A stretch of DNA of 64,000 bases from Phytophthora sp. 'mugwort'. Taxonomy: Eukaryota > Oomycota > Peronosporomycetes > Peronosporales > Peronosporaceae. The stretch covers positions 1,451,001 through 1,515,000 of the forward strand of contig JAUCEF010000010.1 of assembly GCA_033558025.1 (NCBI GenBank), in the 5' to 3' direction. Positions 1-64,000 of this stretch are shown here, in pieces. Positions within the stretch are counted from its first letter, which is position 1. Each line of letters starts with the position of its first letter. Below the pieces are notes generated by a model. It was not told the DNA's origin. It saw only the letters and a program-made list of their open reading frames with translations, and searched no databases. The position numbers were made by a program, and so were the translations under genes.

Positions 1-1378
1 AATTGCTGCAATCACTTGCGTACCTTCGACTGGTCCAAGCAAAGCCTCGTTAAGTGCTGACAGTCTCGATAGTGCCGCTGAATGCACAGGGCGCTGTCCC
101 ACCTTTGATCGCGCTGAAGACGAGGAGATCCGCGTCGCTTGTGAGCTCGTTCAGCTCGGGGTTATTTGGTCTTGCAGTCGGTGCTGATGCCAAGGGTTTC
201 AGCGCTGGCGCTGGCAGTCGTGCACGTGCTCGTGGCGCACAATTCGTTCGTCGTGGCTCCGTCGTCAGTTTTTTTGTGGGGATCGGAAGTCGTGGTGCTC
301 TGTGGCGTGGAAGGGCGTGGCCTCTGCCGTGCTGGCCGCGTACCTGCAGACGCGGATGCTGCAAATATGCGTCCAGCTTGACGCTACCAAAACAAACATG
401 GCGAAAAGTCACTTACTCGTCTACCGTAGGTGCATATGAGACTAGCGAGACGTAGCCGGAGAGCGCGTGCCGTGTGTTTTGACTTCGATATCCGGCGCTC
501 GACGTAGTCCCATGTGACTCATATGCCCTCCGGCTCAAACTGGAGGGCAATCTGCACGAGCAGTTTGTCCTTGGAAACTGGTTCGTATGATTGATGTATT
601 ATTCTTCTACTTAGTATGGCCGCAGAATCCCAGTGCATACGTCTTATACTTTGTATTCAAAGGGGCCACTGATGACCACCAGTGGAACGAACGACCGGTC
701 CGCAAAATAAAACTGCGGTCCGATCGCTGGGTTTTATGTCTTGTAGGATAAATGAAGAATGGTGGAGATCAGGTTTTTTGGCAGTGAATCCGGGTGGTGA
801 GGACGATGGTAGCGTTAAATCGTATGGCCAGCGGAGAATTTATCCGACGGCTTCCAAACAATTCGCCTAGCCCTTCTACCACGTGCATTCTGAGTGACAG
901 GCTATGCGCAAACAGCTGTAAAGCTCAAAGGTAGCATTTTTCGCCCTTTTAGAAGGCCATTTCCCACCCTGTTTTGTGAAGGGCCTCTAAGGGCGATAAA
1001 TTCGCCCTGGTATCGCGAAAGGGTTAATACTATATTTAATGTCAGTTGTCCTAGTGGATTTCTGTTCTCACACGCTTTCGGCATTGGGTAGCCGACTCGG
1101 GCGGTGCAGCTTCACTTCCCAGTAAGGTCGGTGTATCTTCTGTTCCTGTATCTGCAGGCTCTGACGTCGTTTCTTTGGCTTCAGCTGTAGTGCTGGCGTC
1201 TCTTTCTTCTTTTGCGTTGCGGCTCTACGCCGCGCCTGCTTAGCTTCATCAGCCTTTTTCTCTTCTCCATCGTTGGGTGCGTCGTAGAGCGGGTCTGATA
1301 CGTACTTCTTGGTGACATATGGGCGCACCTTGTTGTGCAATTGCTGCTTTGTCTCGAAGTTGGACAGGGGCGGTTTTA
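1..1378. other. Intergenic or decayed sequence, no supported gene
   Basis: Overlapping GC-rich open frames lie on both strands at 50-455, but neither resembles a family I recognise and they are mutual shadows. Around 939-995 there is an imperfect foldback (TCGCCCTTTTAGAAGGCC against GGCCTCTAAGGGCGA), which could be a remnant of a small non-autonomous element. Nothing else is supported. Confidence 0.4.
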
Positions 1379-1417
1379 GATAGTCCAGGTGGCTCTTGGA
1401 GAGCCACCTGGACTATC
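1379..1417. repeat. Perfect 18-bp hairpin with 3-nt loop
   Basis: The left arm (1379-1396) and right arm (1400-1417) are exact reverse complements separated by TGG. It lies at the 3' end of a decayed reverse-strand transposon ORF. The precision of the palindrome contrasts with the decay around it. Confidence 0.85.
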
Positions 1418-2977
1418 GCTTCATCGTACGAATGCCATCGTCGGAGCGACGTAGATCTTGCTGAACCACAGCGCTATCTGGACCAACACGACACGATACG
1501 CCACCTGGTTTAGACGGAGCCGTTCCAGAGATTTGATAACTATGCATGTTCTTCAGATCCGCGTACACTTCATGCACGACGGCCCGGAACATCTGCATCA
1601 CAAAGCTCCCTTTGGCACTCCACCTCCTTCAGCAGTTGCTCCATCGGCATCATGTCCTCCGGTGCTAATTACTTCCTGATGTGACCGAATCCACGGTCAA
1701 CAGCGTTTTTTGTGTGACCTTTTACAAGGAATTTGAGGTCAATGGCCCCAAGCGCACCGATGTGCACCAGGCCCAGAAGCATCTTCAAGACGAAGTTTTT
1801 ATTCTTCTGCCTTTGTAATGGTCAGCGTGGATCGTGAACTTGCGGTGGCCGTCGGCGATGACGATCTTGTTGATGAAAAATGGTAGAGCAGGCGGTTGGC
1901 TACTTTCCCTCCCATGCCAGCCAAAAAACACCTCGCACACGTAATTGCACTGGATCCCTTGTTTGCATGTAGATTCCGAACAGATACACGTTCACGAGCG
2001 ACACGAAATACCACTGCGAAGGCGTCGACGACACATTCGGAGGCGTGAGTTTTGACTGTAGTCAATCACAATAACGGCGTAGCCGTCCGAGGCAGCTTCA
2101 AGTTTGTGTATGTACCCCATTTTGAAAGGGAAAGTGTTCCAAACAAAACGAAGAGATCTTAGTGACCACCTACAAGTCTTCTCAAATCAAAACGAACTTT
2201 GTGTCCACTTTTCGTACCTCATAGTTTTGGCTGCAATGATGTGCATACCAAGCGCTACCGCGACTTCTACGTGGACGCCGGACTTCATACGCGCGTACAA
2301 ACGGAACGCAAGTTGCACACGTTGCTCTGTGGGGAGCGGATGCGAGGCGTTGGGCAGCACTTCTGCAACAGCTTCCGACACGTAGACGGTTGGGGCTCAC
2401 GGACGTTTATCTCGTTTTCAACAACTTAGTTATGCATCTCACCATAAAGTTGATCTCACGCGAAAAAACAGGAAGCAGTGTGTAATCCGCTTCCGAGTAA
2501 CGCTTCTTCACGACGCCACAAATCGTCTGTCCAGTTCGCACACGCACAGGAACTACATCACCTCCCGATGCGGCAAACGATCTAAACCATTTGTGCCAAC
2601 CAGTGGCCCTCAATCTTGTTGGCGTTCACTTTCATCTTTCCTCCATGGGGGTAGACGGGGAAGGCACCGGCCTGAATCTGCTGACGGTAGAGCGTGATCG
2701 TTGCCGTAGCAAGTTCGTAGATTTGACACCGAGTATCACGACAAACACGACCAACCAGAGGCAGGTGGTAAGCAAAAGTCTGCCTCGGACCAGTCCCGCG
2801 ACGACGCACCGCCGTGTCCCTCCTCATTAGCAGCGCCAGTGTCGTAAGAATACGGCGCGGGCCGGCCCGTACCCGATCATTCGGTAGGTTTAGGACCGTA
2901 CCGTGGGGCGGCCCCGGGTCAAGAGGCGATCGACTGAACGATGACTGTCTAAACTGGCCAAATGGAGATCTTGCCAA
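1400..2977 (-). pseudogene. Decayed transposable-element ORF, DUF7869-like
   Basis: Pieces of one protein are spread over several reverse-strand frames with stops. In order they are: a stretch near 2650-2790 containing GRVCRDT and YELATATITLYRQQI; a stretch near 2540-2610 with GDVVPVRVRT; a stretch near 2190-2380; one near 1850-2100 with VIDYSQN and ANRLLYHF; and near 1690-1740 a GHTKNAVDRGFGHIRK motif. That last motif is, from memory, a hallmark of the repeated DUF7869-type ORFs abundant in Phytophthora, thought to belong to transposons. At least four frame changes and many stops mean it cannot be translated as one protein. The family assignment is from recall of the motif and not from a search. 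Confidence 0.5.
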
Positions 2978-3559
2978 AGGGCGCTATGTGTGAGGAGCGA
3001 CTATGACCAGAGAAGATGACAGGATGGAGGTCGAGTCGACGGCGAGGAGTGTCGTTGGCTCGAAAGCGAGTCAAGGACGAAGTGGGGTGATCCGTGAAAC
3101 CCGACGTGTGGGTGAAGCTTGGCGTGAGTTGCGGAAGGACAAGCCGGATCACAATGAAAAGGTAAGGTACGGCTGTGAGGGGTAGGGGGTGCCGCTGTTC
3201 GAGGAGCGCAGTCGTGAAATTAGCTGGTCCTACTTAACCAAGAGTATTTACATTTTACTTCTATCGACCGTGTATTGGCTTAGTGTGTGTGCCTCACTCT
3301 AGTACCCTTCTGTTCAATACGACGCTTGCCCGGCCCCATTCAGGACGGCTCGCGACACATGGTGGAGAAGAAGGGTACTTGGACTTCGCCATGAACGGGT
3401 TTGAGTACGGAGTGAAAGTCTACGTCGGAGTTCAAGCTTCTTCAAGGGCACCAAAACTGGCTAGCAAGGCGTGCACAGTGAATAGTGAAGCTCCTCGGTT
3501 AAGGCGAGGCAAGGGATAGGTACGGGCGCGCGAGGAAGCGCAAGGTTGTATCGGAGTTC

Positions 3560-3650
3560 GGGCTAGCAGGAGGCGGTATGCACCTGGAGTTTGGAGTTAG
3601 TGCGGGGCTAGCAGGCCAAGGCGGCACGCACCCGGAGTTTGGAGTATTGA
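3560..3650. repeat. Imperfect 45-bp tandem duplication
   Basis: Two units beginning GGGCTAGCAGG (3560 and 3605) both run to GGAGTTTGGAGT with a few substitutions. They are followed directly by a run of 13 G at 3656-3668. The surrounding DNA is purine-rich on the plus strand and belongs to no supported gene. Confidence 0.6.
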
Positions 3651-3699
3651 AGGTTGGGGGGGGGGGGGCGAGTACGGCAGCACGCAGTAGGGTTTATTG

Positions 3700-6600
3700 G
3701 TAAACTCGAGGGCGAGTTAATTGGCAATGATGGCGAGTTCGAGCGACGAGAGCAGCGACGAGGGACGCCGCTTTAATGCTCTCATGGGAGTGCGAGAAGG
3801 CCGGACGGTGGAAGCGCCGACGAACTGAGTTCTTCGCACGTGGACGGAGGGACGGAGGGGAGGGACGTGGCCGCTGCGTCAGTCGGCTGAGGCGCTCTTC
3901 AGGTGGCAGCGATCTCGGAGAATGAGGTGACCAGTGATATCAAAACGGCCGAAGATGCGACCTCGAGGTGAAGACCGAGCCAGGTGTCAAAGCCGAAAAG
4001 AGGTTCGGACGACCGCCCGAGTTTGCATCACTTGCTCATTGTAGAGCGAAGGCTACGTTTTCGAGATTCTATGAAGTGGAGGACGAGACCGACGCATCTC
4101 GATATGAACCCTGACGGCGCCGATGCTGCCGAGACGGAGGCAGATGAGCGGAAATGGAGCCCGAGCGTGTTCATCGCTCAGTAAACTGGCCCAGAAGCCA
4201 GGAACATGAACCGTCCTCAATTCGATTGGTTGTCGACGAACTGTCAACCTAAGATAATGAGGAGCCGAAACGGTGGTGGACCGTTTCCGAAATTCCAACA
4301 GTCGCTCTGCACGGAAGTCGGACAATAAGGCACTCATGGCTGCTTATCCGGCGGGGGTGGGGCAAGCTCGGCTAGCGTATACCGAGGTTCTCCCGAAAGG
4401 AGCTAAGAAGACGAGTTAGAGTACCAAAACGGAAGACACGGAGCTGCCGGAACTTGAACTGTCCAAACTGGAAGCTAAAAAAACATAATATTGTCGCTAT
4501 GTTCTACTGCGACGATCGATAAAGCGCGCGGCCTGTGGGGCTTGTTTGAGGCGCACTCGAGAGGACTTCCAGTCAAATCAGGACTGTTGATCGTCAGGCA
4601 GAAGCTGAAGGGTAAAGAAGCCGGGCGCTGGTGCGGTACTTCCCGTATCCGGACGTTTGAGACGCTCAAAGTCATGCCCATAACCAGTTCGTGAGTCAAA
4701 GGACGGATCCGATCTAGTAACGGTTGCAAACCATGAAGCGTGTCCGTGAGAAATCCGTGGAGGAATGTGGAGATCATGTGGCCGACCTGTTCGAGTCTCT
4801 GGAATACCTGAACTCGCAGATGAGATATCAGCTGTTCCGTCGCGGGATAAGGAACAAGCGGATGTTCGCGACGCTCGACTCCAGTTCGGCGAAACGACAT
4901 TCCAGAAGCCTGCGAATGACTAATGTTTAAGGAACAGCATCGACCGATTGAGGAAGACGACGAGTTCTCCGACGCGACGCCTGCGAAGGGAAAGGAGGCC
5001 CCGTTGGCCACTTCGATGGAAGCGGTGACGCATAAGTTTCATGAGTGCCGCGGCATTTGCATGGAGACCGACAGCCGTACTCAGGAAAGGAGTTCAGGTC
5101 TGTAGTAGATGCTATTTCGAAGACCATGGGCGTGCGCTTTTGAAACGAGCGACCATGGAGTGTTAGGGTTGTGGCAAATGGGTCGCCTACGGACGCAGTG
5201 CGACGAGTCGAGTAGGGCGGTACCAGTTGTCGGGCGTACGGAGGATGTTTCTTCTATCGGGAGCAGGTCTCGTGGTGGCAAACTACTCTGCGCCGGTTGC
5301 GCTGAAATCGTTAGTGCCTGCTGCGAGGGGAGCTGCAAGGAGACAATTGCGGGGGCTAGGGAAAAGAAATGATGGGGCCACTCCTTCCTCTAAGCGGATA
5401 GATAGCCGGACGGGTGACTGTCCAGCAATGAGTGGGTGAAAGAGACGTTTGGCGTCGACGAGAAGAAGGACGTCGCGCTGAAAACGAAGGAGAAGATTGA
5501 AGAGAAGGAGCGACCGTTGACGACGGGTGGAATGACGTGTTGCCGTCCAAGTTGAATGAGTTCGAAAGGATGGAGAACCCGATCGAGAAATTTGGATACG
5601 AGACGGAGGAAGAAAGCGGTGACTATTCGTTGAGGAAGCTAACACCAGTGTTGGTTTTTGAGCGAAGATTTCCTCAAGAAGCCGAGCAACTCCATTAAGA
5701 AGTGGCGTGATGGTTGGTTGGAGTGGTGACGATGGATTCGAACAAGCGGATAGTGTCTTTACGGAGTCTTCATAGGGGTGGGGCTAATGGTCGGCGACGG
5801 CTTCTCTTGTGTTGGACGGGAAGTCGAGACGCTATCTGCGAGAGAAACCAAGGCGGCGATTCCCGCCTCTGACCAAGAGGAGCGAATGGACTATGGGGTG
5901 GTCGAGGACTCGACCCGCAAACGTCTCTTCACTGACGAGGCACTTGACGAGATGGAGGTTTGCTCGCCTGGCCTAGAGAGCACGGTGCTAGCTGGAACGA
6001 ATGTCGCTGTTGGCCGGAGGAATACGACAAAGAACTAGAAGAGCGGCTCTACCTCTCGACCAAGTGAAGTTGAGACGACGGATGGAGGCGAACGCTGAGA
6101 GGCAAAGGAGCCGTCCGTGGAAGACATGGCTCGCTATTTTGACTTGCCAGTCGAAATGCACATGCGAACTAAGGACGCGTCGACTGGAGGAATAGCGTCG
6201 CCCGAATATTGGCGAGAATGGTTCAAGGACATGCTGAACACTTCAGCGGAGGCAAAGCGAGCCAACCGTGATTTCAACAAGTCCTCGTCGACGCCCGTCG
6301 CAAGTGTGAATAGGCTGGTCGGCGTAGTCTTACCCGACGATGGATCAAGTACGCTACAAGCAGTAGCGGCCGGTTACGTACAACTACCTTGAGTTCAAGG
6401 CCGGAGAGAATAGACCGGGCCTTGACGAGACAGTCGCGGTGAGCGTTTGATTTTCGTGTACGTACGGGGTAAAACCGGATAGGGGAAAGGAACATTCGGC
6501 CCGACCTCGCAACCGCGGAGGACCTAACAACGTCGCAGGGTCGGTTGAGGGCCATTGCACTGTCAGCCATATACGGGGTGTTCAAGGAAGCCAATGCAAT
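3700..6600 (+). pseudogene. GA-rich decayed retroelement gag-like region
   Basis: The plus strand has purine-rich, charged open fragments separated by stops and frame changes over nearly 3 kb. The best-preserved piece (6117-6392) reads SPEYWREWFKDMLNTS and continues through an Ala/Lys/Arg-rich helix, which resembles N-terminal gag-type ORFs I associate with oomycete LTR elements. No zinc knuckle or polymerase motif is visible, and reverse-strand frames such as 4475-5011 look like antisense shadows. The region ends shortly before a recognisable LTR at 6762. The identification is tentative. Confidence 0.25.
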
Positions 6601-6761
6601 AATAGAGATGGAGCCTAGAGCGAAGAATTTGAGTGACCGTGAACTACTTAAGGAATCGCCACTGCGCGACAGGAGACCGGCTATGGACTTGTCGCGACTT
6701 CGCGTTTTTGTCGAGCGATAAGCCTAGTTGGACGACACTCTCGAACTCGGGCCACGGATTA

Positions 6762-7176
6762 TGTAACGGGGTTACACGAAGGTGGCACGAAGCGTAGCCA
6801 TGCTACGTGCCACTTTGCCGCAAGTGGTACTTGGTACCACTTGGAGTAACAGGATTTCAGTACGTGGCCATAGGTTACTCGATGTGCATTTGACTAGGTT
6901 TAACTATGGTAGATAGTTAGAGTCATACATTTACACCACAGGCGGCTTTGCAGCAGATAAGCAAACAAATAACAGTTCGGTTTTAGCATCAGAGAGAGTA
7001 TTGCCATGTGTTTTAGGAATACTGACTCTTGAGTCTCTAGTGGTATAACTAGAATGATCTAAGCCTCTGCGGACATCTTAGGGGTTAGGATAACCACAGC
7101 TAACTCGGGGTTATCCTAACCCCTAAGGTGTCATATGTCTTCCCCCTGACGCACTATGCGACGCAGCCCCGCTCCA
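6762..7176 (+). repeat. Probable 5' LTR of Gypsy element 1
   Basis: The segment begins TGTAACGGGGTTACACGA and ends CA two bases before a TGGTA primer-binding-like site, fitting TG...CA LTR ends. It contains four foldbacks: GTAAC/GTTAC (6763-6775), GTGGCACG/CGTGCCAC (6782-6813, with GTAGC/GCTAC nested inside), AAGTGGTAC/GTACCACTT (6822-6842) and perfect 19-bp arms (7077-7095 and 7109-7127). Boundaries rest on end motifs because no second LTR copy is in the window. Confidence 0.55.
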
Positions 7177-7235
7177 CCTGGTAGCACACTGTAGTCAATC
7201 CCGCACCTGAGTCTTAGGACTATTCCTCGGTGAGG

Positions 7236-8230
7236 ATGGAGCAGGCAGCGTTTTCTAACTTATGCCAGAACCAGCAAGACGCGCTGGAAAAGCTTATGTC
7301 TTTGCTCGGCCCTGAGAGCATAACGCATCGTGCTTCGCAAGGGCTGGACGCGGTGAACGCGCGTCTGGAGGCGTTCTCCAGCTACGAGAATGCTCTGTTG
7401 GAGCACCTCCAGCAGAGGATGTCGGCGTCTACCCCGACGTCGACGATATCGCAGGATGGGGACTCCCGGCCTATACCACTCATCATGAGCGTCATGACTT
7501 TCGAAGGAAAGGAGGTGGAGAACCTCATGTTGTGGATCCGTGAGATCGAAATGGCGTTGGGATCGGCCATGCTCCGTACTGATCAACAGCGCGTGGCGCT
7601 AGCGATCTCGAAGCTCGGTGGGCGAGCACGAGAATGGGCACTCACGTGCGGCGCGTCGGTGGACGCAGCCTTCCAGAGCTGGGAGGGCTGAAAATCCAGC
7701 TTTCACAAGTGTTTTATCCGCCTAATCAGGTGTACCGCATGAGGTCACGCTTCTGAGTACCCGCTAGGGTAATATGGACTTGGTAGACTTCGTCCAGGAG
7801 TTGCGAACTCTGATCGCCGGCATGGCGGCCTATCCTCTGCCAGCAGTAACTGCGACAGTCTTTATGGAGGCCCTCCGCACTGGCGCGGCCAGGACGAAGG
7901 CTTCCGCACTCACCCTTCCTCTTTTGAAGAGGCCGTGAGAGTGGCGTTAAACACCGAGTTCAACTTCAAGTCGTCTCGACTTGTCTGGGGCGTTTCTAAC
8001 GCTACCCGACGGACCGGTTTCCTATGGACCTCAGCTACGCTGAAGATGAGGAAGCTGAGCTTCATGCTGCCGAGCAACGTATGGGTGTTCGTCGGTGCTT
8101 CAACTGCCGAAGCACCACCCATTTGAGGGCAACCTGCCCGTCACGCAGGTCGCGTCAAGCTCCTACTAGCCTTCGCTCTGCATCGAGCCAAGTCATCGGC
8201 TCATCGCGGGGAAACGGCGACACTCAGTAG
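7236..8230 (+). pseudogene. Gag of Gypsy element 1
   Basis: The first ATG of the open stretch is at 7236; a GTG two codons upstream is in frame but less likely. The segment encodes a helical gag-like region up to a stop near 7690 and then continues in shifted frames. Near 8080-8140 it carries a CCHC-type knuckle reading CFNCRSTTHLRATC, which suits nucleic-acid binding by a nucleocapsid domain. The last His of the usual C-x2-C-x4-H-x4-C spacing is present. Stops and indels make it a pseudogene. Confidence 0.65.
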
Positions 8231-8402
8231 GCGCGGGGCGCTCTGCTGGGGAAAAACTGAGTTCTGTTGAGCCTCATGGAGGTGGAGGGCAACAGGGCCC
8301 AGCCCCGGAGAGAGCCGTACTCTCTAACACGGAACGTATTCAAGCCGGGCTTGCTCGTCGTCGAGGCGACTGTGAAGGTTTTGAGAAGCCATGGATCATC
8401 TT

Positions 8403-8700
8403 AATCTATTTCGGAGTGTCGGACAAATATGCTCGACACTCGACGATGGAAGGAAGTCAGCAATACGCTGAGGCGCTCAGGGAGCGCAGGAGTGGCATCA
8501 TCACTGTTCGCCTAGCGACGGGGACCCGTGTCACGGTGCCTAAGCTTCCTGTGAACCTGGGCGTGAAGTTTCTCGACTTCGATAGCGTGGAACGCTGTCT
8601 GGTCCTGGACCTGGATTCGAGGCACGACCTCATCATTGGCATGGCGTGGCTGGAACGCCATGAACCATGGATTGATTGGAGGCCGAAGACCTTGGGCGCA
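8403..8700 (+). pseudogene. Retropepsin-like segment of Gypsy element 1
   Basis: An open stretch encodes TVRLATGTRVTVPKLPV and then HDLIIGMAWLERHEPWIDW. This arrangement matches the C-terminal half of oomycete Gypsy aspartic proteases, where a D-LI-GM-WL-HEPWIDW block follows the flap. The N-terminal catalytic D(S/T)G triad is not preserved in frame. It lies between gag and RT as expected. Confidence 0.55.
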
Positions 8701-9477
8701 ATGCGCTTACTCCTGGTGGAGCTTTGGTGAGTGAGTCATGGCCCACCTCTGCTAGGAAGCAAAAGCGCTTTTGGCGCGGGCACCGGACCGAGTCGGTCAA
8801 CTGCTGGACATCAGAGTATCTGAACTTGTAGACACTGAAGGTGTCGAGGACAAAAGTCCCGAGCAGTACTCGTGGGCTATGACTGGAGCGTCAGGTAACC
8901 CGCTGGGTGACACAGGTGACACGTGTCACGACAACGACACTCTCGCGATGACGGTATGTCGTTACACGCCATGCGCGGCGTGGTCGGCAGTATGCCGGGG
9001 AATCAAGGACGCGGGCCTCAGGATGCAAGTGGAGCGGCAGGTAATCGGCTGGATGACCGACGTCATGGTGACATTGGTCACGACAGTGACACTCACCACG
9101 ACGACGAGTTGTCACTTTACGCCATGCGTGGTGTGACCGGTCGTGGGCCTGGCCATCAAGGCCGAAGACCCGCAGGTGGAGATGACGTGGCATGTAATCC
9201 ACGGGGTGGAGACTGCAGGCATCGCAGCTCTGCGACGGTTGTCAGTCAAGACATATCAGTCTCGGGTAAGCCGCACACGGGGCAAGCACCTGGAGACGCA
9301 GCTGATGTTACTGCTAGGACCTCTTGAGGCAAGCAGTCTCGAGCCTATGCCCACCGCGGACGCTCTATTGGAGCTGGACGAGATGTCCATGGCCGAGTTC
9401 GGCGACGCCTTGAAGTCCGGCGAGTTAGCCGAGTTGGTCATTCTACGACCAGAAGAGGAGTTAGACTCGTCGTCGCT

Positions 9478-10400
9478 TTGGATAATGCAGTCCTTGAGGA
9501 CACCAAGAAGGCGCTTAATGTGCGGGCAGGATCCTCGATCCTCAAGGATCCCTCGGATTCGTACTACCCTTTGGTGAAGGAGTATCAAGACGTGGTCTCG
9601 AAAGAATCTCTCACGGAGCTACCTCCGGATCGAGGTGTACGTCATGAGATTGACCTGGTTCCTGGAACCAAATACTTCGTGACAAGGCAGTGGCCTTTGC
9701 CACGGGAATAGTGTGACGTCATTTAAGCGTTCTTATGTGCTAAGCACGAGGCTGGTATGGTGCGCAAGAGCAAGTCTCCACACTCAACACCCACGTTCTG
9801 TGTCAGAAAGCCGATGGCAAGTGGCGAATCGCTCATGCTTTTAGTAAGCTCAACACGGCCACCATTCAGGCACAGACGCCTATTCCTAGGAAGGACGTTT
9901 CTCCAAAACAACATGGCGGGGTGTACGGTGTACAATGCCCTCGACTTGGTCGATGATAGTATCAATTGCTCATGCGAACAAGCGATATTTCGCTTACGGC
10001 GGTCAGCCCTCCGAGCGGTATGCTCTGGGAGTGGCTAGTAATGCCCCAAGGGCAGTCAAACGCGCCTGCGACGTTCAATCGCTTTGTGACGCAACTGTTG
10101 AGGCCCCGTAGGGCGTATGCTCAGATACACTTCGACGACATTTTCGCCACAGTCGTGCTGAGCACGGAAATATGTGGAGAACCACATTGAGCACCTGTGA
10201 GCAGTGCTCGAGTGCATGCGCACACATAGGTTGTATGCCAACATTGACAAGTGTGTCTTCGGCGCTGAAGAGATCCCCTTACTGGGATGCTTCATTGGGA
10301 AACGAGGCCTTCGAGCGGATCCTGCTAAGGTCAAAGCCATTGTAGACTGACCGGTTCCAAGGAACCAGAAAGACTTACGGAAGTGGCTTGACCTGGCCAA
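9478..10400 (+). pseudogene. Reverse transcriptase of Gypsy element 1
   Basis: Fragments in shifting frames encode a Ty3/Gypsy RT: VRHEIDLVPGTKYFVTRQWP, a FCVRKP block, NNMAGC followed by LDLVDD, MPQGQSNAPATFNRF, and a FDDIFA active-site block near 10130. The usual YxDD tyrosine is replaced by His-Phe (HFDD). Several indels and stops separate the blocks. Confidence 0.75.
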
Positions 10401-10539
10401 TTACTTGCACAAGTACAGCAAAAACTGTGCTGAGGTGGGAAGGCCACTGTCCGATCTCCTTAAGAATGATGTGGACTGTGTTGGGACACCGGGCATCACG
10501 CAGCTTTTGAAGCCATTAAGGAGAGTCTCCTTCAGGCGC

Positions 10540-10960
10540 CAATCCTGGCGTTGGCCGATCCCGATCGTCCTTTCAGCGTCGTGTGTGACGCGTCGGACTT
10601 TACCATCAGCAGTGCTTTGTTGCGAGCAGACGCTGAAGGGCGTGATCGCGTGACCGCGTTTGAATCTCTCCAGCTTAAGGCTGCTGAGAAGAACTTTCCA
10701 GTTCATGGCAAAGAGCTACTTGCGATGAAGTATGCGCTCGTCAAATTCAGGGTTCACTTGCTCGGCTCCAATCCGTTTGTGATCTACACTGATCCTGCGT
10801 CGCTACGCACTGCGACGCAGTCGCCTTATCTCTCTCAGAGAGTGGCCCGTTGGTTCTCCTTCTTTGCGGAGTACAACTTCGAGGTGAAGTACAAGCCTGG
10901 CAGGCAGAACGTCTTGGCCGATGCGTTATCACGCAGGCCAGACTATGAGACCGCTCACGT
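10540..10960 (+). pseudogene. RNase H of Gypsy element 1
   Basis: A well-preserved open stretch encodes VCDASDFTISSALL, the ELLAMKYALVKFR helix, YTDPASL and the connection ending LADALSRRPDYE. The conserved Asp and Glu positions of the Gypsy RNase H fold are visible. It is continuous with the integrase N-terminus up to about 11270. Confidence 0.75.
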
Positions 10961-10979
10961 CACGACGGTGATTTCGTCT

Positions 10980-12306
10980 GTGACAGACTTAATTCGCGCT
11001 GCGCACGCGCGTGACGAGTCCTGCGTAACTCTGCTACATGCGCTAGGAAGCGCGGAGTTTGCTAACTCAGACATTAAGCTGTCAGCGCGGTTGCGCGCGA
11101 GGCTACATCGATACACTTTCGATGATGGCCTATTGTACTACGGTACTGGTCTAGAAGACACACACGTATCGTGGTTCTTCACGAAGAGGATCTCAAGTAT
11201 CGTATCCTTTATGAGGCACATGATACCCCACTTGGCGGTCGTCTCGGTCGAGAAAAGACCTACAGCTCGATGAGTTCCCACTACTGGTGGCCGAAGCATT
11301 ACAAGTGGGTCAGTACGTATGTGCGCAGGTGTGAGACGTGTCAACGGGTTAAACCCTCGCAACATTCGGCTGCGCTGTTGGCCAGCTTGCCTGTACCTAC
11401 GGGGTGCTGGCAATCCATGCGTATGGACTTTGTATTCGGCTTGCCATGGGATGCGGCAGCCAACATGGGCATCGTGGTCGTTGTCGACAGGTTGAGCAAG
11501 ATGGCTCATTTAGCGGCGGTGCCGGACTCCGTTGATGGAGAAGGAACATCCACGCTGTTCATGGATCGCGTCTTTCGACAACATGGTCTGCCAGAGGCAA
11601 TTGTCTCGGATCGAGATCCCCGTTTCACGGGTAAGTTTTGGATATCGGTCTTTAAGGTGCTCGGCACTCGACTCGACATGTCCACAGCGACCATCCGCAG
11701 ACCGATGGTCTGACTGAACGCGTGAATCACGTAGTCGAAGACATGCTTCGGAGCGTCTGTGCAGACATACCCAAGCAATAGGGCTCGATGCTCCAACTCG
11801 TTGAGTTTGCATTAAACAATGCGGTGCATGCCTCAACTGGCTTCACCCGTTCCATGTGAACGGTCTCACTCACCCTCGCATCCCGTTGACGCTTACTCCG
11901 TGGTTCAGGGCTTGGTGGGGGAGGAATCGCCGAAGGGCTCGCTGATGTCAGCCCTGTTGCGGTTCGCAACCAAATTGACGCGTTCTTGTCAGCGTATTTG
12001 AATATCTTAAGACATGTACCCGACAGGATGGCTGAGAACCAAGACGTTCAGAAGGGACAGGCGGATGCCAGAGGAGAGGAAATGTGGAAGCGTTAAGATC
12101 GGTGACCAAGTTTTATTAAACGCGAAGAACCTACCAACACATGCTGTCTCTGTGGTCTTTAAGACCAAGTTGCTCCCGCGCTTCATCGGACCTTTCAAGG
12201 TCGTGGCCAAGAAGGGCCTTTCGTACACGCTCAACTTTCCGAAGAAGATGCGTACACATCCTGTGTTCTACGTAGGCTTCCTCAAGCCGTATCGAGACCA
12301 GGCGTA
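10980..12306 (+). pseudogene. Integrase of Gypsy element 1
   Basis: An H2C2-type N-terminal zinc region (YEAHDTPLGGRLG then CETCQRVKPS) precedes a catalytic core with MDFVFGLP, VSDRDPRFTG and, after a frame change, LTERVNHVVED. In the zinc region the second His of the expected GGHLG is Arg. A C-terminal segment (12014-12306) contains GDQVLLNAKNL, FIGPFKVV and HPVFYVGFLKPY, typical of Gypsy integrase tails. A stop interrupts the frame near 11780. Confidence 0.7.
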
Positions 12307-13018
12307 GGTGAGCGCGGAGGCGTTGGCGCCTCGGAGCCCAGTCAGGGCGCAGACGGTGCCACGGGTAGTGGCTGCTGGCCAGAGCGCTGGAGGCGCACAA
12401 AGTGGTCCACCTGACCACGAATCTTGACGGGCGATCACTCCACTGCGTCGAGACGACGAGCCGCTGGCCGTGCCAGAGCCACCACGCGACGCGCAGATGA
12501 TGCTGCAGACTCCAACTAGCCGACTCGCTGATGAACAGCTTCGAGCTCGTCAACTGGACGAGAGCGATGCTCAGCCGCATCGCGGGCCTCTTCAAATAAT
12601 CTTCCGACGAGGTGGAGGGCCAAGTGGACCGAGAGTTCTCGAATGATCTCGATGGGCAGCAGTTTGAGTACTAGGCTACCCATCGGAACGGAGTACACGT
12701 CCCGGCGACCCAGTTGCCTGCGAATGGGTATTCGTCTCCTCGTCATGGGGGACCGCCTTACGCTCCCGGGTACTTCCCTCCGGAGGGGTCCTACGGAGCT
12801 GGTGCTTACTTGGATCAGCTCTCGGCACATTGGGTGCTCTTCGTTGGTCTCTCTTCCAAGCGAGCGTATGAGCGCCACCTCGTGGCCTAGAAACACCTGT
12901 CTAACAGGACTTGTGGGCTGCTAGGTGAACTGCCCTGCGCCGCACCACCTCCTGCACAAGGAGTTCACGAGTCAACGAAAGAAAGGAGAGTTTGGTCGGG
13001 ACTTCGACCTGCGTGGGG
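12307..13018. other. Decayed Gypsy 3' region, no supported gene
   Basis: After the integrase tail, Pro/Arg-rich fragments occur in several frames with stops. They look like the untranslated or chromodomain-linker part of element 1 but contain nothing diagnostic. I see no LTR copy matching 6762-7176 here. Confidence 0.3.
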
Positions 13019-14127
13019 CTATCTTTCGGTAATGCCCTCACACTGTGGTTCCTTCCAGGAGGCTGAGACCATGTTTAGGAAGTGGGTAGCTACGCTCTGC
13101 TCACAAGTACAACTTGAAGTTCTCCGGCAGAATCTCACGTTTGAGTACACCCTCGACCTCCAAGATCTCAGCATTGGGTTTACCCGTGTGGTAGGCGAAC
13201 GGCAGCTCCCTAAAGAACTGCAGAAGCTACTGCTTCTAACTCTCATGATGAGCGCGGGTATGGTCTTAATTCCGCGACTATTGAGTAAAAAGCGCCAACT
13301 ACTTTCGAAGCCGTCGCCGAATTTGTTCCCAGATCGCGACCTTCGGGCAGTCATTCTGGAGCCGTTCAATCGGCCCCAGCTGCTCTCAGCCTCTGAGTAC
13401 CCCTTCTACTCCACGCGGAGCTGGTGCTTCCCCTGAACGCGCCACTCCTGGAGCACACGCTTCACGTGGTAGTGGGTCTCCCCATTACGGTCGAGAAGAT
13501 GCGGCGGGGCCTCGTACGAGTACGAGTATGAGACACCGCCCCTACGGTCCGACTCAGGGCCTGGTGTGTCGCCTGCGGCTCCACCTCGATCCGTTGTTGG
13601 TTCCGCTCTTCGTCGGTGAGGGCGGGCGCGCAGCCGCACAGACAGGGAACTCTGTGATCCTTGGGACAACTTGAGTCGTCTGACAAGCGACTTGTCGGGC
13701 CTTGAAGGTCGGGTCGACCGTCGCTGCAGTCGCACTTCGACGGTGGCACCGAGCCGAGGACGTGGATGAGGCCTTCCGGTGTCAGGATGTCCTTTGGACG
13801 TCCGTGGACCGTGTCCAAAGGAAGCTGCAACTTCACCGGGACATTCTGCGGTCTGTGCCTCGGGCGGAAGCTACCCTTGCGTACTTCCAGCCTTACCGCT
13901 ATGGCTCATACGCGTCTGTTGATGCCCCTTCCGTGGTCTCACAAGGGACCTGGGTTTCTGGCCTTGGCCCTCTCAGGGAGACGCAGCATCGGTTCCAGGA
14001 GCTGGTTTCGCTCAGCGTGTGGAGCCTGTGGGGCTGCTGAGCCCTGTGGATCATGGTACCGCTTCAGACGACCCACGTAGAACGTCGAGTGGATCGTCGT
14101 CAACTTAGACAGACCGATGGTGTACAC
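13019..14127 (-). mobile_element. Antisense Gypsy pol 3' fragment with chromodomain
   Basis: On the reverse strand, 14127-13939 encodes an integrase tail (LSKLTTIHSTFYVGRLKRYH), and about 13560-13380 encodes a chromodomain-like block: YHVKRVLQEWRVQGKHQLRV, an in-frame stop where Trp is expected, then GYSEAESSW. Chromodomains at the integrase C-terminus mark chromoviral Gypsy lineages. The rest of pol is missing upstream at about 14130, where element 2 begins in the opposite orientation. Frames shift at least twice. Confidence 0.6.
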
Positions 14128-14189
14128 CGCACCATGTCTGTCCAGGACCGCGGAGGGTCCGATGAAGCGGTAATTAAAATGACTGGCGT

Positions 14190-15061
14190 CTTTGACATGG
14201 ATGCCTTGCGCAGCTTGGCGTCTTCAGCGCAAGCTGAGCAGGTCGAGCGGGGGCTCATCGAACATGTTCAGAGCAACTGCATGTTTCGGCCGCAGAGCCG
14301 AAACCGGCCCACCATATGCCGTTCAAGCTGAAGGTAAACCCGTACGAGGGGAAGGAAGGTGAAAACCTTCACTTATGGTGCGAGAAGTAGAGCTGGCAAT
14401 GGATGCGGCTCTTATCTCTTCCGAGCACCTTCGAGTGGCTTTCGCCTTCTCCAACCTTAGCGGGCGTGTTAAGAGCTGGGCGTATGCGCGGGAAGCGACA
14501 ACGCCTGGATGCTTCGCATCCTGGGCTCAGCTGTGTGAACAGCCTAGATCCGCGTTCCTGCCGGCGAACTATGAGTACCGCCAGCGGTCACGCTTCCTGT
14601 CATGTATACAGGGAAGACGTGAGCTACACGAGTGCATCCAGGAGATGCGGGAGCTCACCGTATCCCTCGTGGGAAACCCAATCCACGAACACATTACGGT
14701 GACGGTGTCCATGAACGGCCTAAGAGTAGGACCGAACCGCACCCAGCTATTTCGCATGCATGCCAACACTCTGGGCGAGGAGATCCAAGTCGCCCTCCAA
14801 GAGGAGTACAGTCACCACCAGGCGCACACACCGGCGTCGACGTGGCCAGGGCAGCGACACCAGGTCGCCCCCCACCCCCCCCTTGCCCGCGGGCCAGTTC
14901 TCATGGAACTTGGGCTCGCCCAGCAGCATGATATTCGCTGCTACAGCTGTGGTAAGCTAGGGCACATGGCATGTGCCTGTCCTGCGGGGGACAACGAAAA
15001 CGCTTTCCCCCAAGTCTATCGCGCGCAAGGGTCGCCGGCAAGGCCGCGACCCCGTGGGTAG
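14190..15061 (+). pseudogene. Gag of Gypsy element 2
   Basis: The main open stretch (14375-15061) encodes a Ty3-type gag: SNLSGRVKSWAYARE, SWAQLCEQPRSAFLP, a helical body and a zinc knuckle CYSCGKLGHMACAC near 14940. The N-terminal part (about 14180-14330) is in another frame. The CCHC knuckle is intact. Confidence 0.7.
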
Positions 15062-15196
15062 GGGAACGTAGGACACCAGTATGGGCGGGCCACCCTACTG
15101 GGGAGATCTAAGTGGTGCGCGGATGGCACGCACCACAGAGACTTAGGCCCTAAGCGTCTGTGCACTCTCGAATCGAAGAAGGGCAGCGTTGGGCTG

Positions 15197-15517
15197 CTAG
15201 CAGTACACGTAAGTGTACGGGGATATAGCCATCCCTTCCGAGACTTGATTGACTCCGGGGCGTCGAAGAACTTCGCACGCCGTTGCGGAGAACAGCAACA
15301 AGTTGGGCGATGTTTTACGAGAAAGCAAAGACAACGGGACAGTGTAGGTACAACTGCCCGACGAAACGGTGATTACCGTTCCCAAAATTCATGTGGATTT
15401 AGTAGTGAAGTTCGAGGACTTCGACAAAGGGGGGCAGTTACTATCCTGCATATGGACAGGTATGACTTGATCCTGGACATGCTCTGGCTCGAGAAACATG
15501 AGCCGTGGATCGATTGA
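15197..15517 (+). pseudogene. Aspartic protease segment of Gypsy element 2
   Basis: The open stretch starts with a retropepsin active-site motif (LIDSGASKNFA) and ends YDLILDMLWLEKHEPWID. The two halves lie in frames separated by an indel. The DSG catalytic motif is intact, unlike in element 1. Confidence 0.7.
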
Positions 15518-15780
15518 CGGAACAAAGCCATCGGGGCCAACCGGCCCGCAGTTACTGACAGAGCATTAGCGAGTCCTGCTCCCACCTCTGCCAGGAACTG
15601 CGAGCGCCCGAAGGGGCGCAGGGATGCAAGAGCATCCAGTCAAATTTTGGGAGCCGTCGACGTATTGAGCGACTCCCTGGAAGCGGTGGCAGCAGAAACG
15701 GCCCCTTGCCGAGCGCGGCAGTCCGTACAGGATAGTGCTCGACCACCGCCGGAATCTAGACCGACGACAAGGATTCAAAA

Positions 15781-16860
15781 GTGGCGATACATGTTCCACA
15801 CCAGGTCACCCAGACCGAAACCGGCGAGGAAGCCGCAAAATGCGCTTCCTGTGCGGTTGTCGGAGCTCCTGGACCATATTTCCTGGCCAACCTGAAGGCT
15901 GCCAAGATCGCGGAGGTGGTAATCCTGAACCAAGACTCTACTCCTGAGGAGCTGAATTCATCCTCGGTCGTGGACGAGTACGTTCTGGAGGCATTTTCCT
16001 CCCAGCCTGCTTCGCGCTTGGGTTCTGATATTCTCAAGAACCGGAAAGATCCGGTGTACTCTTTGATGAAGGAGTTTGAGGGCACTGGTCCAAGGGCCCG
16101 CCGTCATAACTCGAACCGCATCGTGCGACCGGGCATCGACTTCGTGCCGGTTACAAAGTACTGTGTCACCAGACAATGGCCGCTGCATCGCGAGCAGTGC
16201 GAGGTCATTGATTCCTTCTTCGCCACCAAGGCTAAGACAGGCGTGCTGCTGGAATCGAAATCCCCGCACTCGACGCCAACCTTCTGCGTTCGGAAACCGA
16301 ACGTGAAGCGGAGTCTGGGTCATGCTTTCAACAAGCTGAACAGCGCCACGGTGCCGGCCCAGACAACCATCCCGCGGATGGATGTGTTGTTGAACAACAT
16401 GGCCGGGTGCGAGTTGTACAGCTCCACGGATCTGGTGGACGGATACTACCAGATCCTGATGCGCGGGGGCAACATACCGCTCACCGCAGTGAGCACTCCG
16501 AGCGGTATGCTCTGGGAGTGGCTGGTGATGTCACAAGGCCTGTCTAATGCCCCGGCGACGTTCATTCGCCTAGCCACGCAGTTGTTTAGACCACTGCGTA
16601 TGTACGCAGAGTCGTGCTTTGACGACATTTTTCGTCCATAACCGTGCCGAGGGAGCCAAGACGGCTATGGGGGTGCATTTGAAGCACCTCCATCGAGTGT
16701 TAAAGGGCATGAGAGCTGACAAGCTCTGTGTCAACATCGACACGTGCGTCTTCGCGGCGAAAGCGATCAAAGTCTCGGTTGCCGCGTTAGCAACGTTGAC
16801 GTTCAGGGAAGATCATGACTATTTCGGCTTGGCCAACGCATAGTTCCCAGAAGGACCTGA
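15781..16860 (+). pseudogene. Reverse transcriptase of Gypsy element 2
   Basis: A 286-codon open stretch includes TKYCVTRQWPLHREQ, SKSPHSTPTFCVRKPN, AFNKLNSATVPAQTTIPR, LYSSTDLVDGYYQI, SQGLSNAPATFIRL and ends at CFDDIF, where the usual Y of YxDD is Cys. A frameshift directly follows the active site; the palm continues in another frame (KTAMGVHLKHLHRVL, then LCVNIDTCVFAA). The remaining blocks are good Gypsy RT matches. Confidence 0.8.
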
Positions 16861-17640
16861 TGAAGTTTATGGGCTTGGCCAACTACCTCCCCAAGTACAC
16901 CGAGGGGTACGCAGGTCTGGCTAAACCCTTGTCGGTCCTTCTGAAGAAGGGTACCGACTGGCACTGGGGGCGTGAGCACCAAGAACCCTTTGACAAAATG
17001 TCAAGGCAAGCGTTCACAAGGCGCCTATCCTGGCACTGCTGGGAGGGACAAGGCCATTCAGCGTCATCTGCGATGCATCCGATTATGCAATCGAATGTGT
17101 GCTGCTGCAGATTAATGCTACGGGACGAAAACGAGTGATATCGTCCCAGTCCAGGCAGCTCAAGGCTGCCGAACGGAACTACCCCGTTCGTGAAAAGAAG
17201 CTGCTTGCAATGAAGTATGTTCTTGTCAGTTCCGGGTGCACCTCCTTGGTCACAGTTCTTTGTGATCTAAACAAATCACGCATCCTTACGGACGGCGACA
17301 AATTCGCCCCATCTGTCCCATACGATGGTGAGGTGGCTGTCCTTCTTCGCGGAATACAACTTCCGCGTCGCGTACAAGCCTGGCAAGCTCAACGTGCTTG
17401 TCGATACGTTGTCATGCAGGCCGGACTGTGAGCTGTCATACATCTGTCGTGCCACGACCTATCTATACGACCAGATACGCATGGCGTATCGGGGCGATGA
17501 AGCTCTGACAACTCTGGTACGGTTCCTGACCGCTGGCAAAGCAGCCAAGGTCGAATGGCTCACGTCACGACAGGGAGTCCGGCTCCATCGATACGAGTGG
17601 GCCGACGGCCTGCTCTACTATCGAGTGGAGCGCCATGAAC
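16840..17640 (+). pseudogene. RNase H and zinc region of Gypsy element 2
   Basis: Three overlapping frames encode the thumb/connection (KFMGLANYLPKYTEGYAGLA), RNase H fragments (LKAAERNYPVREKKLLAMKY, then FFAEYNFRVAYKPGKLNVL) and the start of the integrase (RLHRYEWADGLLYY). At least three indels separate them. Confidence 0.65.
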
Positions 17641-17689
17641 CCCCATAGGTAGTCGTACCAAACGACGAGGACCTCAAGTTTGATATCCA

Positions 17690-18262
17690 AGTGGGTCGCA
17701 CAGTACGTGAAGACATGTGAAACATGTCAGCGGTTGAAATCTGCGGGGCACGCCTCGGCCCCTTTGCAGAGCCTGCCCGTTTCAGTGGACTGCTGGAAGT
17801 CGATGAGTCTGGATACATCTTCGGACTTCCAGCCGACGGCCACGGAAACACCACCATCTTGGTGTTCGTGTGCCACCTGAACAAGATGGTTCGTCTTGTT
17901 CCATTCAAAGCGATAGTGACCAGAGAACAGGCTGTGAAGCTGCTCCTGGATGGCGTTTCCGCCATCATGGTCTGCCGGAGACAATTGTCTTGGATCGTGA
18001 CCAGCGGTTAACCGCTGCGTTTTGGAGAACGCTGCTCCAGCTACTTGGAGCGAGGCTGCACATGTCCACTGCCGATCATCCTCAAACGGTTAGGCAGACA
18101 GAGCGCGTCACCCGAGTGCTTGAGGACACTCTATGCAGCATCTGTGCAGAGTCTCCTCGCACTCGGTCAGAACGTCTGCCATTAGTTGAGTTTGCACTCA
18201 ACAGTGCGGTTCACGCATCGACCCGGAATACCCGTTCTAACCGGAATAGTGTACCCATCCAC
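17690..18262 (+). pseudogene. Integrase core of Gypsy element 2
   Basis: Fragments include QYVKTCETCQRLKSAG (second half of the zinc finger), a degraded first catalytic block around 17800-17850, LDRDQRLTAAFW (second Asp block) and TERVTRVLEDTL (Glu block), ending with EFALNSAVHASTR. Frameshifts separate every block and no C-terminal tail is present. Confidence 0.65.
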
Positions 18263-19160
18263 GGGTGCCGCTAACTTTACGAGGGGGGCACCCCGGCTTC
18301 GGTTCTAAGTGCGGGAGAGGCTCGGAGAGCGCTTTCCTCCTGGTCGCGGACATGAGATCAGTTGCGTTGAGGAAACAAGTGGAGTTGTTTATAGACACTA
18401 GGCTGAACGTATCAGCCGTGTCCGTGATGCCATGACAGAGGCACAGGAAAACAAAAAGAGTACTCTGACCCAAACATGGAAGAGGAAACTTAAACGTGTT
18501 AAATGTGGGTGGTGAAATAATCCTACTAAACACTAGCTTAGAGGTTCTGGTAGTAACCCGCGTATGCGTGGATTGATTACAAGTGCTACCAAGTGTGATG
18601 GGGCACACAATACCTTGCACACACCGGAGAGTATACAAATTCTCAGTGGACGGCAGTCCACAAGTCCCTGGTATGATCTGAGGGGACTGTTACCAAAATA
18701 GATAGATACAAGACTAAATATATTTAAAGGTGATCCCTTAATGTCTCTACATACTAGCTATAAGCCACCTATAAAGTATTCTAGATGTTATCGTATTGAG
18801 TGGCTATGCGTTCCTTGTGCCATATGAGTTAATTGAGGAGTGCCACGTCATTCTTCAGAGTGGTGAACCCAAGTCACTAGTGATGTAGCCAACGCATTAA
18901 GACGTTATTGCAATGACGACGTTATATATTCTAAGCTAAAAGGCCTTACGATTCTCGTGTGTATGCATCCAGCACGGTTATTATGGAGCTTAAAAGACGG
19001 TTTGCAGTCTGTAGTCTGCAGCGAACTTTGCAATCTGGTTAGACAAGGTCGCCTATCGACTTTGAAGGGGGCGGATCTAACCGGTCCAAATTGCACACTG
19101 ACAACTGCATATTGCGAAAGCCCCTTGAACACCGAAGAGAACTGTAAAGATTGCACTTGG
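18263..19160. other. AT-richer spacer, no supported gene
   Basis: No convincing coding signal. It may contain the diverged 3' LTR of Gypsy element 2, since a TGTTACC start occurs near 18687, but no partner copy exists to test this. Confidence 0.3.
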
Positions 19161-19224
19161 TGAGCTCCTCAGTTGCATCGTGGTTTTCACGGCGGGGAAA
19201 ACCACAATGCACCTGAGGAGCTCA
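19161..19224. repeat. 27-bp near-perfect inverted repeat
   Basis: The arms at 19161-19187 and 19198-19224 (starting TGAGCTCCTCAG and ending CTGAGGAGCTCA) differ at two positions and are separated by 10 nt. The foldback overlaps the 5' end of the Harbinger-type transposase relic. Confidence 0.8.
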
Positions 19225-20495
19225 ATTGTGGACAGCATAGTCGTCGGCAACGTGCCAGCGCATCGCGAGCTGGTAGCGGCGCAGTTCATGCGGCAGCTTC
19301 TGCGCCTTCACCGCCCTCGGAGTGCGATTGTCGCGGCACTCGACAGGAGAGGATTAGTTCGCGTTCTTCGCGATGAAGATGCCGTGGTTCTCTTACGCAT
19401 GTGCGAGCGTGGAGACGTCGATCAAGCGTGGTGTGCGGCTCTACGTGCGGGATTCTTTCTTCACATGGACTTGCCGCTCCTTCCAGGATTTGGTTCGACA
19501 TCAACGCAATGTCGGACTACAACTGTCCGACCCGTTTTCGATTTGACCACGCCGGAATCAAAGCACTTGTGGTTCGTATGCAAATTCCAAACGTTCTAAT
19601 CGTGCCGACCTAGGGCGACCGCTTCTCGGTACTTGAAGGTGTCTGCTTGGCGTTCGATCGAATGACGTACCTATGCCAGTGGGAGGATCTCTCCAAGCGC
19701 TACGATAGGCACGTCTCAGCCATCAGCCGGATCTTTCTCTACGTGCTACACCCTGTTTTGACAGCCAGTAAAGAGAAGATTATCTTCTTACAAACAACAA
19801 CCCCAGAGAGATTGCCGCGGTACGCACGGGCTTTCTGGGCACGAGGAGTCCATCGTAACCTGCGAGTTTGGAGCATAATCGACGTGCGGAAGTCGCGACT
19901 TGCCGCCCAACAACGAACTAAAGAGCTCAATACAGTGGGCAGAAGAAATACCATTGTTTCAAGTACCAAACACTACAGATGCCAGATGGTAAAGGCCACT
20001 TCACATATCTAATTGCTGATTTCAAAATCTGACACTGTTTCTTAGGGCTAATTGCTCATTGTTATAGGTGTGCCGATGGGCGACGAGGGGACGGGTATAT
20101 TCTCCGTCAGCCTGAACTCCTTCCCTTGTTGACGGCAAAACCAGAAATCACCGAGCCACTTTACGTCGTTTTTGGGAATTCAGCGTGCCCTAACAACAAC
20201 GTCATGATCTCAATGTTTCGAGGCCGGAGTGGTCCCAGGTGTTCAACAAAACCATGGCGAGCGTTCGTATATCTGCCGAGTGGGGGGTAAACGCAAGTAT
20301 GCAACAAGCATGACTATGTTGACTGGAAAAGGCAGCTAAAGATTGAGTTCCTGCTAGTCGAAGCGATCTGGAACGTGGGTATATTTCTTACGAACTGTCA
20401 CATATGCTACTGGGGTTCCAATTTCATCTCCGACTACGTTGAGTGCAACCCGCCGGCGTTGGAAGAGTATCTCGACTATTTTTTTTCCACTTCAA
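19173..20495 (+). pseudogene. PIF/Harbinger-type transposase relic (DDE_Tnp_4-like)
   Basis: Plus-strand fragments in order: VPAHRELVAAQFMRQLLRLH (19240-19310), an LPRYARAFWARGVHR/VWSIID block (19810-19890), YSGQKKYHCFKYQTLQMPDG (about 19935-20000, shifted frame), YVVFGNSACPNNNVMISMF (about 20160-20220), VDWKRQLKIEF (20315-20350) and LTNCHICYWGSNFISDY to PPALEEYLDYF (20385-20480). These match, by recall, the PIF/Harbinger-like DDE_Tnp_4 transposases abundant in Phytophthora: a D block, a GxKxxHxxKYQ block, a YGDxAY block and a final E region. The GDPAY-type block reads GNSAC, so a catalytic Asp appears lost. Several stops and indels make it dead. Confidence 0.6.
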
Positions 20496-21537
20496 TTAGC
20501 GTCGCGTCCTTTCAGCAGAAGCATCAGCCGCTCAAGCTTCCGGAACTTCAAGTCTTCTTTACGTGATATTGAGTGTGACGGCGTGTGTTCTCGTCGCGCT
20601 CCATCTCGAGCTTCATACGTTCTAGTCAAAACTGCGTTGGTTTTGCGCCTCCTTCAATTTATCCTCTTTCGTCTGGCCTCGATCCCGTTGCGCCTCCATT
20701 CTGCTCTGCTTTAAACTTCTCACGTTCGAGCTCGAGTCGACGCTCTTCAGCTTCGGTCTTTTCAGCATCTTCCCCGTTCAGGAACTCTTCCATGGCTTGA
20801 TGGTGGCGTAGATTGCGGCGGCGACGCTTGCGCTTCTGAGTTGGGTCCTCTTCATGCACGGCCTCAACGACACCAGCAGCGCCCAGACGAACAGCAAGCC
20901 CTCCAATCTTCGTTTCTTGGCCGCCTATCATGGCACGAGCAACCGCTTCTCGATGTTGTAGCCCAGCCTGTCGCAGTTCCTCTTCTCGCTGTCGTTTATC
21001 TGTCCCCGACGTCTTCTCCGCGATGAAGTCGCGTACGTCTTCAGCCATTTCATCGAGTTTATCTCGAACACGATTCTATACGAAGGTTAAATCCATTGAA
21101 AATAGCCAGAAAAACCGCACACCATACCTCTTCTTCCGAACGAGCATGTCAAGGTCAGTTTCACCGTCAAGTCGGGCCTCGCGGGTTTCATGTTTGTCCA
21201 GCATTTGAGTCACCCACTCTACCATGGTCCGTGTGTTCACTATAAAGCCCCATCGAGTCTGTAGATGCTGCCCAGCTTGCCCCATCGGTTTGTCAGAAGC
21301 CCCGCAAGGGGCGATGTGGGGCTCGGCGAGTGCGTACGACTCAAGAACGGCTTCTTGAACCTCAAAATTGGTCGGCCAGTTCTTGATTTTGCGCGACGCT
21401 CGGCCATTGTTCACGGCCTCTTCCGCGTTCATGCGCCGCGGCGAAGTTGGCTGCGGTTCGTCCGTCGTCTGGTATCCTGCATCGGGTACCTTTACGTCGA
21501 GCGGCGGCGCCAGAAGAGGGTGCGTTTCGTCCCCCAT
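20496..21537 (-). pseudogene. SANT/Myb-like companion ORF of the Harbinger-type element
   Basis: Reverse strand, start at about 21537, frames joined by one or two indels, stop at 20496. The N-terminal part contains NWPTNFEVQEAVLESYALAE and a WGFIVNTRTMVEWVTQMLDK helix, a tri-helical Myb/SANT-like arrangement. A gap follows, then a charged coiled coil (EKTSGTDKRQREEELRQAG, KRKRRRRNLRHHQAMEEFL) ending KLERLMLLLKGRDAN. It is convergent with the transposase relic and stops adjacent to it, the two-ORF layout of PIF/Harbinger elements, where a Myb-like protein helps the transposase find and enter DNA. A related copy lies at 56644-57162. The function is inferred from layout and fold impression. Confidence 0.45.
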
Positions 21538-21980
21538 ACATTACCTTGGTTGATGTTTCCCCGGCGCGTTGAAGTTTCCTTTGGTGGCGGCAAACTGCAA
21601 ATACAGAGGCAGTCATTTTGCAGCCAGATTCGATGCATACATTGTTAGAATTTCCGCTGCTAAGTGAACTGTACAGTTGCTTAGGTTCGCTCGCCATTTT
21701 ATGTTCGCCTCGTTCCAACAAAGTGCAGAGTACAAACCGTTTTATAAGTTCTCTATTGACAAAAAAATTGTTCGGCGTTCTCGTTGATTTTGACTTTGCA
21801 GCCTTGTCCACCAGAAAGAACCTTCACTGCGTCTGAGCCATCCAGTAGTGTTGGCTTTCCCGTTCGATCGCCTATTGCTAAAACAAAGACGACTGTAGTA
21901 GGCCACACCAAATAGATCTTTCCGTCAAAGGTCGCAGGATATTATTTGACTGGATAGGCTTCCAGTCCGGCGTGGCACCG

Positions 21981-23201
21981 ATGCTGTCGTTCCCCTTCCT
22001 GCTGCTACTTTGCCTCATCAATGCCGCAAACGCAACAGCTATCGATGTGAATGGCATCGCAATTGAAAATTTCCATGGTAGTGGCATTCTCGACGACGTC
22101 GAGATCCTGATCCAAGAAGAGGCTCAGGTGGTCAACACGTTGATTGAGCTGGACAAGCAACTGGACCACACACTGAATCGATTGTCCAGTGCCAGTGGTG
22201 GTGCAGTGGAGATCGACGTGGTGGTTGGAGACTCGGATGGTTCGAAGAGCGAATGGGTCGTCGATGATGTCGTCGTGGAGATTCCAGCAGGTTCTGGCTC
22301 GAAGTCGAGGCTTTCCAACGAAGAGAAGAACGAGATCAAGGAGGAGATCAAGAACGAAGTGGCCGACGCATTGGACGCGATGATCTTCGACGAGGCATTG
22401 AAACCTCCGGAGATGGAGCAGGAATTCGAGGTGGCAAGGGGATCGCTGAATGACAAGGTCGGAACGTTGTTTGAAGAAGAAGCCGACGCTGAGAAGGAGC
22501 TTGAGCAGATGAAGGAGGAGCTGGAAAAGGCGCTGGATGAGCTGCCGGGTGGAGGAGCGTCGGCAGAAATTGATATCGCGGTGAGTGAGACGGACGTGGT
22601 GAACGAGGTGGAGGTAGTGGACAAGGAGATTGTTGTCTTCACTCCAGCGTCGACAGGCAGTGGACCAAGACTTACACAGGACGAGAAGACGGAAATAGAG
22701 GAGGAAATCGTCAGGGAAACGACAGATGCGCTGGGAACGATCATCATGGACGATTTTATGGACGATCAAGTGTCTGAATCCACGGAGGTGGTTGAGTTGG
22801 AGCTACCAGGGGCCCCACTGCTAGAGGAAGAGTCCTTACGCGGAAATGATGTACTAGAACACACGTGGGCCCCTTTTAAAGCCGTGCGAACAATGTGGGG
22901 GGATGTTGCAGATGAAGCTGCAGTTAAGCCTGCTCTTCGTGAAGCGGCAGCTACAACCACAGCTCATACTGGCTTCAAACGCCCGCTCTTCGTGCCTCAC
23001 CATTGGCAGATGGCCCCGGACGATCAGCTGTGGACAATGAAGCTGTCCATGCTCACCTCCCTATCGTGTTTGACATTACTACTGATTGTGGGCATCTGGA
23101 CGGGCGTTCGTCGGTCGCGCCGCCGTGCCATCCTGGACGATAGTCACTTCCGTTGGGCCGAGGCCGTCGAGTACATGGATGCCTTTCCATACGACCCGTA
23201 G
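21981..23201 (+). CDS. Secreted/type I membrane acidic protein with internal duplication
   Basis: 406 residues from the ATG at 21981 (an in-frame GTG at 21972 is not used). Residues 1-20 form a classic signal peptide (hydrophobic FPFLLLLCLINAA, cleavage near NATA-ID). The luminal or extracellular part is strongly acidic and helical. It contains two diverged copies of a roughly 63-residue unit (about 77-139 and 196-259) that share EID-V near the start, VVD..VV, PA..GS, RL..(D/E)EK.EI.EEI and DAL...I.D. A single transmembrane helix lies around 357-377 (SLSCLTLLLIVGIWTGV), followed by a basic stop-transfer RRSRRR and a short tail ending YDP. I see no RxLR or LFLAK motif, so nothing supports an effector role. 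I do not recognise the family. No intron is visible. Confidence 0.75.
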   Translation: MLSFPFLLLLCLINAANATAIDVNGIAIENFHGSGILDDVEILIQEEAQVVNTLIELDKQLDHTLNRLSSASGGAVEIDVVVGDSDGSKSEWVVDDVVVEIPAGSGSKSRLSNEEKNEIKEEIKNEVADALDAMIFDEALKPPEMEQEFEVARGSLNDKVGTLFEEEADAEKELEQMKEELEKALDELPGGGASAEIDIAVSETDVVNEVEVVDKEIVVFTPASTGSGPRLTQDEKTEIEEEIVRETTDALGTIIMDDFMDDQVSESTEVVELELPGAPLLEEESLRGNDVLEHTWAPFKAVRTMWGDVADEAAVKPALREAAATTTAHTGFKRPLFVPHHWQMAPDDQLWTMKLSMLTSLSCLTLLLIVGIWTGVRRSRRRAILDDSHFRWAEAVEYMDAFPYDP

Positions 23202-23255
23202 CACGTTATCTCTGTTCTTAAGTAGCTAAGTACCAAGGTATCAGCCCATATGCTT

Positions 23256-23383
23256 GTGTTACTTCACGCAAGAGTGTTGGTCTAATAGTTGAAGTTTCGT
23301 ATTACTTCAAGCTAAAGTGTTGGTCTAATAGTTGAAGTTTGGTGTTACTTCACGCAAGAGTGTTGGTCTAGTAGTTGAAGTTT
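23256..23383. repeat. Three 43-bp tandem repeats
   Basis: Units start at 23256, 23299 and 23342, each GT(G/A)TTACTTCA... through GTGTTGGTCTA(A/G)TAGTTGAAGTTT. Units 1 and 3 are nearly identical; unit 2 has a few changes. They fill most of the 253-bp gap between two plus-strand genes, so they lie in the 3' UTR of the first or the promoter of the second. Confidence 0.85.
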
Positions 23384-23454
23384 TTCGGGAATGATGGACA
23401 CTGCAACTATAGCCAAAAATACGACAATGCACTTCCCTGCTCTGCCTGTGCGTT

Positions 23455-26400
23455 ATGGGCAGCCGACGTGTGTTTCCTCTCTCTGTAGATGCTTCGTCAT
23501 CCTCTTCAAGTGTCAATCGATCACAGCCTCCGCCCCCCAAGAGCCCCGTGCATCGTCCTCCGACTGGAAATGGCTCTAGTAACGAGCTCGCTCGTCCTCC
23601 GACAGGAGGTTCTGTGGGCTATGTGGGCTTTGATCGGCTCATGATGATGCGTCAAGTGAACGCTGCGGCAGCTACGTCGACAGCGACGCCAGCTGCAAAC
23701 AGTGCGGACGAGGCATCGGCTGCTGGAAATCATCGTCAGCGCATGGCGGCAGAGCAGCAGCGACGTACAGAGCTGACGTTGATGGGGAAGGAGGACTACA
23801 CGGGGACAGTAGAAGGACAGGAGCGATTGCAACGACAAGAAGAGAGATCTCGCATGCGAGAGGAAGAGCTACTGGAGCTGAGACTTGTTGAGGCGGAGAA
23901 AGAAGCTGCACGGAAGTTGCAGCGCGAGAAGGAGCTCGACGAGGAGAAGAAGGTGAAGGAGCAGTATCTCGCCAAGATCCGAGCTCAGCGCGAACAACAA
24001 GAGAGAGAAGCTAAGGAGAAAGAGATAGCCAGGAAGGTCGAGACGGAGCGCAAGATGAAAGCTCTCAAAGAGGCAGCAGACGCCAAAGCACGGGCAGAGT
24101 TTGCAGCTAAGCAACTCGCGATTGAAGAGGAGGCTCGCATTGTTCGTGAACAACACCAGATTGAGGGAGATACTGTGCAAATGCAAGTAGAAGACGTGCT
24201 GGGGCATGCGATGCAGCAAGGAATGATAGCTGAACGAGAGCGATTGCGACAGATCGCGGCAGAGCAAGAAGAGTGGCGTTTGTTCCAGGAGCGTGAGCAC
24301 GAGAAACAACGAGAGGCTACCCAATTACGTCGCGCTGCCATGGCCCAACAGTATGAGCAGGACAAGCAGCGTCGTATACAGATTCATAAGCTGCAGAAGG
24401 AGCGAGCGGCTCAGCAGCTTGAACGTAGAGAGCTTCGCAATCGACAAGGGCAGGAATGTCAAGGTCAAAAAGACGAGACTAAACTGGAAACAGGAGCTGC
24501 TAGTGTAAGTGAAGACGCAATTAACTCTTCCACGCAGGACAGGGAAGACACGCTACCCATCTCTCCATCTAACAATAATGAGCAGACTCTCGCTCAGAAC
24601 GAGTTCAAGGAAGAGATTTCGCCTCAAAAGGACGAGTCAAGTGAAATTAAAGGAGAAAATAATGGAGACCATAGTGCTGCAGATCAAGCAGCACCGCCAG
24701 GAGAGAGTGCACCTTTAACGCAGTCAGCGCAGGATGAAAAAGAGGATCGATCCTCGCTTGTCGACTCAACTGACTCCGTCGAGAAGAGCGAAGATGAAGA
24801 CCAAGTGGCGACTGAATTCGTATCTGCTGAAATACAGGATAGTACGAATCCGGTCGCTGAAATCACGTTAAAACGCGATCAAGATGAAGCTGAAGACGCC
24901 AACACTGGGACTGTTGCAGAAGAAACGAAGACTACAATCGAAGAGAAAGCGGATCCGGAAGCAAATGTCGCTGATGAGCCTGTGAGTGATATAACGCCCG
25001 AATCGTCAGACGAAGAGAAGACAAATGAAGAGGTTCAACAGATCTGGAGTCTTGTTACAGCTCAAGAGCATGGATTCGTGCCATTTGCTCAGGTTCTAAG
25101 CGTCTCAGAGAACTCTCCGGCAATGCAAGCGACACTGAAGAGTGGCGACCTTCTTGTGAAGTTTGGAGGGATAGTTAGCAGCACCCCAAAATGTCTGGTA
25201 GCAATGGCCGAGTGGGTGCAAAAGAATGTGGACAACTCGATCTCCGTGGTCCTCCTTCGGCCTCTGGAGACTACACAAGACGAACAGTTTCAAGAAATAC
25301 ATGTAGCGTTGTGTCCACGAAAGTGGGAGGGCAAGGGACTACTTGGCTGTCAACTGAGTCCTTTCAAGTGGCCAGAAGATGAATCACAACAGACAATTGA
25401 AGGTGATACACCCGTAATTTCCACGGTAAGTACCGACGAAGATGCAAGTGCGCTCGTCATCTATGACATTGTACCTGCCTCTGCCGCAGAGCAAGCAGGA
25501 CTCTTGAATGGTGACATTTTAGCGGGGTGTGATGGCTTGGAAATCCCCGTAAATGTGGCAAATTTGTCGGATATTGTTGGTTATTTTCAAGTTCAACGAC
25601 CTGTCTACTTTGATATTACTCGATGGAGTGAGGAAGAACAGTGTTATCGATCGCTTCGTCTCGAAATTTCCTCAGCAGAGGGCTCACTTGGCTTCACACT
25701 CACCTCTTTTGTAGAATATTACGACTATTATTCCACCTCGGTCACTACATCCTCAGCCTGCGAACAGTGTTATTACACGACATTGACCACTGCACTGCAC
25801 GCAGCAGCACTCAGTGGCCACGTCAGTTGCTTGGACGCGCTTCTCAGCTCGCTCCAAAACGGAGACGGTGGTGGATATTCAGCCAGTGACTATTTAGATT
25901 GGCGAGATGAAGACGGCCGAACGCCGTTATTTTATGCTTGTTATGCCGGTCAGTTCGAGTGCGTCAAGTATCTGGTACGAACCTTACAGTCGGTATCAGA
26001 GGAAGAGCTTGGGGGCGACTTGTACGGGGACACGGTACTTCACGCAGCCACGACTAGCGGGAACACTTGTCTACTGACATTCTTGCTCCAAAGCGGGTGT
26101 GCCAAGGTAGACGATAGAAACCACATGCGTTTGACGTGCGCCCATGTCGCGCCCAATGTGGCGACTCTGACCTGTCTCGGGGAAGAGTGTGACGCCGATT
26201 TGCTGGCTACTGATGCCCAAGAGCGGATGCCATTGACGTATGCTTGTCTTCGCAACGACGTAGAAAGTATTCGTTATTTATGCACCAAACATCCAGATTT
26301 TGTCGATTATGCGGATATTCGGGGCAATACCCCGCTGCATGTAGCAGCGTGGCTCGGGCTCCAGAGGGCGGCGGAAGTGTTAATCCCCTTTTTACCGTCT

Positions 26401-26526
26401 ATCGCCTTGTACATCACGAATGAAGACGGACTGAATGTTGCCGAGTTGGCTCGCTCGAATGGAATGGAAGACGTGGCAGTATTCTTGGATGAGGTCTTGG
26501 CTGCTGCGGACACGAGCGTGTCGTAA
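23455..26526 (+). CDS. Coiled-coil, PDZ and ankyrin-repeat protein
   Basis: 1023 residues, one exon, start at the ATG of MGSRRVF. Order of regions: a Ser/Pro-rich N-terminus (1-95); a long charged coiled coil rich in Glu, Arg, Lys and Gln (about 97-355); an acidic, low-complexity linker (355-525); a first PDZ-like domain (about 529-603, VPFAQVLSVSENSPA then SGDLLVKFGGI) reminiscent of the PSMD9-type PDZ; a second PDZ-like domain (about 662-725, IVPASAAEQAGLLNGDILAG); and ankyrin repeats (about 778-1015, with TALHAAALSGHVSCLDALL, DGRTPLFYACYAGQFECVKYL and NTPLHVAAWLGLQRAAEVL). All are protein-interaction modules, so a scaffold role is inferred; no catalytic domain is visible. Ankyrin and PDZ calls are from motif reading. 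It lies 253 bp downstream of, and on the same strand as, the acidic membrane protein. Confidence 0.85.
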   Translation: MGSRRVFPLSVDASSSSSSVNRSQPPPPKSPVHRPPTGNGSSNELARPPTGGSVGYVGFDRLMMMRQVNAAAATSTATPAANSADEASAAGNHRQRMAAEQQRRTELTLMGKEDYTGTVEGQERLQRQEERSRMREEELLELRLVEAEKEAARKLQREKELDEEKKVKEQYLAKIRAQREQQEREAKEKEIARKVETERKMKALKEAADAKARAEFAAKQLAIEEEARIVREQHQIEGDTVQMQVEDVLGHAMQQGMIAERERLRQIAAEQEEWRLFQEREHEKQREATQLRRAAMAQQYEQDKQRRIQIHKLQKERAAQQLERRELRNRQGQECQGQKDETKLETGAASVSEDAINSSTQDREDTLPISPSNNNEQTLAQNEFKEEISPQKDESSEIKGENNGDHSAADQAAPPGESAPLTQSAQDEKEDRSSLVDSTDSVEKSEDEDQVATEFVSAEIQDSTNPVAEITLKRDQDEAEDANTGTVAEETKTTIEEKADPEANVADEPVSDITPESSDEEKTNEEVQQIWSLVTAQEHGFVPFAQVLSVSENSPAMQATLKSGDLLVKFGGIVSSTPKCLVAMAEWVQKNVDNSISVVLLRPLETTQDEQFQEIHVALCPRKWEGKGLLGCQLSPFKWPEDESQQTIEGDTPVISTVSTDEDASALVIYDIVPASAAEQAGLLNGDILAGCDGLEIPVNVANLSDIVGYFQVQRPVYFDITRWSEEEQCYRSLRLEISSAEGSLGFTLTSFVEYYDYYSTSVTTSSACEQCYYTTLTTALHAAALSGHVSCLDALLSSLQNGDGGGYSASDYLDWRDEDGRTPLFYACYAGQFECVKYLVRTLQSVSEEELGGDLYGDTVLHAATTSGNTCLLTFLLQSGCAKVDDRNHMRLTCAHVAPNVATLTCLGEECDADLLATDAQERMPLTYACLRNDVESIRYLCTKHPDFVDYADIRGNTPLHVAAWLGLQRAAEVLIPFLPSIALYITNEDGLNVAELARSNGMEDVAVFLDEVLAAADTSVS

Positions 26527-26900
26527 AATTTAGGGAAATTTGGCCACCACGTTAAATATTTTGTTAAGTACTCGGTTTCAAACTGAAACCAGTTTGTTAA
26601 GCTTTTAAGTATATCAAGGAGTAGATCACAACGTTACATGTTGTTTATAAATGTATGGGATAACGGGAAGCGCGCAGCAAAATTTTGTAGTAGAGCCGCC
26701 TCGAAGCAGCTCTGAGACGTGCTCAACGTATGCTGCCAGTTCCAGTGGACAATCTTTTTGGAAATTCCAAGCCGAGCTCCGGACGTTTCTCGATACTTGG
26801 ATTACATACAGAAATTTCCCCCACTTCCGACTTCGGTACCTCTGTTGTTACTTCAGAGGAAATTGATTATTGGAGGTCATATAGTTGTACAAGTGAAGTT
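26527..26900. other. Spacer after the PDZ/ankyrin gene
   Basis: AT-rich 3' sequence followed by short overlapping frames without family resemblance. No gene is supported. Confidence 0.4.
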
Positions 26901-26929
26901 GGGATGCGCGCAGTATGATCTCGTGTCGT

Positions 26930-27790
26930 CGCCGTAGCTGCTGGAACAGTAGACGCAGATGCTATTGAAACCACCGCCGTGTGGCGAAAACAGTTGCGTA
27001 TTGTGTTGGTCGCCTTCATCTCCTGACAGATGCTTCGCTCCGCTCCATACATGTAGCCTGCCGTTGGTCAACTGCATAGGCATTCTTGCCGATCGGTTCG
27101 TGGCGCTTGATTTTGCCAGACACCAACTCAAGCTATCTGCGGCGACAGCGCTGCTTGAAGGCCGCTATTATACCAGCATCCATAAGTTGTAGAAGGCCGT
27201 AGTGTTGGGAGGAAGCTTGCGCACCTGCACGTTGGTGAGCACAAGATCTCCCGGCGAATGGTATGAAGCGTTGTCCAAAAGCAGCAAGATGAGTCAATCT
27301 GCTGCGCGCATGCCTCGGTTAAAGTTGTAGAGCCACCTCTGGAAGATAGCCCCGTCATCCATGCATTTTTGCTCTTCCTGTACTGAAAGCCAAACTCCTC
27401 AGGCTTCTTGTTGCGGAAGCATCGGGGTTCTCCGCTCGACCCAATTACAGCACTGGCAGTGGGTCCGTGCCGTCAGCATTAGCCGTGAGAGCTAGAGTAA
27501 TAATGTTTTGTTTTTCTTAATGTCCTTTATGTTCTTCGAGCACATTGAGCGAATCGGCGCCATAGCGTAGCAAAGTCCTGTCTCATCCATATTATAGATG
27601 TCAGATGAAGAGTATAGGTCCGCTAGTTCTTGTAAGCTGTGAAGCCCTTCTTGAACCACCTGAGGGATGGCGGACGCTGCTTCGCCGTGCAACCGACGAG
27701 ATTTCAGGCCGTGTCGGCGCATGAAGCGCGAGAGCCAGCCGTCCGAGAGACGTAGGTCCCAAACGTCACACAACTGGACTTGGAGATATC
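26930..27790 (-). pseudogene. CENP-B/Tigger-like transposase, central and C-terminal part
   Basis: Reverse strand. 27773-27492 encodes LRLSDGWLSRFMRRHGLKSR (CENP-B-type second DNA-binding helix region) and then DIYNMDETGLCYAM, the first catalytic Asp block of pogo/Tigger DDE_1 transposases. Around 27300-27200 another frame carries LLLLDNASYH (second Asp block) and VQVRKLPPNTTAF. The third block (normally LQPMDAG) is degraded, reading NLWMLV with stops. Frameshifts separate the blocks. Confidence 0.65.
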
Positions 27791-27800
27791 GAGCATTCTC

Positions 27801-28355
27801 TTAATCAGCGTGCGAGACAAATAGAGGTTCTGCTCTTCGTCTGTTGGCTGCATTTGCCGTGAATGGCACGCGGGTGGTCGTTGTCCTTGTCGGAGCTGGT
27901 TCGTGTCTTGCCATTGAAGACCTTTCTGCTGGCGCTCCATCATCTTCGCGCTCAAGTCGTTTTGCGATATACTCGAGCTCCCACCAAACCCGTGCACCGA
28001 GTTTATCTCTAAAGTTTACAGCAGGCTTTAGCTTTTGTACTAGTGGAACATTATCATCCCCAATAGGCGATTCAGCGTGCTCAGGAGAATCGACCACGCA
28101 AGCTGCAGATCTCCCTTCCTTGTCACAGTCCACTATATTGGTTTTCACCGATACGCCCACGCCATCATTGGTATCCGCAGCCGTGGGGCTTTCATTACCA
28201 GAGTCTACAACCTTTCTAGAAGCATCAACTGACGAAGAAACTTGGAAAGCCTTGTCTAAAGATCGCGGATAATCAACGCATGGTTGAATGCCGTCCTCCG
28301 CTTGATTGGAACTAGGTTCATAGAAAACTTGAAAATACGAGGTGACCGACCCCAA
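27801..28355 (-). CDS. Unknown ORF lying inside the Tigger-like relic
   Basis: A 184-residue reverse-strand open frame, acidic and Ser/Asp-rich in the first half and basic in the second (VWWELEYIAKRLERE). It sits between the N-terminal helix-turn-helix fragment (28540-28880) and the central transposase blocks (27490-27790), where a complete transposase would have only a short linker. It may be an insertion, a captured segment or simply an open stretch in decayed sequence. I do not recognise it and no function is implied. Confidence 0.25.
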   Translation of the reverse strand: MGSVTSYFQVFYEPSSNQAEDGIQPCVDYPRSLDKAFQVSSSVDASRKVVDSGNESPTAADTNDGVGVSVKTNIVDCDKEGRSAACVVDSPEHAESPIGDDNVPLVQKLKPAVNFRDKLGARVWWELEYIAKRLEREDDGAPAERSSMARHEPAPTRTTTTRVPFTANAANRRRAEPLFVSHAD

Positions 28356-28539
28356 TTGTTATCTGCGAATTCCACCTTGTCAATTGCCGAAAGGGGTAAA
28401 TGCTCGCGAGTTTCACGCGGTGCTGTGTCAATTTGATCAGATGGGACCACCCCGCTGGCGTCATGTTCTTCTTCTGCATCATCAACAGCACGGCATTTAA
28501 TATATACTCCATCATGCGGGCAAAGAAAACCCAAGAATT

Positions 28540-28885
28540 AAAACAAAACGGGCTGCCGACATTCCCGAATCCACTTGGTCAGCCGATGATTTAACCTCAA
28601 CGAGATAACGTTCAGCGGTTTCCGCCGCGAGCCGTCCCCGTACGTGTCGTTCTTAATGCACATAGAGCTGCGTAGAATGTCACTTATCGTGTTATATGCA
28701 GGCGTGGAAGGCAGCTGGAAGGCAGAGGCTGCCCACGCTGCGAGTTCGGCTTGGGTCATGGAGGGACACTTGGCCGACTTAGCAATAACTTGGCGCTTCT
28801 GTGCAATGGACATCCAGCGTAGCATTTTAGTGTTGAGAGGAGTAGTGAGGTTTGCTTGAGAGTGCAAGGTGCAAAATGAAATAGA
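28540..28885 (-). pseudogene. N-terminal helix-turn-helix of a Tigger-like transposase
   Basis: The reverse strand encodes MSIAQKRQVIAKSAKCPSMT, then LAAWAASAFQLPSTPAYNTI and SDILRSS, followed by NHRLTKWIREC. This matches the psq/CENP-B N-terminal helix-turn-helix layout found in oomycete pogo-like transposases. It is separated by about 750 bp from the rest of the transposase (26930-27790). Confidence 0.5.
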
Positions 28886-28924
28886 TGCATGCAAAACTTC
28901 ACGTGCGCGCAGTATCTGCTCCAT

Positions 28925-29421
28925 TTTCCCGCCCTCGGTCGGATCTCAAATGGGGAGGCGGGCAAGTGACCTCCAGGATATAATATTACAATTGGCACAC
29001 AGGTTATTATTTGACCGCAGTGTCGGACGTGAGGGAAGTATCTGTAGTGAAAGATCAAATTAGGTAACTTTATAGTGGTAAAGCCCTTCCTCGTGAAAAT
29101 ATCCTTTCTTGCCAAAGCAAGTTACCACATTGTTGCAAGGCGCATGTACGTTCTACTGGCTTATGCGTCCGATGGTCCATGCGACTGGAATGAGCCTACA
29201 CAATTGGATTCCAGCAATGTGCCACAACGGAAGCGCTCATGTGTGACTGGTACAACCACAGATACAATGGAAAGCTTTAAGATATGAACGACGTAGAAGA
29301 AAACAACGTCAGATGGCTACATTTCGCCCTAAGGTGTCTCAACAAAATGCTCGCACTTAGTCGGAGAGATGGCCATTAAGTTTGACATTCGCGTCACTCA
29401 TCCAACACGCACCAGCCAGCC
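28925..29421. other. Spacer before the Yae1-like gene
   Basis: No coding signal I would support. The last part serves as the promoter and leader of the gene starting at 29422. Confidence 0.4.
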
Positions 29422-29955
29422 ATGACGTCCAGGGCGCCGCTCGACATGAGCAGCGACTCGGACGACGGCTTCCAAGATTTCTTGAGCGAGGACGAGGAGC
29501 AGGAGACGATGCTGAACCAGGAGAGCGTAGCACTTGAACGTCGCATGAAGACCGTAAGGCGGGTTGATGCCCAGCGAAAGCCATATCATTAGGGTCTCTC
29601 ATATTTTATATTCAACCGTCAGGTGGGCATCCGCGACGGCCTGGAGCTCGGCAAGGAGGACACACTACAGGAAGGGTTCGACCAAGGCTTTGTACAAGGT
29701 GCGACACGCAGTTTCCGCTTCGCGCGGCTGCGCGGAGCGCTGGGGGCAGCAGCAGCCTGTGGACTCTTGGACACGGACGCGATGACACACGCCAAGACGT
29801 GTATGTCGCAGCTGAGGACGCTGGAGACGGACACTCATGTCCACGAAGACAGAGAGGAAGACACGTGCTTTTTTTCATTACATGCAGCAGTGCAGCAGGC
29901 CGAGGACATATTGAAGAGCGTCGGTATAAACCTCTCGACGTCCTCCACGCAGTAA
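29422..29955 (+). CDS. Yae1-like protein (two exons)
   Basis: Exon 1 is 29422-29553 (44 codons, acidic start MTSRAPLDMSSDSDDGFQDF). A 69-nt GT-AG intron (29554-29622, GTAAGG...CAG) follows, then exon 2 is 29623-29955; the product has 154 residues. Directly across the junction is the deca-GX3 pattern of Yae1/Lto1 proteins: VGIRDGLELGKEDTLQEGFD then QGFVQG. In yeast, Yae1 with Lto1 recruits the ABC protein Rli1/ABCE1 to the cytosolic iron-sulfur targeting complex; by family this is the likely role. The rest is helical with no membrane segment. It is convergent with the next gene, with 51 bp between stop codons. The spliced frame and the exact fit of the motif across the intron support the model. 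Confidence 0.8.
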
Positions 29956-30006
29956 CTTAGCGCGGCTCCCCAAGGACCAATAAATAGTCTAATATTGCCA
30001 CTCTCT

Positions 30007-32904
30007 CTAACTGCTCAGCTGCTGTACTTGCTGCTCTGCTGTGTCCAGGACCAACTGCCCTGGTCGAGACGTCGTGTCCAGCCGAGGCAGTGATTTCATT
30101 CGCAGTGGAGCAGTATGAGGACGAGCAGCTCGGACAGCAGCAGCGCCACCACCTACACTGATGCTGGACGAACTCTCCACGTCTTGATGTCTGCCTACCA
30201 GCGCCACCTTCTCTAAGCACGAGTTATCAACATCAACCGGGCCATTCGACTCGATTTTATCCGAAGAAATGCTTGATGAGGAGCGCCCGGCGCCGTTCTT
30301 GGGGATGCGGAACCCGCCACGGTACACAAACTCGCCTGATCCTGGCGTGTAGTGCACCACGTCGCTGCCGCTTTTCGGACGGATCGTGGACGCGCCGGAA
30401 CGGCCACGGACCGCCGTTTTCGTGTCGATGCGATTCCGTACAGCTGCAGAGCTTGGGCGAGACGTTGGCGACGTGCTGCGCTGCTGTTCAGGCGCAGTTT
30501 CCTCCGCTTGAGCTGCTATCGACATCTGTGCGCGATGCCGTATCGGGCCGTCCGACTCTCCTTCGTCATGCTGCGGGTCGTCGCTATCAATGGGACGGTC
30601 ACACGCGATGCACGTGCCAAATTCCCCGCCTCGCCTGTTAGACGGATTCTTAGGCTTCCCTAGATTAGGAAAGAGATTGGCGAGGCCAAACTCGAGCACG
30701 AAGCGTAGTTTGCGCTCAAAAGCGTCACGAAAGTCCATCGAGCTTCGATTCGTCTCCAGAACCGGCGCCAGCTGGTCCATAGCAGTGCGCGTCTTGACCG
30801 TGAACGCTGCCGCTTTAGCGAGACGGAAGCTCTCGAGGACATGTTGTGATGGGCTTTCCATCGTTCTCTGACCTGTCATAGGATCAACAGCTTGCGTTCG
30901 TTTAGCTGTGAGTAAATATTTGTTCTGGTCGATAGCGACGCCCGAACCCAAGAAGCGGATGACCTTTGTGAGCAAAATGGCTAAACTCGCCTTGACGTCG
31001 TCCTTCATGACGCACGCGCCGGCTACTGAACTCGCTGTTCGGCCGAAGAATTCGAGTTTGAGTCCCAATTGAGCGCACGCAAGCGCGAACGAGCTCATCT
31101 TGTCCTCCATGTCTTCTGTCGTCTCTGTGACGGCCAAACTGTCGACCATCGTGTTGAGCTGATGAAGCAGGTTGCCGTTCTGGACGAGACGCGCTTCCAG
31201 TTCCGCCGTGACGTGTCCCACCGCGACGGCAGCGTGTGTGATCCGATCTTGTGTCTGTGCGTCGCGGTCTGTCGCGGCTGTGGCACGCGCCAGGCTGTCG
31301 ACGACTTCCTGGTCGAACTGGCTGCGCAGCGTCTTCACTGTCTTTCTATCGTCTTCAATCATAAGTGTGACGTCTCGAAGACGCTGACGGTTCTTGGCAA
31401 TATTCGATGCGTTGGTCGTCACCAGCGCGTGCATCTTGGGCAGTTCGGCAGCTGTACGACTCAGTGCCAACTCGGTCGTGTCAACACTCTTGCTCACCTC
31501 GTGCAGCTTGTGTTGCACTTCTTGGACGACAAAGCCCAAGTCCGACACGTGCTGCTTCATGGCTGTACGTTCCAATGACGCTTGGTTGAGACTCCTCTGA
31601 ATACCTGCTACACTCTGTTGCTGCTCGTGGTAATGCTCCTCGAGTCTACCTGTTAAGTTAGTGAGTTTCTTCTCTGTAAGAGCTACACGGCCCGTCACGC
31701 TGTTGATTATCGCGTCTGTGGTTCCCATCCGCTCATTGATCTGAATAAGCTGTTCATTCTGCCGTTTTCCGACAATATCTAGAGTATTCAGACTGGTTTC
31801 ATGAGCTGTGAGTGTGGAGCTGCACGCTGCGAGATCTGACGCTATAGCAGTCAACGTCTGGTCCGTCCTGGTCACGAACGTGTCGTACGCCTGGATATGC
31901 TGCTGAACGCTCGCTCCAGCGCTCTCTATCTGCTGGTAGATCAGTCCAACGTGGCTCATGAGCTTGCCATCCTGTTCGTCGAGACGCATTGAAGCCTGCA
32001 CGCACATACTGTGGACATGTTCCATCTCCTTCTCCTGCTCTGCCAGTCTTTTCCCGTGTTTATTGCTGTCTCGATCCAGTCGCGTGTTCCAAGTCTTGAT
32101 CGACTCGACAAACGACGTCATTTCCCGCGCGTTTTCCTCCTGTGTGACCAGTTCTGTCTGCAAATATTGCATGTTTTCCTGTAGTTTTCGGGATGTTGAG
32201 TGCAATCCGGACCAAACATCTTGGATCCGCGCAGCGATCGTGCTCTCGAACGTCGCTTTCCACCGGTTTTCAGCCACTTGTCGTTCTGCGAGGGTCCCGT
32301 TCATACTCTGTGCCAGTTTCTGGTACGTATTTTCAAGAGATTTACTTGATACGTTGGAAGCTGCAGTCATTTGGTCCTGAAATTCCTGCAACTCAGTGGT
32401 CAATTTCTGCTCCAAGTTGGTTCTTAACTGTGTCAACTGAAGTTGCAGCATCGAGTGTGCCACTTCCTGCTCAATCTGAAGACGAAGCTGAGCAGCACGT
32501 AGCGACTCCATCTCCTGAGCAAGTATCGCCCCGTCCATGTAGATTTTCGGTCTAGATACAGCAGTCTCAGCTGATATATCTTCGGTTTTTGGTTCTACCT
32601 TTACATCATCTAGGGGAACGTCGTCTTTATCAACCTCTTCTACGAAAATCTCACCGTCACCAGCTTCGTCTTCATCTGCTATTGGATGTTGGCTATTCTC
32701 CTCTTCGTGATCAGCTTGTTGTTGCTGTTTCAGCTTTAAGTGCGTCTCGATGGCTGCTAAACGTGAAAAAACATTGGCGAAGCGCAGCTCTAACGGTGAC
32801 AAGTCGACGGCAATGAGTTTAACGAAGTCGTTGTCGCTATTTTGCGTCCTGACGTTTGGTATAGCAGTAGCGCGTCTCTCATGTCGAATCTCGGCTGGAA
32901 ACAT
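30007..32904 (-). CDS. Long coiled-coil protein of unknown function
   Basis: 965 residues in one exon from the ATG at 32904 (MFPAEIRHERR); an in-frame TTG slightly upstream is not a start. Residues about 50-650 are almost entirely heptad-like and rich in Gln, Glu, Leu and Thr, with acidic patches near 70-110. The C-terminal third is less ordered, containing CIACDRPIDSDDP (a lone CxxC), a Ser/Arg-rich stretch and a block with PGSGEFVYRGGFRIPKN. No signal peptide, membrane segment or catalytic motif is seen. It is divergent from the TMEM144-like gene (886 bp apart). It may be a cytoskeletal or flagellar structural protein, since oomycetes have flagellate zoospores, but this is only a guess. Confidence 0.75.
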   Translation of the reverse strand: MFPAEIRHERRATAIPNVRTQNSDNDFVKLIAVDLSPLELRFANVFSRLAAIETHLKLKQQQQADHEEENSQHPIADEDEAGDGEIFVEEVDKDDVPLDDVKVEPKTEDISAETAVSRPKIYMDGAILAQEMESLRAAQLRLQIEQEVAHSMLQLQLTQLRTNLEQKLTTELQEFQDQMTAASNVSSKSLENTYQKLAQSMNGTLAERQVAENRWKATFESTIAARIQDVWSGLHSTSRKLQENMQYLQTELVTQEENAREMTSFVESIKTWNTRLDRDSNKHGKRLAEQEKEMEHVHSMCVQASMRLDEQDGKLMSHVGLIYQQIESAGASVQQHIQAYDTFVTRTDQTLTAIASDLAACSSTLTAHETSLNTLDIVGKRQNEQLIQINERMGTTDAIINSVTGRVALTEKKLTNLTGRLEEHYHEQQQSVAGIQRSLNQASLERTAMKQHVSDLGFVVQEVQHKLHEVSKSVDTTELALSRTAAELPKMHALVTTNASNIAKNRQRLRDVTLMIEDDRKTVKTLRSQFDQEVVDSLARATAATDRDAQTQDRITHAAVAVGHVTAELEARLVQNGNLLHQLNTMVDSLAVTETTEDMEDKMSSFALACAQLGLKLEFFGRTASSVAGACVMKDDVKASLAILLTKVIRFLGSGVAIDQNKYLLTAKRTQAVDPMTGQRTMESPSQHVLESFRLAKAAAFTVKTRTAMDQLAPVLETNRSSMDFRDAFERKLRFVLEFGLANLFPNLGKPKNPSNRRGGEFGTCIACDRPIDSDDPQHDEGESDGPIRHRAQMSIAAQAEETAPEQQRSTSPTSRPSSAAVRNRIDTKTAVRGRSGASTIRPKSGSDVVHYTPGSGEFVYRGGFRIPKNGAGRSSSSISSDKIESNGPVDVDNSCLEKVALVGRHQDVESSSSISVGGGAAAVRAARPHTAPLRMKSLPRLDTTSRPGQLVLDTAEQQVQQLSS

Positions 32905-33004
32905 GGTAAAGACCAATGTGCAGGGTTCGGATTGCTGTGTTGTGGGCTGGAGAAAGGTCTACCAGGCCCGGAATAGCAGGACTTAATCGGGCTTTTGGTA
33001 TGGG

Positions 33005-33790
33005 ATGACGGGGAGCCTAAAAGCCTTTGCAACTTCAATATTATGGTACATGCTCGTCACGAGAGCGTAGATCCTCCACGACCATTATGATATTAGACAA
33101 AAAGTAGCGTTCTCGTACTGATTTACGAACTTGCAGTAGATTTGCCACTTCGAAGCCTCGAGGATTTTTATGCTCAGTGATACAATGGTGCCTTCCTGCC
33201 CGTCCACAACAGAGAAAGGTATGACTTAGTTCATCCGGTATGTTGGTGTTCTTTTGTCGTTGCTACAGGTGCATTTTCTTCGGTGGTGGACGTACATACG
33301 ACCCAATAAGTGACTCATTGACAATGACCCCGATTCGGCTGTGGTTGTAAATTATTTTTGGTTTTGAAGCCGTTGAAACGTTGAAACAGTCGAAAACTCG
33401 CATATACCCCTTCAACTGGTTTTGCCTCAAACATAATACTGGCTCCTTGCTCCTACCGGATTACCGGTACATTTATACAATTTTTTGGTGCAAATTTTGT
33501 TTTTAGTTTAGGCCTCGACAATACCGGTTTTACCATTTGATTTCTTGTGTTCTATCCAGACTACCGGTGATATGAATCTGAAATATTTGCCAACCAATCA
33601 AAAGTCCCATGCCTCCATGCTACCGGTTTTACCACCCATCTTCCTAGGCAAATCTGAACCTAATAAATCTGATCATCGCTGCCATCCAATCAAACTCCGT
33701 TTTGGTCCCACTTCAAGAACGTCGCACACGTACAACACCAGCCAGGATCCTCCCCATTCTAACAAGTTCCCCCTTCAAGACCAGCCCTCC
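33005..33790. other. Divergent intergenic region with repeated TACCGGT motifs
   Basis: Lies between the divergent starts at 32904 and 33791. Contains TACCGGA (33454), TACCGGTA (33462-33469), two exact 14-bp copies of TACCGGTTTTACCA (33522-33535 and 33622-33635) and TACCGGT (33562-33568). Otherwise AT-rich with no coding signal. A CCATTCTAACAAGTT sequence shortly before the 33791 start loosely resembles an oomycete initiator. Confidence 0.55.
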
Positions 33791-35182
33791 ATGAGCGAAG
33801 AATTGGTACTGGGATACACGGCCGCCATCGTAGCCGTCTTCTTCTTCGGGACCTGCTACGTGCCGGCCAAGGCCTACGCCACCTACGGTCCGTCCATATA
33901 GTAGCCCAACCTGCTTGTATGGGGAATACTCTGACGCCTTGTCATGACTAATTCTAACCCCTCAGATGGCATTATTTTTCAATGGTTCATGGTACGTGTA
34001 GCCATCTTGTCATAAATGTAGCCATCCTCTAATTTCCACTGCGCTTGCGATTAGTGCTCGGGTATCCTCATGGTGGGCATCGCCTGGGGCTTACTAAGCA
34101 ACAATTGGTCGCATTTCTCCCAGTCGGGTATGTTCACATTCCCGGAAGGATTACTGGGTGGTGCATTGTTCGCTATTGCCAACCTGCTGATCCCGACGGT
34201 AGTTAATACCCTTGGACTTGGAGTGGGTTTTATGCTCTGGAACGCCACCAACATCACACTAGGCTACTGTGTGTCAAGACTCGGACTGTTCGGTGTGTCG
34301 CCCACCATCCCCACTATGCCGTGGATCAGTCTACTCGGTATTGGGTTCATGCTGGCGTCTATCGCTGTGTATGGCACCATTAAACCGACGTTAAATGCGC
34401 CCAAAGTCAGCAAAAAAGTGAAAAAAACAAAGCGTGAAGACGAGTCAAAAGTGCATTGGGAAAGTATGGGCAGCAACGCCAGTTTGAACAGCTCCGTTGG
34501 AGAAGGTTCGCCATTATTACCACAATTTGCAGATGATGCCGAGCTCGCAAAAGTGGCGCTGATTCGTCGGGAATCTCTTCAGGAATCGCTCGTGCATCCG
34601 GAACTGCCGAACTTTGGACCGTACATGATGCCAAACGAACTGGGTGTTCACGTCGAGTTGACAGATGCAGATGCCGAGAAAACGCGGAAGGTCTTTGGTA
34701 TGGTCATTGCGCTGCTCGTAGGCGCCTTCTTGAGCTGCTGCCTCGTGCCCTTCGTCAACTGGAAGGATCGATGCCGCCCATCGGACCCTGCACTCAGCAG
34801 CCCCATTGTGGAGACGTGCAACCCGTTGAACTTTGTCTTTTCGCAGTGTCTCGGCATTTACCTGTCCAGCACCATTGTCTTCTTGCTCTATTCGCTCTTC
34901 CATCGATTCGTGCTCAAGCGTTCAATGCCTCGCAGTGTCATGCGGCCGGCGTATATTTGCGGCGTTTTGTGGGGTATCGGGTTGTGTGGCCAGCTCTACG
35001 CCATCGGCGCGTTGGGTTTTGACCAGATCTTCCCCATTTGCTCCATTGGTCCGGCTATGGTGTCGATGCTGTGGTCGGCTGGCTACTTTAAGGAAATTCA
35101 AGGCCACGAGAACCTTCAAAGCTTGGCGGTTGGCACAGTGTTAGTGCTAATTGGCACGGGACTGCGTGTCGTCTCTATGTAA
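33791..35182 (+). CDS. TMEM144-like multi-pass membrane transporter (three exons)
   Basis: Exon 1 is 33791-33887, exon 2 is a 26-nt microexon at 33966-33991, and exon 3 is 34055-35182, separated by GT-AG introns of 78 and 63 nt. The spliced product is 416 residues. The joined N-terminus reads FFGTCYVPAKAYATYGDGII then FQWFMCSGIL, the signature start of the TMEM144/DMT-type family (FG-YVP-K then DG-FQW). About ten hydrophobic helices follow, interrupted by a hydrophilic cytoplasmic loop near residues 145-235. The C-terminal half has GVLWGIGLCGQLYAIGALG and ends GTGLRVVSM. The family is predicted to carry sugars or related solutes across endomembranes or the plasma membrane; the substrate is not known. 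The microexon keeps frame and completes the motif, which supports the splicing. Confidence 0.85.
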
Positions 35183-35441
35183 GGCGAACCCGAGGACGAA
35201 ATGAGAGCAAGCAAGAGGTTTGAACGGCCCCGGAACACAGGTTAACCTAATGAAATGCACACTTTATGACAATGTTTTATTTTTTATTAACCTGCAGGCG
35301 AAAAAGTCCATAGCACGGAGCAGTTTGATTGGTTAAATACATTGAAGTATCGACGAAAGTCTTCGAGCTGTGTATTATTCTCCTTTGGAACGCGGCAAGA
35401 TAAACTTACATGTCTAACTTGGGTTAGAACGTATTTATTAT
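35183..35441. other. 3' spacer up to the pogo-like element
   Basis: AT-rich, no gene. Ends where the left TIR of the next element begins. Confidence 0.5.
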
Positions 35442-35463
35442 AATAACGGATTTTTACGAATAG
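35442..35463 (+). repeat. Left TIR of the pogo-like element
   Basis: Starts AATAACGGATTTTTACGAATAG; paired with 36927-36948 with two mismatches. Confidence 0.8.
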
Positions 35464-35607
35464 AAGACCCTTACTATTATTAGCCGTACAGGCAGTTATC
35501 GAGAAGGTTCTAGAATAAAAGACCGCTACAATTAGAAGACCGCAACCAGCGCATTCTAGAACAAGCTCAAACTTCCGATTCACTGCTCAGTTTTTTAAAT
35601 ACCAACC

Positions 35608-36936
35608 ATGCGCCAAGTAGTTGACATCGGAAAGAAGCAAAAGGCTATTAAGTGGATCGCCGAGCAGGGAGGAGGCGTTGCCAGCCGTGCGGCGCCGCAC
35701 TTTCGCAAGCTGGGATGGGACGTCGGCGCGGCCACGTTCCGCAAGTGGTGGCGGAACAAGGACGAGATCATGGACGCAAAGCCGCACCAGAAGCGCGTGA
35801 ATGGTGGGGGTCGGAAGCCACTGCTTGGAGCTTCTCGAATGCCTCCTTCTCGAATGCCTCCTTCTCGACGCCATCATTGACCTCCGACTCCACAAAAAAA
35901 AAGTGACTCGAGAATGGATTGGTCTTGCTGCACGTGAGCTCTATAGTTCGCTAGATAAAGAGGTGGATCGATTTGTGGCGTCGTAGCATGAATCTCCATG
36001 TTCATGAAGCGGAATGATCTTTCGCTGCGTAAGAGAACGAATCTTACGATTCTTACGGACGAAGTGCTTGTTGGTCGCGCAGTGTGCTACATGCAGTTCC
36101 TCTCAAGCCACCTGCTCAGTTTCGACCTTGACCACACTATTCTTATGGATGAAACCGTCGTGTATTTTGAGGACCCACGAGACTCGACGGTTGATGTAAC
36201 TGGATCGCGCCATGTTGTTCTACGCTCACCGGTTTCGCGTCAATGCGCGTTACCGTCGCTGGCCGTGACAGCAACCGGACGTAAGCTTCCTCTGCTCGTG
36301 ATCTGGAAGCATAGAAACGGTAGCCGTCCAATCTCTACAGTAAGCTCTGTCTGGGTGGCCCACCACCCAAAAGCATGGGTTGACGCGGAGCTGGGGGTGG
36401 GTTGGATAAATCGCGTGTTTCCCCAAGTGCTGGACGCTCCAGACAAAGCTCTCGTCTGGGATTCGATGCGAGCGCACGTATCAAAGAAGATCAAAGCCAA
36501 ATGCAGACACCGGGACATCTTGATGTGCGTCGTGCCTGGGGATTTGACGCCGTACCTCCAGACAGGTGATATCGGCATCTATAAGGTCCTTAAAGACAAT
36601 CTCTCTGGCCTGATTAATGCGTGGAAGAACTCCGATGATGTGACATACACAGCTCGTGGAAATCTGCGCCCACTATCAGTAGAAACAGTTTGCGCCTGGG
36701 TGCGAGCGGCTTGGCGAGAAACGTTTTCTGACGTTTACGGGCGGCAATTTCAGCAGCAGTGGGGCGGCAACGACGGCGAAGCAGCTGAGGACCCATTCAA
36801 TCTCGACGAGCTCGACGAAGCGCTGGATGACGTGATGTGGTTGAGCGGTAGAAGACCTCTACGATTAGTAGACCCCCTGTCGAAACTGATAACTTGTAGG
36901 GCTACTAATAAATACAAGACCGACCACTGTTCGTAA
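35608..36936 (+). pseudogene. DDE_1 transposase of the pogo-like element
   Basis: Three consecutive frames together look like one transposase. An N-terminal helix-turn-helix (35608 to about 35820: VASRAAPHFRKLGWDVG, FRKWWRNKDEI) is followed after a frame change near two perfect 15-bp repeats (35831-35860) by LLDAIIDLRLHKKKVTREWI. After another change near 35985 a 312-codon stretch (35998-36936) carries the catalytic core. There, Asp51 (ILMDET), Asp155 (LVWDSMRAH) and Asp191 (YLQTGDIGIYK) fit a DD(35)D triad of pogo/Tigger enzymes. The catalytic Asp residues are intact, so only the two frame breaks inactivate it. A stop within the right TIR ends the frame. Confidence 0.75.
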
Positions 36937-36948
36937 AGATCCGTTATT
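36927..36948 (-). repeat. Right TIR of the pogo-like element
   Basis: Reverse complement AATAACGGATCTTTACGAACAG; paired with 35442-35463. The transposase stop codon at 36934-36936 falls inside it. Confidence 0.8.
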
Positions 36949-37194
36949 TGAAAGGTTAGAACAAAAAGGGTCATCATCCCGATTGAGAAGCAAGTGCGTC
37001 ACAGCATCTGCGTGTCTATCGCACGATCTCGATTACCACGATGAGAATAAAGCAACGTAAGCTTTACTAAGTATTTTAATCTAAAAAAACTAAAAAGTTC
37101 AATATCTGTTACATTTCGAAATCGGTGAAAAAAATAGTGATAATTCAATATCCGTTACAACCGTCGACTCAAGCTGTAAGACGACGGGATAATA

Positions 37195-40100
37195 ATGTTA
37201 TTCTTGGTGCTTTTTGCTGTCTCATCCAACAGCAACTCTCCCACTCTTCCACGTCACGCAACGTATTCACTAGCAGTGTCGATGGTCTCTACAAAGTCCA
37301 ACAAGTCGAGCCAGACAAGTGAAAAACCTTCGTGGGCATTGTCCTTAAGCAGGTCCATCAGTCGTGTGCACAGTCCTTTCAGTCTCCATACCCGACTAAC
37401 GAACGTCCTGGAAGATGATAATCAAGATGCGTTCGACCCTCATTCAAGAATGATTAAAATCTGGGATCATCTTCTACTTCTCAGTCTCTTACTCGAGGCG
37501 TTCCTGATACCATATTTGCTGGCATTTGAGCCCGAAGCTGTGACAACTGTCTCCACTCTCTTTTCACTCCTTCTTGGGTGTGAAAGTATTTTTTTACTGG
37601 ATTTGTACGTTCAAGCACAAACCGGTTATTATTCGGACGGCAATCTCATTCGAGACACGAAACTCACAGTACGAAGATACATGCGATCGCTCCAGTTTCT
37701 GCTTGATCTCGTCGCTATTCTACCGTCTCAAGGCTTCGTCGTACGACATCCGAATTTGGTGGCAAAATTCCTACTAGTGAAACTCATACGATGGTCCAGA
37801 GTGCCTCATTTCGTCTCGAGTTTGGACGAACTGTATGCGAAATATTTCGTGGCGCTTAAACTGTTTAAAGTCTTGGCATTCACAGTCTATCTGGCCCACG
37901 TCCAAGCGTGTGTTCGGTTCTGCTATGGACACGCGTACGGCATGATGACGGCAAGCACCGGGTCACATCATGGCGCGTACTTGGCGTCGCTCTTCTGGAG
38001 CGTCGGGATCATGACGGGCCTGTTCGAGGGGGAACTCCCGCACCACAGCGTCGAGTTTGTCCTTACAATTGTAGTCGCTCTGTGTGGTTTCTCCATGTTC
38101 ACGACCCTCTGCGCGACAATTTTTGTCATTTCCAAGTGCGAAAGCGGCCAAACAGAGGCGTTAGACGCACGGATTCATCAGCTCATACACGTGCTTTCGT
38201 TCCATCACGTCCCGGAGAATCAACAGACCCAAGCGGTCGAGTATCTCAAGGTTTGTACGGTTCAAAATTCTGGCTTTCATACGGGTAAAAACTGATCATT
38301 TTGTGTGTTTTTTCTAGCGTTATTACAGCGATACAGAGTCTCATGATCGTGAGACGGCCAAGCTTTTGTGTCCTTCGATCTCTACTGATATTCAAGTCGA
38401 GCTGTTGCAGTCAAGTATCGCCCAGATTTCCATCTTTCAAGATTGTAGTGAACAATTTATTGTAGCCATGACAAGTTTGCTCGAGATGATTGCGTTGCCT
38501 GCTCAAACTACGCTCTTCACTACTGGAGACGATGCTGATGCATTGTACGTGGTACATTCTGGAGTATTGGTGATTGTGATCCAGTCGGTTATGGTACGGG
38601 AGCTCCGGAAGGGCGCGTGCTTTGGAGAACTCTCGGTCTTCTCGTCGACACCACGGACATCCACGGCCATGTCCAGTACGTACGTGATTCTGTACAAATT
38701 GTCAGCTTTCCATTGTCAGCGAGTATTAGAGGGATATCCGGAGTGTGCGTCCTTAGTAGCACGTCACGTACTGCGTGACCGCGAGAAAAATACTCAAAGC
38801 AACGCAGCGTCAGCATCGACTCGACCTTTAAGTGCTACAAGGAGGACAGGCACTCGACATACTTCCATTGCTAAGGTTGTTGCTGGAGCGTCGGCGCTGG
38901 TGCGAGCGTTGTCTACGAGTCGGAAATGTGCGACGTCTTCGTCTCGACGTCGTCTTGGGCCGTGGTCGGGAAGGAAAAGTCTGGTGAGCCCCGGCCCCAC
39001 GGCGACACTGGTACATGAAAGTCGCGGTCCATCGCTTCGTCTTTGGAAATGTATCGACCATCATTCACGTACGCGCATGTGGTGGCTGTTATTGCTATTA
39101 TCAAACTTGTGTTACTGCTGGCTCGTGGTCCCCGTTCAAGTGGCGTTCCCTCTCTGGCAACGTCCAGGCTGGTGGCTTCAAGCAGTTGACAGCGTCTCAA
39201 ACGCAGCGTTGGTGCTCGATCTCGTGCTCAACTTCCGCTTGTCATTCACAGTCGACTCGGAGAAGATCACGGACGCGAACCGGAGCGCACGACGCTATCT
39301 AACAGGCAGCTTCGTTTTTGATCTGCTCTGTGCGCTTCCGTATGAATACGTTCATCTGCCCACGTACGGTCTCCTACGTCTTCCACGTCTCTTAGGGATC
39401 GTGCACTTACGTCGGCACTTGACTGAGCTGGCGTCTTTCCTACCGTTCAACAGCAAACGACAATTACTTCTGCTTGGACTGTTACTCTTCCTGATGTTTC
39501 ATGTCGTCACGTGTATTCACTTTACCATCTCGTATGTTGAGGGCTTTAACCCTCACGAAGACGAAGCGTGGATCTCCCCCATGAACGTCTGTTTGAAACG
39601 TGTAAATGCCACACACTTGGACAACTGTCACGGTGTCGTCTTGAGCGAGACGGCAGACCGACGCCAACTGCACGCGATCAGCATGTTGCAGTATGCTCGC
39701 TCGCTCTATTACGCCGTGGGGGTCCTAGCGTCTCCCGGTAAAAGTGTGGAGCCCACGACGGACGTCCAGTTGGTCGCTGCGCTCGTGTTGATGTTGAGCG
39801 GCTTCTTGATCACGGCCGTCGTCGTGGATAATGTGCAGAAGCGCGTCACGGCCTCTGCTTACGAACAGAAGGAATTTTTTGCCACGAGCACGCGGATCCA
39901 GCTCTTTTTACGGAGACAGAACGCCCCGCTGGTGCTTCATCACCGGGTCAAGTCGTTCCTTGACTATTGGTGGTCGTCGCACCGTGGCGCCGTTCTGGGC
40001 GAGCTGCTGGCAGATCTACCACGTCCGATACGTCTGGATTTGCTCAAGAGTATTTGCTTCCCGATCCGACAGACGCTGGCGTTGCTGCAGAGCGTACGGC

Positions 40101-43100
40101 CCGTGCTCATGAAGCTGGAAGAGATTCTAGTGGCAAACGCCACCTTCACGTTGTACGGTCAGGGCGAGATCGTCTATCGTCATGGAGACTCGGTGATTGG
40201 ACTCTTTTTTCTGCTAGAAGGCGACGTCTGCGTCGTGGAGAACGGAGATTCGTCACGAGAAGTACCTCGTGGAGCTTTCTTTGGCACGGCAGCACTCACA
40301 CAACAAGAACGAGGCGGAGAAGGCTATACCGAGCATGTGAGTGCAACCAGTGGGTGTATCCTCCTCCTTGTGTCTCGAGACCAATTAGACGCCATGGAGA
40401 CCGTCTTCCCCACACTTAAAGAGGAATTTCTAGCATTAGAACAACGTTTTCTTGGCAATAAGTTGTCGAGCATGCGGGCACAGAAACCGGTCCAGTCGTT
40501 GAGGAACACGTCGTCGCATATGTTCTCAAAGATCAAACAGGCGCTTGTGGCCGTGCACGACCCCGACTCGCTCTTCATCCGCGCGTGGGAGACGTGGGTC
40601 TTTCTCGTCATGACTCTTCAATGGACTCTCGTCATGTTTCAAGCCTGTTATCCAATCCACGAGCAGCACAAGAGCGTCGACGCCGTGCTGCTCTTTCTCG
40701 AGCTGTCGTTCGTCGTCGACATGCCTCTCCGCGCACGGCTTGGCTTCTACGAGTTTGGGAATAAAATTATGGAGCCTGTACGTATCGAGCGCAAGTATCT
40801 TCGCTCGGGGACGTTCGTATTGGATCTCGTGGCGCTCTTACCGCTCTACAGCGTCAATTTCGCTCTGTCTTCGCACGAACGATGGCACCTCGTGAATGTC
40901 AACAAACTGCTTCGACTATTCAAAGTGCCACGGCAGCTCCATGCGCTCGAGACAAAATATCTCAAGCACACGACGGAGCTGCGTCTGTTCAAGCTGTTGT
41001 ATTATATCTTCATGCTGTCGCATTTCTTAGGTTGTATTTGGTTTAACTTCGCGTCCCGTGTGGCCGTGCCCAGCTTCGTTCGCGGTAGTTTACGGACGAC
41101 AGCGTTCGGAGAGAACCACTGGCTGCCGTCCGAACACTTGGCGCACGGGCCGCACATTTTGCAATACATGGCGTCCTTGTATTGGTCGTTTGGGCTCATG
41201 TCGGCTTCGAGTGAGCCGGAATTCCCCAAGACGACGACGCAGTGTCTCTTTAGTGCAGCCACCATGACGACCGGCTTCTTCCTGTTCGCGTACGTGATTG
41301 GAAACTTCACGGATATTATCGAACTCAAGAGCGCCGAGACGAGAGAATTCAGTGCCAAGATGCGCTCGGTACGGAAGATGCTCGACCACTTTGAGCTGCC
41401 CGAGACGCTGCAGCAACGCGTCACGACGTTTCAGCTGTTTAAACGCTACCACAGTATCAGCCAGGAGGGGCTTCTCGTGCATTGTCTACCGCCGTCGCTG
41501 CTCACGGACGTCCGGCTCGTGCATCTTAAGCCTATGATTGAAAAAGTCGAGTTTCTAAGAGGAATGGAAGGCTCTATCACGCGTATGCTCGTGTCCCAAT
41601 TCTCCCAGGTCGTGGTCTCCCGTGGCGAGTTTGTCTGTACGTACGGCGAAAGCGGGAGCGATATGTTCTTTATCTTTGCCGGCGTACTCGACATCCTCGT
41701 ACCGTCACGGATAGCGACCCGGCACTGCAATACGTTCCAGTCTGTCGCGAGGAGTTTGGGGGTAGTGAGTCCTGTCGAGACTGAACCAAGTACCGGTCTA
41801 GATCCATTCGTTAAAGTGAATGAACTCGCTGCGGGTCAGTACCTGGGGGAAAACGGGTTCTTCACGAACGGCAAGCGCGACGTCTCTGCGCAGGCTCAAA
41901 CGACGTGTATCTTGTACCGTTTATCCCGTCACTCGATCGAGCTCGTGTTCGCCAGGTACCCCAAGTGGAAGCAAAAGGTGCTACGCATTGCAAAGATCCG
42001 ACGGGACCAAGAGCGGCTCCTACAGCTTTCACGTCAAGAACAACGACATGAAATGGCCAGCATCACTGGCTTGATGCGGTCCCGTGCCGATCTTTTGAAT
42101 GAACGGGCCGAGCGTTTAAAAGACGAGCTGGAGCACGCACGCTTCAAGCACAGCACCGGCGAACGGGTGAGTCGTCTCAATGCTACGTTCAAGATGACGC
42201 ACGTCTATCGGTTCGTCGTGATCCCGCTCCTTAACGTATGGCACGGGCTCATTCACGGCGTACCCGTTCAGACGACGTTCCATCTCATGTGGCTCCGGTT
42301 CATGGTCTTCTGCACCATGTATGTCGCAATGATGATCCCTTATCAGCTCTCTATGGACGCAATGAACCGAGATACGGTCATTGCCACCACGGCAAATGCC
42401 CTTGAGTTGCTCTGTGAAGTCGCGTTTCTTGTTGATATATGGTTCAATTGGCAGGTGCAGGAATCGCTGATGTCGTTGGAACTATACGAACAAAATCTAC
42501 GAAGTGTATACAAGAAAGAACGGATGTTCTTTGATGTCGTCGCTGCAATCCCCTTTTACGGTCTACTGTTTGTGTTTAAATGCCGTCCATGGATCAAGTT
42601 ACTGCATTGCGTCAAGATTGTTAACGTTATGGGCTACCTAGACGAGATGAATCGTCGGAGCGTAGCGAACGAACTCACCCGCTTCTGCCACGTCTGGATG
42701 ATGTACTTGGTCGTGCTCCATTGGGCGGCATGTGCCTACCTGGCCGTGGCAACGGAAATGGGGTTTGCCACAGAATGGGACTCGTGGCTTCCCTCTCAAG
42801 AGCTCGAGGTGCTGGACCCACTCAATCCTTCCTCGTCTACACTTGCTCGACGCTTTCTGCGTGGCCTCTTTTTCGCCACGACGGCTTTTGTCAAAAAGGC
42901 GCGGAATGTGGCGCCCGAGACGGCGTCGCTGTACGCGTTCCAGATCGCCATGTCTTTTGTGGGTCTTTTCACCATGTCGTTTGTCATTGGCGAGCTCGCC
43001 AGTCTCTTTATCTCATACATTGGCCTAGAAGTCGACTTTCGGAAGAACCACATCGCTGTGGAGCTTTATCTGACGCGCCTGCGTGTCAGCGACCGTCTCA

Positions 43101-44038
43101 AGTCACGGACGTACGCGTACATGACGTCGCTCTGGTCGTCTCACGCTGGCGTCAACTATGATGAACTTTTTGAAGAGATGCCACGCTCAATCCGCTTAGC
43201 TTGTGTCCTCCACGCATCCAAAGAACCACTCGAATGGTTTATCATGAAAGTCATTACACCAGTGTGTGGGGCTGGCAATGTGGCGGTACAGGCCTTTACT
43301 CTGTCCGTAGCCGACCACCTTCGGTTCGAAGGTTATCCACGCGATGAAAATGTAGTGACGGAAGGCAACATTGTACGCGCCATGTACTTTGTGACCAAAG
43401 GCCACTTGAAAATGCAGAGCAACGTGCTCCTAGATCGTCCGGTAGGGCTACGGGCAGGCAGTTACTTTGGGGAGCGGGGGCTTCTAGCGTGCACTATTAG
43501 TGCATATACCGTACGCACTGTACGAGCCTGTGATCTGTTCTCTCTGAGCTCTGAGGCGCTCACAAATGTCCTGCAACGTCATTCATTCTCTCGTCTAGCG
43601 CTCGACTTCTGTCATCGTGCGTACAAGCAACTGACAGCGAAAAACATTGTGACGTGCTCGAAACAAGACATGGAAGAGCTGTGGGGCGAGGCGCTACTAC
43701 AAACCGTTCAAGAGACCCGCAAGAAGTACGAATCAGACACAACTAGCAATGGTGAAGAGACTGCCATGGTGAACGTCGAACCTCCAGTGGTTCTGTCAAC
43801 GTCTGTTGAGGGTTCAAGTGACACGACAAGTCGACGCCAAAGCATGGAGCGAGACGGACACGTGGAGGAAACTACGAAGGAGAACGAGCACGAGAGTGCA
43901 GAACTAGAAGCTAATCTCGATATGATGCGCAAGATGCTGACAACGGCGGAGGATTGTTTTGAGGCGTTTGCACCGCTGCTTCATATGACGCTTGCGGCAG
44001 ATCCGTTAGACTGGAAAGCAGCCTTTGCAACTCCATAG
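37195..44038 (+). CDS. Four-repeat cyclic-nucleotide-gated-like ion channel
   Basis: Exon 1 is 37195-38250 and exon 2 is 38318-44038, joined across a 67-nt GT-AG intron, giving 2258 residues. Four tandem units each contain S1-S6, a C-linker and a cNMP-binding-type domain (CNBD). The S1-S6 blocks fall at about 88-312, 604-857, 1104-1357 and 1640-1920; the CNBDs at about 390-494, 947-1060, 1434-1567 and 2014-2114. CNBDs I, III and IV keep FGELSVF, LGENGFF and FGERGLL in the phosphate-binding cassette; II reads FGTAAL and is likely non-binding. Pore helices are canonical (SLFW, SLYY, SLYW, GLFF) but no repeat has GYG. Aligning the conserved Pro four residues downstream, the filter position (Glu in animal CNGA pores) is Glu278, Lys827, Glu1318 and Arg1881. 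S4 charge is modest in I-III and nearly absent in IV. The start could instead be Met30. By family it is a membrane cation channel; selectivity is unknown. Confidence 0.9.
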
Positions 44039-44433
44039 ACAAAAGGTTCAATATTTACTTCATCTAAGGGGTGTAAGTAAGCTTTGAAATTAATTCCGTT
44101 ATTTGTTTTTGTGTAGCGCTCACTTTGTCACTAAGTTTTTTTTTAACAATATGTATGTATATTTTGTGTGTCATGAGCATGCCTCGAGATCATCCCCGTC
44201 TTACCGTTTTAACATACGCCTTATTAACAAGTACAATCTTAAAAGTGATACTGTCGTAAGGCGGTGTTGAGCCATGCTCATAACACACAAAAAGATTGTT
44301 AAATTCAATTCATGGGTTGCGTTAGTTAGTTTATACCAGAAAAATCGATCGTTCTCGTAACTACGTTATGCCGCATGACGAGTGGATGAGATACGGACCG
44401 TCGGGATAGATCTTGGCCAAGCCCACAAAGCTT
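44039..44433. other. 3' spacer after the channel gene
   Basis: AT-rich, with T runs near 44140-44160; no gene is supported. Confidence 0.5.
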
Positions 44434-45002
44434 CTAGAACCTGCCTTTGTGAGTCGGTCCGCACGTGTTTATGATTTGCCAGGAATCCGTATGCACTGCG
44501 ATAGACGACCAGAATTCCCAAAAGGTTGTTACAGAGACCAAATCGACGCATGCGCTGTGGTTAAGGGAAACACGACAATAATATAAATTATAGTCTACCC
44601 AAACTGAATAGCATCAACGCCATTCCTGCCGCATTGCGGATCGATGGTGGTGTTACTTGATAGCGTAGGTAACTGAATTTTGCTCTTTATGTCGACTGAA
44701 GATTCTTCCTCGTCAGTGAAACAAGCCCTCAATGTAGATACGCGGGGCGGACCGACAAATCCAAGTGGTCCAAGCAGCATGTGTTGGTCAGGTGTTTGAG
44801 GTTGTGTAAACATTGTGTACTGCAGCCACGTGGCTGTCGTCAATACGCAAGGTGCAACAACGAATATACTGCAATATACAATACTTGAAGACGCCTCATA
44901 AATACTAAGATCAAGTATAAAACATGTCAGCAAATACATCACCGTCTCTAGACTATCTGTTCCATCCGGTGCTAATCCCATATCATACTGTGCAACCTCC
45001 AC
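44434..45002 (-). CDS. Putative small membrane protein (two exons)
   Basis: Reverse strand. Exon 1 is 45002-44599 and exon 2 is 44554-44434, joined across a 44-nt GT-AG intron (GTAGAC...CACAG), giving 174 residues. Two hydrophobic stretches are near the N-terminus (METVMYLLTCFILDL-like and IVYCSIFVVAPCVLTTATWL), followed by a polar tail. The intron is inferred from frame continuity, and exon 2 composition (TTFWEFWSSIAVHTDSW) is plausible but unproven. I recognise no family. It starts 177 bp from calreticulin in divergent orientation. It may instead be a remnant. Confidence 0.3.
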
Positions 45003-45103
45003 GTGGCTCGTACGTCGGTCTCGTACTTAGCGATCTTCGACGTACACGTGGCGATCCGACCGACCCACGGGTTTAAGGCCTTCAATCTCGGGGCATAATG
45101 TAT

Positions 45104-45119
45104 CTGCATTCAACAATTT
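45104..45119 (+). promoter_or_regulatory. Initiator-like core promoter motif of calreticulin
   Basis: CTGCATTCAACAATTT resembles the oomycete initiator/FPR consensus (GCTCATTYYNCAWTTT) with three mismatches and lies 60 nt before the ATG at 45180, the usual distance for oomycete transcription starts. Confidence 0.5.
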
Positions 45120-45179
45120 GCGCTGCTTGAAGCAAGAGCCTCTTTTTCTTCCGACCAATACTCCTTCGATTCCTCCAAG

Positions 45180-46460
45180 ATGCTGACTAAGCTGGTAGTG
45201 GCGCTGGCCGCTGTGGCCGCGACTGTGGCTCAAGCCGAGACGATCTTCCGTGAGACGTTCGACGACGCCGACTGGGAGAGCCGCTGGGTGGCCTCCACGT
45301 GGAAGCCTGCGGCCGAGGTGGGCAAGTTTGAGCAGGTGGCGGGCAAGTACTACACGGAGGAGGGCGACAAGGCCGTCAAGACGAGCGAGGACGCACGCTT
45401 CTACGCGCTGTCGGCCAAGTTTGACAAGCCGCTGGACAACAAGGGCAAGGATCTGTACCTGTCGTACTTGGTGCAGCACGAGCAGAAGCTGGACTGCGGC
45501 GGCGCTTACATCAAGCTGCTACCTGCGGACACGGATCAGACAAACTTTGGTGGTGACTCGCCTTACGCCATCATGTTCGGCCCCGACATCTGCGGCAGCA
45601 CCAAGAAGACGCATGCCATCCTAAACTACGCCCGCCCTGGCGAGGATGCCGTCAACATGGACCACAAGGACACAATCCGTGCCGAGTCGGACACGGACGC
45701 CCACCTGTACTCGTTCATGCTTAAGCAGGACAATACGTACGAAGTTAAGATCGACGGCAAGATCATCAAGGAGGGATCGCTCGTCAAGAGCTGGCCCTTC
45801 CAGCCCGAGCAGCAGATCAAGGACCCCAACCAGTCTAAGCCCAAGGACTGGGTGGACGCCAAGGAGATCCCCGATCCGGAGGACAAGAAGCCGGCTGGCT
45901 GGGACGACACCCCCAAGACCATCCCTGACCCGGACGCCGAGAAGCCCGAGGACTGGGACGATGAGGACGATGGAGAGTGGGAGCCCGCCATGATCGAGAA
46001 CCCCGAGTACAAGGGCGAGTGGAAGCCTAAGATGATCGACAACCCGGACTACAAGGGCGAATGGGTGCACCCGCTCATTGACAACCCGGACTTTTTCGAG
46101 GACGATGCTATGTACAACGTTGCCAAGAACGTCGGCGCCATCGGCTTTGAGCTCTGGCAGGTTAAGAGTGGCACCCTGTTCGACGACATCCTGGTCACGG
46201 ATAGTGAGGATGAGTTCGCCGCCCACGAGGAGGCTGTACTCGCCAAGACGGAGGCCATGGCTGCCAAGAAGAAGCAGATCCAGGACGAGGAGAAGGCCAA
46301 AAAGGAGGCCGAGGCTAAGGCCAAGGAGGCTGAGAAGGAGGACGCCGACGAGGCGGACAACGAAGAGACCGATGAGGATGCCGCCGAAGAGGCGGAGGAG
46401 ACCAACGAGGAGGCTGAGGAGACTGAGGAGGAGGAGAAGGCCGAGAAGGACGAACTGTAG
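45180..46460 (+). CDS. CRT: Calreticulin
   Basis: 426 residues, one exon. A signal peptide (about 1-19) leads to a lectin-like N-domain with both family signatures: HEQKLDCGGAYIKLLP (Cys106) and IMFGPDICG (Cys138), the pair that forms the conserved disulfide. The P-domain has three type-1 repeats (IKDPNQSKPKDW, IPDPEDKKPAGWDD, IPDPDAEKPEDWDDED) and three type-2 repeats (GEWEPAMIENPEYK and two relatives). The C-domain is a long Glu/Asp/Lys-rich, calcium-buffering tail ending in the ER-retrieval signal KDEL. It acts in the ER lumen as a calcium-binding lectin chaperone for monoglucosylated glycoproteins. Length and order are those of standard calreticulin. Codon use is strongly G/C-ending, as expected for a highly expressed gene. 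It is convergent with the DHHC gene. Confidence 0.97.
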   Translation: MLTKLVVALAAVAATVAQAETIFRETFDDADWESRWVASTWKPAAEVGKFEQVAGKYYTEEGDKAVKTSEDARFYALSAKFDKPLDNKGKDLYLSYLVQHEQKLDCGGAYIKLLPADTDQTNFGGDSPYAIMFGPDICGSTKKTHAILNYARPGEDAVNMDHKDTIRAESDTDAHLYSFMLKQDNTYEVKIDGKIIKEGSLVKSWPFQPEQQIKDPNQSKPKDWVDAKEIPDPEDKKPAGWDDTPKTIPDPDAEKPEDWDDEDDGEWEPAMIENPEYKGEWKPKMIDNPDYKGEWVHPLIDNPDFFEDDAMYNVAKNVGAIGFELWQVKSGTLFDDILVTDSEDEFAAHEEAVLAKTEAMAAKKKQIQDEEKAKKEAEAKAKEAEKEDADEADNEETDEDAAEEAEETNEEAEETEEEEKAEKDEL

Positions 46461-46730
46461 ACGCTGCCGTCCGGAATTTTTAGTCCCCGTCCTTACTTTT
46501 TTTTAACTTTTGTTTCGCTAGCGCTAGCAACAAATACACGTAGAGTTGGTCAACAGTGAATCATGTGCTTTCTCAGTCTTTTAATCTCTTCGAGACCGTT
46601 TCGTTGAATATGACTGTAATATTACTGAAAACCGGTCTTCGCATAACTCTTTGTCAGTGCTCGGAGACTTGTCGCATCAATTAGCACAGCATCGTCCGTA
46701 CTCCTTCGAGCTGTTTGCCAAAACTTGGAT

Positions 46731-47495
46731 TCATCTAGTGGTAAATGTGACGAGGCACACGGCGGCAATGAGCATGCAGTGCAGCGAGATGAAGGTCAGA
46801 AACACGTAAAACAACTTGACGGTGCGCTCGCCGACGCACTTGCCTGTCCACGGACAATGGTGATCCAGCTTTAGCAGCAGACAGCATTAGGTAGAACAGT
46901 CTCGTCAGAATTACACTACGACTCGCAACTCTTCTAGCAACACGCACCTCTCTGACGCAGACACCACAGTCTGAGCAATGTGATGCGTTCAACGGTCGAC
47001 GGACCTCGCATTGTGCTGCAATAAATACATCATCAACCTCCTGCCACATCCTCAAATGTTTTCTATCGAAAGCCCCGTACCGCAGATAACGCCCGTCTCG
47101 ATATCTCCGTGCAGCTGATCTGACACCTCCAGGTCCTCGAACACTATGCCGGGGTCGCTGCACGCCACCATGGTGAAGGAGGCCGTGGTGAGGCCGATAG
47201 ACACCAGCAACGCTACCTTGAGTCCGTACAGCACATCGTCCGCGAAGAAGAAGAAGGCCGGTCCAATGGACAGGCAGTAGGTCACCAGCATGCAGCCCCA
47301 ATGCGGCCCGACATGGCACGTGGTCGGGAAGTACCCGTACTTCTTGGACAGCGAGCACAGCACGCGTGTGCGACCGAAGCGCGCGCAGTACCGCCCATTG
47401 GTGCGTGGAGAGGTGCTGTATTTCGCTGTGGGTTCATCCTCTGTCAGGTGCATGTCGTCGCCCCGGCGCTCCGAGAACTCCGCAACGGCAGGCAT
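46731..47495 (-). CDS. DHHC-type palmitoyltransferase (three exons)
   Basis: Reverse strand. Exon 1 is 47495-47081, exon 2 is 47015-46948 and exon 3 is 46868-46731, joined by GT-AG introns of 65 and 79 nt, giving 206 residues. Two N-terminal membrane helices (CMLVTYCLSIGPAFFFF and VALLVSIGLTTASFTMV) are followed by the DPG motif (SDPGIVFED). The Cys-rich domain is assembled across the junctions: ICAQCEVRRPLNASHCSDCG, CVREL, then DHHCPWTGKCVGER with the acyl-accepting Cys166. One further helix (LFYVFLTFISLHCMLIAAVC) precedes the stop. Most family members have a fourth helix and a TTxE motif; both are missing, so the C-terminus is short or a further exon was missed. It would S-acylate proteins on endomembranes. 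Confidence 0.85.
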
Positions 47496-47807
47496 AGCGC
47501 TGCTGAATTGTCTAGGTCAGTGAGACAGTCTCGAATCAGGCGAGTTGTGATTGGTGGAAAATGGGCTATGTGGTCCCGTAAAACAACATCGGTATTTGTT
47601 ACCGGTACTCACGAGCAGTATTGCCCTCAATACGAAAACGGCAATGAATGAGATGGTAAGAGCACGTATATAACCTCTGCATACGTGATAAGCACTCTGC
47701 TGCCACGCATACACGCGTGGGCTAGCGCTCGCTGTTCTTGGTCTGCACTATCCTAATGCCCGCTCCGTTGCACCTCAAGTCTAAGGAGGCAGGATTCGCT
47801 GTCTTGC

Positions 47808-49310
47808 TTAAAAGTTAATGGGCTTGTCGAAAGCGCTCAGACAGGCCTCCTTGAACGCTTCGCTGAGCGTCGGGTGAGCGTGGCAAGTACGCGCCAGGTC
47901 CTCACTGGCAGCACCGTATTCAATGCCGATGACACCCTCGGAGATCATTTCACCGGCGTTGCTGGCGATAATGTGCACGCCGAGCAGCTTGTCGGTCTTC
48001 TTGTCGGCGAGCACCTTCACGAGACCGTCAGCCTCGGCAACCGTACGGGCACGCGAGTTCGCCATCATAGGGAACTTGCCGACGTTGTACTCAATACCCT
48101 CGGCCTTGAGCTCCTCCTCCGTCTTGCCCACCGAAGCGAACTCCGGGAACGTATATATGACGCCGGGGATGGCGCCGTAGTTGACGTGGCCGTGCTTGCC
48201 GGCAATGTTCTCAGCGCAGGCAACACCCTCCTCCTCGGCCTTGTGCGCCAGCATGGCGCCCTTAATCACATCGCCGATGGCAAAGATGCCGGGCACCTGC
48301 GTGCGGAAGGCGTCGTCGACCTCGACGCGGCCGAGCTTGTCAGTCTGGATGCCCATCTGCTCAAGGCCCAGGCCAGCAGTGTAGGCGCGACGGCCAGTAG
48401 CAACGAGCACGGTGTCGCACTCGATGGTGGTAGCATCACCACCCTTTGAAGTCTCCGTGGTGAGCTTGACGACGTCACCATTAACCTCCGACGCCGTGAC
48501 TTTGGTGCCGAACTTGAAGTCCAGGCCCTGCTTCTTCAGCAGCTTGGTGAACTCCTTGACAGACGCCTTGTCCATACCGGGGCAGGCAGCGTCCAGGAAC
48601 TCCACGACAGTCACCTTGGAGCCAAGGCGCTTGTACACGGAGCCAAGCTCCAGACCGATGACGCCGGCGCCGACCACAACGAGGTGCTCCGGAATGCGGT
48701 CGAGCGATAGGGCACCCGTGGAGTCAACGATCTTGCCGGCGGCGTTGTCCACAGGCACGGGGGGAAGGGGGGTCACCTCTGAACCTGTAGCGATGATAAT
48801 GTTCTTGGCCTTAACGGTCTCGTTGCCCTTGTTGTCGTTAAGCGCAACGGACACTTCGCCCTGGGCCGAGATCTTACCAAAGCCCTTGATGTAGGTGACC
48901 TTGTTCTTCTTGAAGAGGGACTCGATGCCGCTTGTCAGCGTCGTCACGGCCTTCTCCTTGGCCTTCATCATCTGCGGGAAGTTGGCCTTCACCTCGGGGG
49001 CGTCGATACCGTAGCTCTTGAAGTCGTGCTGAGCCGTGTGGAGAAGGTGCGTCGAGTGCAGCAGCGCCTTGGACGGAATGCAGCCCACGTTAAGGCACGT
49101 GCCGCCCAGCTTGCCGCGCGATTCGATACACGCGGTCTTCATGCCCAGTTGAGCGGCCTTAATGGCCGCCACGTAGCCGCCCGGTCCGCCGCCGATCACC
49201 ACCACGTCGTAGTCCGACGAGGCAGACGAGAAGGCGCGCGCCGTGAAGGGCGACACGGATGAGCGCATCGCCACGGAGCGGCGCGAGATCGAGGCCAGGT
49301 TGCGCAGCAT
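47808..49310 (-). CDS. DLD: Dihydrolipoamide dehydrogenase, mitochondrial (E3)
   Basis: 500 residues, one exon. The basic, Ser/Arg-rich start (about 1-31, MLRNLASISRRSVAMRSS) is a mitochondrial presequence. FAD-binding GGGPGGYVAAIKAA (residues 40-53) leads to the redox-active disulfide GGTCLNVGCIPS (Cys72/Cys77). The NAD-binding GAGVIGLELGSVYKRLGSKV and the second FAD motif AIGDVIKGAMLAHKAEEEG follow. The C-terminal interface domain ends CHAHPTLSEAF with His479 and Glu484, the catalytic dyad. It reoxidises dihydrolipoamide in pyruvate, 2-oxoglutarate and branched-chain dehydrogenases and in glycine cleavage. All key residues are present and the length is normal. Confidence 0.97.
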   Translation of the reverse strand: MLRNLASISRRSVAMRSSVSPFTARAFSSASSDYDVVVIGGGPGGYVAAIKAAQLGMKTACIESRGKLGGTCLNVGCIPSKALLHSTHLLHTAQHDFKSYGIDAPEVKANFPQMMKAKEKAVTTLTSGIESLFKKNKVTYIKGFGKISAQGEVSVALNDNKGNETVKAKNIIIATGSEVTPLPPVPVDNAAGKIVDSTGALSLDRIPEHLVVVGAGVIGLELGSVYKRLGSKVTVVEFLDAACPGMDKASVKEFTKLLKKQGLDFKFGTKVTASEVNGDVVKLTTETSKGGDATTIECDTVLVATGRRAYTAGLGLEQMGIQTDKLGRVEVDDAFRTQVPGIFAIGDVIKGAMLAHKAEEEGVACAENIAGKHGHVNYGAIPGVIYTFPEFASVGKTEEELKAEGIEYNVGKFPMMANSRARTVAEADGLVKVLADKKTDKLLGVHIIASNAGEMISEGVIGIEYGAASEDLARTCHAHPTLSEAFKEACLSAFDKPINF

Positions 49311-49358
49311 ATTTGTTATGATCTGATCCTATGTGCTGTTGGGTGCTGGGGAGCCTGC

Positions 49359-49372
49359 AAAAGCGGAAATGC
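49359..49372 (-). promoter_or_regulatory. Initiator-like motif of the dihydrolipoamide dehydrogenase gene
   Basis: On the reverse strand, GCATTTCCGCTTTT matches the oomycete TCATTYYNCAWTTT initiator at 11 of 14 positions and lies about 50 nt before the ATG at 49310. Confidence 0.4.
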
Positions 49373-50926
49373 CATTGCTGCTTGGGGCTCCAGTGAGCCG
49401 CAGCTTTACCGGTAGTACGGTGTCGTACTTAGTGAGACAAGTGATTTTATTGGATAAAATCTCCCGGACTTGATGGATAAAAGCCGTCGTCGACGCTGTG
49501 ATTGGATGCAGCACGGGCAGCAGTGTGGAGAACACAAGCAAAGCGAGATAAATACGCCGGCCAATTGGGCAGCACTCCTGCACGATGGGCAGCGCTATGA
49601 CGGTCAATTGGCATTACGGCCAAGCGCGCTGCTTGGTGGTGTACAGTGCAGTACTGCAAACGATAGAGTGTCGCGACAGTCGCTGTATCTGTAAGAACCC
49701 GTTCAGGTCAGGATACCATACAACATAACTTTCGATTGTGAAAAATTATCATTCGCTCTAAGTTCGACTTTGTATAAGCTGCAGATTCAAATTCCTAATT
49801 TCTGCATCGTTAGCATCAGTAAACTCAAATATGGCGACAACCAAAATTTAGCTCGGTATGTGATGCAAACACCAATAATTGAGATAAATGCCGGGCACAT
49901 TTTGCCTGTGTAATAATCAAAACAGTTTCGTGAATGCGACACTCCAGCAAACAAGTTGTATCAAACGAATGACACACAGCAACCCCATCACAGGCGCTTC
50001 GTGTGAGACACAGCAGCTTCACTTTCTCGATGCTCTACGATAAAGTGGATGTTTGATCGCTTGGGGCAAGTTGAAGCACAGACACCGCAAACCAACAACA
50101 AGTTTCGATTAAGTAGCGGACCACCGAGCGCCGGGTAGGTAGCAAACAAGTTTGAAAGTAAAGCAGTTTCAGCGGTGCCAGTAGTGGGAACACCTTTTTT
50201 GCTTGCTTCACATGATAAAGTCCTGACAGTCACCGTCGGAGCTCAGCTGAGTTAATCTGACTTACCGTGCCGAAGAGAACAGATAATAGCGATCAACATA
50301 CGACATCAGCGACCAGACACTAATGAGACTTCGACGTACATGAGTTATAAGAAAGTCTAACATTTTACTAACCGAGCAGATTAGATCATCGCTTCCCGGC
50401 CCCAAACGCACACAAACAGCGATTCCTCTTGTGCAATCCCCCCCGTGATTGTATTAAGTAAACGTCAAATGCATCCAATCCAAAAAAAACAAAATCTAAT
50501 GAAATAGGTTTTAACCTCGCCTGTGGTTAGCCGCCACTGGTGGCCACGAAGATTTTTTGCCAAGCTCAACATGCCCAACACTGGTTGCTAGTTGACTTCA
50601 GTTTTCATGAACTTAACGTCTTTGGTGAACTTCAGGTTCCTGGTAAAATTCTTTACCTATTACTTGGTTCCTTGCACTTGGCTACTTCCAAAAACTGAGA
50701 TCCAAACTTTTTTTGGATTTCCTAAAACAATTTACGAGGTCATGACCATAGCAAAAGCAGCAACATTCAAACCAATCCACAACACAGAGTTTGCTGGTAA
50801 CGAATCCCTTCAAATTGTTATCAGTAGTCGAAGTAGCTTCCATAGCGCGTATGGCGGCGCAATGGTGAGACGTCTTGACGCTTGCGACTTTGCAGTCACA
50901 GGCTCCTGAGAAGTAGGTGCAGCAGT
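49373..50926. other. Intergenic region of about 1.5 kb
   Basis: Contains the upstream region of the dihydrolipoamide dehydrogenase gene and the 3' flank of the uL1 gene. Short open frames exist, the longest 105 codons at 50592-50909, but they lack family resemblance and normal coding composition. No RNA gene was recognised. Confidence 0.4.
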
Positions 50927-51616
50927 CTAGAAGAAAATCTGGACGGGGGGGCCCATGGTGGACTTGAGGTACAGCACCTTAATGTTCTGCCAGTTCTTCT
51001 TCAGCAGCGAGGCCAGGAAGTTGGCAGCCAGCTGCGTGTTAACAACAATCTGCTGCTTCTCAAGTCCCACGTGGCCGATGGCGACGTTCAGGCACATGAC
51101 CTTCTTCATCTGGAACTTGATAGTGGCGCGCACGGCGTCAGCTTTCTCGGTCAGCGAGTCGTTGGCAGTCACCAAGGTGGGGAACTTGCCAGCCTTGTTA
51201 AGACCAGGGCCTAACAGACGCGGGATCTGCTTGATGAGCGTGTCCGAGGCGAGGAAGGCGTCGTACTTCTTAGCGAACTTCTTGATGACCTTCTTGTTCT
51301 TGTTGAACTTCTTGAGGTCATCCACCGTCATGTACTCAAAGCCCTCCTTCTCGGCCATCTCACAGTGGATAGCGTTTCCGAGCACGCAGATCTTCATGTT
51401 GGGGCGGGGAACCGTGGGCAGCTTGAACGTGCCGCTGAAACGTTTGTCCTTTTGCGGGTCGTAGTTCTTAAGCGCAATCTGCAGCTCAATGGTCTCGTTA
51501 AAGTTACGCTTCTTGCCCTTCACCTCGTCACCGTTCATGTTCACGGTCTCGCCGGCCGAGAACGCCAGGATGTCGTCCACAGCCTGCGACAGCAGGTCGG
51601 AGTTCAGCTTGCTCAT
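50927..51616 (-). CDS. RPL10A: 60S ribosomal protein L10a (uL1)
   Basis: 229 residues, one exon. Family landmarks are in order: [43 protein letters not shown]-equivalent [32 protein letters not shown], the [17 protein letters not shown] strand and [12 protein letters not shown] at the end. It is slightly longer than the usual 217 residues because of a short N-terminal extension and a PVQIFF tail. It is a cytosolic large-subunit protein forming the L1 stalk that moves with the exiting tRNA. Strong codon bias fits a ribosomal gene. Confidence 0.97.
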
Positions 51617-51651
51617 GCTTCTTCTTCAGTCGGGGCGCTTCTTCGACGATT

Positions 51652-51665
51652 CAAAGGGAGAATGA
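51652..51665 (-). promoter_or_regulatory. Initiator-like motif of the uL1 gene
   Basis: Reverse-strand TCATTCTCCCTTTG matches TCATTYYNCAWTTT at 12 of 14 positions, about 36 nt before the ATG at 51616. Confidence 0.55.
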
Positions 51666-51669
51666 CTGA

Positions 51670-53325
51670 GCTGCTCTCAATTGGGGAAAGAGGGGTGGTG
51701 TTGGTTGGCTGAGCGGAGGCAGACCACCTAAGTACGAAATGAGACCGGGAAGTCAGAGCGGGTGGACAGTATAAGGGGTTTTCTAACTGGTAGAAACGTA
51801 ACAGAAACCTGTGAAAGACGATGTTGAGAATTGGGAAGGACGCAGACCTACCATACCGTAATTTGCACACTATCACGGTAAACTTGCCAGGAATGTGTTC
51901 ACATTTAGCACGTCGCCAAGCCGCTCAGCGGGATACAGCTCTAAAGGGTTAATTTGCTTCCTTAGGGCGACTAGGTTCAAATTTTCGATTTTCAAAAACA
52001 AACGTACAAAATGACTAATTAAACTTGTGAGCCAGTCTCTGAATAACATTGCTTCAAGTCGCTTCAGCGAACTGGTCGAATGTTCATTGTCAATTCAGCT
52101 TTTTCAGGTTTCCCCCCAATTCTCATTTTGGCAGCGGAACTACTAGACCAACCTGGACATGCAGTATAGTTCACCTCTTCCGACTTCCTCTCCGTCCGCG
52201 CAGCAACTGCAAAGAACTGGAAAAGGAGAATCTAGCCGAGAACGTCAAGATCTTATCTTAACAAAGGCAGTGCCTGGCTATGAGAGAACCCCTGTGACTG
52301 GGCTATTGGCCGCGCTATGCGGAAGCCAAAGCTGTCTGTGATTTCAACTCTGTCGGCTCAATATGGCAATAATGACGAATTATGCTAGGTTTGCCGATAA
52401 AAACAGCCTCCATTTTCATTCTGAGGCAAGCGAAAAACTTTTCACAGTTCGCAGTGAATCCTTTACGTGAGTCTTGGGCGAGCCGAAAAAAGTAGATTAC
52501 AGAGATGCTGACGGTGTTTTAGGCGATGAAAAGCTTGCACTATACTGATTGAAGCACATAAGGTGTCAAGTTCAGCTACCAATGCTGATGCGCTCCAAAC
52601 CCTTAGTTTCACACTCGTGTTGAAACTAGAATATATACGGACCGTTTTGAAATGGATCAGCAGGACAAAACGAGCAACGGACTTCTTGATATTACGTTGA
52701 TTATATTCAAGGATGATCCCCAGCATTTAATGCAACTTTGACGTCTCAATTTGTCAACAAGTTGCTGTTTCAGATCTAGCGATGGGGAAAGTGCAGCGAG
52801 AAAAAAACGCCTTACTGCAGGTCAAACTGCCTCACTCGAGGGAGAGTCTCCAGTCAAATTCGACGAGTTCTTAATAATTAAAGGGGATGCCATCTTTAAG
52901 AACCCGGAATCTCTCGTGTAAATCCGGTACGCGAACACTTTCAACTCGCAGTAGTCGCAAGTGCAACATCGGCGATTTTTCGTTGTTAGCAAGGCGATAT
53001 GATGATGCTGTCTTGCTAAAATGCTCGAAACGACTAAAAAGACAGGTTTGCAGGCTAATAAAGATGATATTTGTGCAGCAATACCAGCTTAAGCTTTTTG
53101 CACGAGTACACGGAGAAGCTCGAAACGAGTACCGGAAACCATACATCTGTTCACTACTGTAGGGTGTGTTAGACGTCTCGATTGCTCTAATCACGATAAC
53201 AAAGCGTTCGATTCACTACGTTAAAGTGTCGCTTGGCTCTCTCTATCGTAACTTAGCTTACATGTAATTTAATTCTAAACTTGTAACTCCTCGGCTCTCA
53301 AGCATCCATTCTCATGATATCTGCA
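51670..53325. other. Intergenic region of about 1.65 kb
   Basis: No gene is supported. Open frames here are short and AT-rich. The right end is the 3' flank of the zinc-finger membrane protein. Confidence 0.4.
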
Positions 53326-54024
53326 TCATAACACGTAGCTCAACTCGGCAGGGATGCTGCGAGCACGCAGGTACAATGCCAGCAGCAATCCAAACACGAC
53401 CCAGACCACGATCGTAGCCAGGATCGCATAGATCACCAGGAAGACACTGCAGTTCTCGTACTCGCAGACCTCTGGGAAGACTGGACTCATGGAGCAGTAG
53501 CTATCCTTCTTCGTTCGTCTCAACTCCATCTTGACCTGCTTCTCCTTCAAGGCCCACGTCGCTACCGCCCCCTGGATCTTGTGCATCTCCCTGTACTGGA
53601 TCTCTTCCTCCTCAATGTACGACTGCCTCGAGAGCGTCGTCATGAGCAGGTCGTCGTCCTCTGCGTCGTCCTCCGCGTCGTAGTCGAACAAGTCTCCGTC
53701 GTCCTCCTCGTCGCTCACCGCTTCGACCCCGTCCACGCCGTCCAGTACGTCTGGGGATCCGTACTCCAGCTCCAGGTCGGGCGACCCAACGGGCGACAGG
53801 AACTGCAGCTCCTGCTCGTCGTCGCGGTCTTCGGCGTCGAAAATCTCGAGCGACTTGCGCCGTCGAACGTCCCGAGACGGCCGGTTCAGGTTCGTGTGCT
53901 TGAGCTCGAGGTGCCCGGGCAGACAGCTCTTGCACACGACGTTCGTGCAGTGTTTGCACTTCTTCTTGAGGCCAAACACCTTGAACTTCTTGCCGCATTC
54001 ATCACACGCGCTCGGGGAGCCCAT
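53326..54024 (-). CDS. Cys-rich zinc-finger membrane protein (FYVE-like)
   Basis: 232 residues, one exon. The N-terminus has three CxxC pairs in about 30 residues (CDECGKKFKVFGLKKKCKHC then CKSCLPGH), the spacing of a FYVE/RING-type zinc finger, though the R(R/K)HHCR phosphoinositide motif of true FYVE domains is absent. A long acidic, probably disordered middle part (about 55-125, DEEDDGDLFDYDAEDDAEDD) leads to a helical segment. A single transmembrane helix lies near the C-terminus (about 195-222, FLVIYAILATIVVWVVFGLL) with a short tail. It is likely a tail-anchored or single-pass protein with the zinc finger on the cytosolic side. Function is unknown. Confidence 0.8.
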   Translation of the reverse strand: MGSPSACDECGKKFKVFGLKKKCKHCTNVVCKSCLPGHLELKHTNLNRPSRDVRRRKSLEIFDAEDRDDEQELQFLSPVGSPDLELEYGSPDVLDGVDGVEAVSDEEDDGDLFDYDAEDDAEDDDLLMTTLSRQSYIEEEEIQYREMHKIQGAVATWALKEKQVKMELRRTKKDSYCSMSPVFPEVCEYENCSVFLVIYAILATIVVWVVFGLLLALYLRARSIPAELSYVL

Positions 54025-54549
54025 GATCCGCGGTACTACTTAGTAAGTAATCCTGTTCAGTTTGGCGTCAACAGACTCGGACCAGTTTTGTGCACGACGG
54101 ACGCAATAGTCCAATTAACTGCTTGATCTAATATTTAGAGTGGACCAAAATTTTATCAAGTACAGTATAGCAAGCTACACTTATGTTATAAAATACAGCA
54201 TAAGGTAAAATGCCAATCGTTGCACGGTGCCAATTATGGCACGCTTTTAAGCTTGGTTTCAGTATACTTTTCACCAAAAGTGGCCCTTCCGGAAGTATAA
54301 AATGTTCTTGGGGATTTGAATTGACCTAAGCTTGTATGAACCGTGCCACGAACTGGACCACAGATTTACCCTGTATATTTCTACTGACTTTGCCTGTCGC
54401 TTCCGTGTGTACAAAGGGAGCCAGGGTCTCATGCTGTGTTTATCAGCTTAGTTTGTGTATCCTCTTAGCTTTTATACACAAGTTTCATAAATCGAGGTAC
54501 CTACAATACAGTTTATAAGCCAATCGAAACCGTGCCAGAAATTGGAATT
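54025..54549. other. AT-rich spacer
   Basis: Upstream region of the zinc-finger gene; no gene supported beyond it. Confidence 0.4.
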
Positions 54550-54818
54550 TTACCTTAGCGTAGGATGAAAGTTCTCCAGTCTTCCCCACGCGTCTCTCGC
54601 AGTCACCGCGTCGATGATGTGCATCAGCTGCGAGTCCTTCAGGTTCAGCACGATCGCCGCGTGCGCTTGCTGCTCCTTGAGTGCTGTTACGTTGCCTTCA
54701 CCGGAGACCGCACTCCACAACCCTTGGACATCAGACACATCTTCATCTTGTAGCTCCACAGCGCGTAGTTGGACCCGTCGAAGGCCTCGACCTTGAACTT
54801 GGAGTCGTCTGAGGTCAT
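54550..54818 (-). pseudogene. Ty1/Copia gag N-terminal fragment
   Basis: Reverse strand from ATG 54818. FKVEAFDGSNYALWSYKMKM is the DUF4219/UBN2-type start of Copia gag. One frameshift near 54715 separates it from a second part that reads LWSAVSGEGN, then ALKEQQAHAAIVLNLKDSQL and TARDAWGRLENFHPTLR. Nothing else of the element (protease, integrase, RT) is present, so this is a truncated scrap of about 90 codons. Confidence 0.7.
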
Positions 54819-55022
54819 AACCTAAAAGTAGGAGAGGAAGAGCGTGCGGGGCGAGTTGATGAAGAAGGCTTCTTGGCAAGGTTGCAAAACCAAAAGTGAG
54901 TGGGATTGATGTCGTTATTGTTCTCTACCTTCCTAGCTCATTGCTTTCTACTGTCTTTGCTACGGTAAGTTTTCTAATCCCATCAGGTATCCCATATGTA
55001 TAGTGGGAAGATGCAAAAGTTG

Positions 55023-55096
55023 TGGCCAAAGCGGGACTCGAACCCGCTAACTGCTGGCTCGCATAGAAAGACTAAACTAGCTGAGCTATAGAAAGC
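55023..55096 (-). tRNA. tRNA-like sequence (pseudo-tRNA or SINE head)
   Basis: Reverse strand, 74 nt. It has a perfect internal B box GGTTCGAGTCC (55034-55044) within a paired T arm (GCGGG...CCCGC) and an A-box-like TAGCTCAGCTAG (55077-55088). The 5' GCTTTCT does not pair with the 3' TTTGGCC, and no standard anticodon arm forms, so it should not be charged as a tRNA. It could be a decayed tRNA or the RNA polymerase III promoter head of a tRNA-derived SINE. Confidence 0.5.
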
Positions 55097-55240
55097 ATTT
55101 GGTCAAAACATCATGAATGCGTATCCATACCAAAACACCATAACTCACGCAAACCCACACATGCACAACATATGCAAACCGGCACTTCAACACACGCAAC
55201 ATCACCTGCCAACAGTTAGAGGGGACAGTGGCTGCAGAAT

Positions 55241-56406
55241 GTGCGTCTTGTGAAAACCGTTGCGGATTGTGTCCTCAGTGATGCGATTCCAACTAGCGAT
55301 CACCCAGTCGCAGATATTTTTGCGCGTCGGGGGAATAAACTTCTTCCTCGTGCTCTTCGGTTGGGCTTGGCGTTCCTTGAGCTGGTGACGAAGCCGGTCG
55401 ACCCATGCTGCAAGAAGGTGGGCGTTAAAAGGTCTGTCTCAGGTAAACTCCACCAAGCCGTAGGATTAGCGTACAGATCTAGATTGGTACGCCACATGAT
55501 TTCAAGTACTTCCTTCCACACATGAACCCGAATCAGTGTCACTCCTTCCAGTTCGTGCAATCGCCACCCTCGACTTTAGACTTGGCTACCTTAAAGACAA
55601 GGCGCAAAGGGTATTTGTTGCCATCCGAGTCGGCCAACAGCACCGCTGTCATCCCTTCCTTGTCCTTGCCCCCACTGTGAATCCAGACCGTCTTGAAGCC
55701 TGTTTGGTTAACAGTCGTCTTCGGCAGATACTCGAAAAAGACGCCTAGCCAGCATTGTGCACACTTAGTTTGGTTAAACAATAGATAGCGATAGCTTACT
55801 GGTCTGATCGGCGTTGTATACTTTGCTGACTCCCAATTGAATCATTTTTTTTGCGCCTCAATTCCGAACTGCACTGCAATGGCATTGGCGTCGTCCGGTG
55901 GCACTTGTCCTTGCTGAGTTCGGGCGCGCAGGCTTAGAGCATGTCGACGAAGAAAGCCGCGCCTCCAATGCCATGTGGCAGGGAACGGCTTCACGCCGTA
56001 TTCGGCTGCAGCTTCTTTGGTCCACAGCTTGAGCGTCGTAGTGCTGACTGGGGCACCGTCCTTCCGCATCATGTAAATCCAGGCCACGATATCTTGCTCG
56101 GCCGCAGGAGAAGAGCTGTACCGACACCATTTTTGCGAACATAGTTGTTCTGTGGTATTTTATAGCCTTGTTTGCACCTCATCTCAAGCTCACTACGGGG
56201 CTTCCGTCACTTGTAAACCGACTTCCGCATCGTTTCCGCCGTCTCATCACTAAGACGAGGGAAAAGTGAGCTACAGTAGCAGGGACGGTATGATTGTCAG
56301 CGTAACAAACAACAGGAAGCTTCATTTCATTTGATATGCCGGTCCACTTGTGCTGTGGCGCCTTGCGGACAGCTCCCATGACGCGAGGGCGTCCACTTGG
56401 GGCCAT
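55241..56406 (-). pseudogene. Decayed pogo-like transposase
   Basis: Reverse-strand pieces in order: a psq-like start (56345-56240, WTGISNEMKLPVVCYADNHT), a CENP-B-like region (56087-55842, STTTLKLWTKEAAAEYG and WRRGFLRRHALSLRART), the first catalytic region (55781-55539, VFFEYLPKTTVNQTG then VWIHSGGKDKEGMTAVLLAD) and a later part (55530-55300, VWKEVLEIMWRTNLDLYA, ANPTAWW). Each lies in a different frame with stops between. No TIRs were found. It differs in sequence from the 35.4-kb element. Confidence 0.5.
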
Positions 56407-56643
56407 GCGGCTTTGGTGTGTGCGCTCTGAACTGATTGCCGTAATTTATCAGAACTGCAATCTATCGCCAAGCACATCAACTACATCGATACGATTATTC
56501 GTCTATCCTGATTGGTTCTACCAGATTGTCGCTAATTGGAGTCAGTCGCCAAACACATACGTTATATATTACAACCTCTTTCGACCACAAGCTGCTTAAG
56601 AGAGGTTGCAGTTTGTCGTTATGCTGCGGGACGCTGGCGTCGG

Positions 56644-57162
56644 CTATATCAGGGGGGACCAGCTTCCACTCCAGCGGGAGCTATCTGCTGCCGGTCGTGC
56701 GGGTCTATCAGCTTTGTCACGTAGCGAATCATGATTTATTGCGTACCCCCACGAGGCTGTCAGGTGCTTCACAGCATCTTCCACTTGCTTACCACTTTCA
56801 CCATAACAGGCTACGAGCGCGTTAAACAGAGCGTAGCTCTCCAAGACAGCTTCTTGAGCATCGTAATTGCTGGACCAGTGCGTGATCCGTTCGATAAATC
56901 TCTGCCGATTCGCTCTTTGCTGAGCAATCATTGGAGCAGCGTTATCCTCTGGCTGTTGGTGGCTGAACAGCTTCTTGAGTAGACGATCGTAGTTCGCCGT
57001 CCTCACGGCAAGCTGCCGATCTGCATTCAAGTTGCCATGCGTAGAAGCTGCGGTGATGATCGTGGGCATTTCCGTCGACGTCACGCCGAACGAGAGCCGC
57101 ACTTTCCGTGTCTTCAGCCTCCTGTAACCCGCTGTCTGCGTCCAGGAGCGCGCGAAAGCCAC
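56644..57162 (-). pseudogene. Second copy of the SANT-like companion ORF
   Basis: The reverse strand encodes THWSSNYDAQEAVLESYALF, then ACYGESGKQVEDAVKHLTAS and WGYAINHDS. The W..N...QEAVLESYAL...YG.S....L...WG pattern is shared with the ORF at 20496-21537. An upstream frame (57274-57160) adds MTEAEERWHRGFRALLD. No adjacent Harbinger-type transposase is present here, so it is a solitary fragment. Confidence 0.45.
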
Positions 57163-57378
57163 GGTGCCAGCGCTCCTCTGCTTCCGTCATCTCGTGCATG
57201 ATGCTTTTGGCGCCAAAAATGGAGGCTACAAGAGCTTTGTCGAAAAACGGACGAAAGACGACAAATGTAGCCAACTTTGTCGCTAGAATTGTCGTGATGG
57301 ACCATCCATCAGCTAAGTTCGCTCGCCTATTTTACATTGTACGAAGAACACACTGCAAAGCAGCTCTTAAACTCCCTA

Positions 57379-57592
57379 ATGGATCACCCGGATATAGATT
57401 GGGCTGTAGCTCCGTCAATAGTAGGAGCTAGGGAGTGCAGTTTAGATATGTGTTTTCTGTGACAAAGAACGATACAGTGTTTGTGCTAACGCTCGGGATT
57501 CCGCAGTCTGCGTGAGGGCTCCAATACAACTTTCCTCTTTTGCCATCGCGACGCATTGGATCACCCACACTACCAATACAAATATCAAGTAT
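57379..57592 (+). repeat. Left IR/DR of the Tc1-like element
   Basis: Matches the reverse complement of 60834-61050 with few differences. Outer direct-repeat core at 57379-57388 (ATGGATCACC) and inner core at 57555-57565 (ATTGGATCACC). Confidence 0.9.
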
Positions 57593-58559
57593 ACAAGAAT
57601 GAAGGTAAAAATATTAAACTAATGGCACACAGCCTTATCTAGTGGTTGGATATGCTGCGGGCCGCGCCTACCGCCATCCGACAAGATGCCCGTGAAGAAG
57701 AAGCCTTCGCCCCAAAAGAAGAAGAAGCTGCAGAAGCCCTGCCTGTCCGAACACGAGCGCGGCAAGATCGAGGGACTTTACCTGCCGGCCTCAGCGCCCG
57801 CGCCATCACCAAGAAGACGAGTCGCTGTGCGCAGACCGCGAGGCGTGTGGTCGCCTCAGCCAGCACCGTTGCCCCGCCCCCCCCCCCCGAAGCTAAGTCC
57901 CCGGGCCGCTCTTCAGTCCTCTCCGAGCGCGAGACTCGTCTCCTCGTTCGCATCGCCGCGAAGGGTGAGTCCTCCGCTGCCAAGCTTAAGGAGGAACAGG
58001 GCCTCTCCGTTACGGTGCGCACCATCCAGCGTACCCTGGCTAGGGTAGACTGGTTGGTGTACACCAAAATGGTGAACATTCTACCACTGAAGCCGGAGGA
58101 CCGCCTGGCTCACAAGGCTTGGGCAAGCGCCATGCTGCTACGGGGGCTGTCTGGGAGTCCATCATCTTCCCGGATGAGAAGAAATGGAACCTGGACGGCC
58201 TCGACGGCTTCCAGCATTACTGGCGGGACGTCCGCAGGCCCCCGCGAGCCACCAAGCGACGCCAAGCTGGCGCGGTTCTGTTATGTGTGGGACGCATTTA
58301 GCGCCCGCAGCAAGTCTCCACTTGTCGTGCTATCGGGGAGGTAGAACTCGGACGATTACGCCATATTTTTTCTGAGTTTCTCCTCCCCTTTGCGCGCCTT
58401 AAGGACGGCACCGACTTCATCTACCAGCAAGATAATGCAAGCATCCATGTCTCTCGTCGCTCAAATGAGTTCTTCCAGGAGCAGAATGCCAAGCTTCTAG
58501 ACTGACCATCGAAGTTGCCTGATCTCAATCCTATTAAGAATCTCTATTCAATTATGATA

Positions 58560-58578
58560 CTACCTCCGCCAGGAAAAT
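58560..58578 (+). repeat. Left TIR of the nested mariner element
   Basis: CTACCTCCGCCAGGAAAAT, preceded by TA at 58558-58559. Confidence 0.85.
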
Positions 58579-59073
58579 GGATAGCTTTCCTTGCGCAGAT
58601 AGAGGAGTTAAGCGAAGCGATAAACGACACGAAGCAAGCAGAAGGAAATCGCGTTTTACATAAGAAGGAAGTTGCACCAGTACCATAAACAAGCGCGCGG
58701 CATGCGAGTCAAATTCCAAGGCTGTGGTTCCTTTGGATTTCGGCAAGCGCGAACAGCCAGGCAAGAACGGCAGGGCTCCACCGATGTCCGTGCTGGCGAA
58801 GTGACGTAATTTTACCCACCCACCATCCCGCGGTTGCCAGTCAGCACCTTGCTTCTCAAGCAAGTAACCTTCCTGCCGTTGGCCATAACCAAATGAACCA
58901 CACATTTAACCTCTCTGTATGCTTGAGTGAAAAACACACTTATATACTCGGACACCAAATGGTTCAAATCATATACCCCGGTGAAATTAATCGTTTGAAT
59001 TTCCCGCCTGTCAGCAGATATCCAGCGCTCACTTCGCAAATCGACGGCAGCACACTTCCTCCCTCTTACGCTC

Positions 59074-60390
59074 ATGAAGCAAGTAGCGGACAACGAGCGT
59101 CAAGGGCTGTGGGAGACTTGCCTGCGTCGCAGCAACAACGGCAAGCTCAAGCATGACGATAGAAAGAAGATATCAGCCGAATACGGCCTCAGGCGCTGGG
59201 TTGTCAGCCGCGTCTGGAAACAGGGTCTCCGTTCTATGGGGAATCGTGTGGCTGCAGTAGTGAAGGCTCGGTCGAGTCAACGGGGGCGGAGGAAGAAAGA
59301 CCGGGCTGAGCTTTGCCAAAATATCTGTCAGATACCTGTGCGTGATCGTCGCAACTACAGGACGATTCAGACGAACGAGCCTCAAACCCTTCATCATCAA
59401 GCAACTACAGGACGATTCAGACGAACACGAGCCTAACATCCTTCCTCATCAAGCAACTACAGCTTGAAGGATACCTACACCGTGCTCTGGATCAAACGCG
59501 CCCACTGCTCACAGGGAAGAACAAGCACGAGTGGCTCAAGTGTTGTGTGAATCACGTGAAGCAAATGCAGGACGGAGGGTGCTTTTTCGACGCCATGTAC
59601 AACACTGTACACGTCGACGACAAATGTTTCTTCGTGAAGAAGGTCGGGCAGAAGGTTTACATCTTGACGGGCTTCGACGGAGAGCCGTGCGAGGAAGCCC
59701 CTGTCCAATACCTGCAGAGCAAGAGGCATATCGTTAAAGTGATGATTTTGCGCGCTGTGGCGCGACCGCTCGGGGATTGGGACGGGAAGGTGGGTATCTG
59801 GCCCGTAATGGAGGAGTACGAGACGGAGCGTAAGAGCGTTAATCGTGTCGATGGGGTGGCCGAACTGCAGCCAGTGACGATGACACGTGCAATCTATCGG
59901 CGCATGCTTGCTAAAGACGTGATTCCTGCTATCAAGTCTAAATGGGAGTGGATAAAGGACAACGAATATGGCGTGCCTTTTAAGGTGCCAATCAGGCTGC
60001 AACAAGACAACGCATAGCCCCATGTTTTTCCAATCGATCCGGAAGTGATGGCACAGGGTGTTCTGGAGGATGAAAGATCTTCATCACGACACAACCAGCA
60101 AAGAATCCTGACCTCAACGCCTTAGATTGTGTTTTTCTTTTTCAACGTAATTCAATAGCTCGAGTCGTTCACAGCGCCGCGCAAACCCGAGGACCTGATC
60201 ACTGAAGTCGAGCAAGCCTTTCGGAGCACGGCCTACACGACGCTGAACAAGACGTTTATATCTATCCAGCTTATTATGGAGAACATCATGAAACACCAAG
60301 GCTGCAACTCGTTCCGCTGGGCCACTTCCACAAGGACAAGCTCATCAGAGCTGGCGATCTTCCGGTGACGCTCCCGTCTGATGCTTTTTT
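59074..60390 (+). pseudogene. Plant-type mariner (DD39D-like) transposase
   Basis: The start at 59074 gives NERQGLWETCLRRSNNGKLK and RRWVVSRVWKQG, a helix-turn-helix. A tandem duplication (50 bp at 59351-59400 and 52 bp at 59401-59452) breaks the frame. The 156-codon stretch 59547-60017 carries YNTVHVDDKCFFVKKVGQKV (first Asp), KVMILRAVARPLGDWDGKVG, IWPVMEEYETERKSVNRVDG and PIRLQQDNA (second Asp). A stop follows QQDNA, then NPDLNALD (third Asp region, near 60105) and VEQAFRS, then TTLNKTFISIQLIMENIMKH; the tail (HFHKDKLIRAGDLP) is in another frame. These blocks match plant mariner-like transposases closely. Confidence 0.8.
59351..59452. repeat. Tandem duplication within the mariner transposase
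   Basis: Two consecutive units start GCAACTACAGGACGATTCAG (59351 and 59401; 50 and 52 bp) and end ATCATCAA or CTCATCAA, with the start of a third at 59453. The unequal unit lengths shift the frame. Confidence 0.85.
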
Positions 60391-60632
60391 GTTTTAGGCC
60401 GCCCTCACCCATATCGTTTCCCAAGTCACACCACGCCCCACTCCACGTGAATTGGATGCCTTTCTTCATTAGGCTGGCGGAACACGAACGCCATTAGCTC
60501 TTGAGATGCACGTTGTCACCCAAAACCATCAAATAATACTACGTGGTAGTAGAAAGAGAGCACATTTGCATATTTTATACCCGAATAAAAACGAGGCGGA
60601 GCGCTCGAGATTTGTTTTTTGAAATGTGCGTT

Positions 60633-60651
60633 ATTTTCTTAGCGGAGGTAG
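60633..60651 (-). repeat. Right TIR of the nested mariner element
   Basis: On the reverse strand CTACCTCCGCTAAGAAAAT, two mismatches to the left TIR, followed outward by TA (60652-60653). Confidence 0.85.
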
Positions 60652-60833
60652 TAGATAGGTGTATGCTAATGGAAAACAGTTCAATAATGTTCCTGACTTG
60701 AAAGCAGCGCTATTCATCTGTTGGGAGGAAATTCCGTTGGCATTGTTACAGTCTCTCATCGAGTCCATGCCTCGCCGCTGCGTGGAAGTGATATATAAGA
60801 TGGGTAACAAGACTCACTACTGCTTTGATCTTT

Positions 60834-61050
60834 ATACTTGATATTTGTATTGGTTGTGTGGGTGATCCAATGCGTCGCGATGGCAAAAGTGGAAAGTTGT
60901 ATTGGAGTCCCCACGCGGACTGCGGAATCCCGAGCGTTAGCACAAACACTGTATCGTTCTTTGTCACAGAAAACACATATCTAAACTGCACTCCCTAGCT
61001 CCTACTATTGACGGAGCTACAGCCCAATCTATACCCCGGTGATCCAATCT
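60834..61050 (-). repeat. Right IR/DR of the Tc1-like element
   Basis: Reverse complement of 57379-57592. Inner direct-repeat core at 60861-60871 and outer core at 61040-61050 (GGTGATCCAAT). Confidence 0.9.
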
Positions 61051-61311
61051 GTCGCGGAGTGTATGCGCGCTGCCAATGCCGGATTTTTCTCGGTCGGATT
61101 TATCCGCCGTTGTCTGTACGTTGTCAGAAGAACTACAGATCATTTAGTATACTCCGCGCCAAAAGTTATTGACAGGGTGTATCCCGGGCTGTATGTCAGC
61201 GAGATCTATGAATACAAAAACACTTTTTAGATATGAACTGCGCACTACTGTCAGGAGCACGGTACATGTGTTAACATCTGCGATTTCGACGCGCTTGCCA
61301 GGGCTGGTATA

Positions 61312-62522
61312 CAACCGACCGCTTTTTCAACCGCGTCAAAAATATCGTCAGTATCCAGACCATACAAAAATCAAGATAAAAGAATGATTGTCAAAATTAT
61401 CAAAAGTACTGTTGCTGTATTAGTAGTGCGTCTTACCGCCCTTCTTCTCGAGCGCTTCGATGCACGCCTCGGCATTGAGCCAACTAATGTGCCTAGCATT
61501 GACAGAGGGATGTTTTCCCGTGCAGTATGATGGCTGCTGTCAGCTCGGCAACGTTCTGATACTGCCTACCATTAGGGTATACAGCGCGCGATACGATGGC
61601 CCACAGATTATCTATGGATTGAAATCTGCGGAGCGAGCTGGCCAGTCCATCACACGCAGACTTTGCTCCTCGAAGAACTCCTTGCTGCGGGCCGACGTGT
61701 GGATACTCGCGTTGTCTTGCTGTACGGGAAGTCGACTGCATAGTGTAAGTGTGCGTAGGGAAGCAAATACTCAGACAAAGTGTACATATATAATTTATAT
61801 ATTTGTCCGAGTTCTGCCTTCCAACAAGTATGGCAAGCTTGGTTTTGCCAGCCGCACTAAGCCCACCCCACATCATTACCGATTCGCCTCCATTTTGACG
61901 GCACACTGCCTGCCGTGCAGGCTGCCGCACGTCCCGCCAAAAGCGCTGATAACCGTCTGGACCGTATTATTCCACTTCTTTTCGTCGGAAAAGACTGCAA
62001 ATTTCCACACGCCGGCGAAAGAAGGTGCGTGGACGCCCATCACGGTGTGCCTCCTTATGAGTGGGCGTCAGATCTAACGTCTTGTTCATCTTGTTGTAAT
62101 CAAGCCAGTAGACTCGACCAGTATTCGCTGTACGGTCCGGAGGGAGGCCTGCAGACCAAGCTGCTCTTTCAGCTGAGCGGCGCTGAGCTCGCCACCTGCA
62201 GCCGCGCACAATCCTGCGCAGCCCGCCGTCGGACGTTCGCGGGGGTCGCCCAGTTCGCTTACCAGCCTTCTCGTTAGTCGCGATGCGTTTGACGGGATCC
62301 GGCCCCGCTCCTCCGCAGACACTCTTGGCTTGCTTGCCATGCTGTTGGCAATTTGCTGACTGGTGGTGGAGCAATGCTGGCGTAAAGAACTCCGCCACAG
62401 CCAGTCAAATGTTGGCTGGCTTGGCGACACAGTAAAATTTTGACAATCATTCTGTTATCTTGATTTTTGTATTGTCTGGCTATTGGCGATATTTTTGGCG
62501 CGGTTGGAAATGCGGTCGGTTG
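61312..62522 (-). mobile_element. Tc1-like transposon with about 110-bp TIRs
   Basis: The 1211-bp element is bounded by TA at 61310-61311 and 62523-62524. The inverted ends begin CAACCGACCGC and stay similar for about 110 bp, including CAAAAATCAAGATAA.AGAATG and TGTCAAAATT. A reverse-strand Tc1-like transposase lies inside. The element sits just upstream of the ORF starting at 62532. Confidence 0.85.
61420..62340 (-). pseudogene. Tc1-like transposase of the 61.3-62.5 kb element
   Basis: Start ATG at 62340 (MASKPRVSAEERGRI). Helix-turn-helix follows (GELSAAQLKEQLGLQASLRT, VQRIL). The first catalytic block AVFSDEKKWNN appears in a shifted frame near 62010-61980, then SVMMWGGLSAAGKTKLAIL, a degraded second Asp block, and FQSIDNLWAIVSRAVY near 61610-61560 followed by NGRQYQNVAELTAAI. 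The Glu of the usual DLNPIENLW is Asp here (SIDNLW). The end (SMPRR, GGKTHY) is again in other frames, with the stop at 61420-61422. At least three frameshifts. Confidence 0.75.
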
Positions 62523-62531
62523 TAGTACAGC

Positions 62532-63030
62532 ATGTCAGCGGGACACGAGTTCGCTGCTCTCGACGCGCTGATTCAAGCCGTGACGACTAACGGGAAAAAG
62601 CGCCGCAAGCACTACACATTCAAGCAGAAGAGGGAGGTGCTACGTGCGACCGAGGGGATGGGTGAGCGCGAGACTGCGCGCTACAAAGGTGTCCTCCTAT
62701 GGACATTAAACGACTGGCGAAAGCAAATGAAAGATATTCTCGCATTTGAAGGAAGCAAGAAGACGATCTCAAGAGCGCGAGGGTGGCCAGAGAGCGTACC
62801 GTTCGGCGCAGAACTAATCACTTACATGAAGGATACACGGCGAGACTCTTTCCCCCTGACAGCACGCTTCATGGCCGTCTTCGTCCGCGAGAACTGCCGC
62901 GACTGGCTGCAAGGATACGTCGAAAGCAAGAAGGACGCAAGCACCGCCTACGAATCGCTTTTCGGCTGCTTAGACGTTTCGCTTACCGATACGGTTTTGT
63001 CCAGCGTACACCCAGTGGATTAAAGGTTTA
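62532..63030 (+). pseudogene. N-terminal part of a pogo/CENP-B-like transposase
   Basis: From ATG 62532, residues read KRRKHYTFKQKREVLRATEG (psq-like helix-turn-helix start), WTLNDWRKQMKDIL, ELITYMKDTRRDSFPLTARF, NCRDWLQGYVESKK and AYESLFGCL. A single frameshift near 62970 is followed by RRFAYRYGFVQRTPSGLK. This is the double helix-turn-helix region of oomycete pogo-like transposases; the catalytic part is absent within the window. The element to its left inserted only about 8 bp before its start codon. Confidence 0.6.
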
Positions 63031-63082
63031 CGCTTTGATATTCTACTCTGTTACTATTATTAATATGTTATGCAAACTGTGA

Positions 63083-64000
63083 TTCTGTGCTCTTTATCTG
63101 TGTATTAAGAGAAAATTGCCGACCTTGAAGCAGTGCAAAGGAGTTTGCGGTTGTCTTTAAGAATAGATTTGGATCGTATGCTGCTAGCGCTATCTACAAG
63201 ACTGATGAGACAGGAATATATTACGATACGCCCCCATCAAAAATTCTGTCACAAAAAAGCAAGGCGGCGCCAATAACGGCCCAACAGAAGCACTCAGCAA
63301 GGATGACAGCAGTATGTACAATATGTGCAGATGGTACGAAGTTACCATTACTTTATTGTGTGAGGGGCGCCAAACGGCACTATTGAACAGGAAGAGCTCT
63401 TACATACCCGGAAGGTACGTCTATTCTTATTAAGAGGTTTTGTGATAATTGTTTATAATTGACTATGTACTTAGGGCATGTATATACTGTTCAAAAGAAG
63501 GCGTGGATTGGAGTTCATAATTATGTTAACTCCATGTTACTAATTGACGATTGACATTAAATTTGATGCAGGTAAAAAGCTGCTTATATCGTTTCCATTG
63601 TGAAGGTAGTAGCGAACAGAATAATCGAAACAAATGAGATTTCAAAATATCCGAAAGGTACGATTTTTAAGTTTAGGTACAGAAGAATACTAATATTTGG
63701 AAAGTTGCATGGAACAACGAATGGCCACCTGTACGAGTATCTCCGAGATTGACTACGATAAAACAGTTTATCATAATCCTTACAACTTCACCAAGCTATA
63801 AATATTTTTGAAGGAGGTCAAATTTGATTGGCGCCTATTCGTCAAAGCAAAGATAATTAATAACCAATCACAATGATAGGTCATAACCAACGTCCTTTGT
63901 AGTCCGCGCTTGCTCTGAGATTTTGTATGGGATCGCATTTCTGTCCACAGGCCATATCTTCCGTCGATGTGTATTCAAGATTGCAAGCCCTTTGAGTTTA
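63083..64000. other. AT-rich end of window, nothing recognised
   Basis: No coding, RNA or repeat feature that I can support in the last 0.9 kb. Confidence 0.4.

What the first reader, a model, noticed from the sequence alone, without database searches (positions are those of the whole stretch)
37195..44038. Single-chain four-repeat CNG-like channel whose pore ring reads Glu/Lys/Glu/Arg
Seen directly: one spliced 2258-residue frame with four S1-S6 plus CNBD-type units. None has the GYG filter. Each pore segment has a Pro four residues after the aligned filter position, as in animal CNGA pores (TIGETPPP), and that position is Glu278, Lys827, Glu1318 and Arg1881 (codons at 38026, 39740, 41213 and 42902). 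Known: four-repeat CNG-type chains exist (sea-urchin sperm CNGK/tetraKCNG) but keep GYG; Nav and Cav channels use asymmetric or symmetric four-residue rings (DEKA, EEEE). Inference: a covalently fixed asymmetric ring with two acidic and two basic residues, which could give unusual selectivity, very low conductance or a non-conducting voltage or ligand sensor. I know of no described channel with this ring.
Basis: partly seen in the sequence, partly recalled or inferred. Interest (0 to 1): 0.92.

Follow-up and report, generated by a model that had tools for sequence, protein, structure and literature searches.

The report
Oomycete four-in-one channel, charged pore
This gene of a Phytophthora-like water mould encodes one very long protein that appears to fold four related channel units around a single pore whose filter mixes negative and positive charges; relatives occur across the oomycetes, so it is a real and apparently undescribed kind of channel whose ion choice is still unknown.

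Summary
The gene (exons 37195-38250 and 38318-44038) encodes a single-chain, four-repeat CNBD channel without GYG. E278, E1318 and R1881 align without gaps on the filter Glu of animal CNGA channels; K827 is placed by the family alignment. The start is probably Met30 (37282; 2229 aa).

E/K/E/R is real but clade-restricted: 37 of 42 rows in the Phytophthora/Nothophytophthora clade show no deviation at any readable position. The family spans oomycetes. The repeat-1 acid is in 133/133 readable rows; repeats 2 and 4 are mostly K/R in Peronosporales-type rows; Saprolegniales read mostly E/(L,R)/P/I.

Three further features: (1) three residues deeper, exactly one basic residue occurs in 103/103 Peronosporales-type rows (repeat 4) and 16/20 Saprolegniales (repeat 1), recalling lysine migration in Nav/NALCN; (2) repeats pair R1+R3 and R2+R4; (3) CNBD1 and CNBD3 keep the ligand-site Glu and Arg, CNBD2 and CNBD4 lack the Arg.

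Most likely a cyclic-nucleotide-modulated monovalent-cation channel; anion permeation or a non-conducting pore are live rivals. Permeation was not tested. New variant of a known kind.

The parts
37195..38250 (+). Exon 1: N-terminus and repeat-1 S1-S6; likely true start Met30 at 37282
   Evidence: start by comparison with homologue sequences
38251..38317 (+). Predicted 67-nt GT-AG intron
   Evidence: junction residues continue in homologue P0001
38318..44038 (+). Exon 2 (1906 codons and stop): C-linker/CNBD1 and repeats 2-4 with CNBD2-4
38026..38028 (+). Repeat-1 ring codon GAG (Glu278; Glu249 from Met30)
   Evidence: acid in 133/133 readable rows
39740..39742 (+). Repeat-2 ring codon AAA (Lys827)
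41213..41215 (+). Repeat-3 ring codon GAG (Glu1318); Glu only in the Phytophthora/Nothophytophthora clade
42902..42904 (+). Repeat-4 ring codon CGG (Arg1881)
42893..42898 (+). Repeat-4 Lys1878-Lys1879 (filter positions -3 and -2); the -3 Lys is the single basic residue of that layer in Peronosporales-type rows
38444..38761 (+). CNBD1 (about aa 395-500) with phosphate-cassette Glu456 (38627) and Arg465 (38654): ligand-site residues kept
   Evidence: domain limits approximate
40124..40411 (+). CNBD2 (about aa 955-1050): Glu and Arg of the cassette absent (FGT, Tyr)
   Evidence: domain limits approximate
41549..41971 (+). CNBD3 (about aa 1430-1570) with Glu1530 (41849) and Arg1539 (41876): ligand-site residues kept
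   Evidence: domain limits approximate
43319..43591 (+). CNBD4 (about aa 2020-2110): cassette Arg absent
   Evidence: domain limits approximate

Best explanation
The gene belongs to an oomycete-wide family of single-chain pseudo-tetrameric CNBD channels, built as an A-B-A-B array, most simply by duplication of a two-repeat (A-B) channel (inferred from the repeat tree). A repeats (1 and 3) keep the residues that hold a cyclic nucleotide; B repeats (2 and 4) have lost the key Arg. The four pore loops form one filter of the CNGA type (no GYG, Pro at +4), with an invariant acid in repeat 1, in Peronosporales-type members usually basic residues in repeats 2 and 4, and one lysine one layer deeper. 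Most likely (inference): cAMP or cGMP binding to CNBD1 and CNBD3 opens a plasma-membrane or flagellar pore that passes monovalent cations at low conductance, the filter lysine disfavouring Ca2+ in the way lysine does in Nav and NALCN channels. In Phytophthora the ring becomes an alternating acid-base-acid-base ring. Shown: architecture, alignment, conservation, R1+R3 and R2+R4 pairing, loss of ligand residues in two of the four CNBDs. Inferred: ligand, ion, direction, location.
Against: I found no measured current for any member. The ring is net 0 or +1 in 99 of 104 full Peronosporales-type rows and 12 of 20 Saprolegniales rows, more positive than DEKA (-1) or EEKE (-2), and the repeat-4 Lys pair adds more. 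Nav/NALCN belong to another branch of the superfamily, with a differently built filter (recalled). The relocation of the -3 lysine is essentially one deep event between two orders. Four of 20 Saprolegniales rows break the one-base rule (two His, one with two bases, one none). CNBD3 has mostly Asn or Ser where CNGA1 has Thr, and ligand binding is untested. In the repeat tree CNGA1 stands beside R2+R4 (80%) and relations outside the family are unresolved, so separate origins of A and B are not excluded. The AlphaFold model is mediocre (mean pLDDT 68.8, pTM 0.53), covers three of four pore quadrants, and no coordinates were available to measure side-chain direction.
Confidence: 0.42

Rival explanations
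1. Anion-permeable or mixed channel: the basic residues of repeats 2 and 4, with the Lys pair of repeat 4, make the filter pass Cl- or other anions under cyclic-nucleotide control.
For: [quoted passage not shown] that it is the filter Glu is recalled); ring net charge 0 or +1 in 99 of 104 Peronosporales-type rows and one further basic residue at -3 in 103/103.
Against: The repeat-1 acid is invariant and acids stand at +2/+3 of repeats 1-3 in most Peronosporales-type rows; 8 of 20 full-length Saprolegniales rows have no base in the ring. A CNGA2 homotetramer mutant would carry four bases (inference), here at most two.
Confidence: 0.2
2. Non-conducting or plugged pore: neighbouring acids and bases pair off across the alternating ring, and the protein acts as a ligand or voltage sensor, or conducts through its voltage-sensor domains as HCNL1 does.
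For: HCNL1, a CNBD channel, has a non-conducting pore domain and conducts protons through its voltage sensors (PMC11700363 introduction); the filter lacks GYG and carries opposite charges; rings vary between paralogues.
Against: The Pro frame, the invariant repeat-1 acid and, with four exceptions, the single-basic-residue layer are kept across both oomycete orders, which a dead pore would not obviously need.
Confidence: 0.28
3. Ordinary Ca2+-permeable CNG channel, the ring residues being of little effect.
For: Database names such as 'cGMP-gated cation channel alpha-1' (apparently automatic); closest solved relatives of repeats 1, 3 and 4 are CNGA1 and CNGA3.
Against: Only one, or in Phytophthora two, of the four CNGA filter acids remain and a filter base at 0 or -3 is almost always present.
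Confidence: 0.08

Closest known systems
CNGK / tetraKCNG (sea urchin, zebrafish, choanoflagellate)
   Same: One chain, four repeats each with a CNBD; first and third, second and fourth repeats related (PMC7576140 passage; here)
   Different: CNGK carries GYG/GFG and is K+-selective (PMC4749565 passage and title); here no GYG or GFG in any repeat
Animal CNGA/CNGB channels
   Same: Best sequence relatives of repeats 1, 3 and 4 and best fold match of repeat 3; Pro after the filter and aligned filter position; C-linker and CNBD
   Different: Separate subunits with TIGE filters; here one chain and mixed charges in the ring
[quoted passage not shown]
   Same: Tandem CNBD channels in oomycetes; a plausible A-B precursor architecture
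   Different: Two repeats, TVGYG or close variants (passages)
Nav and NALCN (DEKA, DKEA, EEKE, EKEE)
   Same: Single chain, asymmetric filter with one lysine whose repeat changed in evolution
   Different: No CNBD (recalled); another branch of the superfamily; fewer bases in the filter
Lysine-filter four-domain (Cav/Nav-like) channels of oomycetes, D/D/K/D and A/G/K/E (Pozdnyakov 2018, PMC5824947)
   Same: Same organisms, lysine in the filter (passages)
   Different: Another channel family; 'CNBD' does not occur in that paper's main text

Membership tests
CNBD channel superfamily (CNG/HCN/KCNH) | S1-S6 followed by C-linker and CNBD | tested here: met
   Ion_trans and four cNMP_binding stretches; each repeat's best PDB match is a CNG or KCNH channel
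CNBD channel superfamily (CNG/HCN/KCNH) | Cyclic nucleotide binding and gating | not testable with these tools
   Cassette Glu and Arg kept in CNBD1 and CNBD3, Arg lost in CNBD2 and CNBD4; binding not measured
CNGK / tetraKCNG | Four repeats with CNBDs in one chain | tested here: met
CNGK / tetraKCNG | GYG or GFG filter | tested here: not met
   No GYG/GFG in any of the four repeats, nor in any pore of the 162 aligned family rows
CNGK / tetraKCNG | Common ancestry with animal CNGK | not tested
   No CNGK sequence was in the repeat tree
Animal CNGA | Glu at the filter position in all subunits | tested here: not met
   E/K/E/R
[quoted passage not shown]
   Four cNMP_binding stretches; the listed PDB matches of each repeat that are channels are CNBD channels (best 60 shown each)
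[quoted passage not shown]
   Four repeats, no GYG; definition from passages of PMC7576140

The most novel reading that the evidence does not exclude
A CNBD-channel lineage that independently invented a single-basic-residue filter inside a four-repeat chain, with the residue on repeat 4 in Peronosporales and on repeat 1 in Saprolegniales, and that in Phytophthora closed the outer ring into an alternating Glu/Lys/Glu/Arg ring that makes the pore anion-permeable or bipolar: a natural counterpart of the CNGA2 mutants reported to switch to anions.
Probability: 0.18. Interest if true: 0.92.

Novelty: new variant of a known kind. Interest (0 to 1): 0.74.

Why it matters
It is a natural series of asymmetric pores on one scaffold (E/K/E/R, E/R/P/R, E/K/A/K, E/L/P/I, E/S/S/Y and others) in the branch of the channel superfamily where selectivity is usually read from identical or near-identical subunits. 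It could show directly how few charges decide cation, anion or no conduction, and whether the lysine rule of sodium channels is general. Four-repeat channels of this kind were not described for oomycetes in the papers I found; oomycetes include major plant and fish pathogens in which ion channels of motile spores matter.

Tried and rejected
E/K/E/R as family-wide signature: rejected after adding Pythium-type and Saprolegniales members. Split proteins or an assembly artefact: rejected, since 124 of 162 aligned rows have all four ring positions in one annotated chain (many are gene predictions, so this is not transcript proof). Ring positions as exceptionally conserved: not so for repeats 2-4 in the 49 nearest rows (fraction of columns at least as conserved 0.41-0.52; 0.17 for repeat 1), though that set includes seven rows outside the 42-row clade. 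Shared intron with the own-genome paralogue: one tblastn match runs unbroken across the place of our intron, so the intron is not shared. The anion-switch paper (PMC2151509) is not held; only its title was seen. Expression: P. infestans cyclic-nucleotide-gated channel genes are among the spore-induced ones (PMC5322657 passages), not tied to this gene. The zoospore membrane proteome paper (PMC12223298 passages) names ten voltage-gated channels without this architecture in the passages seen.

Rows left out: P0113-P0116; P0111-P0116; P0111-P0116, P0127 and P0141 in the final alignment (fragments, a kinesin-fused model, GYG proteins, merged tandem models). One search listed 120 of 166 hits; the other 46 were not seen. 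Hits are 90% clusters and several species occur with more than one strain or paralogue. Trees are FastTree, that a quick IQ-TREE.

Full report
Observation. Joining 37195-38250 and 38318-44038 gives 2258 codons. The codons are GAG 38026 (E278), AAA 39740 (K827), GAG 41213 (E1318) and CGG 42902 (R1881). Pfam reports Ion_trans in exon 1, and Ion_trans plus four cNMP_binding stretches in exon 2. Near homologues start at a methionine that by eye corresponds to Met30 (37282), so the protein is probably 2229 aa (sequences).

Register of the filter. HMMER against the PDB aligns repeat 3 with CNGA3 (E 1.8e-30) and repeat 4 with CNGA1 (1.2e-25), without a gap from SLYWS to the post-filter Pro, so that E1318 and R1881 fall on the Glu of TIGETPPP. 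Repeat 1 does the same with CNGA1 (1.2e-16). Repeat 2 is closest to KCNH1 (2.3e-24), and a gap falls at the filter there; K827 is placed by the family alignment.

Homologues. Three protein searches returned 116 proteins, 166 of which 120 were listed, and 42. Of the listed hits that carry an organism name, those I read are all oomycetes: Phytophthora, Nothophytophthora, Pythium, Globisporangium, Lagenidium, Aphanomyces, Saprolegnia, Achlya, Thraustotheca. Many rows have no name. In the own genome only this gene and one paralogue about 40% identical on contig C9, ring E/K/T/R, match strongly; the remaining matches are remote (the search scores only the best candidates).

The ring. In the final alignment of 162 rows (141 Peronosporales-type, 21 Saprolegniales), repeat 1 is E or D in 133/133 readable rows. 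Repeat 2 is K or R in 124/136 Peronosporales-type rows (3 Glu, 9 uncharged) and R in 9/20 Saprolegniales (L 10, H 1). Repeat 3 is E in 39/140 Peronosporales-type rows, otherwise P 29, Q 24, T 24, A 14, S 8, L 1, D 1; in Saprolegniales P 15, K 6. Repeat 4 is R or K in 131/139 and 2/21. Of 124 full rings, E/K/E/R is commonest (26), then E/R/P/R (24). In the tree without the filter columns, the 42-row Phytophthora/Nothophytophthora clade has 37 rows with no deviation from E/K/E/R at any readable position; the five others are ERER, ESSY twice, EKEY and -KEY. Ring net charge is +1 in 65, 0 in 34 and -1 in 5 of 104 Peronosporales-type rows, and 0, -1 and +1 in 8, 8 and 4 of 20 Saprolegniales rows. 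Against special constraint: in the 49 nearest rows the ring positions of repeats 2-4 rank near the middle of all columns.

A deeper layer. At the position of the Thr of TIGE (-3), exactly one basic residue is found in 103/103 Peronosporales-type proteins with all four positions readable, always in repeat 4 (K1878 here). In Saprolegniales it is repeat 1 instead: 16/20 have exactly one base, two have His there, one has two bases and one none. Parsimony needs two changes for repeat 1 and three for repeat 4, so the relocation is essentially one deep event. In sodium and leak channels the filter lysine likewise sits in domain II or III in different animals (PMC3557258 passages). I read this as a requirement for one base in the layer, which is inference. 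Position -2 of repeat 4 is K or R in 139/139 Peronosporales-type and 0/21 Saprolegniales rows.

Repeats and ligand sites. In a quick maximum-likelihood tree of 57 pore/C-linker stretches (40 from ten family members), each repeat is one group, R1 joins R3 (97%) and R2 joins R4 (98%), as PMC7576140 reports for animal CNGK. Duplication of a two-repeat channel is the simplest reading; two-repeat CNBD channels are described from oomycetes, with TVGYG-like filters. CNGA1 stands beside R2+R4 at 80% and the outer branches are unresolved, so separate origins of A and B are not excluded. CNBD1 keeps Glu 128/128 and Arg 122/127, CNBD3 160/161 and 160/161; CNBD2 has neither (0/161, 0/162), CNBD4 keeps an acid (152/155) but Arg only 2/155. 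The Phytophthora ring therefore follows the same A-B-A-B rhythm: acid and ligand site in A, base and lost site in B.

Structure. An AlphaFold model of aa 733-1922 (three of four pore quadrants; 36 rows) has mean pLDDT 68.8 and pTM 0.53. Foldseek's top hits are CNGA/CNGB chains, and VIA-align places the match on repeat 3. It does not show where the ring side chains point.

A second four-repeat family. The genome also has at least five long frames (L009-L013; contigs C3, C8), about 19-24% identical in most tblastn pieces, with pores that keep degenerate GYG forms such as GYD, GYG, GSR and FYG. Three of the five show four filters and two show three at the cut-off used. P0114 has four GYG pores.

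Mechanism. Cation, anion and non-conducting readings are all open; I favour a low-conductance monovalent cation channel because of the invariant acid, the outer acids and the lysine precedent, and give it 0.42. What is not in print is judged only from eight searches of the held library. The 2016 review of oomycete calcium signalling counts many CNGA1 homologues (up to 25 in P. infestans, 40 in S. diclina); the passages I saw do not describe this architecture.

Noticed in passing
L009-L013 (contigs C3 and C8 of the window's genome): A second family of single-chain, multi-repeat CNBD channels with degenerate filters (GYD, GYG, GSR, FYG and the like); three of the copies lie within about 95 kb on C3.
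   Followed up: partly
window 35992-36936 +: DDE_1 superfamily endonuclease frame (transposon-derived; 48.8 bits) directly upstream of the channel gene.
   Followed up: no
window 45177-46457 +: Calreticulin-family gene downstream (288.7 bits); its frame ends in an acidic tail and KDEL.
   Followed up: no
P0127, P0141, P0113, P0139 (hits): Very long or fused database models (two channel copies in Aphanomyces; kinesin-type or reductase-type Pfam domains in Phytophthora, names of those accessions recalled), probably merged neighbouring genes.
   Followed up: partly
hits: I saw no downy mildew or Albugo name among the listed named hits.
   Followed up: no
Saprolegniales rows P0156 and P0157: The -3 base of repeat 1 is His rather than Lys in two Aphanomyces proteins, which could make that layer pH-dependent.
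   Followed up: no
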